Below are positions 1 through 64,000 of a DNA stretch of 64,000 bases, in pieces. The stretch lies in assembly GCA_008933995.1 (NCBI GenBank), contig WARS01000043.1:3214001-3278000 (forward strand), given 5' to 3'. A program made the position numbers and the translations under genes. The notes under the pieces are model-generated. The model worked only from the letters and a program-made list of their open reading frames with translations. It searched no databases and was not told where the DNA came from. The stretch is from Datnioides undecimradiatus. Taxonomy: Eukaryota; Chordata; Actinopteri; Lobotiformes; Datnioididae. The stretch's first letter is position 1. Every line of letters begins with the position of its first letter.

Positions 1-1796
1 ACGTGAATAGTGTCACCGCGTTAATGATTTGTCGACCAATGGCCTCTGCGATCGTCAGTCAATCACTTTGTTTTGTGCTTTTTGTTTTATGCAGTGGAAC
101 TGAAGCTCACTGTTGTGATTGTACAGAGTTTAGTGAACGTAGGAGCTTGACGTCGATCATTGCAATTACATAACAACCTCAGCAAACTCTGCTCTGGAAC
201 AGCCGTATTAACTGCAACAGAATAAATGTACTTGGTCCTGGTGTGACCCACTTGTTATTACTATAGATCCGAGCAAACATCCAAAGACGCATCAAAATAC
301 CATGCTGTCCATTGCTAGCTAATAATCTTTTGCTCTGTGCTGCTAAAAGTTGAAGATTTATTCGTGGATGCTGTGATTATTATAGAATATATATTGAAAC
401 TGGTTGGTTGGTTATAGCTCACATAAACATACTTCTGTAATTCTCTAATAAGAAAGTGTGAAAGGCATTTGATGTGGCATGTATTGTTTAACAGCTTCAC
501 AGGTTTTGGCACAATAAAATGTGCATCCACGTGTGTTTCCAACAATCTTGTATTCAAGACAATTTAAAATCTGTTAGTTAGCTTTAATTTAAGCTAATTA
601 ACTAAAGTTAAACATTAAGCATTAAGTTTTCTTCCGTAAATGTCCTGCAAATGCATTTTAAGACACGTGGTTGTACCTATTTTCCTGCTGAACTGTCTAA
701 AAATTTGGGGATTCCTTATAAATAGGTTGACTCCTGCACGGATGATATACGAGAACAACCTCAAACACCCTCAAAGGACTCATTGTGTTTGTCTTGCTCC
801 TTAACTGCAAATCACATGGACCCTCTGCGCTGTCCATTTCGAGCCTTCAGTCATTTCTCAGTTGACTTTGTATGATCTGTCATAGTGAACATCGAGGCCG
901 CATTAATCTTGTCAATGTTGCATTATCATTGCGTGGTAATGAAGTTTAAGAGCAGAGTGATTTGATTTGAATCATCTGCGCAGCATTACCTCATACTGAT
1001 AATGTAACTTTGACAAAAGGAAAAAAAAAAAAAAAAAAAAGCAGTGACGCTCACTGTGATGGATTACACCACCGGAGCAAGATGTAATGGCCCCTTTAAG
1101 GGTGATCACGCCAAAGAGAAATGAATGGAAACCAATGGATTGGTCGGATAGCTGAAATGTATAAGAGTTGGTGTAAATCCAGAGCCAAACCAGCAGAAAC
1201 GCTGTAACAAGGCCGCTGTTTCTTTTGTTTCCCCAAATCAGAATATTGATTTTAAGTGTTTTGATTTATTGACTCTCTCCTTTCCCTCCCAACTTAATTC
1301 CATGACGACAAAAAGGCAACACAGGAGAGACACGAGCGACAGTTTGACTGGCAGCAATGTCATTAATGCCCTTATGGCAACTGTCATGGACGTGCCTGTC
1401 GCAGCCCCTCAGCCTGAAGACACTGCATTTAATTGAACTGTCATCTTTAGGTCAAAGTAATACCGCTCCAAATGGCAGGACACTGACTAAGATCACCTCT
1501 GACAGCAATTACAAACGAATCCGGCGCCGCGTCAGTTACATCACCGGTGGCTCCCGCGTCAGATTGATTGTCCCTTATCAATCAAGCTGTCGTTTGGAAA
1601 GAGATGTTAACGTGATGAATGGTCGGATGGGGGAAGCAATAATTCGCATTTCCAAACGGATAAATGATGAATTTCATCTCCGCCGTTGACTGACGTGAAA
1701 CATAAAAGTCGGTCGAACGCTGCTTTTCCGTTTTGTTTTCACAGAAACGTCGCCTTCGAGTTTCAAGTTTGTTGGGATGCACATACACAAGTCCTG
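1..1796. other. Gene-free stretch; possible conserved block at 1330-1700
   Basis: No open frame here has splice sites or a recognisable domain. A 20-base poly-A run lies at 1021-1040. From about 1330 to 1700 the base composition changes: GC rises, simple repeats disappear, and TAAT/ATTA cores and TTATCAATC-type motifs cluster. That is typical of conserved non-coding enhancers in vertebrate gene deserts. The enhancer reading is an inference from composition alone. Confidence 0.35.
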
Positions 1797-2110
1797 GCTC
1801 TCTCAGTCCGTTTAAAAGAAATAAATATAAACAATAAATAAGAAATCATAAATGCCACAAAATAATAAATCACTGTGAGTTAGGTCAGGTGCCTGCTGCT
1901 CATTATTCTGACCGCCTGGGGGTAAAAGCAGTCTTTGAGGCAGCTGGTCCAGGCTCTGATGCTCTCCTGAGGGAAGGAGTGAGACAACACCATGTGCAGG
2001 GTGGTCGGTGTCCTCCGTGATACTCAGTATACTGTGCTGTATGTTTTCCTGTGGTCTTCGGATTTCTCTTTCGATTGTCAGGAAGTGGGATAAAATCCCG
2101 GAGTCCAACC
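1797..2110. repeat. Probable LINE-derived dispersed repeat
   Basis: A segment describing a 'gaccgcctgggggtaaa' block followed by 'ctggtccaggctctgatgct' resembles a repeat seen very widely in teleost genomes and transcripts. Next to it, at about 1815-1870, is an A/T-rich tail of TAAAT and AATAA units, as at the 3' end of a non-LTR element inserted in the minus orientation. The family assignment is from memory and uncertain. The open frames through it look incidental. Confidence 0.45.
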
Positions 2111-3238
2111 CAAATTTCTATGGAAGGGCAACACAGCTGGTGTTCAGATAAGAAAACAGGGAGTACAAGATCTAAATCTGAGGTTGTTCACGATTTCAGC
2201 CATGACACCAGTGATAGAAACCGCTGTCTGAACCATGGGACATTTAACTACCTACCGATGGCACTGCAAAGACCAAGGTGCCAGAGCGCTAACAACGATT
2301 TTGATGCTGCAACACATCTTCTGCCATACAGGATATTATGCATTTTATATTTTACGTATTTTGGATTTTTATTTTTGTAAGACAGGAGGGAAAAGTGGTG
2401 AGTTAGCATTAGCAACAGTAGCTCCAGTAGTTCAACTGGCAAAAGCAATTTCCCCAATGATCCCCCAATGCCAGCAAGGTGGCACCAAAGTGCTACATGC
2501 TAAAGTACCCCAACTCTCACCTGCCATTAGCTTTTACCTCATATCCGGGCCATGCATTAAGTAATGATGAACTTCTGGATGTTGGCACGTCAGCAGCAAA
2601 TAGCCAGTAACATTATTGTTTTGCGCCGTCCACGGGAACAATGGATTTTGTACCTTTGCACTCATGCAGGATGCAACAATAAAATGAATACACTGCTTTC
2701 TGCTGTAACTCTGCTTTCCATCTTGCTCATGACATTTAATGGGACATGCTGGGTAAAAACAGCAGAAAGGCAAACAGAGCTACCGGCAGAGTGAAGGGAA
2801 TCAATCGCTTACTTTACCGCTTGAGTAAAGAAATGACAAAAACGTGCTAATTTGGGCATAAAAAGGATAAAAGTGAACTTTTTGAAACACTTGTGGGCAC
2901 CAAAGAAACCACAATCAAAAACTGTAAACCACCTAGAGCTGAGACTTTTCTTATCAAACCCTATCAAAACCACAGTGTTGATTCTTCCTCTGTAGGTTGA
3001 TTAAACACCTCGCCATCGATGCCCGATCACTGAGCCAGGCGGCGCAGACGATGCCCAAACTGTTGGTGGAGCTGGACGGGCTTCAGTAATTGATGGTCGG
3101 ATGTGTTTTCCCACCGATAATGTGTCTTTTCTGTCATGGGGTTGCTGCTTTCCTTCCTCTCACTCCGTCGGAGCCCTCCCTGTCAAAACAGCACATGTGT
3201 CTCCCCAATGAAGATGGATGACTCTCTGTCGGGTGGAT
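2111..3238. other. Gene-free stretch, nothing recognised
   Basis: Short overlapping frames occur on both strands, but none shows a domain, a signal peptide or a coherent splice structure. This stretch may include more degraded repeat next to the element on its left. Confidence 0.4.
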
Positions 3239-3446
3239 ACTGAGGGATGCAGAGGAGGAGAGAGGAGCGGGGGGGGGGTGCAAGGCGGAGGGAGAATGCA
3301 AAAAGAAAGGGAGACAGAGACCAAACAGAGCAGCAGCAAAGGAAAAGTTACAGACAGAAAGAGGAAGAGAAAGGAAAGAGGGGAGGGAGGGGAGAGAGAG
3401 TGAGAGAACAAAGCAGGGAGACACAAGAAAGAGGTATAAAGATGGA
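3239..3446 (+). repeat. Purine-rich (GA) tract with a G10 run
   Basis: About 200 bp are almost purely A and G on the plus strand, with ten consecutive G at 3269-3278. The long open frames on both strands here are low-complexity artefacts. Such tracts can form triplex or G-rich structures, but nothing shows a function. Confidence 0.85.
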
Positions 3447-4530
3447 GGAGGTTGGGGCACATATTGAGGCGTTTCCTGCAGACTGAGCCTTCACAATGTT
3501 GTGTTTCCTGTGTGGGCGCGTTGGCCTTGGACCAAAACCAAAAGAATGGGAACTTTTATTTTGATAGTCTCCCTGTGCACGGGGCACCAGCACACATCAA
3601 CCGTCAGCACTTTTCCCTTTCATTTAAAGACGATGTGTCTACTTTGCAGCTCTCACTTCATTGTGTTTCATGGGTCGCGTGTTTGTCACATGTGCATCAG
3701 ACGCTACGCAGACGATGAAGCGCTGTGACACCCCAAAAACCACATAAGATAAACACATCTTAATATATCAAACAGTATTTCACGATGGTGCTTTTCATGT
3801 GCACGCAACCTTTTATTATTCTGTTTCTCCTGTGCAAGTGTTCTCACTGCTTGTTTGACTTTTATGTCAAACTCTCAAACACGTAGTTCCAGGTTCTGGA
3901 GGATCAATTTGCAGATATAGGATATAATATTCACAGTTTATAATCACCTGAAAGTAAGAGCTGCTTTCCTTATATTTGAATGAGCCTTTTATAGCTACAC
4001 ATGGCCCAGACAGTAGCCCACAGTGGACAAACAATGCACAGGCTCTTGAGAGGATGCATTTTCTGCAGCCACTGTAGGTCGGTCGATCAGTTGGCCTTTA
4101 CGTTTTGAAATAATATTTAAAAAAAGGCTTTTGCAGTCTCTTCTTGAGGAAAATGAATTGAGTTTTAGAAACTAAATATTGTGCATTTAAGTGAATAACA
4201 ATAATTTCTTATTTTCAGCTGCAACGATTTAATATAATGACAAATCAGGCCCACAAGGTGATTTCAAGAGAGCTGTGGTGGTGAGAGCTTTATAGCTTCA
4301 AAGGGGTGGAGAGAGGGGGGAGGTGGGGTCCAGCCCGGATGGCTTTAAAATGGGATGCTCATATAGATGTGATGGATCCTAAAAGTCATATCAAATCACT
4401 TTCACATTACAAAATAAACCCTTTTAAAAGTCCACAGTGCCATCTCTTATATGACACTGTCTATCAAAGTAACTGCCACATAACAGGAAACTACCAGAGC
4501 CTTTATGTGAGCATGGCCTTAAAACTGCAG

Positions 4531-4531
<1 letters not shown>
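3447..4531. other. Gene-free stretch, nothing recognised
   Basis: Unique-looking AT-rich sequence with no supported exon and no recognisable repeat family. Confidence 0.4.

Positions 4532-4571
<40 letters not shown>
4532..4571. repeat. (AC)20 microsatellite
   Basis: A perfect dinucleotide repeat of 20 AC units, directly visible. Confidence 0.97.
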
Positions 4572-4574
<3 letters not shown>

Positions 4575-5859
4575 CATACACTGACATAAAGCTGCTTCCC
4601 TTGCTTCACCATCCATTAGCGTTGGCCTTTGACCCGACCAGTTGTGATCATGTGATTGTGCAACACAGAGGTCACGCTGGCTTGTCAAAACACCCGTGCT
4701 GATGCGTGACAGTGTGGTAACCTGTGTGCCAATCTGTGTGAGGGGATGTTTTCTGACTAACTCACTCCTTCCACCGACTCCTCTGCTGTGCATTTGGCAG
4801 ACAGTGAATCACGGAAAGAGCAAGTGTTAGCGTAGCGTAACAGTGTCGACAATGCATCATTTTGCCATGTGATACATGAGACTGTATTGTTTCATTTGGA
4901 TGCAACGCTGCATAATTCAGGGCTGCTCCTGCAAGAACTAACATGTAAGGGTTGCTTGTCACAGAAACTTTGCATTTAATAATGTTTCATCAAACAAGTT
5001 TGTGTGGAAAGCAGCCATATTTTAGTTTTAATTTAATGAAAGTTTGAGTGCTTAAACTATATTCAGGGTATTAATGGAAAAAATGGATTAAGCTGCATTT
5101 TGCAAGGATGTTTGATACTTTTTCCAAAATGAGATAAAATGCTTTTGGAGTAAAAACCACACTTCCAGATTTTGGGTGTTAAATAGTCCGCTGTGTGACC
5201 TTTGTTGACTCCTGTTGGAGACAGGTAGGAACTGCATCAACACCGAGCCTTTCACCTCCTGTACAGGCTCCGCCACCGCCTGCCCACGCCTCATCTCTTA
5301 ACCATCGCCTGGCGCTGAAGTGTCATAATGTGTGCTTTGGAAAGCAGAGATCCAAAATATAAAAGCAACAGGTTGATAAATCATACTTTGAAAAACACTT
5401 AAATCATAACATCGGATGGAAATGTTTGTTTTTTGGCTGCAGAGCAAAGCTTTTAAGGCATTTGTAGCTGAAATGCATCTCTGTCCTCCATCAATGAGCA
5501 GCTGGAAATGTAAAAGTGAATGCGGTGATGGTGTCATGGCGCCCTGTGGACGTGGACCTTTCATTTTCTAGCAGAGGAAAGGGTCACAGGGGGTGAAATG
5601 GACAGGAAATCTCAGTAAAAGTACTCATTATATATTTGGTCAGCAACCGTATCGACGCTGCACATCAATAGTGCGATTCTTTCTGATACGAGGCAGAAGA
5701 AATCTGAGCTTGCCCTTGCACGTTTCTGCAAATACAAGCACACTGCTGTTTCTCTCCCCGCCGAAGAGTTTACAGTAAGTGATCTGTCATTGCACCGGAG
5801 CGGGCGTTGTTTACCTTGTCAGCCGTGAAGGACAACAGGATTTGTTTGTGTACCAGCCG
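4572..5859. other. Gene-free stretch, nothing recognised
   Basis: No supported exon. The small frames near 5300-5780 have no splice context or recognisable domain. Confidence 0.4.
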
Positions 5860-6110
5860 CTGCGATTCAGGTAGCGTATTAGTTTGAGGAGATTGGAAGC
5901 AGGGAATATTCCCTGACACTAATGAATATCAGTTTTATTAGGATATGATTGCGGCCATCAAAAAGGTTATTGCTTTCATAACATTGTATATTAAAAACAA
6001 TTTAATCTCATCCTTGTAAACAGTAATTCAATCTCTTTCAAGCTGCATCGCATGTGATTGATGGCAAAAGAATAAGTATATCATCCATACGGTGTCACTG
6101 GGAGACAGCT
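5860..6110. promoter_or_regulatory. Candidate conserved non-coding block
   Basis: The stretch holds several ATTA/TAAT homeodomain cores, TGATTG and GAATAT motifs and no simple repeats, in contrast to its flanks. It resembles the distal enhancer modules found around developmental genes. No alignment was possible, so this rests on composition only. Confidence 0.28.
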
Positions 6111-6840
6111 GCCTTATTTCAAGATGCTGTCACTTGGAGGCTTTTGACAAGTGGAGCAGAGTACCTTCTGTTCTTGCATTGAGAGAAATGTAAGAAAGAA
6201 ACTAATCAATAAGAAATGTCAGGATTCATCTTGTTCCTAAAGCCAGCGTCAGGATGCATGACGTCAGCCGGATCGGACTGGATAGGGCGTGGGTTCAGGT
6301 CGGGAACGGCGACAGCGACTTGCATTGGGCGTGACTATTTATCGTTTTATCTTGCATGGTGCGTCACCTCACCTCGAGGTGAGCGTGCGCAACGTTTTTC
6401 AACGGCTGACCAACAGAAAAGCATTCGTTCATGCACAAAATGGCGAAACAACCCGTATCGTACGCGCCACCTGCAAACTGTTTACACGGCCGTTCCCGGA
6501 AGTCAGCTCAGAGCACCTCCTTCCTGCTGAGATCATATATATTGTGAAAGACGGCCCGCATTGGCTCTTAGTCAAGTCATGGCAAGACTTTTTGAATCTG
6601 ACAAAGTGTCCGACATGGTAGACAGGTTAGAACAACAAATATCAGCCATATGAGGTCACACACACCCTCAGCACGGGGCCTGGCGGAGTGTAATGATTCC
6701 AGGCATGATCAGAAGACGGATGTTGACCCCAGGTGTCCCCATTTTGGCCACCGCCATTGATCACATCGCCTCCTTCCACCGGCGGCATTAAAAACCCTCG
6801 TGGTGAGAGTTTTTATGGTTGCGACTGTGTCCCAGTTTGA
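6111..6840. other. Gene-free stretch, nothing recognised
   Basis: The open frames at 6216-6621 overlap in two phases and have no domain, so they are probably chance frames in GC-richer DNA. Confidence 0.4.
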
Positions 6841-6948
6841 CCAGAAACAAGAGGGAAGAAGAGAGACTGAGAGGCAGAAAGAAAGGGAGAGATTAAGAGG
6901 AATGGAGAAAGAGAGAGAGCGAGAGAGAGACAGAGAGAGAGAGAAGCT
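6841..6948 (+). repeat. GA-rich simple repeat
   Basis: A degenerate GAGA/GGAA purine tract on the plus strand. It produces the serine/leucine-rich low-complexity reading frames seen on the minus strand. Confidence 0.9.
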
Positions 6949-6989
6949 TTTAAAAGGATTTTGTCGGTTATTGACTGGTTGCACTCTTC

Positions 6990-7200
6990 AGCTAATAGCC
7001 ATTTAAAGATTATGGGCCTGCTGGTGGAAATCAAGGCCTCCATTGTTTGCCTTATTGCATTCTGGCAGATGGGGGCTGACACAACAACACGCAGCATCCC
7101 TCCGGGCACGCTCGCCGAGCACCGACCCTCCATCAGCAGATCTCCTATTGAACTGGCCCTAATAACTGGCCATGAATTATTAATCCACGTACCATATTGA
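6990..7200. promoter_or_regulatory. Candidate conserved non-coding block
   Basis: A compact block without low-complexity sequence, ending in clustered CTAATAA, GAATTATTAAT and similar cores. Its position, directly after a GA tract and before repeat-poor DNA, fits an enhancer-like element. The 189-codon minus-strand frame crossing it continues into the GA tract and is not supported as coding. Confidence 0.3.
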
Positions 7201-9480
7201 AGACAGAGAGGGAAGAGGAAAAAACAAGGGAGGACTGTGGGCCGGGTTTCAGCGAGTGTGATTGGCGTACAGGTGCCAGTCGAAGGAAAAAAGGTCCGTT
7301 CAAAAGAGTCCCAGGGCGGCCATTTCTCGGAACGGGCAGGACATTCCGATAACTGGCACGGGAAGATAAAATATATATTCATTAAATGTCAGATTGCTGA
7401 TGAAATGGGTCCGATCCATTAGTGGGTAGCGGAGCGGCCGGTTAATGTTTCCCGGTTGTTCTTGGGTTGGGTGCCTTTTAGTGTTGCTGTTGCTGCTGGA
7501 AACAGGATCGCTCAATCTTGGGCGGGAAAAAAAAAAAAAAAGTTTGCAGGAGTGAGAGCAGGTGTTGTTCAAAATAAAAGGGGAAACGCTTTGGAAATGT
7601 GAGTCAAAGGCACCTGTTGGTGAAACCCTATAACGGTTTGCTGTGCTTTAAGTCGAGCGAACCCGATCGCTGAATTTCAGTTTATACGTCGTCTCTCCTC
7701 CGGTCAGGTGATTTATATGTCGGGATTAATTACCAAGTCTGGCGAGACGCACTCCTCTCTTCTTAAGCTGCCGCATAAAGACTGTGTCAAAGTAATACTT
7801 AGTGTTTGTTTCGATTCAGATGGTGCAAACAGTCAAAAAAACACTTTTTTATCACGCTGCTTATGACAAACTTAACCCGTTTGGTTGTGCGTGTGCAGTT
7901 CTGCCGGTCTCCGTCTCACATGACTTCCTCTGATAAGAACATCAGTGTTTGAAATGAGGCGAACTACCTCTCGCCTTTTTGCAATTTTCTGTGCTATATG
8001 TAAATTATCCCCAAAGGTCAAACGTGCCGAGACAACAAAACGCAGGTCACACGAGGTCACGCGGGTTCAACGTGAGGTGTTTGCGGATTGTAGCGATATC
8101 CGAGATGATTAGAAAGTAAACACTGCGCCTGTGTCGTCCCCCTGAGTCACTGCAGATTGTGTCCGATATGTTTCCAGTCAAACGAAGCTCTCTCTTGATT
8201 CACACTGCAGTTGGCTGATGAACGACTGCAGTGTGAAAATACAGTGCGCCGTCTGGCCTGGGGTCTGTCGGCGACACTTCGCCAAGAACAGTCGAATCAA
8301 CCGTGTTATACACTGTGTGTGGATCGTACAGCAAACCACACTGACAGGGACTTCTTTATAGTCTTATCTGATCTGCATTTTGACTTACGATCTAGTATTT
8401 ATGAAGCTCATTACGTGACAAATGGCGTCAAGGCCTTCTCTGTATCTTCGAGGTGGTTTTCAGTGAGACATCAACGCCACTGACGCTTAAAGTGCACGAG
8501 CCGCACAGTTTGGCGTTAATTCTGCTCACTTCCTGTTCATACCGTGAGTTTTATCGTTCATGGGCACACCGCAACGAGCGTCAAATCAAAGGTGAGGTTG
8601 ACGCGGCGTCAGGTGATTGACTGTCGAATCACTAGCAAAGAGTTTGTGTTGTACTCCGCTGTGCTTCCCTGTGCCTGAACAGTAAGCCTGCAGTTTAGCC
8701 CATTGGCTCCGTTAGCTCATCTACAACTGGTTAACATTTGGATTTTTTCCATCTCTGTTTTTTTTTTTTTTTTTTTGTCTCAGCGTGTCAGCCGCAAGCT
8801 CCCAGTGAATTAAAAAGCCTTTGGCAGGGCTGTTCTCACTTCCCGTTGATTCGAAATGAAGTCTACCCAGCGCCTGATGAATTGAATTTCCTGTGTCAAA
8901 AGCCTGCGATTTCAAAGAAAATAATGAACAACGCCCGAAGAGTCCCCTTTCAGATTTCATTATGAGGGAGAGGTTCTAATTGCGAGGAAATTAAATTTCC
9001 ATCGCTTGCTCTTTCTGCGAGTTACTCGTCTGATAATGTGGTGAGGTTTCTCTCAGTTTGACGCTTTGTATCCTCTTAAAAGCCAATCATCTCGTGTTCT
9101 CCAACCGCAACGGGAATAATGCAATCAGCCCGTATCAAACAGAAGACGGATGTGTCGCTCCTCGGCCGCTGACCGGTCAGCTCTGCGGACGGCGAGAGCA
9201 GACGTCACGGAGACGTCACGGAGACACCGAGATGAGTCTTCCCCCATCTTGCTGCCGCGAAGCTGCTGCTTTGTGGATGACTGCCCCCGTTTCATCAGAC
9301 GCACACACGTCAAGAGCGTGACGGAAAAGTGCAATAAGCACCTGAAAGAGAGCCAAGAGGGAGGACAAATGGAGCTGGATCTTTTCCAGCGCAACTGCCC
9401 CGCTGCAGTGATCCCCCACTCACACGCCGTTGAACCCACTCAAGGAAATATAAACACTTAAAGGCGTTTTTGATATTACT
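7201..9480. other. Gene-free stretch with two homopolymer runs
   Basis: A 15-base poly-A lies at 7527-7541 and a 19-base poly-T at 8758-8776. The DNA between 9058 and 9461 is GC-richer with overlapping frames on both strands. None of these frames has splice context or a known domain. Confidence 0.4.
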
Positions 9481-10609
9481 GAATTAGAAAAATGACTAAC
9501 AGAATAAGAGAACGTTAACCACCCCTCCCCATAAGATGCAGTGCTACGCAAAAAACATCAAATGTGTCATTTCCTGTATGGGTTTTCCCCAGGAAAGACC
9601 TACCTGACACCACAGAGTAAAGCTCTGACTATGCAGGCTCTGTAACTTGTTTTATATAAGTCAGCAACAGAGGTGACCTCATCTGACCTTTATTTACACA
9701 AACTGTTGCTGCCACTGCAGTCCCCATGAGGAACGTCCCAGCCTTTGCAGTATCACAGCTGTTTTATCAATGTATTCTAACTATTATTGTATTTTTTTAA
9801 TATATGTAATTATATTATTTTTACTTTTTAGTCTTATTAGTATTTTCTTTAGTCTTTCATTGTGCCCTTAAATTGCATTGAATTTTAACTGAATCTAGCT
9901 CTGTGCATGAAATGAGCGGCATGAAAAAAATAAAATAGCGCCTTGCCTCGATGCAAAATGGAAAATTAAAAGGTGTGGAAACCAGAGGGGGAGCGGATTA
10001 ACTTCAGCTCTACAGATCACTCACGGTCAGATAAGCCATCAAGAAGATGTGACTCAGCTTTAATGAAGGTTTATTCATTCAAGGCTTGCGAATAAGACGA
10101 ACCTAAAGCTTGCGGTCCTCATCCGTTCCGGGGGTATACGTTTAACATTTGAGTTTGAAGATCAAACAATTCAAAGCCTCCGAGTGAAAACACATTAAAC
10201 ATAAATTCTTAATTCTGATTATACAAACCAGAAAACAACAAAATTAAAGAGACATGAGGGGGAAAGAGAGGGAGCGCACTCTCCTCTTTCTGCTGCCTTA
10301 ACTTCTCCGGTGCAAACCCTCTGTCTGTCTTGGCATCAGTCAAGTTGTTACCTTTATACTTTAATGTGTTTTAAGCAAAGCTGACCCATAACTATGCTGT
10401 GAATAATGTTTTAAAATGGGCCTCTGAGCCTCTAAAATGATGCTGATTAAGAGCTGTAAATGTAATTAATTTCAATATCACGCAATGTTGGATGTTTTTA
10501 TAGCACTTTATCACAACTTTATTAACTTTATCACTTACTTTATTCAGCTAAGGACTAAGTGTTTGCTTTGTGCGTGAGGGGCTGCAGGAGGCCCGAGCAA
10601 CTGTTGAAC
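9481..10609. other. Gene-free AT-rich stretch
   Basis: T-rich sequence around 9770-9900 could be a decayed retroelement tail. Otherwise nothing is recognised. Confidence 0.35.
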
Positions 10610-10762
10610 ACCTCATTGAATATTCACCACGAGAACATATGAAGTGCACTTTTGACATTCGGCCGGGACAATAACGGCCGTGCAAATAAATCATCTGCAC
10701 GCATAAAAGTGAAAGACCCGAAATGAGCTTAATCGTGTGCCATGACACAATTATATGGGTGA
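10610..10762. promoter_or_regulatory. Candidate conserved non-coding block
   Basis: The block is repeat-free and contains TTGAATATTCA, GCAAATAAATCAT and a TTAAT core, and it stops abruptly at the following GT repeat. It is enhancer-like by composition only. Confidence 0.27.
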
Positions 10763-10775
10763 ACACTGCGTATGA

Positions 10776-10795
10776 GTGTGTGTGTGTGTGTGTGT
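10776..10795 (+). repeat. (GT)10 microsatellite
   Basis: A perfect GT dinucleotide run, directly visible. Confidence 0.95.
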
Positions 10796-11099
10796 TAGTG
10801 AGGAGAAAAAGAAGGAAAACGCCTGCAGGCAGAGAATGAATGGAGGAGGGTTGTGTGTGTGAGCAGAGCAGGTCAAAATGAACACCATCTGGGTACATGA
10901 AAGGGAGGCGGAGGAGGGTGAGACGGGGGGGAGGCTGAAGCAAAACAAAAGCACCAGCGCTGCCAGCATGTAGCCACCGACGCCACAACACCGCCACCTT
11001 CAACATTATAACCCCCACCAAAACACACACAATCAGGTGGAGGAAGACTAGCAGGGCTCTCCATCACTCATGCGGACCCTCCCCCCTTCTTCTCTTATC

Positions 11100-11345
11100 C
11101 CCCTGTGGGTTCAGATCATTGCCAAAGGAGCCACAGGCCACTTGCAGGCTGACAGTCAGCTCCTCTAATGGGCCTGGCTGTTTATTTTGTACTGCCTGGA
11201 AGTGGATTAGCTGGAGGTAATTATGGTTAATGATCTGCCCGCCTCACCCCGCTGATCTGTAGTCACCCGTTCGCTTGGCTAGTAGCAGCGCGTAGCCACG
11301 GGCACCATTAATGTGGGATAATGTTACCTATTAGAGCTACAAAAG
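11100..11345. promoter_or_regulatory. Candidate conserved non-coding block
   Basis: A GC-moderate, repeat-free block with ordered homeodomain cores (CTAATGG, GGATTAG, GTAATTATGGTTAATG, CCATTAATG) spaced over about 200 bp. This is one of the more convincing enhancer-like stretches in the desert, but conservation was not tested. Confidence 0.33.
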
Positions 11346-13960
11346 GGAAAGGGGAGATGGAGATTTGTCAGATGGATCGGGGTGTGAAGGGGTTTCAGAG
11401 CGAAAATGACGTGGACCCATTTTGGAGCGAAAGCGATGTTCGGCGAGGTTCAAGGAGCTTTTCAAATCACAATTTGATTACGTCCTCTGACATGTCGTTG
11501 TTTTGTAAGGGAAAGCCTCAGAGCAGAGGCCATTAACTTTGTGATTAACTCCGCCGGGATGATCCGCGGTGGGGTTTCGCTTTTGAAAGCAGCAGTCATT
11601 CTGTACGCTGCGTTTGTCGTGATTCGCTCCATGTTCAATGTCTCAATTCAGACCGCGTTTGATTATTATAAAGCCAAAAGAGACGAGACGAATCTATTTT
11701 GGACTATGCGTGGCATTAGCTTGAAGCTAATTACTGTTAGTTGCTGTTACTGATACTCCATTATACATGCAACGCTGCTCTGCAAGGATCACCAAAAAAC
11801 AGAAATGCACTTAAATCTAAGCACTGAATCTCCAAACCATCAATCCTCCATGAACAAGGAAACAACAAGTAAAGAACAGGAACAATGAAAGAACAACGAA
11901 ATACAACAGGAAATGACTTGTTACCATTTAAAAAAAGGATTTATAATAGGGGACATGATTGGTGTAATTTGACATGAGTTCAGTTTTAAGTAGCAAATGA
12001 TTAGTTAAGGAAGTGAGGAACCAATCAGGAAATACTTGGATTGATGACTCATAATAAGCAGTTATTAGGGAACAGACTATTAACGAATCATTACGTAATG
12101 ATTAGTTGAGTATTTACTGAGTAATCTCTTATTTTGTCATGGTCTATTATTAGCCTGTATCTGTTCTCTAGTAACTTCTCGTGAACTACGACACAGCTCT
12201 CCATCAGAAAGCATCGGAGAAGAACTTCCTGATTCGCTTCTCAACAAAACTAGTCACTACTTAGTCGTTAGCTTCTCTGTAGTATTAGGAAATGTCATGT
12301 CATGTCATGTCATGTACAATTACAATGAGCTTGGCACTTGTTCACTTACCACATTTATCAGCTCTAATGAGGCTGCATTATATATTCTCTCCGTTGCATG
12401 ACCCAGTTCTGAGATCCAGTCTGATGTTACACCGATATGTGCACATCACCTCGTGGTCTGCCCCCGCAATCTCTGTGATGTGCTCATGGACTCTCGTGCA
12501 AAAGGTCTGTACTTTCCAGCATGACCACAGCGCATGGGATAAGTCACCCACCCGGTATTAATAACCATGCAGAGACTGTATACACCTTATTCTGGTGTCT
12601 GTAGAAACCTGCTGGGTGGTCCCACTCATCTTTTCCTTTCATCTTTGGTATTTTCAGAGCTGTGGTGGTCTTTATGCAAGATTTCCCAAATGAGGTCCAA
12701 GCCCTGGTCTCAAGTGAAGATTTTGCCGAAAGTCATTATTTATTATTGGCGAACTCGGGCTGCTCAGCGCTGTTAACAAGGAGTCTGGGGTTGTCCTGCA
12801 TGTGGGAACAGAGACATTCATACTTGAAACTGATTTATCACATCTCCTGTGAAGGATACTGGAGAGTGACGTTTGGCTGAATATCCCATTTAATACTTTA
12901 AAGCATTTCTTTTTTACATTATGCATATGTTATATTATCTTTAAGGGTTGAACCAAAGTAAAAACCCTGTAACGTACTTTACTTTATATAAAAAATGCTC
13001 CGTAAGTGGTCAAATTTCAAGAGTTTGGCAACATTTTATAAAAATTACAAAGAATTTTCATCAATTATGAATAAAATGATGAAACAAAAACGGGTTTTAG
13101 TTTGATTTTCACGATAATGATAATGTAATAAATGGCACTAAAAGTCATAACAGATAAATACTGGTTTAAAGCGGATGTTGTTAGCTGTTACATTCAAGAG
13201 TAAAATGAAATCAGGAAATGTTCCTCACTTCATGGTCGTCCTAAACACTTTTATCTCATATTGCACCATTATGTATTATGGGAACGTGAGACTCTCTCCT
13301 TTAAAGCGAGACACGCGCGCACACACATACACACACGTATTCTGTATAGACCGTCAGTCAAGCGAACCAGCTCGAGAGCGACATCAAAAAATGACGTCTT
13401 GTGCGGGCCTTTTTCATTTTTTTCCACCTTCATCCATCTTGAAAATGCACCAGTAATAGCAACAAAGTGGTTTTTCCCCCCAAAATGAAGTTTTACTTAA
13501 TCAAATCAAGGGTCAGAGAAACATATCTTCGCGTGAAAAGGACAGGACACATCAGGGTTAAACCGATTACGTCCTGTTAAACAGGCATTTCAGAGTCTCC
13601 ATCTCAGACACATTTTCCTGCCTTTTCCAGTAATTTTTGAAAGCCTTCAAGCTGTAATAAAATATCACTTTTTGTGCATTTGTGCATTAAACACTCTTGG
13701 TCTCATTGCATTTTTCTGATGATAATCACATTTCCCCCGAACCCTCCCCCTGGTCTATTCCCATCTCCCCTTTTAAAGCACTTTGCTCCTGTTTCAGTGA
13801 AGATGACACTGACTCGGGGTGAGGGAGGGGAGGGGAGGGTGCAGGAGGCCTGGGCTAACGGTTCCAAATGGAAAGCTTTAGCTGGGGCCTCGTTCTGCAG
13901 GTTACGTGGCGTCACGTCTCATTTTGACTGAGCTGGTGAACAGCCAACCCTCCCTCCACC
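11346..13960. other. Gene-free stretch with a pentanucleotide repeat
   Basis: A short (ATGTC)n repeat of about five units lies at 12292-12315. Several frames of 60-90 codons occur, all without splice structure or domain. Nothing else is recognised. Confidence 0.4.
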
Positions 13961-15685
13961 ACCGCCGCCGCCCTCTCAGGGACCCTCGTAAAGTGCTCTG
14001 ATGCTTCATAATGCAGATCATTACCCAGAATGCTGTGGAAGACCCCAAGTCCCCACTTAGATGCCGAGCCTCCCAGAGCCCCCGCCGTGTTATGTATCCC
14101 TGCAGATCCCCTGCAGACGCTCTGATTGTCCATTCCTGCCCGCCGTCGCCTTGCCAGCACCGGGGTTTATTGACACTGCACGGCGGTGTTAATGCGCACG
14201 ACAAAGACGTTTCTTTTCCTCTGTGTCACCCTGAAGGTGCTTACAAGCCGGAGGTTATTGAAACATGGAGCCATAAAGCTAACAGAGATATGACTTAAGA
14301 TGTGATTGCGCCAGGTGACCGATGCAAGAGTGCAATCAAGTCATAGGCAATGATTTCAAAACGAGAACAAGGGGCCGCGAAGCCTTATGAGGCTCCCGAC
14401 TGCTGCAGACAGTAGGGGTGAGGTGATTGGACTGTCAGAGCTCACAGCGGCAGCACACAGTCTCAGGTTTGACTGTGGCCTCGAGAAAACCTTTCTGACG
14501 TAGCGCACTTTGGATGCAGTTTGTCACAGATTTGTAGGTCCTTTCTTGCCTTTTCAAGAAATGTACTTTAGTCCAGTTATAAGTTAGAAGAAGAGTAAGA
14601 GTAAGAAGACGCCTTTGTCACCACCCACTGTTTTGGTATGCACAGCCCTGGGAGTTTGAACATTTCCGATATGAAAAATTGTCAATTCACAACTTTGCTG
14701 CATTATCTTTTCGGTTTTCCTTAATTAAGCCATGCAACTAGCCAGGTAGCTGTGTAGTCAGACGACGCCTCACTCTTACTCCCGCCCACTTAGCTCTGAT
14801 TGGTGAATTGGGAAACAGCCGCCACTGGATGCAGCGTCAAACATATGTGAACATGCTGAAGACGTGGGCGGCGATTCAGACGTCTGGAGCAATTCTAGTA
14901 TTATTTTACACCACGTGTGCAGACGAAGAGCTCCTGCACAGACAGTGGATTTTTATATTTGGTCATTTCAGTAAAACCTATTCCATAAAATTCTTGCCTA
15001 AGTAGTTTAAAAAAAAAAAAAATCTCATCCATTTAAGACTGAAAGTGCTTGTATTAAGGGAAACGAATCAAACCCAGCACATTTTGTTGGACCCGTATGA
15101 GCAATTGACCCGGTCTTGCAGCTTTGTCCGTGCATCCCGGGTGTCAATCAAGTATGACTGCAGCTTGCAAGTTATTCCAGATCACACCTAGCCCTCCTCT
15201 ACCTTCTCGCTGGTCATAGCATTCTTGCTGCAAGTTGCACAAAAATGCTTAATCGAAGGAACCACAAATTATCGTATTGGAGTGAAAACGTGAATGTCAA
15301 ATTTGGTTTGCACTTTGCAGCTTTGATTGCACAGCAGCTCGTGTGTTTTTTTGTCATTTCTGAGTTTTTCACACGTGCAAAGTGATGACGGCAACATGAT
15401 ATGTTAAAAAAAGTGGTTACAAAATCTAAATATGATACTGAACTAGGCAGAGCTCAGGAATAACACTTGATCTGAAGAGTTCAGACGTCTGAGGGTATTA
15501 GGTATCTGCAAGATATCGGATATTTTTGAGGATACAATTATCTGGGCCTTGATCACATGAGTATTCACGCTGTCCTCAAGCAATCATTTATTCATCCGCA
15601 CAATTAGAAACAACACAGCCGCCGCTTTATTAACTCTTTCCCTACCTGGACACTGTTGAGTGAGCACAAAGAGGGCTTCAGGTGT
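13961..15685. other. Gene-free stretch, possibly containing conserved sequence at 13960-14300
   Basis: Sequence at 13960-14300 is GC-richer and repeat-poor, with frames open on both strands, which is common for conserved non-coding DNA. A 14-base A run lies near 15008. No exon is supported. Confidence 0.33.
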
Positions 15686-15730
15686 TGAAAGAGAGAGCGA
15701 GAGAGAGAGAGAGAGAGGAGGAGGAGGAGC
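15686..15730 (+). repeat. (GA)n/(GGA)n simple repeat
   Basis: A perfect-to-near-perfect GA run followed by GGA triplets, directly visible. Confidence 0.92.
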
Positions 15731-17730
15731 AGATTTAATGAAAGCACTGGCATCTGTATCCGATTCATCTTGTCAGTGTTGCACCACCATCTCTGCCCCA
15801 AACCAAACCCCCAGCATGCCTTGCCAGCCACTTTAATTACTTTTCCTTTTGCGTGGAATGGCGACCCGCAGAATTGACAGACAGGTGCAGCGATCCTGAT
15901 TAATTAAAATAATAAAGACTGGGAGAGGACGAGGAGGGGGAATATCAATGCGTGGACGTCTTCCCTTGATGGGCAAGCGGTGAGGGGACGTCAGACTGGG
16001 GCGGGAACATTGATTTACGCTGTGACAACAGGCCGGCCTTCGGGCTTGACAGGGCTATGTGGAAGAAAGGCATGAGAGCAGGGGGTGAAGTGGGGGGGTG
16101 GCATCCCATTCACATCCTCGGGGCTTTAGCTGAGCTCCCGGTGTGGGGACATGAAGATCTTAGGTGCCTCGGCAGCTGCAGTGTCCCACTCTGAAAACAC
16201 CGGTGTCATCACACCTATCAACATGAGATGGAGTTAATAAAAGCTACCTCCAGGGATTCATCAGCTCTAATGGCCATGTATTATTTCACCAGACAAAGGA
16301 AACATCTTTTTGAATGATAAGCCCTAAGAGAGTGTATACTTATTGTCCTATCACTTCCTCCTTACATATTGATACCACATAATGTGTGTGGAAGGTATTA
16401 GTGGACTCTTTACAAGCTATAAAAACAAAAAGGCATGTTTCGTAACAAATGAATGTGACCACAGAATAGATTTGATCACCTCATGAAGTGCATTTAAGTT
16501 GGGTGTTCGGCTGAATGCACTGAAAAACTATTGTTAAAGGAAAAGGACTTAAAAACGTAGCTGGACGACACCCGAAGTTATGTTACTAATTACAGTCACA
16601 TCACACACTGCGACCACTTTATATTCAGATCACTTTTCTGAGGAAAGCTCAATTTATTACAGTACGTCAGGGTTTAATCCAGGGCCGGCAAGGGGACACT
16701 CGCAGTAACATCCACCCATATTGTGGGCTGAAACCTGAGAAGTGTAAGTTTGTGTGTGTGAAAGCTGACCTGCAGTGCCCACATCCTCAAGCTGACACTT
16801 TAGAGCCGCTCCGTCTCAGCTGAGCGTGTCAGAACAACAGAGATGTGGAAAAGACCGGCATGTTTACCACCTCTCTGTGAAATCAAATACAAGCTGCTCG
16901 CAGCGCCCTGGCTCTGTGAAAGCAACAGATTGAGTCACTCGCAGCTTCAAAGTTGCTCTTGCACACTGCAGAATAATGCGCGCAGAAAAGCCTGTTAAGG
17001 ACCACTTTGATTTGTTTTCGCAGGTCAACGCAGATATAATGTTAAACAGTCGTTTTTTTGCTTTGGTTTCCATAGCAACTGCATATAGCTGTGATTTCAA
17101 ATAAAATGACTTAGAATGAATACCACCATTAGCTCACAGTCTGGCTCTGCGTTGACCTGGTACAGCATGGTACTGGCACGCTCTCAGGGGTCTCTCGCCT
17201 AAGCTGACTAAAAAAATGTGTGGAATTCAAAAGGCTGTACAGCAGCGGAGGATAACAGCGTACATTAACTCGACTCTTGTGCACAAATTTGAGTTGTTGC
17301 TCTTCACTTGTTTAAGGTTTTTTAAGCAAAAGCATGTTTACTGGGGCAGTAAAGTACCGAGCAGCTTGACTGCTTCCGTTTCGTGCCAGTTTATAATTCT
17401 TACTTCAGAAAAGCATCTGAATGCATCTGCTACTGCTGCTTTTTAACTCTCTGACAGCAATGATCTAAAATCCAATTTAAAATAAAGTACTCGAATACCT
17501 ATATTGTAACCCCACGTCCCTTATCTAATCAAAATTCTGCTTATATGTTGTGGTGCTTTACTTCTGATGCTTGACTGTATTTTCCTCATAACCTCTCTGT
17601 AGTTTTATTAAAGAAACACTTTTAATTTAATGCTGTAAAGTGTTTTCACATTGAGGTGCAGCTGTTGCTTTAGCAGGGGATCTAAATACTTCTGGTCCTT
17701 TGGGTGACTCCGTCCACCAAATGGTATTTT
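15731..17730. other. Gene-free stretch; enhancer-like patches
   Basis: Patches near 15840-15930 (GATTAATTAAAATAAT) and 16220-16400 (AGTTAATAAAAGC, CTCTAATGG) carry homeodomain-type cores. No exon is supported. The enhancer reading is inferred from motif content only. Confidence 0.3.
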
Positions 17731-17750
17731 GTGTGTGTGTGTGTGTGTGT
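17731..17750 (+). repeat. (GT)10 microsatellite
   Basis: A perfect GT run, directly visible. Confidence 0.95.
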
Positions 17751-17841
17751 GACAGGCAGACACCATTCACGCTGAGTGGTGTCTTCACAGCTGTAATCTT
17801 TGTTAGGAATCAGAAGTGTGCCACGGCAACTGAGAGTGTTA

Positions 17842-17856
17842 TGCGCCACCTTATGG
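17842..17856 (-). promoter_or_regulatory. CTCF-like motif, weak
   Basis: The minus strand reads CCATAAGGTGGCGCA, sharing the AGGTGGCGC core of the vertebrate CTCF consensus with about two mismatches upstream of it. Motif match only. Confidence 0.25.
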
Positions 17857-19470
17857 ACGAAGGATGCGTAGCATGTTTTCGGTGACGCCACTTACAGTCA
17901 GTCATGTTCAGTGAGCTGAGAGCAGCTGTGCAGGGTCATGATGACTGATGATAACCAGTGACTGCTGCAGAAAATATTTTTTTTTTTTTTTTTCATACTC
18001 AAAGCCATTTTTTTCTGCAGAAGTCACTTTTTTCTCTCAGTCAAGATGATTTTCTTACTCAGCGGCTACTTCAAATGGCCTGTTACGCAAAATTATTTAT
18101 AAATGTCAAAAATCTTGTGACTTTTAAAGGCATGATTTTTAAACAAACACACTTTTTCAATAAAAAGTTTTTGTGATTCTGTGTTTTCTTATTCTGCAGA
18201 AGGTGCAGGCTGATTTTCCTGTCAGAGGAAGCAAATATAAATGAAATACAAGCTCAGAGGCATCACTAAATTAGGTTTTAATAATCAGGTTCCACGTTTT
18301 CATTCTTTAACAAAGGGATTATGCTATACTATAAAAGAGAAGAAATTGATTTCCACTGTGCTTATTAATGCAACAAAGTCAAAAGCTCTCAAAGCAGCTG
18401 GCTATTTGATATATTCATAATCAACTGCACTGATGTACTGTGTAACGGCCTCAAACGGCGATGGATCTGGCAGGAAATGAAACAAATTCGATTGGCTTTC
18501 TGCTTCGTGTCTGAAGATTGGCTGCTTTGTTTCCTTTTGATTGGTCAATTAAAAGTGCGCTTCCACTTTCGAAGCCTGGACCCATTACAGAAAGTAATTT
18601 CAAGAGCCAAGCTGTTTGCCCCGCGCTGTCTGCTACGAGGAATTCCCTCTCCACTTTGGCGAAGTCAGGCTGAGGGAGAGAGAGTTGGTAATATTAGCTC
18701 CCGTTTTATTGAGAGATCCATTAATCGCAGCCTTCTGCCGCTGACCCTTTGACCCCTGCTGACCTCTGGACATCATGTTACCAGCCGGGCAAACTGGAGT
18801 TAAGGCCAGCAGGGCAGACACAGAACCAGAAAAACTAATAACAATTTCCAGCTCACTGGTTCGTCTCTTTTGGTTTACATTCGTCCACCTTCTTGCAGCA
18901 GTGCTTGTTATCTTTGTGAGACATGCCGTCTGTACTGTGTTTTCTTTTCCTGAAACATAAGCGTGTGTTTTTGATTTTCTTTTTTTTTTAATTTAACATG
19001 TTTTAATGCTGCAGAGGTCAAGAAACTTCACCAAGCATGACAATGGCAAATAATAAATGTAAGTAATAGAAGAGAAATTGTGCTGCCTGTGTGGTATATG
19101 TAAATATCTGAACATTAAATTTATAAAAAATTTGAATATAATCCTTTTTTTATATAAATTCATGTTATTATTTTTGTTGGTGCCATAATGTACACCTTGA
19201 AACAAGGAAGCATTTGGTGCACTGCTTTCATTCCTGCGCTCAATTTTCAAGTTTCCCCTAAAATATCAACTTGGCTCCGTGTTGTGTCCAAGTCTGTTTT
19301 AATTAACACACAGAGGGTGTCAGCAGTCTGAAATATGATGAATCCTTTTCCAGAGAGCCGGTTGAAAGCAAAAAAAAAAAAAAAAAAGAAGAAGAAGAAG
19401 AAACGAAAACATTAAGGCAGCACAAGAGCACATGCATTAGGCAATGGAAAAACATCCAGCCAGGTGGGGC
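17857..19470. other. Gene-free stretch with homopolymers
   Basis: A 17-base poly-T lies at 17977-17993, and a poly-A followed by GAA triplets at about 19371-19402. No exon is supported. Confidence 0.4.
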
Positions 19471-19640
19471 GGGGTTGTGTACCGTAATATACCCCCATTA
19501 AGCATCCTACTTATCTAATGCTACCATTAAGTATGCCACGTCTTTAGCCGGAGCGTAGAGTTTCATTGAGATGATCCCGTCGTGATTGCGAGGACTGCGT
19601 GCAAATTATGCAAATAACGTGCGTGGACGATGCGAACCTT
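19471..19640. promoter_or_regulatory. Candidate enhancer block with a consensus octamer (POU) site
   Basis: The block contains CCCCATTAAG, CTACCATTAAG and an exact octamer ATGCAAAT at 19608-19615 inside a longer TTATGCAAATAA context. The octamer is the canonical binding site of POU-domain factors. The surrounding sequence is repeat-free. Enhancer function is inferred. Confidence 0.35.
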
Positions 19641-19970
19641 TCACAGAAGAATACGGGAGCGATTTCGTTTCCGGCTCCTCCACGAGCTATTTTTTTTTTT
19701 GACGACGGTCGCCGAATGCATTTATCGCAGCTTTATGACGGGTCATTGAGGAAGTATCGTTCCTCCAGTGCTTTACAGAATCTCTTTATCAGCTGTCGAG
19801 CGCCCCACAATAGAAGACTTGTGTAACTTTATATACGCCTCTGTCTGATGGCTACATAAACTGCACTCTACCTGTTTTTCGACAGCCGAGGCCCGGGCCC
19901 AGGACGGGCGTTGAAAGCAAATACCTGATTGTATTAGTGTCTCCCCTTTAAGCTGTTGTCACCTAGCTGA
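19641..19970. other. Gene-free stretch, nothing recognised
   Basis: A 10-base T run lies near 19690. No exon or repeat family is seen. Confidence 0.4.
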
Positions 19971-20250
19971 CCGATTATGGGCAATTACCTGCTCTGTCGG
20001 AATCCTAGCCGAATAGATTGAATTCAGATTGATTTTCGCCCAGGAAAGAGGAGGGAATTTAAAGCCTTTTTTAATTGGGTATTTGGTGTGTGCTGATCTG
20101 AACACCGTGGCCCTCCCGAGGGATCCTTTATGGGCCAATAATGGCATTGGAGTGGGGGGGTGCTGCAGTCTCGTCTGCCGACTCCCTCCCAAGGCCATAA
20201 CCCTGCATTTGCTCTGAGTGCTTTTCTATTATGCATTGATAGTTGAGCAT
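19971..20250. promoter_or_regulatory. Candidate conserved non-coding block
   Basis: Repeat-free sequence with GATTATGGGCAATTACC, GATTGAATTCAGATTG, TTTTTAATTGGG and GGGCCAATAATGG. The dense homeodomain and CCAAT-like content is enhancer-like. Minus-strand frames through it are not supported as exons. Confidence 0.32.
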
Positions 20251-21779
20251 CAATCAATAAGAGGGGAAACAGAAAACCCAGCGAAACCAACTTCTTAAGT
20301 GTAAAATGCCTCTTAATACCCGGGGCCTTTCAAACAACTTAACCTGGACGCTTTTTACCCTCGCCCTTCCTCCCTCTGCTCTTTGAGGGACACTTACCGG
20401 CGCCTGGCGACACAATGTTTTATTTAGGAGGGCTGGAAATGTGCAGCTCTCAGGTGAAAATGTACCGCAACCCTCTGGTTATACTTCAGCAATACATCAC
20501 AGTGTGTGTCTGTGCAGGCACAGAAACAGACCTACTGAAGCAAAATAGATGATTGCATTTCCATTCCATTTACAGGTTTTGTTTGTCTCCTGCTTTGAAA
20601 ACCCTCTCTGACAACAGAGACCCTGCAAACATCAACAATGTAATTTAGGCAGTGGCCTTTCGTTGACTTGGCTTGCTTGATTTTGCAGCAAATCAAAAAT
20701 AACCATTCTCAAGGTTGATAAGGTCAGCAGAAACCCAGTTGATCGCATTATGAAAGTCTTGAAATTGAATCCGGCAAACGATTTAAAGATGATACGAAAA
20801 AGATGGCTTCTTTACGTTGAACTTTGCAGTTGGTTGAAACAAGAGGGAAAAAAAGAAAGCTACAGAGTCACCTTTCACACGACCAATGCCCCGGTTCGCT
20901 AAAACTGGGACAATTCCGGGAAGGAAAAGTGGAGAAACTAAGTCTAACCCGCAGATAAGAGGGACGTTGGGGATCGGACCCCCTCAGTGGAAGAGATAAG
21001 AGGGAGACAGTCACAGCAATGGCCAGCCACATAATACACAAGCCCACCTCCAGCCGTCTAAATCTCCCATCAGCACCAGTCCCCACAGGCCCTCCTGTCA
21101 CCACTAATGCACCTTTTCCTATAGGACGAAGCCCCAGATGCAGTAAGGTTATCTGGGGCTTTGCAGGATTTCTCGGAATTGGCAAGTTCACCTTTCCTTT
21201 AGTCCAGATGACAGGAGATGATACAGTTTGGGGCGTGGGGAGGGGGGGGGGATCGATTGTTGGTTGCGCTGCACGTCTTAGTTCGACATCTTCGATCTTC
21301 ATCAACCGCTGATTGCTGTTTTTACATAGGACCAGGTTAAGACGTAGACTGTGGACGGTTAAAAAAACCCAACAAACAGAAGATAATTTACAACAACAAG
21401 GTGTTACACAACATCAGCGTGAGGGAAAATGATTTCCCAGAAAACATTAATCCTAGTTGTCTCCAGTCCTTGGCGACATGGTAGCCCCGAGTACACCATT
21501 AAAACATTTCTAAGTGAGTGATAAATTATCCCAATAGAGAAAAACAACAGAATCTAATCGCTAAATTGTTTCGTAATCAGTGTTCAGCATATTAAAAGAC
21601 GTCAGGATCTCTCGCTTAAAAACGAAAGCCACCGTCACCGTTGCACAAAAACGGGGGACAGTGGGGAGGGGGTTGTGCATAGAGAGGATGCCCCCGAACT
21701 ACTTTGGTTACACAAACTTTGTTTTTGGCCTCAATGCATCAGAGCCCTCTCCCTCCGTCTGCCATCTGCTGCTGAAGAA
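20251..21779. other. Gene-free stretch, nothing recognised
   Basis: The 145-codon minus frame at 20868-21305 overlaps a 97-codon plus frame and has no domain or splice support. A G-run of nine lies near 21242. Confidence 0.4.
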
Positions 21780-22090
21780 TCTGTTTCACTCGATGAGCCA
21801 AGCCCAGCCTTTATTGGTCCTAATGGCACTATCAGCTGAGCCGCCAAACCCAATTACCTTTTAAAAAGGGAGGCCACCCCAGCTAATCATGGCTGCCTAA
21901 CCTGATTTGCCTGTGATGAAGAGACGGGATAAAGAGCAGTTAATGGAGGGAGAATGATCTCACAAATACAAAAAACTCAATTCATTTCTCCGGGAGAGCA
22001 ATCTGTCCGATTCAGCGGTAATGGAGTGGAGATTCATTAGTCCTCGGGCCTTAGTAGTAGCAACGTCCCCTTATCAACTGAATGACAAAA
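21780..22090. promoter_or_regulatory. Candidate conserved non-coding block
   Basis: Repeat-free block with CCTTTATTGGTCCTAATGG, CCCAATTACC, AGCTAATCATGG, GCAGTTAATGG and GATTCATTAGTC in close order. It is enhancer-like by motif density only. Confidence 0.33.
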
Positions 22091-22929
22091 GAACATTCAG
22101 GGTGCTCCTCTTTTAGACTTCATATTGTCGGGAAGTCACATAGAAAGGTGGCATATTGCTTGCTGAGGATGGAAATTGGGTGGTGTTTCTGCCTCTTTTC
22201 AACCCCGCGTCACATCAAGCACTGAGAAACAGAAGACAACGGCCCCAGTAGTCTGTTTGAAAAGGTAAAAGACTTGAATTCATTGTAATTAATGCCCAAC
22301 GGAAGTAGTGCAACATTTCATTTTTCTCTTTTTTGTGAAGGCAATAACTGGACTGGTCCAATTCATCAATCAGTTCATACACTGTTGGCTTTTAACTCGT
22401 GTCAGAACATTGCAAATGGGTTGGAGCATACATATTTAATAGCCTGTTTCCCAAACATTTAGTAACATTGGATTACTGGTAATGTGATGTGAGCCAGCTT
22501 TTTATTATGTTGAACCAGGGACGAGCCAAAGTGGCTACTATCAGCGGGTCCAGTCACAGGAGATCGCTGCCTCTGGAACAAAACTAAGACTTCTCAGGAC
22601 TGAAGTGTCTGCTTGCCACGTTTTGATTGATGTCGACACTAGCTCGGAAGAATCAGAGCTCTCAAAGGTCTTATCGTTCAGCATCCAGGCATAAACTGGT
22701 GCTACATGTCAAGCAAAGACATCCAACAGCCGCTCTGTGCTGCAGCAGACTCCAGTCTCATTCACACGCATGTTCCCGCGATGATGTAAGTGACACACAT
22801 CAATGACCAATTGATGCCAAGAATGTCGTGCAGGGGATGAGTCACTGGGAGCACTGGGCGAAAGGCAGTAATGACCTGACCCCCAGTCCTGCTGAATCCC
22901 TACACTACTGCAGCTTCAGCATGGCCTGG
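22091..22929. other. Gene-free stretch, nothing recognised
   Basis: No supported exon or repeat. Confidence 0.4.
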
Positions 22930-23180
22930 GCCAGATATGATCCAGAGGACGTCGGCTAGATGGGGCATAGGGCCATAGCCAGGGTTTGCAGACGGACATT
23001 AGGCCAAAGCCAGAGTTAAAATCCTATTAGTTTGAGTTGGGAATCGGATTATCGTCGTCGAGAATCACTCGTCTGGCAACTAGGGTCTAATTTACGCCAA
23101 TCAACGGCAATTATTGAGGGGAAGGGAGCCCCTATTAGAGAGCCTCATCCACTTAGTCTAATGAATGGGGAAGATTCAAT
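22930..23180. promoter_or_regulatory. Candidate conserved non-coding block
   Basis: Repeat-free block with CCTATTAG twice, GGTCTAATTTACG, CGGCAATTATTGAGG and TTAGTCTAATGAATG. The open frame starting at 23032 lacks splice support. Enhancer-like by composition. Confidence 0.3.
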
Positions 23181-25184
23181 CTTGGCTGTGGAGACGCATT
23201 GGAGAGCTGCAGCTGAACGCGACTACACCAGCAGGCTAAAGAAGAGCTGCTGTTATTTATCAATGGTGGGGTGCTGTCAGAGCAAACATGCGTTAGCCAT
23301 GGGGCGCTAGGCTCTGGTTTCTGATGGTCTGGGGGCACTCTGTCCAGTAAAGCAGTTAGTGTAGCTCTCCGCCGCCCATCATGTGTACTTGGAAAGACAT
23401 GCGCCCATATGCACGTCACAGGTTTAGCCCAGAGAGCTGGATATTTTGTTTCTCATCGTAAATCATACACATAGGGGTCTATGATATTCACCCAAGTGCA
23501 CAAAGTATTGTGGATGGCATCGAATTGACCTGACTACAATGTTTTCCATTCAGATTCTGTTTTGATTACAAAATAAAGTTAATAAAGTTGAGGAAGAGAA
23601 AAAAAACTTATTTAAACCCTTGTGTGTGGTTTTGATTGCTCACTCTTTTCAGATTTTAAACAAAGAAGTAGAAAACAGGAAGTTTGCTAAACTCCCGTAG
23701 AATACGAGGCCATTAATAACCACACTGTACGTATCCTGTATCACTGAGGCATGAGTATCTGACATAATATGCCCAATATTTGAATGAATCACATTGTGTA
23801 GAGTAGGTTACTGTGAGTTTGTGCCATTGACTTTGGTTTTATTTCCATTCTTGCACTGCCCTCTGCTGTTACAATAACAAAATACCACAAAATACAAAAT
23901 ATGATGCAAATAGCCCTCAGAGTCCTGGTCAGAGGTGCAATATTGTATAAATAACACGCGTGTGTGTATCAGTTAGACTTCTCAACCACATATTCTTTCC
24001 CTTGATGATATATTCTGATGTGAGCAGCGTTAAATGTCAGTTTAGAAGTCCTATTGTTAGTCTATCGATCATAGTATTTGTCATGGGCGGAAGCAAAAAA
24101 TAAGACTCCAACCATGGAAGATTGATTTACATATACATCATGCGTGTGCATTTTTTTCTCCAAATGACATCAAATCCTGTGTGTCATGACAGCGCCATGC
24201 TCCAGCCCAGTATTTTTCATTTGCAAAAAGTTAAAATAAAGTTTCTGTCTGAGTTTGGTAGTGATGTTGGTGTCCTGAAAATCTCATGTGGTGGGGGAAA
24301 TTCCACTGCCTTTTAATGGCTTTCTGTTGGGGTTTAGCTTTTCCAATTTGTTAAGAGGGTGCAGATGTGCGCCAAGTTATTAATAACAGCAAATATATTT
24401 CCAGAGTCGATAAAGGTTTCACTTCCGATCGAGGCTGTTGTGATTTTTCCGTGCTGAACAAACAAGCCCACAATAGATACAGACAAACTATCTTTTCTCT
24501 TAGGTAATTGTGTCCGCATCATTTGCAATATTTGACTTGTCACCTTCACGACCCTTTTAACCTATATATATCATTTTCCAAGCTATTTTAAAGCCAATTC
24601 ATAAATACACGTTCCCCTTGCCTTTCACTCTATGATTAGTTACCTCTCAAAAGAAGAAGAAAACTGCTCTTTTCCCAGCTTCATTAATGGGAAAACTGAC
24701 TTGTGGTTAGAGTCATACCAAGTCAAGTGACTCATCTTTTTCCTTTATCTTAGCTGCGTATGGGAAGATCAACAGGAGGATGGAGCATGCAAACTCATTT
24801 CAGACCACGTCCTTTCCCTTTTCAAGTGTGACTGATCAGAGAAGTCAATTCAAACTTTGTCCCTACAATCTGCGTGGGGGGGGTAAAACCATATTTTTTT
24901 CCTGTGGTGACCTTCGCTTCTCGCTGACTGTGGGTTGCTTGTTCCATTTTACTTTTACACTCTCATAATTGCTAATCATTGCTCCAAGTGAGGGTACTTC
25001 ATGGTTCGAGAGGGGAATTGAAAGCACTGAAGCCAGTAGCCTTTAATGATGACCCTTTAACAAGCAGCGAGTTTCGATTCTGGCAGTTGCCTGTGCAGAA
25101 GCAAAGCCAAGCCCCTAACCACAAACAACCACCCCCTCACACCTGTTCGTAGAACTGCTCTTTTTTTCTTAAACTTGTTTTGTT
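23181..25184. other. Gene-free AT-rich stretch with one CTCF-like motif
   Basis: The minus strand at 23856-23869 reads ACAGCAGAGGGCAG, matching the recalled vertebrate CTCF core at nearly every position. No exon is supported in this stretch. Confidence 0.35.
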
Positions 25185-25325
25185 ATGACCAAAAGTCCAA
25201 AAAGGTTCATGCCTCCAGCTTCACAACCTGTTCCACCATTGCCACCACCCCATGTAAAGTGTTTAAGTCAGTTACGAGCAATACTGGGAGAGGAAAATGT
25301 CAGTGAAATACAGAAAACGGTTCAG
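25185..25325 (+). CDS. Isolated exon-like frame, 47 codons, unknown product
   Basis: An ATG opens 47 codons that end exactly at a good donor (CAG followed by GTAAGC) in phase 0. The peptide is basic and proline-rich at first (residues 5-23, with a PVPPLPPPH stretch). It then becomes a plausible amphipathic helix with evenly spaced charged residues. No acceptor AG directly precedes it, so it would have to be a first coding exon. The Kozak context is weak and I found no convincing downstream partner exon before adad1. I do not recognise the protein. It could be the start of an unannotated gene, a pseudogene fragment, or chance. Confidence 0.22.
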
Positions 25326-27439
25326 GTAAGCTCAATAGCATCAACAAATAATAAAGCCTTTTTCTTGCCCTTTAGAAATCACATTCATTCAATTTAGTTG
25401 AACATATCTTAGTCAAGTGGCTCTTTGGCATTTGGGTCATACACTGAGTCACTCCCTTTGTTCTCAGTTGCAGCTCAGATTAACACAGACAAGGCAAAAC
25501 AAGGGTGTACCCTGAGTCTGTCATAATCTAACAAAACATGTTTGCCTACTCCTCTAGAGTTTGTACAATAAGATAATAAATGTTATGATATCTACTGGTG
25601 GTGGTGGTAGGTGGATTTTCTTTTTTGAGCAGTCAGACTAGCTCTTTCCAGTCTGTGCTGCAAAGATAAGCTGCTTGTGGGCGGCAGATTCAATTTTATC
25701 CTACAGACATGAGAGTCAATCAAATTTTTAATGCACATTCAAACTTTACTGAATAAGGTATATTTTAGGCAGTAGGGAAAATACACAAATGCATCATAAT
25801 TTCAAGGTCAGGACAGATTATGCAATTATTCACTCATTCACTCATCAGCAAAAGAGTATTTCTTGTTGTTGCATTAGTGACAATACTAGACCAAGTGTCC
25901 CATGATAAAATGACCTGCTTTGTCATTTCATCATCAGCTGACACTATACCTTCTGTCTAGGTAACAAAGCAGGAGAGCGCAAAACCCCCTAAAGCTATCA
26001 GTGTGAAGTGACACAATGAGCCAAAGTGCAAAACTATTAAGTGATCCGGATGTAGGGAAATTCCTAAACTGCAGCACAAGTCACCTACAGGACACTTGCA
26101 GGTACTAAAATAAAAATGACACCACTGAACTGAGTTTATTTTGGCCTAGTGAGGATGCAAACAGCGAGCAAGAGTAGGAGTGTGAGCTCTGCCGTCAGCA
26201 AATGTATTTCTGGGGGAAGGAGGAAACTGCCCCTGCATACCTATATACCACAACTGTCACCACGTCAGCGGTGGGGTGGGAGGTGACAAAGGAAGCCCCT
26301 TTCGATTATTTCGCAGTTGATATTTTCACAAGTTGCACTAGCAAACTTTCATTTGAACAAAGCGTATCTTGGGCTGAGCAGTGACTTGGCTAAAGTTGAA
26401 AACAGGCCCAGAATAAATAAAGTCTCTTAATGGCGCCTTAGTAATACTTTTAGTTTCGTTCATGCGGATATAAAAAGACACACAGCTTTCCAGAAAAGAA
26501 GGATATGCATATAAAGTAAACATCTGCAGGACTAAACAGCTGCTGTTTCTACTTTCCTTCTTGTGATGCATTTGCATGTGCAAAACTTCATGTGACAATG
26601 AACAAAAAGTTCCCCCTTGTGGAAAATCTGCTGCAGCTGCCTAAATGTAATAAGTGACTTTTTGAGTAGATTACGAGCCGGGTCGTTGACCCACATTTCC
26701 GTTTTCTTCAGCAATTCCAATAAAATGAATTCAGTAAAACAAAGTGGCAATTTAGCTGTATCATGGTATGTCCTGGTGTGCTTCTGATAGCAAGACTAAA
26801 ACACGGAAGAGCCACTAAGCTTGAGGAAATACAAAGTTTGCCCGCGTTAGATTCCTCATGGATGCAAATGAATCACTTTGCCTGATATTGCGGGATTCCA
26901 GGTGACATGGCCTATATGTTTACAGCTATAAACAGAGCACGAGTGTTTACATAATTTTTGCTAACCAGGGTCCACTCTCTAGCTTGACATGACATGACTC
27001 TAAATAGTTTACCGCTTCATTCAAAGCCACAAAAACCCACCCTTGTGGTGATGCTACAGGAAAAGTCAGGGGATCACCGAATCATTAGTGCGTCATCCTC
27101 TGAGAACTATGAGCTGCTGTGCATAATTTCCATCCATTCAGTCCAGTAATCAGATCCTATGGAAAGATCAGTCTTAACACAACAAGGAGTCTCTGGACAG
27201 TCAGCTCACAACACAACACAACACACCTCCAACAATTTTCCAGACAGTTTAGTTTGTACGGCAAACTGTGTTAACACTTAATTGGGCCACCGTGCTCTGT
27301 GTCATCACATTGGATAGGTATGGCAGGCATCCAAAAGTCAATTTCTTCTAATCAAAATTAGCATTTCAGGTATCCACAGTGTCATTCTTCCAAGGACAAA
27401 TGATGCAAAAGTGCCATTCATGTGTCCTGGACATTTAAT
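25326..27439. other. Gene-free AT-rich stretch
   Basis: It contains a short GGT triplet run near 25595-25615 and an ACAAC-type repeat near 27210-27228. No exon is supported. Confidence 0.4.
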
Positions 27440-27479
27440 TTCATTTTTAATGTCTAGAATGATCATTCGGGATCCCACA

Positions 27480-27661
27480 GATATCTACAAGCCAATGGTT
27501 TCCTCATAATATCTATCTGTATATAGTGTTTATACTGTCCAAAATGTTTTTACATATTTATTTATTGTTGTTTTTATATTTGCCCTTCCTACATTGCTGC
27601 TGTAACGCTGCAAATTTCTCCCTGTGGCTCTAATAAAGGAATTCTTAATTCTTAATTCTTA
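27480..27661 (+). repeat. 3' end of a non-LTR retrotransposon (L2/CR1-like)
   Basis: The block has the hallmarks of a teleost LINE 3' tail: 'gctgctgtaacgctgcaaat', then 'ctccctgtggctctaataaa', then a terminal short tandem repeat, here (ATTCTTA)3 at 27641-27661. The 5' boundary is not visible and the coding part of the element is missing, so this is a truncated copy. Clade assignment is from recalled sequence style. Confidence 0.6.
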
Positions 27662-27960
27662 GTCAGTATAATTTTTAGTCATAGTCATTTTCACTTCAGA
27701 TGGGCCTATGTGAACATATCCTAATGTCGTTTTAAATATTGTGTCCATAAAAATGTCATTATGAATATTAAAATTTTGTTTGCAAATGTCCATAATTGTT
27801 ATTGCTCTAACGGTTTTCCTAGTAAAACTAAAGTCTTACATATATTTAACTTTTTTACTAGTTAGAAAATCTTTGGATATTGGAAATTACATGATTCCTG
27901 CAGCGTCTTTGTTTTGAAAATGTAAATTAATCAAAAGTCAAATTGTGAATATCTGAAATT

Positions 27961-28110
27961 GGGAGTCCAATACACATGACCGACGTCAATTGAACAAAGC
28001 CGCCTAACGCACGTGCGTTAGACACGCCCCACGCGCCCGGATCCGTCTGTCGCGTGAACGCTATGACTCCGAACCTGTTTTAAAAATCAACGGCAATTTC
28101 GGGCGTGTAA
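27961..28110 (+). promoter_or_regulatory. Probable adad1 promoter and non-coding first exon
   Basis: This is a local island of CpG dinucleotides in AT-rich DNA. It contains a CRE-like CGACGTCA at about 27981-27988 and a perfect 18-bp palindrome at 28004-28021 centred on an E-box (CACGTG). A good donor (GTGTAAGT) places a possible first-exon end at 28106. The next acceptor is at 29100, one base before the adad1 start codon. The exact transcription start cannot be read from sequence. Confidence 0.5.
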
Positions 28111-28224
28111 GTTTGGAAATTTCCCGTTTTTACAAGCTAATTGTTTAGCATAACTAATGAGGTGAGCAGGATATCGCCTTCAAGTTCAGCTTTGAGGTGT
28201 AAAAGAGATAAAACGTCGAAGAGT

Positions 28225-28250
28225 TAACGGTCTTTTTTAGACAACCGTTA
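28225..28250. promoter_or_regulatory. Inverted pair of MYB-type sites
   Basis: TAACGGT at 28225-28231 and ACCGTTA at 28244-28250 form an inverted repeat. Both match the MYB-family consensus (AACCGTTA / TAACGG). A-MYB is a known activator of meiotic male germline genes, and ADAD1 is a germ-cell gene, so the position just downstream of the putative first exon is suggestive. Function is inferred. Confidence 0.35.
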
Positions 28251-29101
28251 TGAATACTCTGTACTGAGCGTTAACGTTATAAGCTAGCTAACGTAACTAC
28301 TTTTAGCAGTCTTTTCTGGACAGGGTCTGTAAAGTTATCTCAAGTACAACACTAAATGATTAGTTTATCCTAAGATGAGTGTTTTACTTAGCTTTGTATT
28401 GTTACATAAAATCCCTTCCTCAGTTGAGAACAAACATTAGGGCAATTACGGTGTTTAAAAGAGTTTTTACGGTTGTAATCATATCACATCAATCTCACAC
28501 TCCTCGCGTGTTATGGTCTACTCAAAAAGTGCCAATAAATGACAAGAAAAAACAAAAATGATACCTTTGAAGGAATATTGGGAATTAAAGTGCATTAAAT
28601 AACGTGGGAGGAAAATGAATGGATATTAATTTTGTAAGTCTGGTGAGTGAGGCTGGAAAAAATATGACAACTTGCCTTTTCTGGATGGAAATGGAGATCA
28701 CTAATTACAGTAAGTAATCCAACAAATCTGGTGAAAACATCATAAATGTTGATATAGTTGACAGGGACAGAAATCTCAATTTTTTTGAGACGCATTCAGT
28801 TTCTTCATTGGTTGCGAAAAAGGAGAAAGCCTGACACGCTTAGGTTAGCAGTTTAAGGAAACTACAAAGAGGAGACCAAAAGGAGTTTTGTGCAACATAA
28901 TTTCTCTTTAAGAAGGAAAATCTTAGTTTAAGCTGTTTTGTTCAGCCAGCCACTGGTCTTACTAGGCCTTACTCGGTCTCACTCTGCCTAACATGCCTAC
29001 ATGTGTTTGCCACTTACCATTCATTATGGTCTCAGGTCAGTCGTGAAGAAACATTGTAGTTTGCTGGTCTCTTCATTTCAGTAATTGGGACAGCTTCCAG
29101 G

Positions 29102-32100
29102 ATGTTTCCAGGTCGTGGATTGTTTCGAGGCTCTTTTGCATACATCCACACGAGGAATTTGCCTGTGACGTCAGGACCGACTCGCTCACATGAGCCTCGG
29201 TCTGCCTTCAACCGACAAGCGAAAGGTGCCTTCAAACCTCCTGAGATTCAGAATGTAAATTGCTTGAAGCCTAGATTTCTATCAGAGAGATCTGTCTAAA
29301 TAATGCATTTAATAACTAATCACTGTTGTATACTCTTTTTCTTTGCTTCACTAACCAAGGTCCTGCTGTCAGGCCTAAAGTGTCACCTGAAACGCTGATT
29401 GATAGATACAGGCAAGGTGAGATGAACGCGGTGGCTTTACTCCATCAGCTTGCTGCGGTTTTACAGTTCCAGCTGGAAATAAAGGAGACTATGGCCACAG
29501 GTAAAGCTCATCAGCATTTCTGTCTTCAAATTCACTTCAGAGACCGCTGCTCTCATCATTGGTCCATGGAAGCCTGTTGATTTGTTCTACTTGACCATTA
29601 ATGAGAATTATATACATGCTACCTGTGTTCTAGTCTTAATCTTAGGCTTTTGATTCCTCATGACTTCTGTCTTAATTGAAATGAGTGATTGTTACAGTAA
29701 TTCTTACTTATTTGTTTTAGGATTCCCAAGTGAAAAGCTAGAAATACGTATTTGGCATTTTAGCCTAAAAATAAATATAATTGTCAGAATAACTGCTGAT
29801 TCAATCAACTAATCTAAACCCTAACTTGCAGTACTGACTCACAACCAGAACGACTGATAACTATTCCAAGAACAGACTGAGATGATTTTGAACATGTTAC
29901 TAGATTTTCAAAGCCATGGTTTATTATTTTTGTATCCAGTGTCAGTAAAGTACCTCTGAGGTTGCTCAGAGATATTATCAGTGGCCACAGTCACCATCTA
30001 CATAATTTGAAATCTGTGTTTTCATTTAAAGCAAATACTATATCTGTTATTTTCGTGATGGTTTCTCATGCTGGTTGAAGGCTCTAACTTGTGACATCAG
30101 CCTTTCCAAAGGTTAGATAGAGAAAAAAACATGCAGACTCTGAGCTCCAGGATTCCCAACACTGCTCACTCAGAGCGTGGTGGGAAAAAAGGGGTTAGAT
30201 CCACTGCCAGAATTGCAGATTTGTCTCCAGTGAGTTGCTCCACTCTTGATTTCTCAGGCAACATTTCAGGGCTTTATTTTGCCTTCTGTGTGGTGATTGA
30301 TGGTTTCGAGTACAAGACTGGTATGGGAATAACCAAGAAGGAGGCTCGGCTCAAAGCAGCAGAGTATGCTGTGCAGGACCTGGTACCCACCTTGGAAAGT
30401 GTGAGGTCTGACCATGAAGTATCAGGTAAAGGTCTAATGTTGATGAAAGCAACACATGCTTTTGCAGCAGATTTTCTTGATTCATATAGTGCTATTAAAG
30501 GTTATCCTCATGTCCCAGCCCATAATATAGCCCATCTATAAGAACTTTAGAAATGTGCTCTTATTTCATTCATTTCCATCCTTGTTTTGATCCATAGGCG
30601 TCCCTCCGCCCCTGCCAGTAAAAGAGCAGCCCTCCCTGTTTGATATTCATCGTTGCAGAACCATTCATGGTAATTATGTACTGTTATGTGACTCTCTGAC
30701 AAGTGTTGGAGTTGTAGCCTGTTTGGTCAGTCTGATCTTTGCACATGAAACACATGTTCAGTTGGTTTTAGGTCAGGTGACTTGTGTTTGGCCTCTTTGG
30801 CTACATGTCTTGAGCTCCTCCACACAGGAGGAGTCAACAACGACAATGCTCAAAGTTGATTATAAATGCAACAAACCAAACACCTGTTGAGCAAGCAGAA
30901 CACAAACTGAGTTTTTTTTCTTTACCTTTCATGCCATTCAGATAGAAAGAATACAGTAAACCTCCAGATTCCACATGCTGTCAGGGATCAGCTCGCTAAA
31001 CTGATGAACAACCACCCAGAGTTTTCTGCCTGTGCTGGCTCCACAGCAGCCTTCATCATTCAGACTTGTAAGTGAACTCCCAAAAGAAAAAACTTCATGC
31101 GGCATATTCTGGTTCTAATGTTGTTTAGTGAATGTTTTTGTAATGACAGTCTTACCTTCACACTATTAAATAGGAGATGATAAAGATTTATGGTACATAA
31201 ACACTTTGACAACCTCCTGGCAGCATAAATTAATTGAAGTTTTGTAGTAACTTCTTGGTACTTAATTGTATTTTAATCATCTAGTTCCAGTTAAAACACC
31301 ATTTGTGCTGATTTATGCTTGTGTTTAGACTAAATACTATATGTAATATAGAATATATAATAGTACAGTGTAAACAGAAAGGAATACAACTAGCTAGCAA
31401 CAACTAGTTAAGCAGGATCTATTCATCTCCCTCTAGCCAATGAATTTGAGGTTGTTGCTTTTGGCACCGGAGACTTCAACACGAAAGAGAGCGCCTCGTC
31501 CAGTGGCCGGATTGTGCATGATTCACATGCCGTGGTTACTGCAAGGAGATCGCTTATGAGGTTAGTTGTGAATCTGACCCTGTGTGATTATCCCATTATG
31601 CACCTTCAAATACTTAGGGGTTTGTAAAATCTTGCCTCAAATGACACACATGTTGTGTACCTATTGCCTGCGTAGTAAGTGTGTGCAGACAGATAGGTAG
31701 ACCACAGAAGCCTACAAATGTCTCTGAGAATGACTGTCAGTGTGGTTGCATTTCCTGTTGTTTTGTCAAACAGAGATCACACACATGTTCCAATTTTTTT
31801 GGTAAAAAATGAAAAAAGGTAAAACATGAATACTCAAATAGGCTACAATGTTTGATCATACCTTGTGGGAGAAAATATGCAGTAAATTAACTAACAACAT
31901 ACTGTGGGCGGTGTGTATATCTTCCAGCTAACTCGCTCTGTTGTTAGACAACAGCTACATGATATGTCTGCTGTTCATACATGCAACATGGCCTGGTAAC
32001 AAGCCTGCAGGAGACCTTGGACCTCAAACTTCAGCAGAGAGCAAACAACAAAATGTTGTTTAAATCCGGGCTTCATGTTGTTGATCATCGAGACCAAACA

Positions 32101-35100
32101 GCATTCCTGGCAGTGAAAAGCCCACAGTATCAAAAAGTGGGTGTGGGTGGAGTTAAAAGAAGTGCTGGAGAAACCAACCAGCATGCCTGCTGGTGATCGC
32201 ACAAAGTTACTTAGTATGCTGACTCTCAGAAGCAGCTAGCAACTCCTGCATGCTTATTACCACATATGTTTATAGAGAGTACTTAAAATTGAAGGTTTAA
32301 ATTTAATGGTTTTATTACAGTTTAATTAGGAACAGTTCTATTTTACAAATATTTTATATTAATTTTGTTATTTTTAAAAGGGTTCACCATCAAATGACAT
32401 TAGCCTATAATGTATTTTATTAGGAGATATTATGCAGAGGGGAAAAGGGCCCTTTTTTCTAACATTGTTGGTCCTCACCTTTGATCTACTTATGCACATA
32501 TTTCAGCTGCAAAGGCGTAGTGAGCAATTCTCATCCTGTGCTGTCAGGTTTCTATACCGGCACCTGCTGATGTTCTTCAGCAAAACGGCTAATCTGTCAG
32601 AGAAGTCGATCTTCCAGCAGAACAGCAGCAGCGGTCTCCTCAGCCTGAAGAGCGGCATCACCCTCCACCTCTATGTCAACCAGTTGCCAAAGGGTGCAGC
32701 TCAGATCCCTTCCAAGCTGTGAGTGTTTGATTATCAGTTTCATCCTTCTAGAGGGTCTCAAAGTAATGTCTTTATAACAGCCTCATAAATGCCAAATCTA
32801 GGTAAAGTAGCAGGAATAATGTTTCTAGGCAAAGATTTCAAATGCTTTTCCTCATCTCTGTGTGCTTTTCTCAGGCGCCTCAACCCGCTCTCCATTTCTG
32901 CATGGCAGGTCAACAACGAGATCAGCCTACACCTGTCAGTGGAGGGCAAGGTGTTGTGCTATTACTTCCTCTCATCTAGGTGACTGAAACAGAACAGAAC
33001 CACCACTGGAGACTAACTAGACATTCATTTGTTCTCTTAAAGGTGTTTTCAGTTTTCTCGTCAGCCCTTGATCACTCTGCCTCCAAGTTGGTCAGCATGT
33101 CCGCCACTGACAAGCTCACTCAGTGGCAGGTGCTAGGATACCAGGGAGCTTTGCTTAGCCACGTCATCGAGCCCATCTATGTGCAGAGCATCCTCATAGG
33201 CAAGTCAACAAGTCAAATCTCGCTCCAAAGACTAAGATTATCAGGGTTTTCTTGCTAGAGCATGCAGACACTGTATTCAGATTTTCCAAGCATTTTTCAA
33301 AACCAGTTGATGTTGGCAATGATAAAGTTTAATGGACAATATGGGTAGGTCAGACAATCTAGCAAATGGATAGACCTCATCGGTAACAGTTTCCCAGCTC
33401 ACATAAGAATTACATTTTTTTCAAAGTCCTCTCCATTTCCTCCACACTTTATCACAAGTTGTCTCATGTTTCTCTCAAGTCTGTGTGTTCAGATGGCTGA
33501 CGTTTAGAGCTATTAGACTTTAGCTAACAAACAGCTAGCTAACAAATTCCCCAACATTAATATCGTCTGTTTCAATCTGAACATTAGAACAGGTGTGAAA
33601 ATATCCTACTCAACTTTCCAAGTCAGATTGTACAAAAGAGAGTGATGTTAGAAGTAATTTTCCATGTGACTCTGTCCTCCCTTTCTTATATAGATATGAC
33701 CTACATTTGCCTGATCTATAAGTGAGGGAAACTCCATTATTATTATTCGTAATGAATAGATGTGATACTGTAGCAAAGTAGACACTGTTTGCGCAAACAT
33801 TTAAAGTGAGATTACTGATTGATGAAAATCAATGTCACCAGTTAATTTTAAAGATTACTGAAGGGCCATTAATTGTTAATGTAGGTGTGGAAACCATTTG
33901 AGTATTGAATTATTGTGTCACAGCCCCAAACAGTTTCTGGCGCACATGCAGAAACCATTCAAAAACGGTATACAACTAAAAACAGACTGCTGGGGCACAA
34001 TTCAGTTTTCAGTTCAACTTTGCTTCCATTTTTGCCGCCATTTTTGAGTTTAAATATCACATCTCATTTCCTGGCTAACTGCACATCACCTATGGCCCAC
34101 AGTGAACCTGTCTATTTTCATTTTCGCAAACAAACTGTTGACTTTCAGTATCTCGACTCCTACAGGCGACTCTGGGTGCACTGATATCCGTGGCATGGAG
34201 ATCTCTGTTAGCCAGCGTGTGGAGGGGATCACCTCCCAGCTGCCCATGTTCTACTGCATGATGAGGCCCCACATAAGTGTGGTGCCCTCTGTGGCTGCCA
34301 GCACTGTCGAAAGTAACCAACTGACCTACGGTATCAACTGGAGCGAAGGAGACAGTTCCTTGGAGGTTGTGGATGGCCTGAAGGGGAAGACCATAGAGGA
34401 GTAAGGATCACTGTATAGGAGGCTATTTAACTGGCTACTTAGCTTGGGCCTTTTAAAAGTAACCTTTTTTAAAAAGCAGTTTAGCAATAGTAGAGAAATA
34501 GCAAAGATAGCAATTTCTAAAAATTAAAAAATCAATAACCTCTTCAGAGCTGATTCACTATTGATCAGTGAATAATGAGTGAATTACAGTCATTTGAAGG
34601 TTGACAACAAGGTGGTCTAATGTGCAGTTTACCCGCCATAAAATGAAGAAGTCCCTTAGCCTTCCAGTTTCCTCATCTGTCGTCTATGTTGGGATTTATT
34701 TACTTTTCAGCTGTTTTCTAGCTTTGCCTGGGTTATTTTAATTTCTTTACAATGATTTTCTTGTTTTAGATCTCCCTTTAAGAGTGGCTCTGCTCTGGCA
34801 AGCCGTCTGTGCAAAGCAGCAATGCTGCACCGCTTCAAGCTGGTTGCTAAAGAGGCCCAGAGACAGGATCTGCTGGCCACAAGCTCCTACAGAGAAGCCA
34901 AGGTAATGCTGAAAAGTAACAATTTCATTGTAGAATTGGCAAGATGAAGATACTTTTAAAGCTACAGTGTGAGACATTTACAAATGAATGAACATCTGTT
35001 AAATTCCAGGTTTTGCCAAATAGATTTACAAAATGCTGATTAGGCCTATCACATAAATCGCTCCGTGTTCAGCAATGTGTAATGGTGTTTGGTGTGATGG

Positions 35101-35656
35101 AGAACAGGAAGATATGCGATAAGATTAACCAGCAATGATTTCTTGGCTAAAACTGAAGGGAGATGCAACTGTAGCTTCAGAGTAAATGTAGCTAACTGTA
35201 ACAGCAACTAGGAGCATGGCGACACAAGCACGTTGACAATGTTTGTGTAATTACTGTGAGGAGGTAGAAGTCTCTCACTAAAGCTTTAGGATTAATTCAC
35301 ACACTCGGATGCTGTAATTTACAGTTTGCAGATGGCTTTCGAATCATTTTGATGTATCCGCTATGCAGCTTGCATATTTTTGTCAGTTGCATGCCGTTAG
35401 TCCTCAAAGATACTTTAGCTCATGAGCTTTTGTTTTTAAATATACATTTAAAATTTACTTTGTGAAGACCATCATATATATGTTGAAAAGTCCTCTTTAG
35501 GGGGGCCATTCATACAAGTTCTGCTGTTGTTTGTCACTGAAGCGGATGGCAAAGCCATATCAAGAGGCCAAGAACGTGCTGAGGGCGTACCTGTTGCGGC
35601 AGGGCTTTGGCTCCTGGCTGGTGAAGCCCTCAGTTAGTGATAACTTCAGCATGTGA
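29102..35656 (+). CDS. adad1: Adenosine deaminase domain-containing protein 1 (testis nuclear RNA-binding protein)
   Basis: RNA-binding germ-cell protein of the ADAR family. Twelve coding exons join in frame to 546 codons plus stop: 29102-29225, 29360-29500, 30258-30425, 30598-30669, 30942-31067, 31437-31560, 32548-32718, 32875-32950, 33043-33199, 34166-34400, 34770-34902, 35543-35656. The mammalian protein is about 576 aa. A dsRNA-binding domain spans roughly residues 58-145 ([21 protein letters not shown]). The deaminase-like domain covers about 195-540. The ADAR catalytic HAE is HAV (H241-A-V243), the PCG zinc cysteine is Lys300 (PKG), and the second cysteine is Ala355 (MSATDK), so it should not deaminate. 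This is also the family state in mammals. The end of exon 1 is least certain: 29225 gives the only consistent phase, although a stronger-looking donor lies at 29255. Exon 9 uses a GC donor at 33200. The C-terminus ([15 protein letters not shown]) matches the family. Conserved neighbours il2 and il21 confirm orthology. Confidence 0.95.
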
Positions 35657-35850
35657 ATAAAACCACAGTAAAAGAGATTGATCCTGGAAGCAAATGTGTT
35701 CTAGCAATGTTAAATCTAAGTTTATCTAAGTTTTCTGTTGGTGTTTTGTGAAGGGATGCAAGTCAAACCTTCTTCTAAGAACAGGTTTGTGTTTGTGAAC
35801 TCTGTGTGTGGCCTTTGACCCTTAGAGTTGGATACAGTTTTCAAAACAGG

Positions 35851-35856
35851 AATAAA
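35851..35856 (+). terminator. adad1: Candidate adad1 polyadenylation signal
   Basis: AATAAA about 195 bases after the stop. Another AATAAA overlaps the stop codon at 35656-35661 and a third is at 36251-36256. Which of these is used cannot be told from sequence. Confidence 0.4.
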
Positions 35857-35899
35857 AATACCAGAAATCTGTATAAAATACAAAAACCAGAAAGCAAAG

Positions 35900-38600
35900 A
35901 ACCTATGCCGGAGTCTACCAGTGGCCTTTATTTAGTACACATTTCTACTTCATTCACTTGGTGAGAGAATGTCCCATTTACTTTGTTTCACTATATAAAA
36001 TAGTGTTGAAATGCTATTGTGTGTAATGAAAATGACCATGTAGAGTGGAACAGCCTTTAAAGTTCTAAAGGCTCTTTGTTATGACAACTAAATTATGTTA
36101 ATATTGTTATATATAAGTAACGCAAATTTGGTCTCAGTAACGTTATTGTTTATGTTCTCATGTCTGTGGAAATATTCCTGTTTTTGGTCCTGGACACGGC
36201 TGTACATGGCAGTCCGTGGCTAATGCATCCAACGGATATGGATACAAATCAATAAAATAAATCACACAAATCAAATTCTGTTGTTATTTTGCAAAAAAAG
36301 ACAAAGAAAACCAAAAACCCACTTCATATGTCATGTGGTTATGAGTCAGAATGACACTTGCAAGTCTACAATAAATTGTTTCATTAAAAAGAAGTTGATG
36401 TCCTGTGTGAAGTGACACACATGCATCATAGTTTTAATAGTAGTAAATAGTAAATGATATGTGGACTTGTTACTAACGTAGATTGTGAATTTAGAGTATT
36501 AATTTTAAATGAGTAGCTGTTGCTTTCTACATAATATGTGGCAGGCGAACTACACAAGGTAAAATTTTCTAGCGTTTGAGGGTTAAGAAGAGGGTTTTTT
36601 TGCCTTTTCAGGAGCACAGGCTGTAGCTTGCAGAGATCTGGCTGCTTGTCTCTTGATTCATACTTGCTGACCCCCCATGTTGATGCAAACTTTTGCTTTG
36701 CCTCATACGCATACAGGAAATGCATTGGTTTCCTGTGTATGCAATGCAGTGGATCATTTACTCTCAAAGTGTTAAGCAGCCGTGTGAATGGAGTAGTGTG
36801 TTTACTTCCTACAGAAGGAATTACCTGGGCATTCAGGGATCTAGTGTTCAAGGATCAAGCCTTTCAGTTGTATGTACAGCTCCAGGTTTTATACTTTTTG
36901 TCTGCTTTTGTATGTTGTCATGTGCAGTTTAGAGTCTGATTGTAAAGTGTAATGCAGTGCTCTTTACTGTGATAGCACATTACATGGTGCATTATTTTAT
37001 GTCAGTACTGCAGTGATAAAATATTTTAATATAGATTAGTTTGATTGGAATACTTTTGCTCCAGATGTGTATTTTATCATCCATCCAGAGTTGATGTTAT
37101 TTTTGACTTTCCTGCAGAGAGACAGTCGTGCTTGTCCCGTAACCTGCTTTAAAAATTAGAGTGAAAACCTTCAAGGCATCAGATAGACAAAGTTGTGTTG
37201 GCTAGCAGCATGTTATACTAAAAGGCCACACAGCATAAAGCGCTACATGTACACCGCCCTCCTTCTTGCTGCAGCAAGCACATTTTGTAAATATTTTACT
37301 TTGAAAAAAGTCCTGGTGTCGTTTCTCAGTTAACGGCGAAAATTTTGAGAATCAAGACAAGTAATTTTTCTCAAATTTTACTTAAAGTTTCTCAAACTTC
37401 AAGAAATCCTCACCTCCGCCCATCCATTATGTGTGTCTTACATCAGGCGGCAACTCATAGTTCACATTTTTGTAAAATGGCAGCAACCCACGCTATTGTA
37501 GTATTGTGATCATGGCTGATTCTAAATTTTCCATGTATAATTAAATGCTCCCTTCTCTTGTATTCTTGTGTCAGCCTGCAATCTATTGTGCCTTGTAGCA
37601 TTTTCATCTTGTCACTGAAAATATAATGTTAAAATGGGACTTTTGTCAGCATTCATATTGGTTTTCTTTTTTTTTCTTTTTTCTTTTTTTTTTTAATTTT
37701 TTGGCATCAGTCACTGAGGTGATACTAGTAGGTATAGAGATAAACAGGATGCGCAACTCTCTTGATGTGGTTACACAGTGAAAGCATTTGAGACCTGAGC
37801 TCTTAGAAGCTGTAAAACCTATGCTGAGGTGCTTTGCAGGGAGAACGTGTGTGAATATGTGACTTTATGAGGTGCATTCCTGTAAATCGAGGCAGGATTA
37901 AGAACAGGATGCCATGGGTGTGTTAAAATGTAAAACAAATTAAATTAGTGCGTGCAGCTACAAGGAAGTGACACACAAAATATATGGAAATTTCCCATAA
38001 AGAGAAAAGAGAAACTGCCTAGTGCTCTGTTTTTTTCCTTTCGAAGTGACTGTCTGTAGTTTTAGTTTGTTTGCCTACTAAACCATATTACTATGCCACT
38101 TTTTTCATGTAATCCATTTCATGTACCATTATCTGATACCTAACAACTATTAAGTTGAGGTAATGTTCAAAAAATGTCTCGGCAACCAGACTATGGCACT
38201 AAATACAGCTACCCTGCAAACAGTAAACTAGACTTGCCACAGTTAGCTAAGCACCGTGGGACTGAACAGAGTCTAGTTATGTTCCTATAATAACTTGGCG
38301 GTGACCTCACTATGACATGATTTTCCAACCTTAAACCTCTTGTGGACAGCTTGACTAGTTAAAATGCCCTGAACGTTGAGGAAATTCAGCCTCCTACACC
38401 TGCCGCAGACCTATTACTCTCCCATGTTATCTACTCCACTGCTAATGTTAAATAGAAAAATCTGGCTTAAAGACAGACCTTTTATATTTTTTGGATAAAT
38501 TAATCCAAAACATAATCCAGTTGTGTCACTACTGAGCAACAAACAAGTGCTAAACCAACAGTATCTTCTGAGGACTTAAACTTTTCCACTGTCAGCTTAT
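35900..38600. other. adad1-il2 intergenic region
   Basis: AT-rich spacer of about 2.7 kb. Overlapping frames of 141 codons (minus, 36426-36851) and 103 codons (plus, 36628-36939) occur but show no domain or splicing. A T-rich run lies at about 37668-37700. Since both genes point at each other, this holds the two convergent 3' ends. Confidence 0.5.
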
Positions 38601-38655
38601 CTTCCATAATTTGTTCATGTACATAATGGCAACACACAGTCTTTTAAATATAACA

Positions 38656-38661
38656 TTTATT
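38656..38661 (-). terminator. il2: Candidate il2 polyadenylation signal
   Basis: AATAAA on the minus strand about 550 bases past the il2 stop codon, just after the AU-rich cluster. This gives a 3' UTR of plausible length for a cytokine. Confidence 0.5.
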
Positions 38662-38702
38662 AACTTATACCTTGAGGTTTAGAGTACCAACAGACACCAT
38701 TT

Positions 38703-38728
38703 TAAATAAACAATAAATATATAAATAG
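38703..38728 (-). promoter_or_regulatory. il2: AU-rich instability element in the il2 3' UTR
   Basis: Three ATTTA pentamers on the minus strand within 26 bases, with another at 38645-38649. Such clusters mark short-lived cytokine mRNAs. Position between stop codon and poly-A signal supports the role. Confidence 0.5.
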
Positions 38729-39208
38729 AGCTTACAACAGCTTACATCAAATACATTCTCGTTGTTTGGATACTGACTGAGAACTTTCCAATTCACTTCA
38801 CAGCATATTCTTGTAGAAATAAAATACATGTACAGTTGTCAAAAAATAGATGCATATAGTACAGTCTTTGTGTAGTTAAAAAAAACATTCAGTGAATAGT
38901 TGCTTTCTGTCCATATTGCAGTGGCATATAGTGGTTATAAATGCTAATATTTAAGAGCAGTGTTCAGAGTTGTAGCATAACTAAAGAAACACACCTGAGA
39001 TCACGACATTCAACATTTCTAGATGTTGCTTGATTACATGAAACCCTGAGAGCACAGAGACAGGTTTGTCTGCTTCAAAGTCAGTGATTGTCCTGCCATC
39101 TCCACACTACATGAGGGCACGACGGCTTCGTTAGACTTCCTGTGATGTTTTTCAGGACAGCTGATCTGGAAGCTGCAGCACATACTTTCTGGACTGAAGC
39201 CTTTTTGT

Positions 39209-40163
39209 TTAACTCCGCACAAGGGTTTCAGTGTTTATTCGCTGCAGTAAAGATTCCATCTCGTTGAGAAACTCACTGAAATTTTTTTCCGGCCACATCT
39301 CACAGGTACATTCACTGGAGTGTGCCTAGGGAGAAGATGACAAGCCCCTTAAGTATAACAATTCATGTTATAGTCACATTTTGATTTAGTCATTAGCGCT
39401 TGATTTGGCTACGGAGTTTGCAGAAACACTTACACTGTTGGTCTCGGGGTTCCATTCTCCCAGGACTTCGACAGCCTGGTTTATGTAGAATTCTTTGTGT
39501 GTACATTCCAATTTGACCGTTCCGTTCAGCTCTGTCTTAAAGCAGTCCAGTGCTTTGGCGATGCATTTTTCCTGTGTGTGAGAAAAGAATGATGTTTTAA
39601 GTTCCCTTCACTGCTCTGACTGAGGCAGACTTATGACTGCGCACAGAGAAGTCAGCAAACAGAAGTTGTCACAGCTGTGTGAAGTATCAACACCTGGCAA
39701 GCTCATTTCCTGTACTAGAGAACCTTCACATGTGGTTTATAAAAAATCAACTAAACTCTGAAGCTTCAGCTCCTTTGATGCTTGGGGAGTACCCAACAAG
39801 TTGTACTGTTTGTGTATATATATACCATGTTTCATTGTTACTGTTGACTTTCTGTAGTTTCAGGGTATGCATTATCATAATTCAAAAGTATAAAAATACA
39901 CACTTACCTCCACATTTGATGGCGTGTAGAATGTTGAATCGTTAGGCTGTATGGACAAAAGATGACATTGGACTGTATTAGCAACAGGTAGAAAGTTAGC
40001 ACACTGAGCAAGGAAAAATATTTGGTTTGAAATTACTTACACATTTTACCCAGGTCCGCATGATGTCAATGTTTGCGTCGTTTATGGGTATAGGTTTTGC
40101 TGGCAGACAGTCAACCAGAGTAACAATCCAAAAGACAATCCCGATAAAGTCCTCCATCCTCAT
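39209..40163 (-). CDS. il2: Interleukin-2
   Basis: Secreted four-helix T-cell growth factor. Four coding exons, all phase 0: 40163-40041, 39946-39908, 39571-39434, 39325-39209, giving 138 aa. Residues 1 to about 20 are a hydrophobic signal peptide (IGIVFWIVTL core), with cleavage likely near CLPA. Exon 2 is only 13 codons (PNDSTFYTPSNVE). Exon 3 carries CIAKALDCFKTEL and exon 4 SECTCEMWPEKNF, then the final helix SEFLNEMESLLQR, corresponding to the mammalian IL-2 EFLNRWI helix. Mature cysteines are at 41, 57, 64, 77, 106 and 108. NX(S/T) sequons are at 43, 70 and 115. All splice sites are GT-AG, most with GTAAGT donors. The exon 4 acceptor follows CTCCCTAG; the nearby CTCCAG would give an immediate stop. 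Position next to adad1 in opposite orientation matches the human locus. The alternative start at the second Met would drop two residues. Confidence 0.93.
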
Positions 40164-40244
40164 CTTGAATGCTTGTCAGAGTGATAGTCAAGTTGTTTAG
40201 TGGAGGTGCTGTGTTGGTTTACTTGCACCCTGTGCTGTATTGAA

Positions 40245-40252
40245 TTTTTATA
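40245..40252 (-). promoter_or_regulatory. il2: il2 TATA box
   Basis: TATAAAAA on the minus strand, 82 bases upstream of the ATG. Spacing fits a short 5' UTR. Confidence 0.7.
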
Positions 40253-40311
40253 GCTGTGGGGTGGAAAGGGTGGGCTGAATTGGTTGCATATCACCTAATG
40301 CATACAGCGTT

Positions 40312-40331
40312 GTTTTTCCTTTAGATGACTC
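40312..40331 (-). promoter_or_regulatory. il2: Composite AP-1/NFAT-like site of the il2 promoter
   Basis: On the minus strand GAGTCA (AP-1-like, 40331-40326) lies a few bases upstream of GGAAAAAC (NFAT core, 40319-40312), about 60-80 bp upstream of the TATA box. Adjacent AP-1 and NFAT sites are the established logic of the mammalian IL2 promoter. A degenerate octamer (ATATGCAA) lies between this and the TATA box. Confidence 0.45.
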
Positions 40332-40359
40332 TTGGAATTTTTTTTTTCATCATGTTACT

Positions 40360-42110
40360 ACATGATGGTAAAATCCCTCAAGTGGCCTATAGTAGCGCAG
40401 CAGTTAGGCTACAAGCTCTTATGAAACTAGGTTGGCTGTCCCTGGTTTGTGGTACAGAGGGTTTTTCATTCTCTCTGTTCTGTTGGCAAATGTTCGTCAT
40501 GAACTGACACTTTCTACTCTCGTGCACATCTTTAAATTATGGACTGAACAGCTAAAACATCTTCAGTAATCTATCTTGCTGTGATTCACAGTTAGATGAG
40601 GTAGACCTCACTGAATAAAAACGATTAGAAAATATTAATAATACAAATAATAATTTCCCTAACCTGCAGGTCATGTCAGTGAATGATGGGCTCTCAGCTT
40701 GGCATGAGCTCTTTCTGTTTGATTGTGTTTTTTTTGCTGAAGATATGGTGTTCTTTGTTTATTTTAAAATGGCATTTTGTTGTTTGCACATAGCAATGGC
40801 TCTTGATTGATCTGTTTCCTGGCTTCTCTGTGCTGTTGTCAGAGATAGAAGCGTGCAGACTTTATCCATATAATACTTTACAGAACAGAAGGTAGATGAA
40901 GAACAGATAAGACACAGAAGACTATATGTATATATGCTCACACACACTTAGGTACACCTGTTTCTTCTCGTTCATGCAAATATTTAATCATCTGATCTTG
41001 TTGCAGCAACTCAGTGCATTTAGGCATATAGAAACAAGTCAAGATGATCTGCTGAAGTTCAAGCCGTGTATCAGAATAGGGAAGAAAGGTGACTTACGTG
41101 TGGCGGATTATGGCATGGTTGTTAGGGTTGGATGGGCTTGATTTGCCTGTAAAACATTACTAGGTTTTACAGAGAATGGTCCAAAAAAGAGAAAATATCC
41201 AGTGGGAGAAAATGCTTTATTTGATGGCAGAGGTCAGAGGATAATGGATCGAGCTGATACTCGGATACTTGCTTGTTAGAACTGAAGAAACTAAGGCTAC
41301 AGTAAGCACGGGCTCTCCAAAGTTCATTAATCAATTATCAGAAAAACGTGGCCTGTCTAAGGAATCTCACTTTCTGCTATTATGTGTTGGGTCAGAATTT
41401 GGCATAAGCACCATGAAAGCATGGATCCATATTATCCCGCATCAAGCTGCTGATGGTGGTATAATGATCTTGCTGATATTTTCCTTCTGTTCTACCGTTC
41501 ATACAATCAATCCAGTTCAAAATGATCTAAAATAACATGTATGTAGTGCTTCACGTGAAAACAGACTTGAAATGAACATATAAATATGCTATGAATATTG
41601 ATGTGATGTTAGATGGGGGATTAGAATTAAAGTGCACCGCAGCCACCTGGTGGTGAGAATGATATAGTGAATGACTGCTCCCTCAAAGCCGCACAAAATG
41701 ATTTTTAAATCAGCTGGTAATACCATCTACAGAGGGAAACAGTGGCAACGTTTTAACATTATCAAGTCAAAATGTACTAAACTGACTATGTACACTCACC
41801 ACCACATTAAATGGTCTTATACAATTAAATGTTATCCTATACAACAGCTTTGCTATTAATTCTATATTTGCAAACCTTAATATATTTCAACTTTAGTTAC
41901 AACTGCCAGAAAGTTTATAATTTTAATTTTCCTTCATTTTTATCATTGAGTTTGTGATGAGCGTTGAAGTTGTACTGTTTCTAATACTCCTTTCCTCTCA
42001 TGTGTGTCAATGGATTGGACCAAATATTAAGGACACCGTTTAGTATAACACAGTTATTCTAATGTATAAGTTCAGCAAAACCGAAAACTACAGCCTCAAT
42101 ACTCAAGACA
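40360..42110. other. il2 upstream / il2-like downstream spacer
   Basis: AT-rich intergenic DNA without supported exons. A palindromic CCACCTGGTGG lies at 41643-41653. Confidence 0.45.
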
Positions 42111-42111
42111 A

Positions 42112-42275
42112 TATAGTGAACCCCAAATTGCTCCTTATGGCAGTTCCATGGGTGTATGCTCCCTATGGCAGTTCCATGGGTGTATGAATGCATTAGTTAG
42201 TAGTAGTGTAAAGTGCTTTGAGTTGTCAGAAGACAACAAAGGCACTATAAAAGTACAATCCATTTAATATGTTGT
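42112..42275 (+). repeat. Dispersed teleost repeat fragment with an internal 28-bp tandem duplication
   Basis: The text 'ccccaaattgctcc...ggtgtatgaatg' followed by 'aaagtgctttgagttgtcag' and 'gcactataaaagtacaatcc' matches the 3' part of a very common fish interspersed repeat (RTE-LINE or SINE-tail type; class uncertain). Within it, 42130-42157 is repeated at 42158-42185 with one mismatch. Confidence 0.6.
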
Positions 42276-43260
42276 TAAATGAATACCTCTCAGACAGTTT
42301 TAATTCTAACTGTAAAGACAGAATTAATAGCATTACAATGTACAAGTGTACTTAATTTAAATGGCTACTGAGTGTGTATTTATAATGCAGCCTGTAGGTA
42401 CTTTATCGCTATGTAATGAGTGGATAATAGTCACAGTTTCCTCAGTGTGGAGGTATGAAAAACTTTCAGCACCCATAGGGGAATTCTGAATAAGAGGCAG
42501 AGTAAAGACACAAGTTAATGAACATCTTTGCTCACCATATTAGCCATGTATTAAAACATAAAATCTCAAGCTTGTTTTGACATAAACAAAAATCTATAAT
42601 CAAGTAGTGTAAAGATATATGTCACTGATTTATACAGAAATCTTTGCATCTTGGGGATGTACTACTGACATCCTTGCGGTTAGAGTTCATATTCAAATGA
42701 AAGAGGGTGTCATGGATCTTTTTATTTTCTCATTGGTTAATCATTTTCATTCAGCAATTGTCAGACATTGCTGTTAACTTTCCACTCAGGAGTTCCACAT
42801 AGTCCATTTAACTTTCTTTTGTTGGTGCAGTCCTGCAGCCTCTACAGCTGGTGAATGTGGCTCATTACACTCTGAATAAAACATTAATATTAAATGTATT
42901 GTGTTTAATTTGAAATCAGTGGGGTGGTGATGCCTGTTTTAAAGCTCTTCATTTCATCACTAAGTGCATTATCCAAGTTCTTGTACTTTAGGTCTGCATT
43001 TATCCAGAACTACAGTCAGTTAAGTCATCTTTCAGATTTTCTTTTCAGATTTTTTTTTTTCAGATCTTTGTTTTTCATGTGTGATCTGTAAGATTTCCCA
43101 CCATTGTAAGTTAAAAGGCAACCACTGCATCAACTGTGAACTTCTTAAGTATCACTTAGATATAAAGTGTGAAAAGAAGATGTTATCAAGTGCACATGAA
43201 AAGATGATGCTTGTTTCCTGCACAAACACTAGATTTCTAGTGGCTGGGAAAACAAGGGAG
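42276..43260. other. il2-like downstream spacer
   Basis: AT-rich, with a T-rich run near 43050-43060. No exon is supported. Confidence 0.45.
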
Positions 43261-43284
43261 TTACTGCTTGACTAAATGTCAACG

Positions 43285-43290
43285 TTTATT
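43285..43290 (-). terminator. Candidate il2-like polyadenylation signal
   Basis: AATAAA on the minus strand about 215 bases past the stop codon, after the AU-rich cluster. Confidence 0.5.
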
Positions 43291-43369
43291 GTTATGATTC
43301 ATTTGAACAAACAACCAGTGCTTTTTTCATACATATAATATATCCATTTTTGGTACATCAGGTACATAA

Positions 43370-43386
43370 TAAATAAATATATAAAT
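43370..43386 (-). promoter_or_regulatory. AU-rich instability element in the il2-like 3' UTR
   Basis: Overlapping ATTTA pentamers on the minus strand include the nonamer TTATTTATT, a classical class II AU-rich element found in cytokine mRNAs. It lies between the stop codon and the poly-A signal. Confidence 0.55.
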
Positions 43387-43502
43387 AATTGAGAACTTCT
43401 TCCAGTGTTCAGGAAACATTACAAAAATCACATTTTAGTGCAGTGTGTAATATTAAATAACAATAAATTAGAGGAAGCACATGTAGAGTCAGGATTGATC
43501 TA

Positions 43503-44365
43503 TTACTTCTTAGACTGACTGTCGTTGAACTGCTCAACAAAGGTCTTGGTTGCGTTCAGGAAGCTTCCAAAATTCTCATGGACTATCATAGTCAAGTTGC
43601 ATGTTGTGTTTGTCTGTGGAGAGAAAGCTGGTTTAGTATTGGATCATGTATTTTTAGCAAGGAACTTGGATCTAGAAAAATTAGTAAGGCATTACAACAC
43701 GGCCAAAACTCACCTGTGGCAGACAGTCCAAATCCAGCGCCTGCAGAGTCTGGTCAATGTGAAATGATTTGTTACATTTCGCTTTGGCCAGTTGCAGCCC
43801 TTCTGTGAAGATCTTTAGGCTTGTAGTATGGCACTCAGTGTTCTGTCAATGACACAGAAATCCTTTGGGTCATACTTCCAGTAATGAAAAACAACAAAAC
43901 TGTGAGTGTTGTCAGTGAATAGTTGAATTGAATCTGATTATTGTTCCCATTAGTTTTAAAAAATGATTGTAGATGTTGTGCATGAGAGCTTAAACCTGCT
44001 CTGAGGTGATCTCTTACCTGCTGCATTGCTGGAGAAGTGAAGGTCACGTTCTTTTCCTACAACAAATTAGAGAAAAAGACAAAGTGTCACTATTCACTGT
44101 CAATTGGTTTATCCCTTTTATTGGATCACCTGATCCTGGTCAGTTTTCCAAATTTAATTCTTAAAAAAATGCAGGTTTCAATGGACTAAAATGTTTGTCA
44201 GACCATTGCATTTTAAGCATGAAAAAAACTTACACATGAGACATCAAGCAAAATGTCAAAGCCCAGGTCATTCAGGTCCATGAAGCAGGATGAGTCAACA
44301 GGGTATGCTTGAAGATATCCTACGAGAAGAAACATCCAGAGGGCTATTCTGAAAGAGTGCTCCAT
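43503..44365 (-). CDS. Interleukin-2-like cytokine (tandem il2 paralogue)
   Basis: Second short-chain four-helix cytokine, 4.2 kb upstream of il2 in the same orientation. Four phase-0 coding exons: 44365-44234, 44056-44018, 43842-43714, 43613-43503, giving 136 aa. Signal peptide about residues 1-20 (FRIALWMFLLVGYLQA). Exon 2 is 13 codons (EKNVTFTSPAMQQ), the same length as in il2, and aligns in position with its TFYTPSNVE. Exon 3 has paired cysteines (ECHTT, AKCNKS) and exon 4 a final helix (FGSFLNATKTFVEQF) like the EFL helix of IL-2. Cysteines are at 27, 44, 61, 80, 97 and 105. There are six N-glycosylation sequons (47, 81, 102, 106, 120, 130), four of them in the last exon. All donors and acceptors are canonical. 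Sequence identity to il2 is low. An IL-15-like identity cannot be excluded, but exon plan and location favour a tandem il2 duplicate. Fish il2-like genes have been described, to my knowledge; which one this equals is not tested. Confidence 0.85.
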
Positions 44366-44460
44366 ATTAAACCTTGTTAAGCTTGGTTGCAGTTGCGCTG
44401 TGAAGTTGTACGGCAGTGCTGTTTATCAGTGGCTTGTGGTGTCCTCTTTTGCAGTCTGCA

Positions 44461-44468
44461 AATTTATA
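44461..44468 (-). promoter_or_regulatory. il2-like TATA box
   Basis: TATAAATT on the minus strand about 97 bases upstream of the ATG, in the same position as the il2 TATA box. Confidence 0.65.
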
Positions 44469-44515
44469 GGAGGTAGCTGACAGAAGTGAGTGGGCACCTA
44501 AAGGTGTGTTCTTGA

Positions 44516-44535
44516 GGGAAATTCTTATTTTTTCC
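44516..44535 (-). promoter_or_regulatory. kappa-B-like and NFAT-like sites of the il2-like promoter
   Basis: GGGAAATTCT (kappa-B-like, plus strand 44516-44525) is followed by AGGAAAAAATA (NFAT core, minus strand 44535-44525), about 50-70 bp upstream of the TATA box. A second NFAT-like GGGAAAAAAGG lies about 20 bp farther. Motif match only. Confidence 0.4.
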
Positions 44536-44599
44536 TATTAATCATTTAGCCTTTTTTCCCTTATCAACTGCATGGTGAAAACCCAAAGTGAAGAAAGCC

Positions 44600-47500
44600 A
44601 GGTGGGCACAGAATGCCTTTTCTGATAGTGATTAGTTTCGATAGTGTCTCCCCATTGTTACAAATATGATTTTTTTTTTTTCATATAATTGTGTTCATCT
44701 CACCTTATGACCGTTAATATTATCATTATTATTTCAACTGAACTTTCTAGGCAATTTGTTGGTGTTTCATTGATGTTATCAGTGCGTTGTTTTTTTTTTA
44801 CTTTACAGAGTTTTTATTTTACAGGTGAAAAAGTGAGCATGTTAGGAAACGTTAGAAGTTTGATTTCCCTTCATCAAGGAAGTTTGTTGCTGCGTCTGTT
44901 TGTTCAGCGTAACAAAAAAACATTTGCATGACCACAAACTTATCTTTAACATTCATGTCTCAACTTCCTTTATTTTGGTTTTTGGCTTATTTGGGGTAGC
45001 AGTTGACTTAAATCAATGTTTGATATTGTTGTTTTTGGCAAAATCAGTAACTCCAAATATGCACAGGGCCATAGAATTAAAAAGCAAAAATAGAGAGGGC
45101 TTTAAAACCAAAAATGAAAATTTAAAAATGCATAAAGCAAATAACTAGGTGTTAAATACATGTTTTAGGAATGCATTACATGATTATTTAATCCCTGTGA
45201 AGTAAGTAAGTAAAAACAGACAGGTGCATGACTGGTTGACGTGCATCTTTAGTGTGTTACATCACACACTCAGCAGAGATGATTGAAGGGTTTCTCTTAC
45301 ACCTACGATCTTGTGGGGATTCCCCACAAGAATCCCAGATAGCAGTGGCAGTAGTCTGCTCATTACACCTTGTTACCTTGGACATTGTCATCAATTATTC
45401 ACTGTTGCCAAGTCTAAAGCACTTCACAGGTTAGGTTACACCTTTGTGGTCTCTTCTGGAATCACTAGAAATAACAAACGTGTCAGGATTTTGACGTGAG
45501 TAAAGAGGGTGGGGAAATTTCTATCCATGGAATTTGTCACTCTGTGGGGGCATCCCTTCTGTTTCCATGTCTTGGTGCCCACACTTAAGATGAGCTTTTT
45601 GATATTAAATGTCTATCTTTCAGAACCTTGGTTTGACCAGACAGGAAAGGAAAGTTTCATTCATACCACACTTAACATTCTTATATTAAACACGCATTTA
45701 ACTTTTACCTTCCTGGTTAGACCAAGATCATCATAAGCTGAACCCAGATTTGCTCGTTATGCATTGCTGCAGATACAAAATTTAAAATTTTGGGTTCAAG
45801 TCAGATTTGACCCTGTGCAGATTTCCTGTTTTTCATGTGCATTCATGGCGAGAGAGCCACTTTGTTGCAGGTTTCTTTTGATGTGTGCAACCACAATTTT
45901 AAGAAAGTTGAAAATGCAGCTTATTTGCTCTTGCACTGTGAAATTTCTGCTAAATTTCCTGTTTCCTCCTGACATTCCTGCTGTCCTCTGACTGCTACCA
46001 GGCGCTGTGTGCATTTCTAGGTCGGAGGTTCATGGTTCTGCATGGGTACTGAGTCAGTACTTAAAAGTTGTTGTCTTTGTTACAGTGTCACTTTTAGCAT
46101 CATATCAGAAATCTGCTGATAATCTGAGCTGCAAAAAAAACCTAATTAATGCTCAATCTAAATGATTATTCCAAAATTATTGATTATTTGGCTTTTTTTT
46201 TTTTTAGGATGACTGGATGAATTGATTACTAAAAATTGCTGCAGATGCATTTTAATTTCTCTATTGAAGATTTGTTTCCAGCCTTTGTCTCTTGCTGAAA
46301 AGACATTAATTTCTTAATTTTGATTTGTCATTTCAAGTTTGATAGTTGTATTGTTTAAATTTAATTTAATTATTTTTACTGCCACACTACCACGCCCTTA
46401 AAAGTAAGGTCATTTGTGGAATTTGCATTAGGCCTGCGTGTTACCTCCTATGACGTTTTGTGTGTGGGGTGGGGATGTCATGCAGAGTACACACAGACCA
46501 GAAAATACTCCTCATGCCCTCAAATCTAAAGGCCACATCTCTGCTCGTCACTAGTCAAAAAGAAAGAAAAAGGAAATAAAATCTTTGGTTTCCGTGATAG
46601 TAGTGATGTCAGTGGAGATGGTGGAGGCTTTGTTACCGCAGGCTACCACAGCATAGTATCATACTCAGTGGTGGCTCCACTGAGTTAATGTGCTTCATTT
46701 GACTCAGCTTTAATTTATGGATTATCACAAGTCCTAGTCAGTCCGTGTTTAATATTTACTGCATCCATTCGGATAAATTTAAGTCGGGCAGGTGATCACT
46801 GGTCTTCATCAATGATCAAACTCAAGCAGTCAGGTTCAAGTGCTTTGTCTCATTGACAGAGTGATTGGATCAAGATGGACATAGTCTGTGACAGTCTGGG
46901 CCAGTTAGTGTTTATTGTCAGGAGATAAAATTATAATTTGCGGCTTGTTAAATGATTATGAATTTCCGTCCGACCCTTCTTTCAGGACGACATTGCATCT
47001 TTTTAAGTATGACCATATGAACATTGAAAGAGTTTTTGTGTGCAGTCATCATGACCCCCAGTGAAACTCTGTGTTCGTGTGCATCGCCGAGCCAGTGATG
47101 TTTAATCTAAGACACCAGCCATCTTGCTAGTTTAACACGCTTTTCATTCTTACCTTCACAGTTTTTAATTTAAGTGGTCGACAGATGAACACAAACATTA
47201 GCTTGTCTCTGACTCTTGCCTTAAGTTGCAGACGTTACATTGCACAGGTAAAATACTGCATGTATTGAAGATTTCAGTTCACTAAAGCATGCGTCTGCAC
47301 TGTATTGGTTTCCATTTACGACCTGAAGGAAAAGTTGACCTGTGCAAATGTATTTGTTAATGTGGAGTTAATGACTGAACTGGACACTAGTTGCACTTGA
47401 AAAGTGACCTGGGACATGCATGTACCTACTTTCCCTGCATCAAAGGAAATAATGAGTTGGTAGTCATTATGTTGATGTGACACGCACATATCTTTCATCC

Positions 47501-48900
47501 TGGATGTAACTAGAGCCAGAAATACCAAATTTGGACAGCACGGTGAAGCAGGGATGAGTAAACAGCAGCCGTCACTGACTGACTGATGATGTTAGACTGC
47601 TGTCAGTCTTGCTTTTGCACACCCGTATCCAATTTGCACATTTGACACGTTTTGTGCTAGCCACTGTGGAAAACCCCTTTGCCTGGCTGTGCACTACCAC
47701 ACACACCAAGAGCGATTCACAGAAGACACTTTCACGGTTGCCTCTTAAAGATATTTGCCAGGTACACAGCTTGTACTCATCTGTACAACACAGCTGCTTG
47801 GTTTACCTGCTTTCATCTCCGTGTGGTTTCAGCTGTGAAGATGGTAAGACCACAGTGCAGTGCTGGAGCATGTAGCTTCATGTTTTCTTTCTGAAGATCA
47901 AAGGTTTGAAGATCAATATGCTTGAGACCTGCAGTATGTTTGAATTTGCACAGATTAATACTAAAGATATTTATTCATAGTGTAGTAACACAGTTAAGTT
48001 GTTTCAGGTTTTAAATCCAGGATATATTGAACAAATTGGATGTCATTGCCACGGTGGTGTGCAGGAGGTTACATCACCGTTGTGGCATCTTAATCCTAAT
48101 CAGAGTTTCTTGACAACTCATCATGAAAACATCATACCTGCTGTCCTCTAATGAGTCCTTTATAGTTACAATTATTAAGTAATGTTTTCCCATCCCAGGA
48201 ATTCGGTAAAAAGGTAGCACTCCCAATAATAATAAAGTAATTTCACCTCTTGTTCATTTTATTTAAGATGTTTCAGTGTAAAGCCTGTGTAAGTGTATGT
48301 TCACATCATAAAATCACATAAAGAACAATTATACATTCGTGGATAAGATACACAATGTACAATATTAAAGATGAGCAAGATAATCCAACTCACTGATGTT
48401 CATATACACTTGTGACTTAGATACTATTTAATATCGCAGTGGCTAAATTCCTAAATTCCTCTTAAAGTGCAGAACTCAGCTGACTGCCGGTTCTCATCGA
48501 CACATAAAGAAAACATTACAAGATGTTTATCTGTGCATTATGTTGCATTTCTTCATCAGATTAATAAAGAAATTTACCCTTCATGTTTAGTCAACATGAA
48601 GCATATTCATACGCCACATAAACAGTATTATCAGTCCAACACATACTTCCTATCCCTCATAAATGGGTTTTGATGTGGATGATAGTCTTTCATGAATCTG
48701 GCTCCTCTTCAGCTCATTCTATCGCAAAGCTGTATTACAATTTGCCTTAAATGCTCTTCGCACATGTTTGCATAATCTCCAATATGTACGGAATGCTGTT
48801 TTAATCTCATGAACCCAGAATCTTAGTGACTTCTCTCTACAATCCATACACCTGCTATTGACTTGAAATTATTCTGTTTTCTAGTAAATTACCAGGGATT
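44600..48900. other. il2-like to il21 intergenic region, first half
   Basis: AT-rich. The one striking element, a palindromic kappa-B site at 45309-45331, is listed separately. Frames of 60-90 codons lack splice context. Confidence 0.45.
45309..45331. promoter_or_regulatory. Perfect 23-bp palindrome containing a consensus kappa-B site
   Basis: Eleven-base arms flank one central base, and the core at 45315-45325 is GGGGATTCCCC, a fully symmetrical NF-kappa-B site. It lies about 0.85 kb upstream of the il2-like TATA box. The motif is directly visible; the enhancer role is inferred. Confidence 0.5.
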
Positions 48901-49269
48901 TTGTCTAGACAGCAGCCTCAGGCACGGAAACTAAAAGTCACAGATTTCTTATTTTGGTATAAAGCTTGTCTGTGCATTTGGTGCAGGAAAGAGACTGTAC
49001 AGTCAAGCGTCCCCGTTGTGCAGAAACTTCCCATCTTACTACTGCTACTGACACTGCTTGATCAGCTAAACAACGACAGGCACCTAAGAACAGATAAATT
49101 GGAGGTTTTGTTAACAGCTGTAGAGGAAGATGCTCGCTTTTGGAAACTTACAGCAACTCTAACTCAGAAGATTAAAGGGATAGAGTGCACTAAGATGGCA
49201 AACAGTCACTGCAGGAAAGAGTTCTGCACACTTTCGTGTATACACTTTTTGTTAGAAGAAGAACATTGA
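48901..49269 (+). other. Unassigned 122-codon open frame
   Basis: A continuous frame ends in TGA at 49267-49269 but has no ATG near its start. It could only be used through an acceptor such as TTTGTCTAG at about 48908. It encodes a hydrophobic patch (KLPILLLLLTLL) and then a charged helical stretch (TDKLEVLLTAVEEDARFW) with several cysteines near the end. I do not recognise it. It may be an old transposon fragment or chance, and it is included because it is unusually long for this AT-rich DNA. Confidence 0.15.
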
Positions 49270-49510
49270 CTTAGGGTTGAATGGTTGTTTTAATTACTGT
49301 GGTATCCAAACAGATAAAACAGATGTCCTCTACTGTCAGGCTGCTTGCTTTACCTTTAAACAACTTGATCTCTTCTTAAATATAAAACCACTGCACACCA
49401 GACCAGATTTCAGGACTGTTTAACTCCATTTCCCTATGGGCTAAATACTGAATGTGGAAAGACTGCCTTCTTTGCACCTTTTGCTCACAATAATGTATGT
49501 GGCTTTGTTG
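49270..49510. other. Intergenic, nothing recognised
   Basis: Short AT-rich spacer. Confidence 0.4.
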
Positions 49511-49529
49511 TGTCTGGTAATGTTTTTTT

Positions 49530-49660
49530 ATAAGACGATCCGATACGTATCTAGATACATGGGCTACAATATGATTCAGGGACAATACTTTTTATTTTGA
49601 AACGATTTGGTACGATTCGATTCAATGCGACACGATGCAATCCGATACAATTCTTTATTT
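49530..49660. repeat. Degenerate 'acgattcgatacgat' dispersed repeat
   Basis: Tandemly varied units of the type GATTTGGTACGATTCGATTCAATGCGACACGATGC, which recur in many fish interspersed repeats. The parent element class is not determined. Confidence 0.5.
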
Positions 49661-51400
49661 CGTGCTGACATTTGTGTTTTTTGTTAAAAGGCATAAAAAA
49701 GGCATTGATTACCTTTGAATATTTCATAAAAGACCAGGGAAGAATTTTTGTTGATTAGTGTTGTTGTATGACAAAGGAAAGAAATTGAAGATGAAATGTA
49801 TAATTTCAGAGCTACATGTCATTGTGTTTATTAAACAGGTGCAGTTAGCTACAACACAGTTAGGCAGAGACTTTTGTTCCACTTTTCATTCTCTGTGTAG
49901 AATCCAAATCCCTTCCAAGCTTTTGATTGGTGATTTGGCCGCACACTGTAAATGTTGCCGGTGTTGTCCGACATGTTGCTTTTGTGTTTGCCTAGCAGGC
50001 AACGCTATGCCATCGTTACTGTGACGAGTCTCACGAGAGCCTCGTGCTGACCTTCGGACTGTTACGAGAGTTTGAAGTCGCTTTGCGGAAGTAGCAGCAT
50101 AGCTGCTTCACTCAACAAGTGAACACCACGATTCATAAGGTTAAGATCAGGCCATTTAGATCAAACCAAAGGTCCACATATCTTGTAGCTTTAACTTTAA
50201 AACCAATTTCCAACTCGTACATGTTGTACATGCCGATGTACATGTTATTTTGTTATGTTGTATCCATCTGTTCTTGGTATTTGTTTCTTTCTCTCTCTTT
50301 GCTCATGATTGAGCTCCTGATCTCACTGAATTGAATGAAGGTAATACACACATGCTAAGTATATGTTAATATAAGCGTACTACTGAAGAGCTTTATTGGA
50401 CAAGACACAAATTTTTTAATAATGATATAATTCAGTCTAACATAGAATTATACGTTTTACACACATTACAGGCTGAAACACGAAATCGTATAAAAATCAT
50501 GTTAAGGAAGATTAACAAGCAATTAACGGCAATGGGTTGCACAAATTCCACTTCTGGAGTTTACAAAACCCTTTTAGGAACCCCCAAAGGTGCTTTCAAG
50601 AAGGCTGACTCCTGGCACATGTTTTAATAGAATTCATTTCGAGCCATGCCCCATTCAGAGAGAAGAATTGGTTCAAAATGTTCTGTAGGCTTGAATACAG
50701 TTGTTTTTTCTGGATCCCTTCTTATCCTCTTGTTAGCCATCGTAGTTTGACAGGAGATATAAAACTGGGGTTTCACAAAACCTTGGATCAGTAGTATTCT
50801 TACATTGAAGAGTTCAACGAACGAGAAGTGTGTCCTTGTGTTGAGGGGTATGTCATTTTCAAAAGAAGATTTGGACAAAAAGCAAGCTTGTTTTGTGCAA
50901 CAGGACAAATGGTGTTGAAGGTGACTTTTGTTTTGTAGTGGAAGGACAAAGGGCAGCAATTGCTCCAAGTAGTCGACCTCATTTGGCCCAAAGTTTGACA
51001 GTGGTCTTTGTTTTTTGGCTTATCTTGTGGGTGAGACACCACAGGCTCCTATGTTGGAAGAAACTTTTTTACAGGTGTGAAATACATCTTTGCAAAATTC
51101 TTTGAGTTTGTTTGTGTTGCTGAAATCCCCTTTGTGATCTGGGAAGTCCACAGTTATGTTGTTTTGTAGATGGGACACCTGCTGTTTGCACCTGTCATTG
51201 TGAGAGTTGTGTGACAGTGTTTTTGTGGTAATCTATATGCCTATAGGTAATTTTTTTTTTTCCAAGTGCCCAGTGAGAACTTTCTTCACCTCATATGACA
51301 CAACTCTGATTTTATCCTGTTTTATTGATTAAATGAACAAAAAGACAAAATGCAGTACATTTAGTTTTAGAGGGCAGAAAACGTGTCAGGTCATACAAAA
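49661..51400. other. Intergenic, possible old repeat at 50500-51060
   Basis: Frames are open on both strands between 50624 and 51105 (114 and 80 codons minus, 70 plus). None has a recognised domain. Open frames on both strands suggest decayed mobile-element sequence, but this is uncertain. Confidence 0.25.
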
Positions 51401-51401
51401 G

Positions 51402-51436
51402 GATCATTACTTTCCTTTTTAAGGAAAGTAATGATC
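51402..51436. repeat. Perfect inverted repeat, 16-bp arms with 3-nt loop
   Basis: Arms at 51402-51417 and 51421-51436 are exact reverse complements separated by TTT, so the strand could fold into a stable hairpin. There is no U-tract or gene context to suggest a function. Confidence 0.9.
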
Positions 51437-51737
51437 ATGTTAAGACAGAGGTCTCCAAAACTCACGTAACAAATATGATACAGAATATTTTTTTGCCGCT
51501 CGTGTAAACAGGTTAGAATAGCCACATAACCTGCATTCAGCAGTTCACCTACAGAACCGATGTTTGACCTATTTGTCGCGTGATGCACGTGGAGAAAATA
51601 TTGATTTAATGGTAATTGTGACATCATACCAGAGAAATGACACCTTTTACTTCAGATTAAATGTCTTAAGAGTAGGTTATGTCCCATACAAGGAAAACAG
51701 CAGACATTTTCATTTAACTTAACACTGGTATCCATGT

Positions 51738-51827
51738 CATCATTATCATTATTAGTAGTAGTAGTAGTATTATTATTGTTATTGTTATTATTAGTAGTAG
51801 TAGTAGTGGTGATATTATTATTGTTAA
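51738..51827 (+). repeat. Compound TAG/TTA/TTG trinucleotide repeat
   Basis: Two runs of TAG triplets separated by TTA/TTG triplets over about 90 bp. This creates an artefactual polyvaline/polyleucine frame. Confidence 0.93.
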
Positions 51828-51829
51828 GT

Positions 51830-53090
51830 CTTACTACGGTGTCCAGGTTAGTGACAGCTTTAAAATACAGTAGGCTACAGCAGTTTCAAATGCTGTTTCA
51901 TTTAACAACTCATTTAACAAATGTGGCCAATGTTTTCAGGACCCGATTGTCCAAAAACAACTTAGTGTCTTTATAATCATAAAAATGCAGATTGTATTTC
52001 TCATCTCAGCCAGTGATGTCATTGATGTCATTGCGGTCTCCTCTTTTCCTCCTCCTCCTTACGCTCCTTTCAGCCTGCAAAACTATTACTGCACCAAAAC
52101 CTCCACAGTGACTTCCTCATTGGCTACAGGCTCGTTACTATGGTTTTTTTGTTTGTTTTTTCACATGTTGTGATTTATGGATAGAACCATAGTGAACACC
52201 ATGATTACTTGGTAGCCAGCAGGGTAAAAGCCGGCATGTACAAGTAGACAGTGTGGACCAGGTGTAACACTTGCCTCCAAAGTGGGACCTCTAGTGGTGT
52301 ACGGGGGCAATTTAGAGATTGGATTCAAGCGTCAACAAATGTGAATGTTTTAACATGAACGGTCACTCAGGTGTTACCGCCAATTCATCCATCAACCTCA
52401 GTACTTTCTTAATTCAAGACTATATCTTACCAATATGTTAAGGAAAAAACTATCTTCAAAACAGGGTCATTCCAATTCAGTTGGGTTTTCTGCTACTTCA
52501 ATCTCTATGGCGCATTATTGGAACATGACGGGGTCGTCTGCTGCCACAGTCCTGAGTAGCCAGGGTTTGGGTTTTTGACCCAAGCGCAGCAAAAAGGAGG
52601 GTTAATGTGTGTTAACAGAATGTTGAACATCTCACCCTGAAAATACTGATACGCCGCTGCCTTTTAAAAACTTGAGAATGAAAACAAATTGGCTTTCATG
52701 ACATGTGCTCAGTATCAACTGGAAGGATTCACATTGCCACCTAGTGCTGAAAATTGAGACCAGTGTACGTTCTGATGTAATTTAGCACCCCAATTTGTAG
52801 CCTTAGAAATGATTGAAACCATATTTTTTTTGCTCTTCTGTGGCCAAAACAGTCTGTTTCACGTGAATGTTTTTTTTTTTTTGCTTTGACATGTTTATGG
52901 AAAAGGAAAAGAAAGAGACATCAATACTTGTATGTGGTGCAAATCATACAGAAAAAATAATAATAAAATCTTGCAGTTTAACCCACTTTTACAGTTGGCC
53001 AGATCAGGCAATGGTGATAATGTTTGCACCTCTGTGGCAAGCTTTTTGTGTTGTCCAACAAATAAACTGACTGAACCAAAACCTCTGTGT
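51830..53090. other. Intergenic spacer downstream of il21
   Basis: AT-rich. A CTCF-like motif (minus strand GCACTAGGTGGCA, 52735-52747) is present, with a 14-base T run near 52870. No exon is supported. Confidence 0.45.
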
Positions 53091-53098
53091 TGTAATCA

Positions 53099-53104
53099 AT
53101 TTAA
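53099..53104 (-). terminator. il21: Candidate il21 polyadenylation signal (variant)
   Basis: ATTAAA on the minus strand about 345 bases past the stop. No AATAAA is seen on that strand between 52,800 and the stop, so this variant is the best visible candidate. Confidence 0.35.
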
Positions 53105-53269
53105 TATCTTCAAATGGTACAAATATTTCAGTAAAAGAATTCCTGCATTAAGGCACGTCATACACAGTATAAACGTCGTCATACACCTCATATTCTGTGA
53201 GAACTACAACAAATAAATTAACTTTCACTTTCAGTGAAAAAGGGAAAAAGAAAGCCTAAACTGCCACGT

Positions 53270-53283
53270 CCACTGGGTGGCAG
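53270..53283 (+). promoter_or_regulatory. CTCF-like motif in the il21 3' region
   Basis: CCACTGGGTGGCAG differs from the CTCF core (CCASYAGRKGGCRS) at one position. With the oppositely oriented motif at 52735-52747 it forms a divergent pair 0.5 kb apart. Binding is inferred. Confidence 0.35.
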
Positions 53284-53340
53284 CAAGGCAGCTTTCTTGA
53301 GTATATTCTTCAAAGCTTAAGTTGGTTCACCAACACTAAC

Positions 53341-53370
53341 TAAATAAATATTAAATAAGTATACTTAAAT
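53341..53370 (-). promoter_or_regulatory. il21: AU-rich element in the il21 3' UTR
   Basis: Four ATTTA pentamers on the minus strand within 30 bases, about 80-110 bases past the stop codon, with one more near 53212. Typical of unstable cytokine transcripts. Confidence 0.5.
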
Positions 53371-53449
53371 ATGCAGAAGGCTATAACATGTTTAACATCG
53401 TTCTGGCGTAGTGTCTTCTTTACATTCACTCCTTGGACATCTGAAGATC

Positions 53450-56183
53450 TCAGTACAGTCTGGTTATGGCCTGAAGAATGAAAGATTGATATTTTCACAT
53501 CAGTTTCCTATATTCACATTTTCTTTATGTTACAGCAAAACAAAACAAACTAAATAAATAAAGATAATAAGAAGATGTCCTCACCCTTTGAATAAGAGAC
53601 TCTAATCTGTTGAAAAACTCTGTTGTGTTTGCCTTAGGATGTGAGTCACAGTCCTGGCAGGTGGACTAAAGGGAAACGTGCAAAACACAAGAGAAGTTAA
53701 CTTACTAATAACCATCTTCTGCAACAAGTGCCACACTTTTAGAAACAAAATTACATGACCCAATAAATGACACATTGATAACAATAAAATTTTCCTTACG
53801 TTTGCATCTCCCGCATTGCAAAAGTTCAGACCTCTCTCCTGAAAAGGATAAAATAGATCTGTTAGTTTAAGAAACATACAACAACGTCTTAATGCAGGTA
53901 TATACACTTCAATAATAAATAAATAAATCAATAATTGCATGTACTTACAGTAATGGTACTCTTCAGACTCCTGTAGAGTTTGTTTTGATTTTTCTCTGTA
54001 ACGTTGAATTGCACCTGCAGATTAGCACGAAAGCATTGCAGCGCTGACAGACAGCAGCAGTCCTGTTGGATGATGAAAAAAGAAAACGGTTATGATTCTT
54101 TGTCCTAAAAACATTGTACTTAATAAGTATGGATTATCCCACAAGCCCAAAGCCATCATGAAAAGGTAATGTACAGCTTAAAAATGGATGAGGTACATAA
54201 TGCAGATTAGCCATCAAAAACTGTGGAACAGCTTAAAAGTTGTACTTTATTAACCATAAATCTGGTTCACCAGTAGTTTCAGTCTCTAGATTTCTTTTTT
54301 TCTAACCATGCAGTTCAACATTTATCAATCTCAGGGGAAAAAAATAATCCTCCCATCGTGGCCATCAAACCATTTCCAAGAAAGCTGTTGACTTTCCAGC
54401 CGATACATGCACAAACACTTTTACTTAAACTGAAACTCAACTAAATAAAGTTTCCACTATTTTAAAGTTTCTTTTCCCAAGAGCGCTTCAGATGTTTTTG
54501 TCTGAATAATTTCCCTCCAGCAATCTTAAATGATGATAGTGGCCTGTTTTTTCCAAGTGAGAGAGTTTGTTTCTGTTTAGATACTCAGTGTGTGATGCTC
54601 ATGAACCCGACGAGCTCAGGTCAGATCTGAGATTGAGATCTCAGCATGGCTGCTCGCAGATTAAGTAGGTTAGATTATTGCTTCAGGGTGAGAATCAAAC
54701 AATTAGAACCAATAAAAGCAGCTCACTTAATTCTTTTACTGTTTTTTCTCTATGATGCTGCTTTTGCATTAGTAAGTCACAGACCCTGCTTCAGTCTTTG
54801 CTCCGTCGTGGAGGTATTTTTAATCTGAATTTTAAGATTTTTTTATGCAAAATCGTGGCTTCACACCCACTCAGAAATCCTCATCACTTGTGGTTCAAGA
54901 TAAACTGTAATTTCCCGGGGTTTTAGACAAAAGATTGACTCAAATGTTTTTTCGAGCACGCCGGGGAGCATTGTGAGTTTGTGAGGTGGCGTGAGGAAGT
55001 GTCATGGTTTTGTCTACGTTCTCGCTTGATTACTCATCACATTTCGTTTGAGAGTGCAACGGAAGCTGTGAGAAAATACACTGAGCAAGCTCTTGACTTG
55101 ACTCACACGAGTGCATGAGTCTGACAAGAAAGAGTGCTGATGTGAATTTAAAAGTAATGCAGTTGATGTGAATAAGCGTTCATTTGAAGTAAAACAAAGC
55201 GATGGTTAAAAACAAAGAGCACATATTCTGGCTGTTATGTGGGACATTCACACATTAACATTGAAAAACATACTTATATATATTTTAAACAGTCTAATTA
55301 CACTAAAATGCGCATCTTGGAAGATAAATGTCATCATTTTAATAAAATGGTGATTTCATAGTTATAGTTAGTTCAAATTAAATTTTTTATTTTTTGGCTA
55401 ATTTGTGCAAAGGCATGAGGATATATGATCTCTGTGCTAGAGTTAAACTCAAGAAACATTGCATTTGTAGTTATTTATAATATCCAGTAGCTAACAATTT
55501 GGTAGATTAATTTTATTTTACTTATCTATGATTACTGTTTTTATATTAAGCATTGTTAGCTTACAGTACACTGAAACTAATTTACATATACATACATTTA
55601 AACATGTAATTTTTTTTAGATTAGCTAGCAGAAGATGGTAAAAACAAAGTGAACGCAAAAGTATAAATAAATATATTAAATAATGTAAGTTTGTATGTTT
55701 GTTAGCCCTTAGTTTTTTTTAGGTTTTACAGCTAATTGATTCTATAGCCTTTACCCAGCACACTGATTTCACACATCATTTGATGTACTCCTACAGTAGC
55801 CGGCACATGACAATTAGTAACTACACTAAGTGGGAGAATAACAACAATGAGTAAGCAACCACAAATATTAGATGCAGCAGTGACCATACTGTCAGCATTA
55901 TTACAAGTTAGTTTGGCTTACCTCGATATTCACTGGTGGAGTGTGGAGCATTTTCTCATTGTGCTGCAAGACACAAGCAACATCGTGTTTAGATAGCTAC
56001 GACCAAACATGGGCAAAGCTCTGAAAAAGTACATTTAGAGGAACGTACCAACAGATTCTCTTTCACAGTTTTCAGCTGTCTGAGGACTTCTTGCAATTTC
56101 CTCTCCACTGTCCTGTTCGTCGTTGCCTTGACCAGAGAAGAGCAGCAGCAGACTGCGAGAAGGCAAAAAACAACCAGCCTCAT
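53450..56183 (-). CDS. il21: Interleukin-21
   Basis: Secreted four-helix cytokine of T cells acting through the common gamma chain receptor. Six phase-0 coding exons: 56183-56049, 55963-55922, 54062-53949, 53838-53800, 53665-53585, 53470-53450, giving 143 aa. Signal peptide residues 1-20 (LVVFCLLAVCCCSSLVKA). The first helix (LQEVLRQLKTVKENLL) parallels the mammalian LIDIVDQLKNYVNDL. Exon 2 (LHTPPVNIE) parallels LPAPEDVE, exon 3 has SALQCFRANLQ like SAFSCFQKAQLK, and exon 5 has TCQDCDSHP then TEFFNRLESLIQR like TCPSCDSYE and EFLERFKSLLQK. Cysteines at 61-63, 69, 104, 113 and 116 include the conserved pairs. Sequons are at 23, 79, 110 and 123. A frame extension upstream of the ATG starts with GTG and is not used. 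The helix D region is spread over three small exons (39, 81 and 21 nt). All splice sites are canonical. Confidence 0.93.
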
Positions 56184-56272
56184 ATTCTCAGTGTAAGCAG
56201 CAGGCACCGGATCACCAAAAGATGCTTTTCGAGAGATTTACTGGAAATGTAGTCTGTTGTGGAGCTTACCTG

Positions 56273-56279
56273 TTTTATA
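56273..56279 (-). promoter_or_regulatory. il21: il21 TATA box
   Basis: TATAAAA on the minus strand about 90 bases upstream of the ATG. Confidence 0.65.
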
Positions 56280-56297
56280 CTTATCCCTGAGGACACA

Positions 56298-56326
56298 GGA
56301 AAACCACTCGCACAGAGTTGGAAAAC
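56298..56326 (+). promoter_or_regulatory. il21: Two NFAT-like sites of the il21 promoter
   Basis: GGAAAA cores at 56298-56303 and 56320-56325, 22 bases apart, lie 20-50 bp upstream of the TATA box. NFAT control of IL21 is known in mammals; binding here is inferred. Confidence 0.4.
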
Positions 56327-56329
56327 TGT

Positions 56330-58289
56330 AGAAACTGGTGTGTCTGAGTAATGATTTTTTCTTTTCCACTGGCAGTCACCACTACGTGATCCGAGAGTGG
56401 CGTCAAGCCGCGCGTGCGTGGGGCCTATAGATGCAAGTGTGTAAACGTAAACTTGTTTGAGTGCACACGACAGGAAACGGCAGGAAGACGGCACTTCCCA
56501 TTTTCATTTTGAATCAGTGGAGCCGCAGCTATACCGTGTCATAGGTAGTGTTCGTAGGTGTGGTATTGACAACCTGATTGCACTGCATCATGGCCACCCA
56601 CAGAAATACACGGAGCCTTACAACAACAGGAAACCCCATTTTTAAGTATTAATGTTTAACCAAAAGGAGATAATATGTATGTGCCGCTGAAGCAGGAAGT
56701 GTTCATAGCGTGAAAGAGGTTGCGGCCATATTTATGAATATACACCGATGTCTTTTCAAACCGACCTTGTCTCACTGTTACTCATCAACCAGAGAAGGTC
56801 ACTTTCAAGACAAGTGAGAATGTGTCGTCAAGTCTCATGCAAGACTGTGGGTGAGAAACCCTGAAACACTGGTCACATGAGCGTGATGCAGGACAGCACT
56901 GTCCATGTCCCGACAGATTTCACGAGAAAAGCCTTCATGATGACTCTCATCAAGTTTGACCTTTTCAAACCTGGACTACAGAAATAACCAGGGTCCAGAT
57001 TTTATTCAGGTTAGTTAGTTTCATAAATGTATTATATCAGTATACTAGTGTTGGGCGTACATGTAGCTATGATTAAATGGATTCAATAGACACAAAAAAA
57101 AAAATTTCATCTTTCAGTAGCACAGTAATGTAAATTTAAGAGTCTTAGTATTATGGGTAGGAAATGACTACTTCTCGACTGCGAGTAAATCAGCTTTTAT
57201 CAAGCTCCACTAATAAGGGGTGATGCACACATTGTAGATATCAGTTTTTTATTACTGCGGTGTTTAAAACACCTTAAAACAGTAAAGCAGAGAGTAAGAC
57301 TAGCGTTTGAGTTTAAATTGTCAGTGGCATTTCTTGTTAGCGCCTTTTGTTTTGGTGTTCTCGTCGGATGTGTTTAATTGCGTAATGTCACTGAACTTTA
57401 AAGGAAACGCTCTCTGAGGACGTATGTGAGGAGACGATCTGACTGATGGTTTTCAGGCCAAACTGCAGCACACATCGGTGTGTCAGTCCACTGTTCTGTC
57501 CCCCGACATCAATGAGAGTCAACTCACCTGAAAATCAGCTGCTTTTCATGTTTTCCCCTGAAATGAGCACATTCTGGCTTCTGCGCACTGACGCCAGGCC
57601 AGTGTGTCCAAGTGTGAGTTGACTTTGTAAAACAATGCAGACTTTGTGTGTTTGCGGGCACTATCTTAACATCCTCAATCCCATCTCACACTGAAGATCA
57701 CCGGGCGAAGTATTTACCACCACTTAATTTCATAGAAAATAAAAAAAAAATACATGTCTACTGCAAAACGTTGCCTCTGAGTTCAGCCACTTCAGTATGT
57801 GTTGCCTTCTGCAGTCAGTCTTTCTTGTTTTTTCAATGTCGCAGCAAGACAGGTCACAGACCACCCAGCAACCTTTTTTTTTAATAATTACCCAGTGACA
57901 GATGAATATTTGGAGCTATATCTGGGAGATAGAAAGAATATTTGTTTCAAGTCTTAAAAGTTTCATGCACACACACACTTTTTCCTGCTGGTGCCCCAAG
58001 GTGTTCAGAAAAGCAGATATAGGACATCAAGAGACTTTCTAAATGACTTCATCTTCAAGTTACAGATGTGCAAAATGGAAATATTTATGGAAATATAAGA
58101 TAATTTTTGCACCAGTGGCGGACTCCAGTCTGTATTCGTATTACACAGTCTGGAAATTCAGGAGGAATCGCATTTTGTTAGTCAGCGCGTCCATGCACAC
58201 AGTGAGCTCACACACTGTACAGTCAGTCTGCGCCGTCGGTGCGAGTTCACACGTTTGCTCCGCACACAATCTTTACATCTGTCTTTTCG
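56330..58289. other. Upstream of il21, gene-free
   Basis: A small GC-richer patch lies at 56380-56440. The 62-codon frame at 56457-56645 shows no domain. Poly-A and poly-T runs occur near 57095, 57740 and 57880. Confidence 0.4.
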
Positions 58290-58336
58290 CCAGAGAGGAG
58301 GAAGTGAGAGTGAGAGAGAGAAAGAGAGAGAGAAAA
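58290..58336 (+). repeat. GA-rich simple repeat
   Basis: Purine tract with GAGAGA runs, directly visible. Confidence 0.9.
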
Positions 58337-60650
58337 CCCCTCTTGTCTGTTCTCTCTCTTTGTCAGCGTAAGGGAAAAGGTGGGTGGGGGCTTCAACTGG
58401 TCTGAGAGGTGCATCACAATCGGGCTTCTGGCTTATCAGGTGTCCCTTCTGTGGCGCACACACAGATAGGAAAATGTGTCCTCAGGTAGATTTAAAATTC
58501 AGAAGAAGTTTCCTTCGCCGGCTGCCATCAAGGAACCCCTCCAAACCCACTGTGGTGTGTGTGTGCGTGTTTTAGGTTAAGGGTTAAAGTAGGGCATTAA
58601 GTCGCGACAGTTAACATTAGATTAAAGGGAGAAGGAACGCATTACGACAGTGAGTTGTCCCCGCAAGCATAGTGGAACAAAAACTGTGTGTCTGCTTACA
58701 AATAACTAAGCAGCTCTGTCAAAGTCTATTAAGAAAACATAAAAATTCATGCAAAATAAGGAACATACAGATAAAGTGGAGGAGATATAAAAAAAAAAGA
58801 TAACTTGACACTTAAGTCGTGCAGTAAAACTTGAGGAATTGAGGAGTTCTTTAAGGAGTGTCACCCTTTACACATGAATTGTCAGATATATCTACATCTC
58901 TATTAGTAATGATTTCCTCATGCTTCATAGAACAATTATAATCCATCAACAAGAGCAACTTTGAGGTTGCCGTGCCGTTAAAAAGCCACCTGATCCTCCG
59001 CCAGTGTAACACGTGCTCGGTCATTTTAGCTTGCAGACCTGCAGAGCATCTAGACAGAAGTATGCTTACAGCTTGGACCTCAGCTAAAAAGACAGCAGTT
59101 ATGTGCTGAACGAGGAGAAACACTCATCACACACTGTTCACAACAATTGATTATCACTGATCAGTGGAGATTTAGCCTTTTTGTTTTAATTAAACGTAAA
59201 CGTTACAGCTGACAAACCTTTTAGAAAATGAAGGCTTATTAGTGAGTGGAACTTAATCATGACCAAAGTCTTAACCGCCTGTCCTGTAGTTGTTTAACTA
59301 AGCTAAAAGTAGCTGTTTGTCCCCCTCACATATTTAAAAAAAGAAAGTGGAGAAATGTAATCGTCACATACGCCTCGGCGGCGTTCGAGAGTTCAGGCTT
59401 TTTCCATTAAGTTTTATGAAACATTGCCGTAGTGTGGCATAGCTTTTTTCTTTTTCTTTTGTCGACTGACTAAAGCTATGACTAAAGCTCTCGGTCAGGG
59501 TTGAAGACATGTCACAGTGAGAGTTGCACTTTGTGGTCAGCCAGAGTGTTAAACGCAGTGCAAAAAGTGTGACTTGAAGTGAGGATGCAAAAAAAAGTGT
59601 TTGGGTAAAAATGTGCGACGCGGTGCACAAACCTAATTCCTATTAAACTATAACTGTGAACCGTCGCGCCAACCTTAGTGTGAAACTACTTTGATAATCA
59701 TTATAATTAGTATTAATCAGGATGCTGGCGTTATGCGCGTGTGGCAGAAATAAGAAGCTTTTTCTGAAGCTACACGTGGCCTGAAATGTTTTCAAATCAT
59801 GTCACGTCTAGATTTGGAGTTTTTCATTGAAGTGGAGTGTGGACTGTCCATCTTATAAAGGACAAAACATTACTGGGAACAAGCTTACATGAGTTAAAAA
59901 CATCAAACAAGTCTGGATCTGCATTAGCTGAATATCAGATAGGACATGAGATTTCTAGCTCCCTACAGAAATCACATCATCGCTCTCCAAGAACCAATTC
60001 ATAACCACGTGTCACTTACAGTTACCTCTACTGTAAAGGAAGGATGTGTGCATTTCCACAAGAAATGCTGTTTGGACTGTAGCCGAATTCATAAAGTTTT
60101 TGTTTTCACCATGACAGACTCAAACTTGAATTTACAGAAGAAAATCAGTTGAATACCGCCTAGTCTGCCTTTAAATGAAGAATAAGAAAGTATATCAAAT
60201 AAAATGATTTCTGAGAAACAGATCTCATAAATGATGTAGACCTGCTGTTATCTATATAGTAAAAGGGCAATATTAGCTTGGGTTATGTTGTACCACCACA
60301 ATTTAATGTTTTCCAGTATTATTTATACAGATCACCTGGCGAGGGCCATGCCTGTAGTTTGGTCTTTTAATGTCCTCTTCTATTTAGTTTAGTTTCCCTC
60401 TGCACTGTTTCTCATCACTACACTTGACTGCGTTATCAGTGCAGGCGTCTCGGCCGCAGTTGTCGCTTACCAATATCAGTTTGTTTGTTTTGTTTTGACT
60501 TTGAAGTTGTCACTTGATCATGCTGCGATGATGTCATTTTTGTTTTGTTGTTGTTTTCTTTTTCACAAGTGTGTTTGCCCCTGCACAGATCAGTGCAAAT
60601 AAAATGCATGTCTGGGGAGAAAAGAAAAAAAAAGTGCTGTGAAATTTGTC
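58337..60650. other. Gene-free stretch, nothing recognised
   Basis: The 90-codon minus-strand frame at 58851-59123 begins with a hydrophobic segment, but it has no splice structure or recognisable family. No exon is supported. Confidence 0.4.
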
Positions 60651-60654
60651 CACA

Positions 60655-60672
60655 GTGTGTGTGTGTGTGTGT
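60655..60672 (+). repeat. (GT)9 microsatellite
   Basis: Perfect GT run, directly visible. Confidence 0.93.
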
Positions 60673-63600
60673 GCATGCATGTGTGGGTGGGTGACTGAAA
60701 AGAAATATTAGTCATCTTTCTTTTCATTTTTCGAACTATTGACGCTTCAGCAGTGAAAGCGTGAGGTGAACAGCTCTGCACCTGTGTATCACAGCAGCCA
60801 TTAGCATTCCAGGCTACTACACTCTCAGCTGGATTTGTTTAGATTTATTAATTGTGTAGTTTACTTCCGCCTCCCACTTGAAGTAGTATGACTTCCTACA
60901 CTGCGGTCACCTCTCCGTAAACAGTTTGCGTTTCCAGGGCGAGTGGGTGTGATGACAGTTTTCATGCATGCACATATATTGCATACATACATAAATATAT
61001 ATATATATATGTATGTTTATATTTGCAGGATATTGTTTATTTGTTTAAAAACATATGTATTATATAATATAATATAATAATATAATTGCAATTCCCTCTG
61101 TTGTTTTATAACCCTTTGCGGGGCTGGAGGAAGGGAAAATGCAGGTGATTTTCAGTGATTGAGAGAAACAAGCTTGCTCGATATTACCGTAAGTGTACAG
61201 GAAGAGTACAAAGAAGGTGTGGGTGGGGGATCGCCTCTTTTGGTTCTCTCCACCAGCAGCACTGCAGTGATGACACAGTTTGTTTATAATGATAAATTAA
61301 TTTGTCACAGTCATCGTTACTGACTTCTTACAGGTGTTTTTTGATTGAAGCAAGACATTTAGTTTTGTTTGACATTGGTGGGAAAATTATTTAATCTGTA
61401 TTTTATAAATAATCCAAATTTAAATGAATTCAACAGAAAAACACAAAAAGACCAGACTCTTTCTTTTATTCACAGCCAAAAGGTGCAGAGCAGGTGATAT
61501 TTTTAGTCCAGCACACATAACTCTTTTTTTTCCCCTTTTGCTGCAGCTATTTCTAACTTTCCAAATTGTGCAATATTCAGTTATTCAAATATTAAATATT
61601 CGTTCGTCACCAGGAGAAGTGCTGAACTGATGAGTGACTTATCTCACAAACGGCTGCATGTACTTAATTTCTCCTCTGAATGTGAGATCACACCTTAAGT
61701 GTCAGTTTGACTAAACAAGCATGTAAAGGTTAAATGGTTCATACCATAAAAAGTCACGTTAACTCACTGATGATCACCTGAAACCTGATACTGGAAATCT
61801 AATGAGGTAAGACGAATGCGTCCGCATTGTTGAGAGCACAGATGAATGGCTAACAGTTGCCCACCAGCTGAGAACGAAGGCCGCTAGCAATCAAATGACA
61901 GCTCCTTGTAGATAAAAGTTGTGCTGAAACACCACATTTTGCGCTTTGGTTTTATTTAAAAACAGTTTCTCTCTCTTTTCTTGTGGTTGCTCATCAGACT
62001 GCTTGTGGTAAATTGAAATAAACTCTTTTTTTGATTTGAATCTCAACATTTTCTATCGAATCTTGCCTAGACTAAACACTTGTGTGCTGAAACCGCAGCT
62101 ACTGACTGATTTCAGTGCTGTTGCACCACGCAGTCAGTTCCTTGGAAGGCGACGGAGTTCAATTTTATTTTGGTCTCGTCAATAAACAGAGTTAAAGGGT
62201 GAAAATCCAGCTCCACATGACTAATCTCCTCAAAGCTAAACCAAAAACAAGAGATTTGGACAAAACACAAACACTTAGTTTGCAGATCATTTTAGACTTT
62301 AAGAGTATAAGCTCTCATATCCAAAAATATTAATACACAGAATCAGTCCTAATTTGTCAGCTATGGAGCAATCCCTGTGTTACACATGCATGTTTAAACT
62401 AATACATGGTAAGATGCATAAAAACAGCCCTCTGAAATACACATGGTTGTTGAAAAACTGTGTAATATCAATTCTGTCTTGTAGCACCACCAGGTGTGTT
62501 GTTTACTTCAGGTGCAGTGCTGATTCACCACAACTGTGTTCACCAAACCTCTTGTTAAATGCTCCTTGTTAACTGAGCTATAGGACACCTGCGCAGCTCA
62601 GATGTTTGGAGGTAATTGGTCGGGGGATGGAAACAGCTCTCCCCCAAACAGGATGTTAAAAAGTCGGGTACGCAGCAGACAAAAAAAAAAACAATCTTAC
62701 AAAGGTGGGTGAGGATTGTGATCAGAAATGATACGGAGTGACACCTTCTTCCGTCAGCATCGCTTACGTACACGGCAGCAAAGTCACTATGGCTTTTAGT
62801 ACTGTGGTCAAAAAGCTTTAGTTAACAAGTTTCCTCTACACTGTGCTGGAATAAAAACGAAATGCTAACCACTCATGCTAACCTGCAAGTTAAAACACTA
62901 AAGCAATATATAAAATCTGTGAAAACAGTGGTTATAGTATATATTAATTACATGCAACACCTGACTGCAGAGGGGAATTTGAAAATTGTTCATCAAGACT
63001 GAAGAAAATGTTCAAAAAGAATTTAATAAAACTATTTCAACAATACAAGTGAGTATAAAAAGCAAACGTACCAAGGCTGCTGTCACTCTTTGCTCCTTCT
63101 AGGCGCAATGACGCTTATCTGTCTTCAGCTTGTCTTACTAAAAGGGGTCTTGAGAAAACAGGCTGCCCACATAAAAGTGACACATTCTTGACTTTTAACA
63201 GTTAATAATCATCTTTTACCAGCAACGGCCAGACTCGCTGCACTTTTGCTGTTTTGGAAATTGTGCATTTTATGGGAAAAGAAGCGCAGTGGCGGGGCAG
63301 TGGGAGTATTGAATAGACTGCGCGATGTGAACGATGTTTAACCACAACAGTAGGGGAATCACACTCAGCTGAGGGGCTGTGAAGATATTAAAGGCCATGA
63401 AACTGCCACAGTACAAAAACATCCAGCTCCAGTTGGAAAGTTTTGCTGTAAAATCAAACATCCACGGTCTGAGCAACACCTACTCCTCCAGAACGACTGC
63501 TCCGTGCCGTCAAATGTTCAGCTGATGATTCTGATCTAGGTCTTTTTCACATAAACATCTTCTCAAACCCAGTGCTTGTGATTTTTGAATGAAGCCTCTT

Positions 63601-64000
63601 AACTGATGGTTTTTGGGATGTGCAGCTGTTGAAACCCACGAAAACAGCTTCAGTTCAAGTGTTGAAGAGCTCCAAATGAAGAGGGATGAATACGTAGGTA
63701 GATATATATTTTCCAGTACATGCATTAACACGTAAGATTGACACTTAACACACCACAGTCTGGATTTCTATTACTTTTATTTTTAACATTCGTACGACTG
63801 CACGTGGCGATAAGTATATGGAAACTGCAGTTATCGCCTTTGTTGTTTGCCTCCACCAGCCATACAAGTTGTGTCTGTGCACTCGAATTATATACTATTA
63901 ATGTCCTTTTAGACATTTAATGTTGTCCTTTTAGACATTTATTTGAAACTGTGCCACGATAATCACATGAATTCTTCAGTTTTGGCTAAGTAGGCGCTTT
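60673..64000. other. Gene-free AT-rich stretch to the window end
   Basis: An AT-rich simple-sequence zone lies at about 60984-61085 (ATATAT and TATAATA units). Near the right edge a short 'gtccttttagacattta' unit at about 63903-63920 recurs at 63925-63942. No exon is supported. Confidence 0.4.

Follow-up and report, generated by a model that had tools for sequence, protein, structure and literature searches.

An additional gene beside il2 in the adad1–il2–il21 locus of the fish Datnioides undecimradiatus, very probably an IL-2-like paralogue

A second gene related to interleukin-2, IL2L, has been described in fugu, tetraodon and stickleback, where it lies beside IL2, consists of four exons and forms a clade of its own (PMC6070626; this article and those cited below by PMC number are used from excerpts of their text). 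Its exon 3 is smaller than that of IL2—123 nt are printed in the same comparison that gives 144–156 nt for percomorph IL2—and its identity to IL2 amounts to 22–25%; four cysteines, designated C1, C2, C4 and C5, are attributed to it, and IL2 and IL2L are adjacent to each other in a conserved locus (PMC6070626). The IL-2-like proteins have been called neoteleost-specific, and the hallmarks listed for IL-2, IL-15, IL-15L and IL-21 are two cysteine pairs, the LXTP motif, F44, D/E89 and a glutamine in helix D (PMC3894449). The DNA analysed here, referred to as the window, is a stretch of 64,000 nt from D. undecimradiatus (contig WARS01000043.1, positions 3,214,001–3,278,000), and all coordinates given below are those of the window. 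It contains an additional gene of the il2 family, designated il2l, which is real and, as far as the excerpted literature goes, of a type already published as standing beside il2 in several percomorphs; il2l is, with high probability, an IL-2-like paralogue that arose by a local duplication of il2 in the spiny-rayed (percomorph/neoteleost) fishes. In the sea bass, both IL-2 and IL-2L have reportedly been studied functionally, by Buonocore in 2020.

The gene order in the window is adad1–il2–il2l–il21. The adad1-like gene, comprising one dsrm and three A_deamin frames, is located on the forward strand at 30095–34944, its outer limits being approximate, and is followed on the reverse strand by the gene at 39209–40163, with exons at 40041–40163, 39908–39946, 39434–39571 and 39209–39325 (123, 39, 138 and 117 nt, the stop codon counted) and a product of 138 amino acids. 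This product exceeds the cut-off of the Pfam family IL15 (32.5 versus 28.5 bits) and matches the PDB chain 7cjn (“Interleukin”), which we take to be grass carp IL-2, with an E-value of 7.1e-11, better than the chains of IL-15 and IL-21; judged from its sequence, the gene is il2. The il21 gene, also on the reverse strand at about 53450–56183, has six exons assigned by eye and 143 amino acids; its kinship is taken from PDB and Pfam, the top PDB match being IL-21 (E 3.9e-06) and the score of 31.4 bits lying above the Pfam IL15 cut-off. The placement of the extra gene between il2 and il21, proposed in a sequence-only reading of this DNA, is thus confirmed, with il21 on one side and il2, with adad1 beyond it, on the other; that is, il2l is adjacent to il2 within the adad1–il2–il21 locus, as is typical of percomorph IL-2L. 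In the stretch separating il2 from il2l, at 42129–42184, two 28-nt units stand in tandem and agree with each other to 96%.

The gene under study, il2l, is an intact four-exon gene on the reverse strand at 43503–44365, the sequence of which reads into a product of 136 amino acids. Exon 1 (44234–44365, 132 nt) covers the leader, helix A and the first conserved cysteine, C44; exon 2 (44018–44056, 39 nt) the AB loop with an altered LXTP motif, FTSP; exon 3 (43714–43842, 129 nt) the putative helices B and C; and exon 4 (43503–43613, 111 nt including the stop TAA) the CD loop and helix D, with E127 at the position of the glutamine facing the common gamma chain (γc). All three introns are of the GT..AG type and in phase 0. 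The exon plan had been claimed to be that of il2, and four phase-0 coding exons with an exon 2 of 39 nt are indeed present in both genes, four coding exons with phase-0 introns being also a feature of percomorph IL-2L. Residues 7–16 form the most hydrophobic 10-residue stretch of the protein and resemble a signal peptide, the computed pI is 4.76, and the product is most likely a short-chain cytokine with a four-helix fold, secreted in a form of about 116 residues.

With regard to the published IL-2-like family, exon 3 is shorter in il2l than in il2 (129 versus 138 nt), as in percomorph IL-2L, both lengths falling just outside the ranges given in the excerpts, i.e. il2 below 144–156 nt and il2l above 123 nt. 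The identity between il2l and il2—41 identities over 128 aligned positions when the leader is included (32%) and 29 over 106 in the mature proteins (27%)—is low, in agreement with the earlier claim of little residue identity, and lies above the published 22–25%, which was obtained by a different alignment method. If the six cysteines of mature il2 are numbered C1–C6 in order, those of il2l at C44, C61, C80 and C105 align with C41, C57, C77 and C106 of il2, while C64 and C108 of il2 face I68 and L107 of il2l. The canonical six-cysteine pattern of fish IL-2 is therefore missing from il2l, C3 and C6 being replaced by I68 and L107, and the set that is kept—C1, C2, C4 and C5—is that published for IL-2L, the lost C3 and C6 being the pair that makes the single bridge of mammalian IL-2 (PMC6070626). 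In the multi-sequence alignment, C3 of il2 stands in the column of human C58; C6 is assigned by order only, since human C105 falls there three columns ahead of C108 of il2. An extra pair of cysteines is present in il2l, C27 where helix A begins and C97 behind helix C, and the two could form a bridge, because an up-up-down-down bundle would bring both ends to one side. The acidic pI was not used as a feature of IL-2L membership, since an acidic pI is stated for fish IL-2 in the excerpted text.

The kinship of il2l was evaluated by scores, profiles and trees. Mature il2l aligns with mature il2 at a score of 103, compared to 28.7 ± 5.2 for shuffled sequences, none of 1000 shuffles reaching 103; the score of il2l was equalled by 1/1000 shuffles with the fish IL-2 chain 7cjn, 170/1000 with human IL-15, 208/1000 with il21 of the window and 696/1000 with human IL-21. 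A profile built from il2 and the fish IL-2 chain is matched as well as by il2l in 0 of 2000 shuffled copies, each of two wider family profiles is matched equally or better by one shuffle in 2000, and the IL-21 profile by 59 in 2000. In database searches with il2l alone, Pfam yielded no IL2 or IL15 match and PDB no chain up to E 10; the sole Pfam hit, GM_CSF, scored 19 bits, below its cut-off of 20.1, and was taken as chance. When il2l was added to the il2 query, the fish IL-2 chain scored 37.8 bits instead of 45.5.

These data bear on the possibility that il2l is a relocated IL-15-like gene or a duplicated IL-21 gene rather than a copy of il2. The identities of mature il2l are low with all three IL-2s (27% to il2, 18% to the fish IL-2 chain and 18% to human IL-2) against 16–20% with IL-15 and the IL-21s, which would leave room for such an origin. 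The tree, based on seven sequences—il2l, two fish IL-2s, human IL-2, human IL-15 and two IL-21s—gives a support of 52/0 to il2l with il2 and of 80/89 to il2l with the two fish IL-2s; it places human IL-2 beside IL-21 and, owing to this misplacement, carries little weight. None of the groupings of il2l with human IL-15 (p-AU 0.10), with both IL-21s (0.094) or with human IL-2 (0.081) is rejected, the first two again agreeing with an IL-15-like or IL-21 origin, but il2l as the sister of the il21 of the window alone is disfavoured (p-AU 0.023). The tree check suggested in the sequence-only reading is answered in part: no grouping of il2l with IL-21 or IL-15 is seen among the seven sequences, but the weak tree and the p-AU values of 0.10 and 0.094 leave the matter less clear for both, and the more so for IL-15-like. 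Furthermore, the scores with IL-15 and IL-21 are at the level of shuffles and that with il2 is far above it, the position and exon plan of il2l follow il2, and its cysteines are the published IL-2L set. An origin from IL-21 or IL-15, disfavoured by the shuffle scores, the p-AU of 0.023 and the 59/2000 shuffles with the IL-21 profile, is therefore considered very improbable, and the earlier view of il2l as a strongly diverged tandem duplicate of il2 is upheld by the gene model, the shuffle test and the identities.

Further copies were sought in the genome (581 Mb, 497 contigs). The il2l protein gave nine matches, four in il2l itself—three exons with E-values from 7.1e-23 to 1.8e-17 and the exon-2 stretch with 6.9—and five elsewhere, all with E 0.41 or worse and none of the nine in il2; the il2 protein gave four, i.e. 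three of its own exons and one match in il21 (E 2.1). No third copy of il2/il2l was found by tblastn in the window or by the genome searches with il2l and il2, the best candidates of which were scored; as the il2l query missed even il2, a further copy diverged to the same extent could escape the genome search. The Pfam IL15 model had three matches in the genome, none above the cut-off and all with translations unlike IL-15 by eye; since it missed even il2 and il21, that search is uninformative on the presence of IL-15. None of the 71 pattern matches in viral contigs was confirmed as a relative. The contigs C471 and C472 (L014, L015), 7.97 Mb each, carry near-identical sequence at nearly the same coordinate and are possibly two haplotypes of one piece of a chromosome.

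As far as the hallmarks of the family are concerned, two of the three cysteine pairs inferred for il2 as well as F69 are kept in il2l, FTSP stands for LXTP (FYTP in il2), and the helix-D site has E, followed by Q. D33 of il2l aligns with the helix-A aspartate of il2, D29, the equation with the mammalian contact being made by eye. At the position of human IL-2 Q126, il2l has E127 with Q128 next to it—in a gapless alignment anchored on the conserved E/S-F pair—and a glutamine occupies this position in all six sequences compared (il2, the fish IL-2 chain, human IL-2, IL-15 and IL-21, and il21 of the window). The number of N-glycosylation sequons is six in il2l versus three in il2; shuffled copies of mature il2l contain 1.67 on average, and six are reached in 14 of 20000. 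One of them, N120-A-T, has its asparagine aligned with human N119, presumably a γc contact, and another, N130, is found later on helix D. The helix-D glutamine is important for binding IL-2R-gamma in IL-2, IL-15 and IL-21 (PMC3894449), its equation with human Q126 resting on the numbering applied in the present analysis. With FTSP, il2l lacks the tyrosine listed in the same article as key for IL-15R-alpha. In the excerpts of PMC6070626, PMC3894449 and PMC7658486, the discussion of IL-2L does not touch upon such changes of receptor contacts.

A shift in receptor use or function, put forward in the sequence-only reading, is plausible and consistent with these residue changes. The same changes might be those of a natural partial agonist or antagonist, which would bind the beta chain via helix A but recruit γc poorly, with IL-2/IL-15 signals being damped. 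Both E127, in contrast to the glutamine of all six relatives, and the sequons N120-A-T, at the human N119 position, and N130 on helix D would fit such a molecule, and human IL-2 variants at Q126 combined with L18R and Q22E in a background of high beta affinity are partial agonists (PMC8131104); those data come, however, from combined changes and not from E alone, the glutamine directly after E127, Q128, may substitute, and the sequons of il2l are predicted glycan sites. We regard this partial-agonist function as unlikely.

The TATA box (TATAAA) claimed upstream of il2l is present at 44463–44468 on the reverse strand, its distance from the ATG being, nevertheless, 103 nt and not about 97 nt. 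Further upstream, at 44516–44535 on the same strand, there are a GGAAA site and AAGAATTTCC; the latter agrees in 9 of 10 positions with the first half of the CD28 response region of mammals, the AP-1 half being absent. More GGAAA sites are seen in the il2l promoter, and we take these sites to be NFAT-like. As a probe for the mammalian CD28 response region, TTTAAAGAAATTCCAAAGAGTCATCA (PMC3167847) was used. Across the entire window it matches best, with a score of 17, in the il2 promoter at 40310–40340 (reverse strand), where a stretch like that region, differing over 22 columns by one missing base (a gap) and one mismatch, is followed by GGAAAAACAA; the next-best place scores 14, and the best scores of 100 shuffled probes have a mean of 13.35 and a maximum of 17. 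Since shuffles reach 17, such a score could by itself arise by chance, and it is the location in the il2 promoter that makes the match telling. The probe scores 8 upstream of il2l, the same as for il21, and the 17-mer of il2 itself, with up to three mismatches allowed, occurs only at il2, where it is exact by construction. AP-1 and kappa-B patterns have no match in the promoters of il2l, il2 and il21. A promoter shared by il2l and il2 was rejected, their alignment being no better than that of shuffles (338/500 reach its score). The likeness between fish and mammals in the CD28-type stretch of the il2 promoter may merit a study of its own. It may be mentioned here that the forward ‘IL-2’ primer listed for tilapia and sea bass in PMC11641086 begins with AAGAGTCATCA, which it has in common with the mammalian IL2 promoter probe of PMC3167847. 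The remainder of that primer presumably resembles the mammalian promoter, not fish coding sequence.

On the other side of the gene, the 233 nt past the stop codon (43270–43502) contain six ATTTA motifs, overlaps counted, and one AATAAA, so that the 3' UTR is AU-rich, as had been noticed before. An AU-rich 25-mer in it (43363–43387, reverse strand) is 88% (22/25) like a segment of the il2 3' UTR at 38703–38727, and this common element may reflect ancestry or a general use of AU-rich sequence. With the gene described from promoter to 3' UTR, it can be asked whether il2l is a decaying or unexpressed duplicate of il2, i.e. a pseudogene, as its strong divergence, altered family motifs and the lack of both a Pfam IL-2/IL-15 match and a complete CD28-response element could suggest. 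Yet all four exons are open and accompanied by GT-AG splice sites, a TATA box, AATAAA and AU-rich elements, and a rough NG86 estimate for il2l and il2, made over 128 codons with both histories averaged, gives a dN of 0.62 and a dS of 1.44, meaning that synonymous sites have changed more; a pseudogene is accordingly very improbable.

The mechanism of il2l, i.e. its receptors, expression and control, is proposed with less certainty than its identity as IL-2L. The NFAT-like sites and the supposedly unstable AU-rich mRNA suggest that il2l would be made by activated lymphocytes, and without the full CD28-response composite of il2 its control would differ from that of il2. The protein, most likely a cytokine of the T-cell type, is expected to be secreted and to fold as a four-helix bundle held by C44–C80 and C61–C105, with the possible C27–C97 bridge replacing the lost bridge of mammalian type. 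It would bind IL-2R-beta via the kept helix-A aspartate and signal through beta/common-gamma to STAT5, its contacts with the gamma chain and IL-15R-alpha probably being altered, and il2 and il2l may divide or tune one IL-2 signal. That il2l might be a built-in modulator of the IL-2 receptor in the present fish lineage, similar to the engineered IL-2 partial agonists, is a speculative extension to which we assign a low probability. On this doubtful reading, the beta grip would be kept, and E127, possible glycans on helix D and a weakened IL-15R-alpha motif would alter the remaining contacts; just as tentatively, it would also include C27–C97 in place of the lost bridge and a partial exit from CD28 control. 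Leaving aside that extension, studies of fish T-cell growth factors need to distinguish il2 from il2l. If the contact changes are real and conserved, the il2/il2l pair represents a natural experiment splitting the activity of IL-2, and such splitting—in receptor balance and costimulation control—bears on IL-2 engineering.

Among the known systems, IL-21 and IL-15 share with il2l the short-chain cytokine superfamily and, in the case of il21, also the locus, their similarity to il2l being at the shuffle level; both retain the helix-D glutamine, and il21 of the window has six exons versus four in il2l. Salmonid IL-2B is, like il2l, a diverged second IL-2 that has lost cysteines and some IL-15R-alpha contacts (PMC7658486); unlike il2l, it comes from the salmonid genome duplication and resides on another chromosome, and it keeps C1, C3, C5 and C7 at a pI of 6.79–7.87, compared to 4.76 for il2l (PMC6070626). 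With the il2 of the window, il2l has in common the exon plan, N-D in helix A and F-L-N in helix D, and it departs from fish IL-2 in lacking C3 and C6, the LXTP tyrosine, the glutamine of helix D and a complete promoter element of the CD28 type. Its closest counterpart is percomorph IL-2L, from which it differs by C27 and C97, the six sequons, the 129-nt exon 3 and the identity of 27–32%, and with which it agrees in position, four exons, a short exon 3, the cysteines C1, C2, C4 and C5, and low identity to il2.
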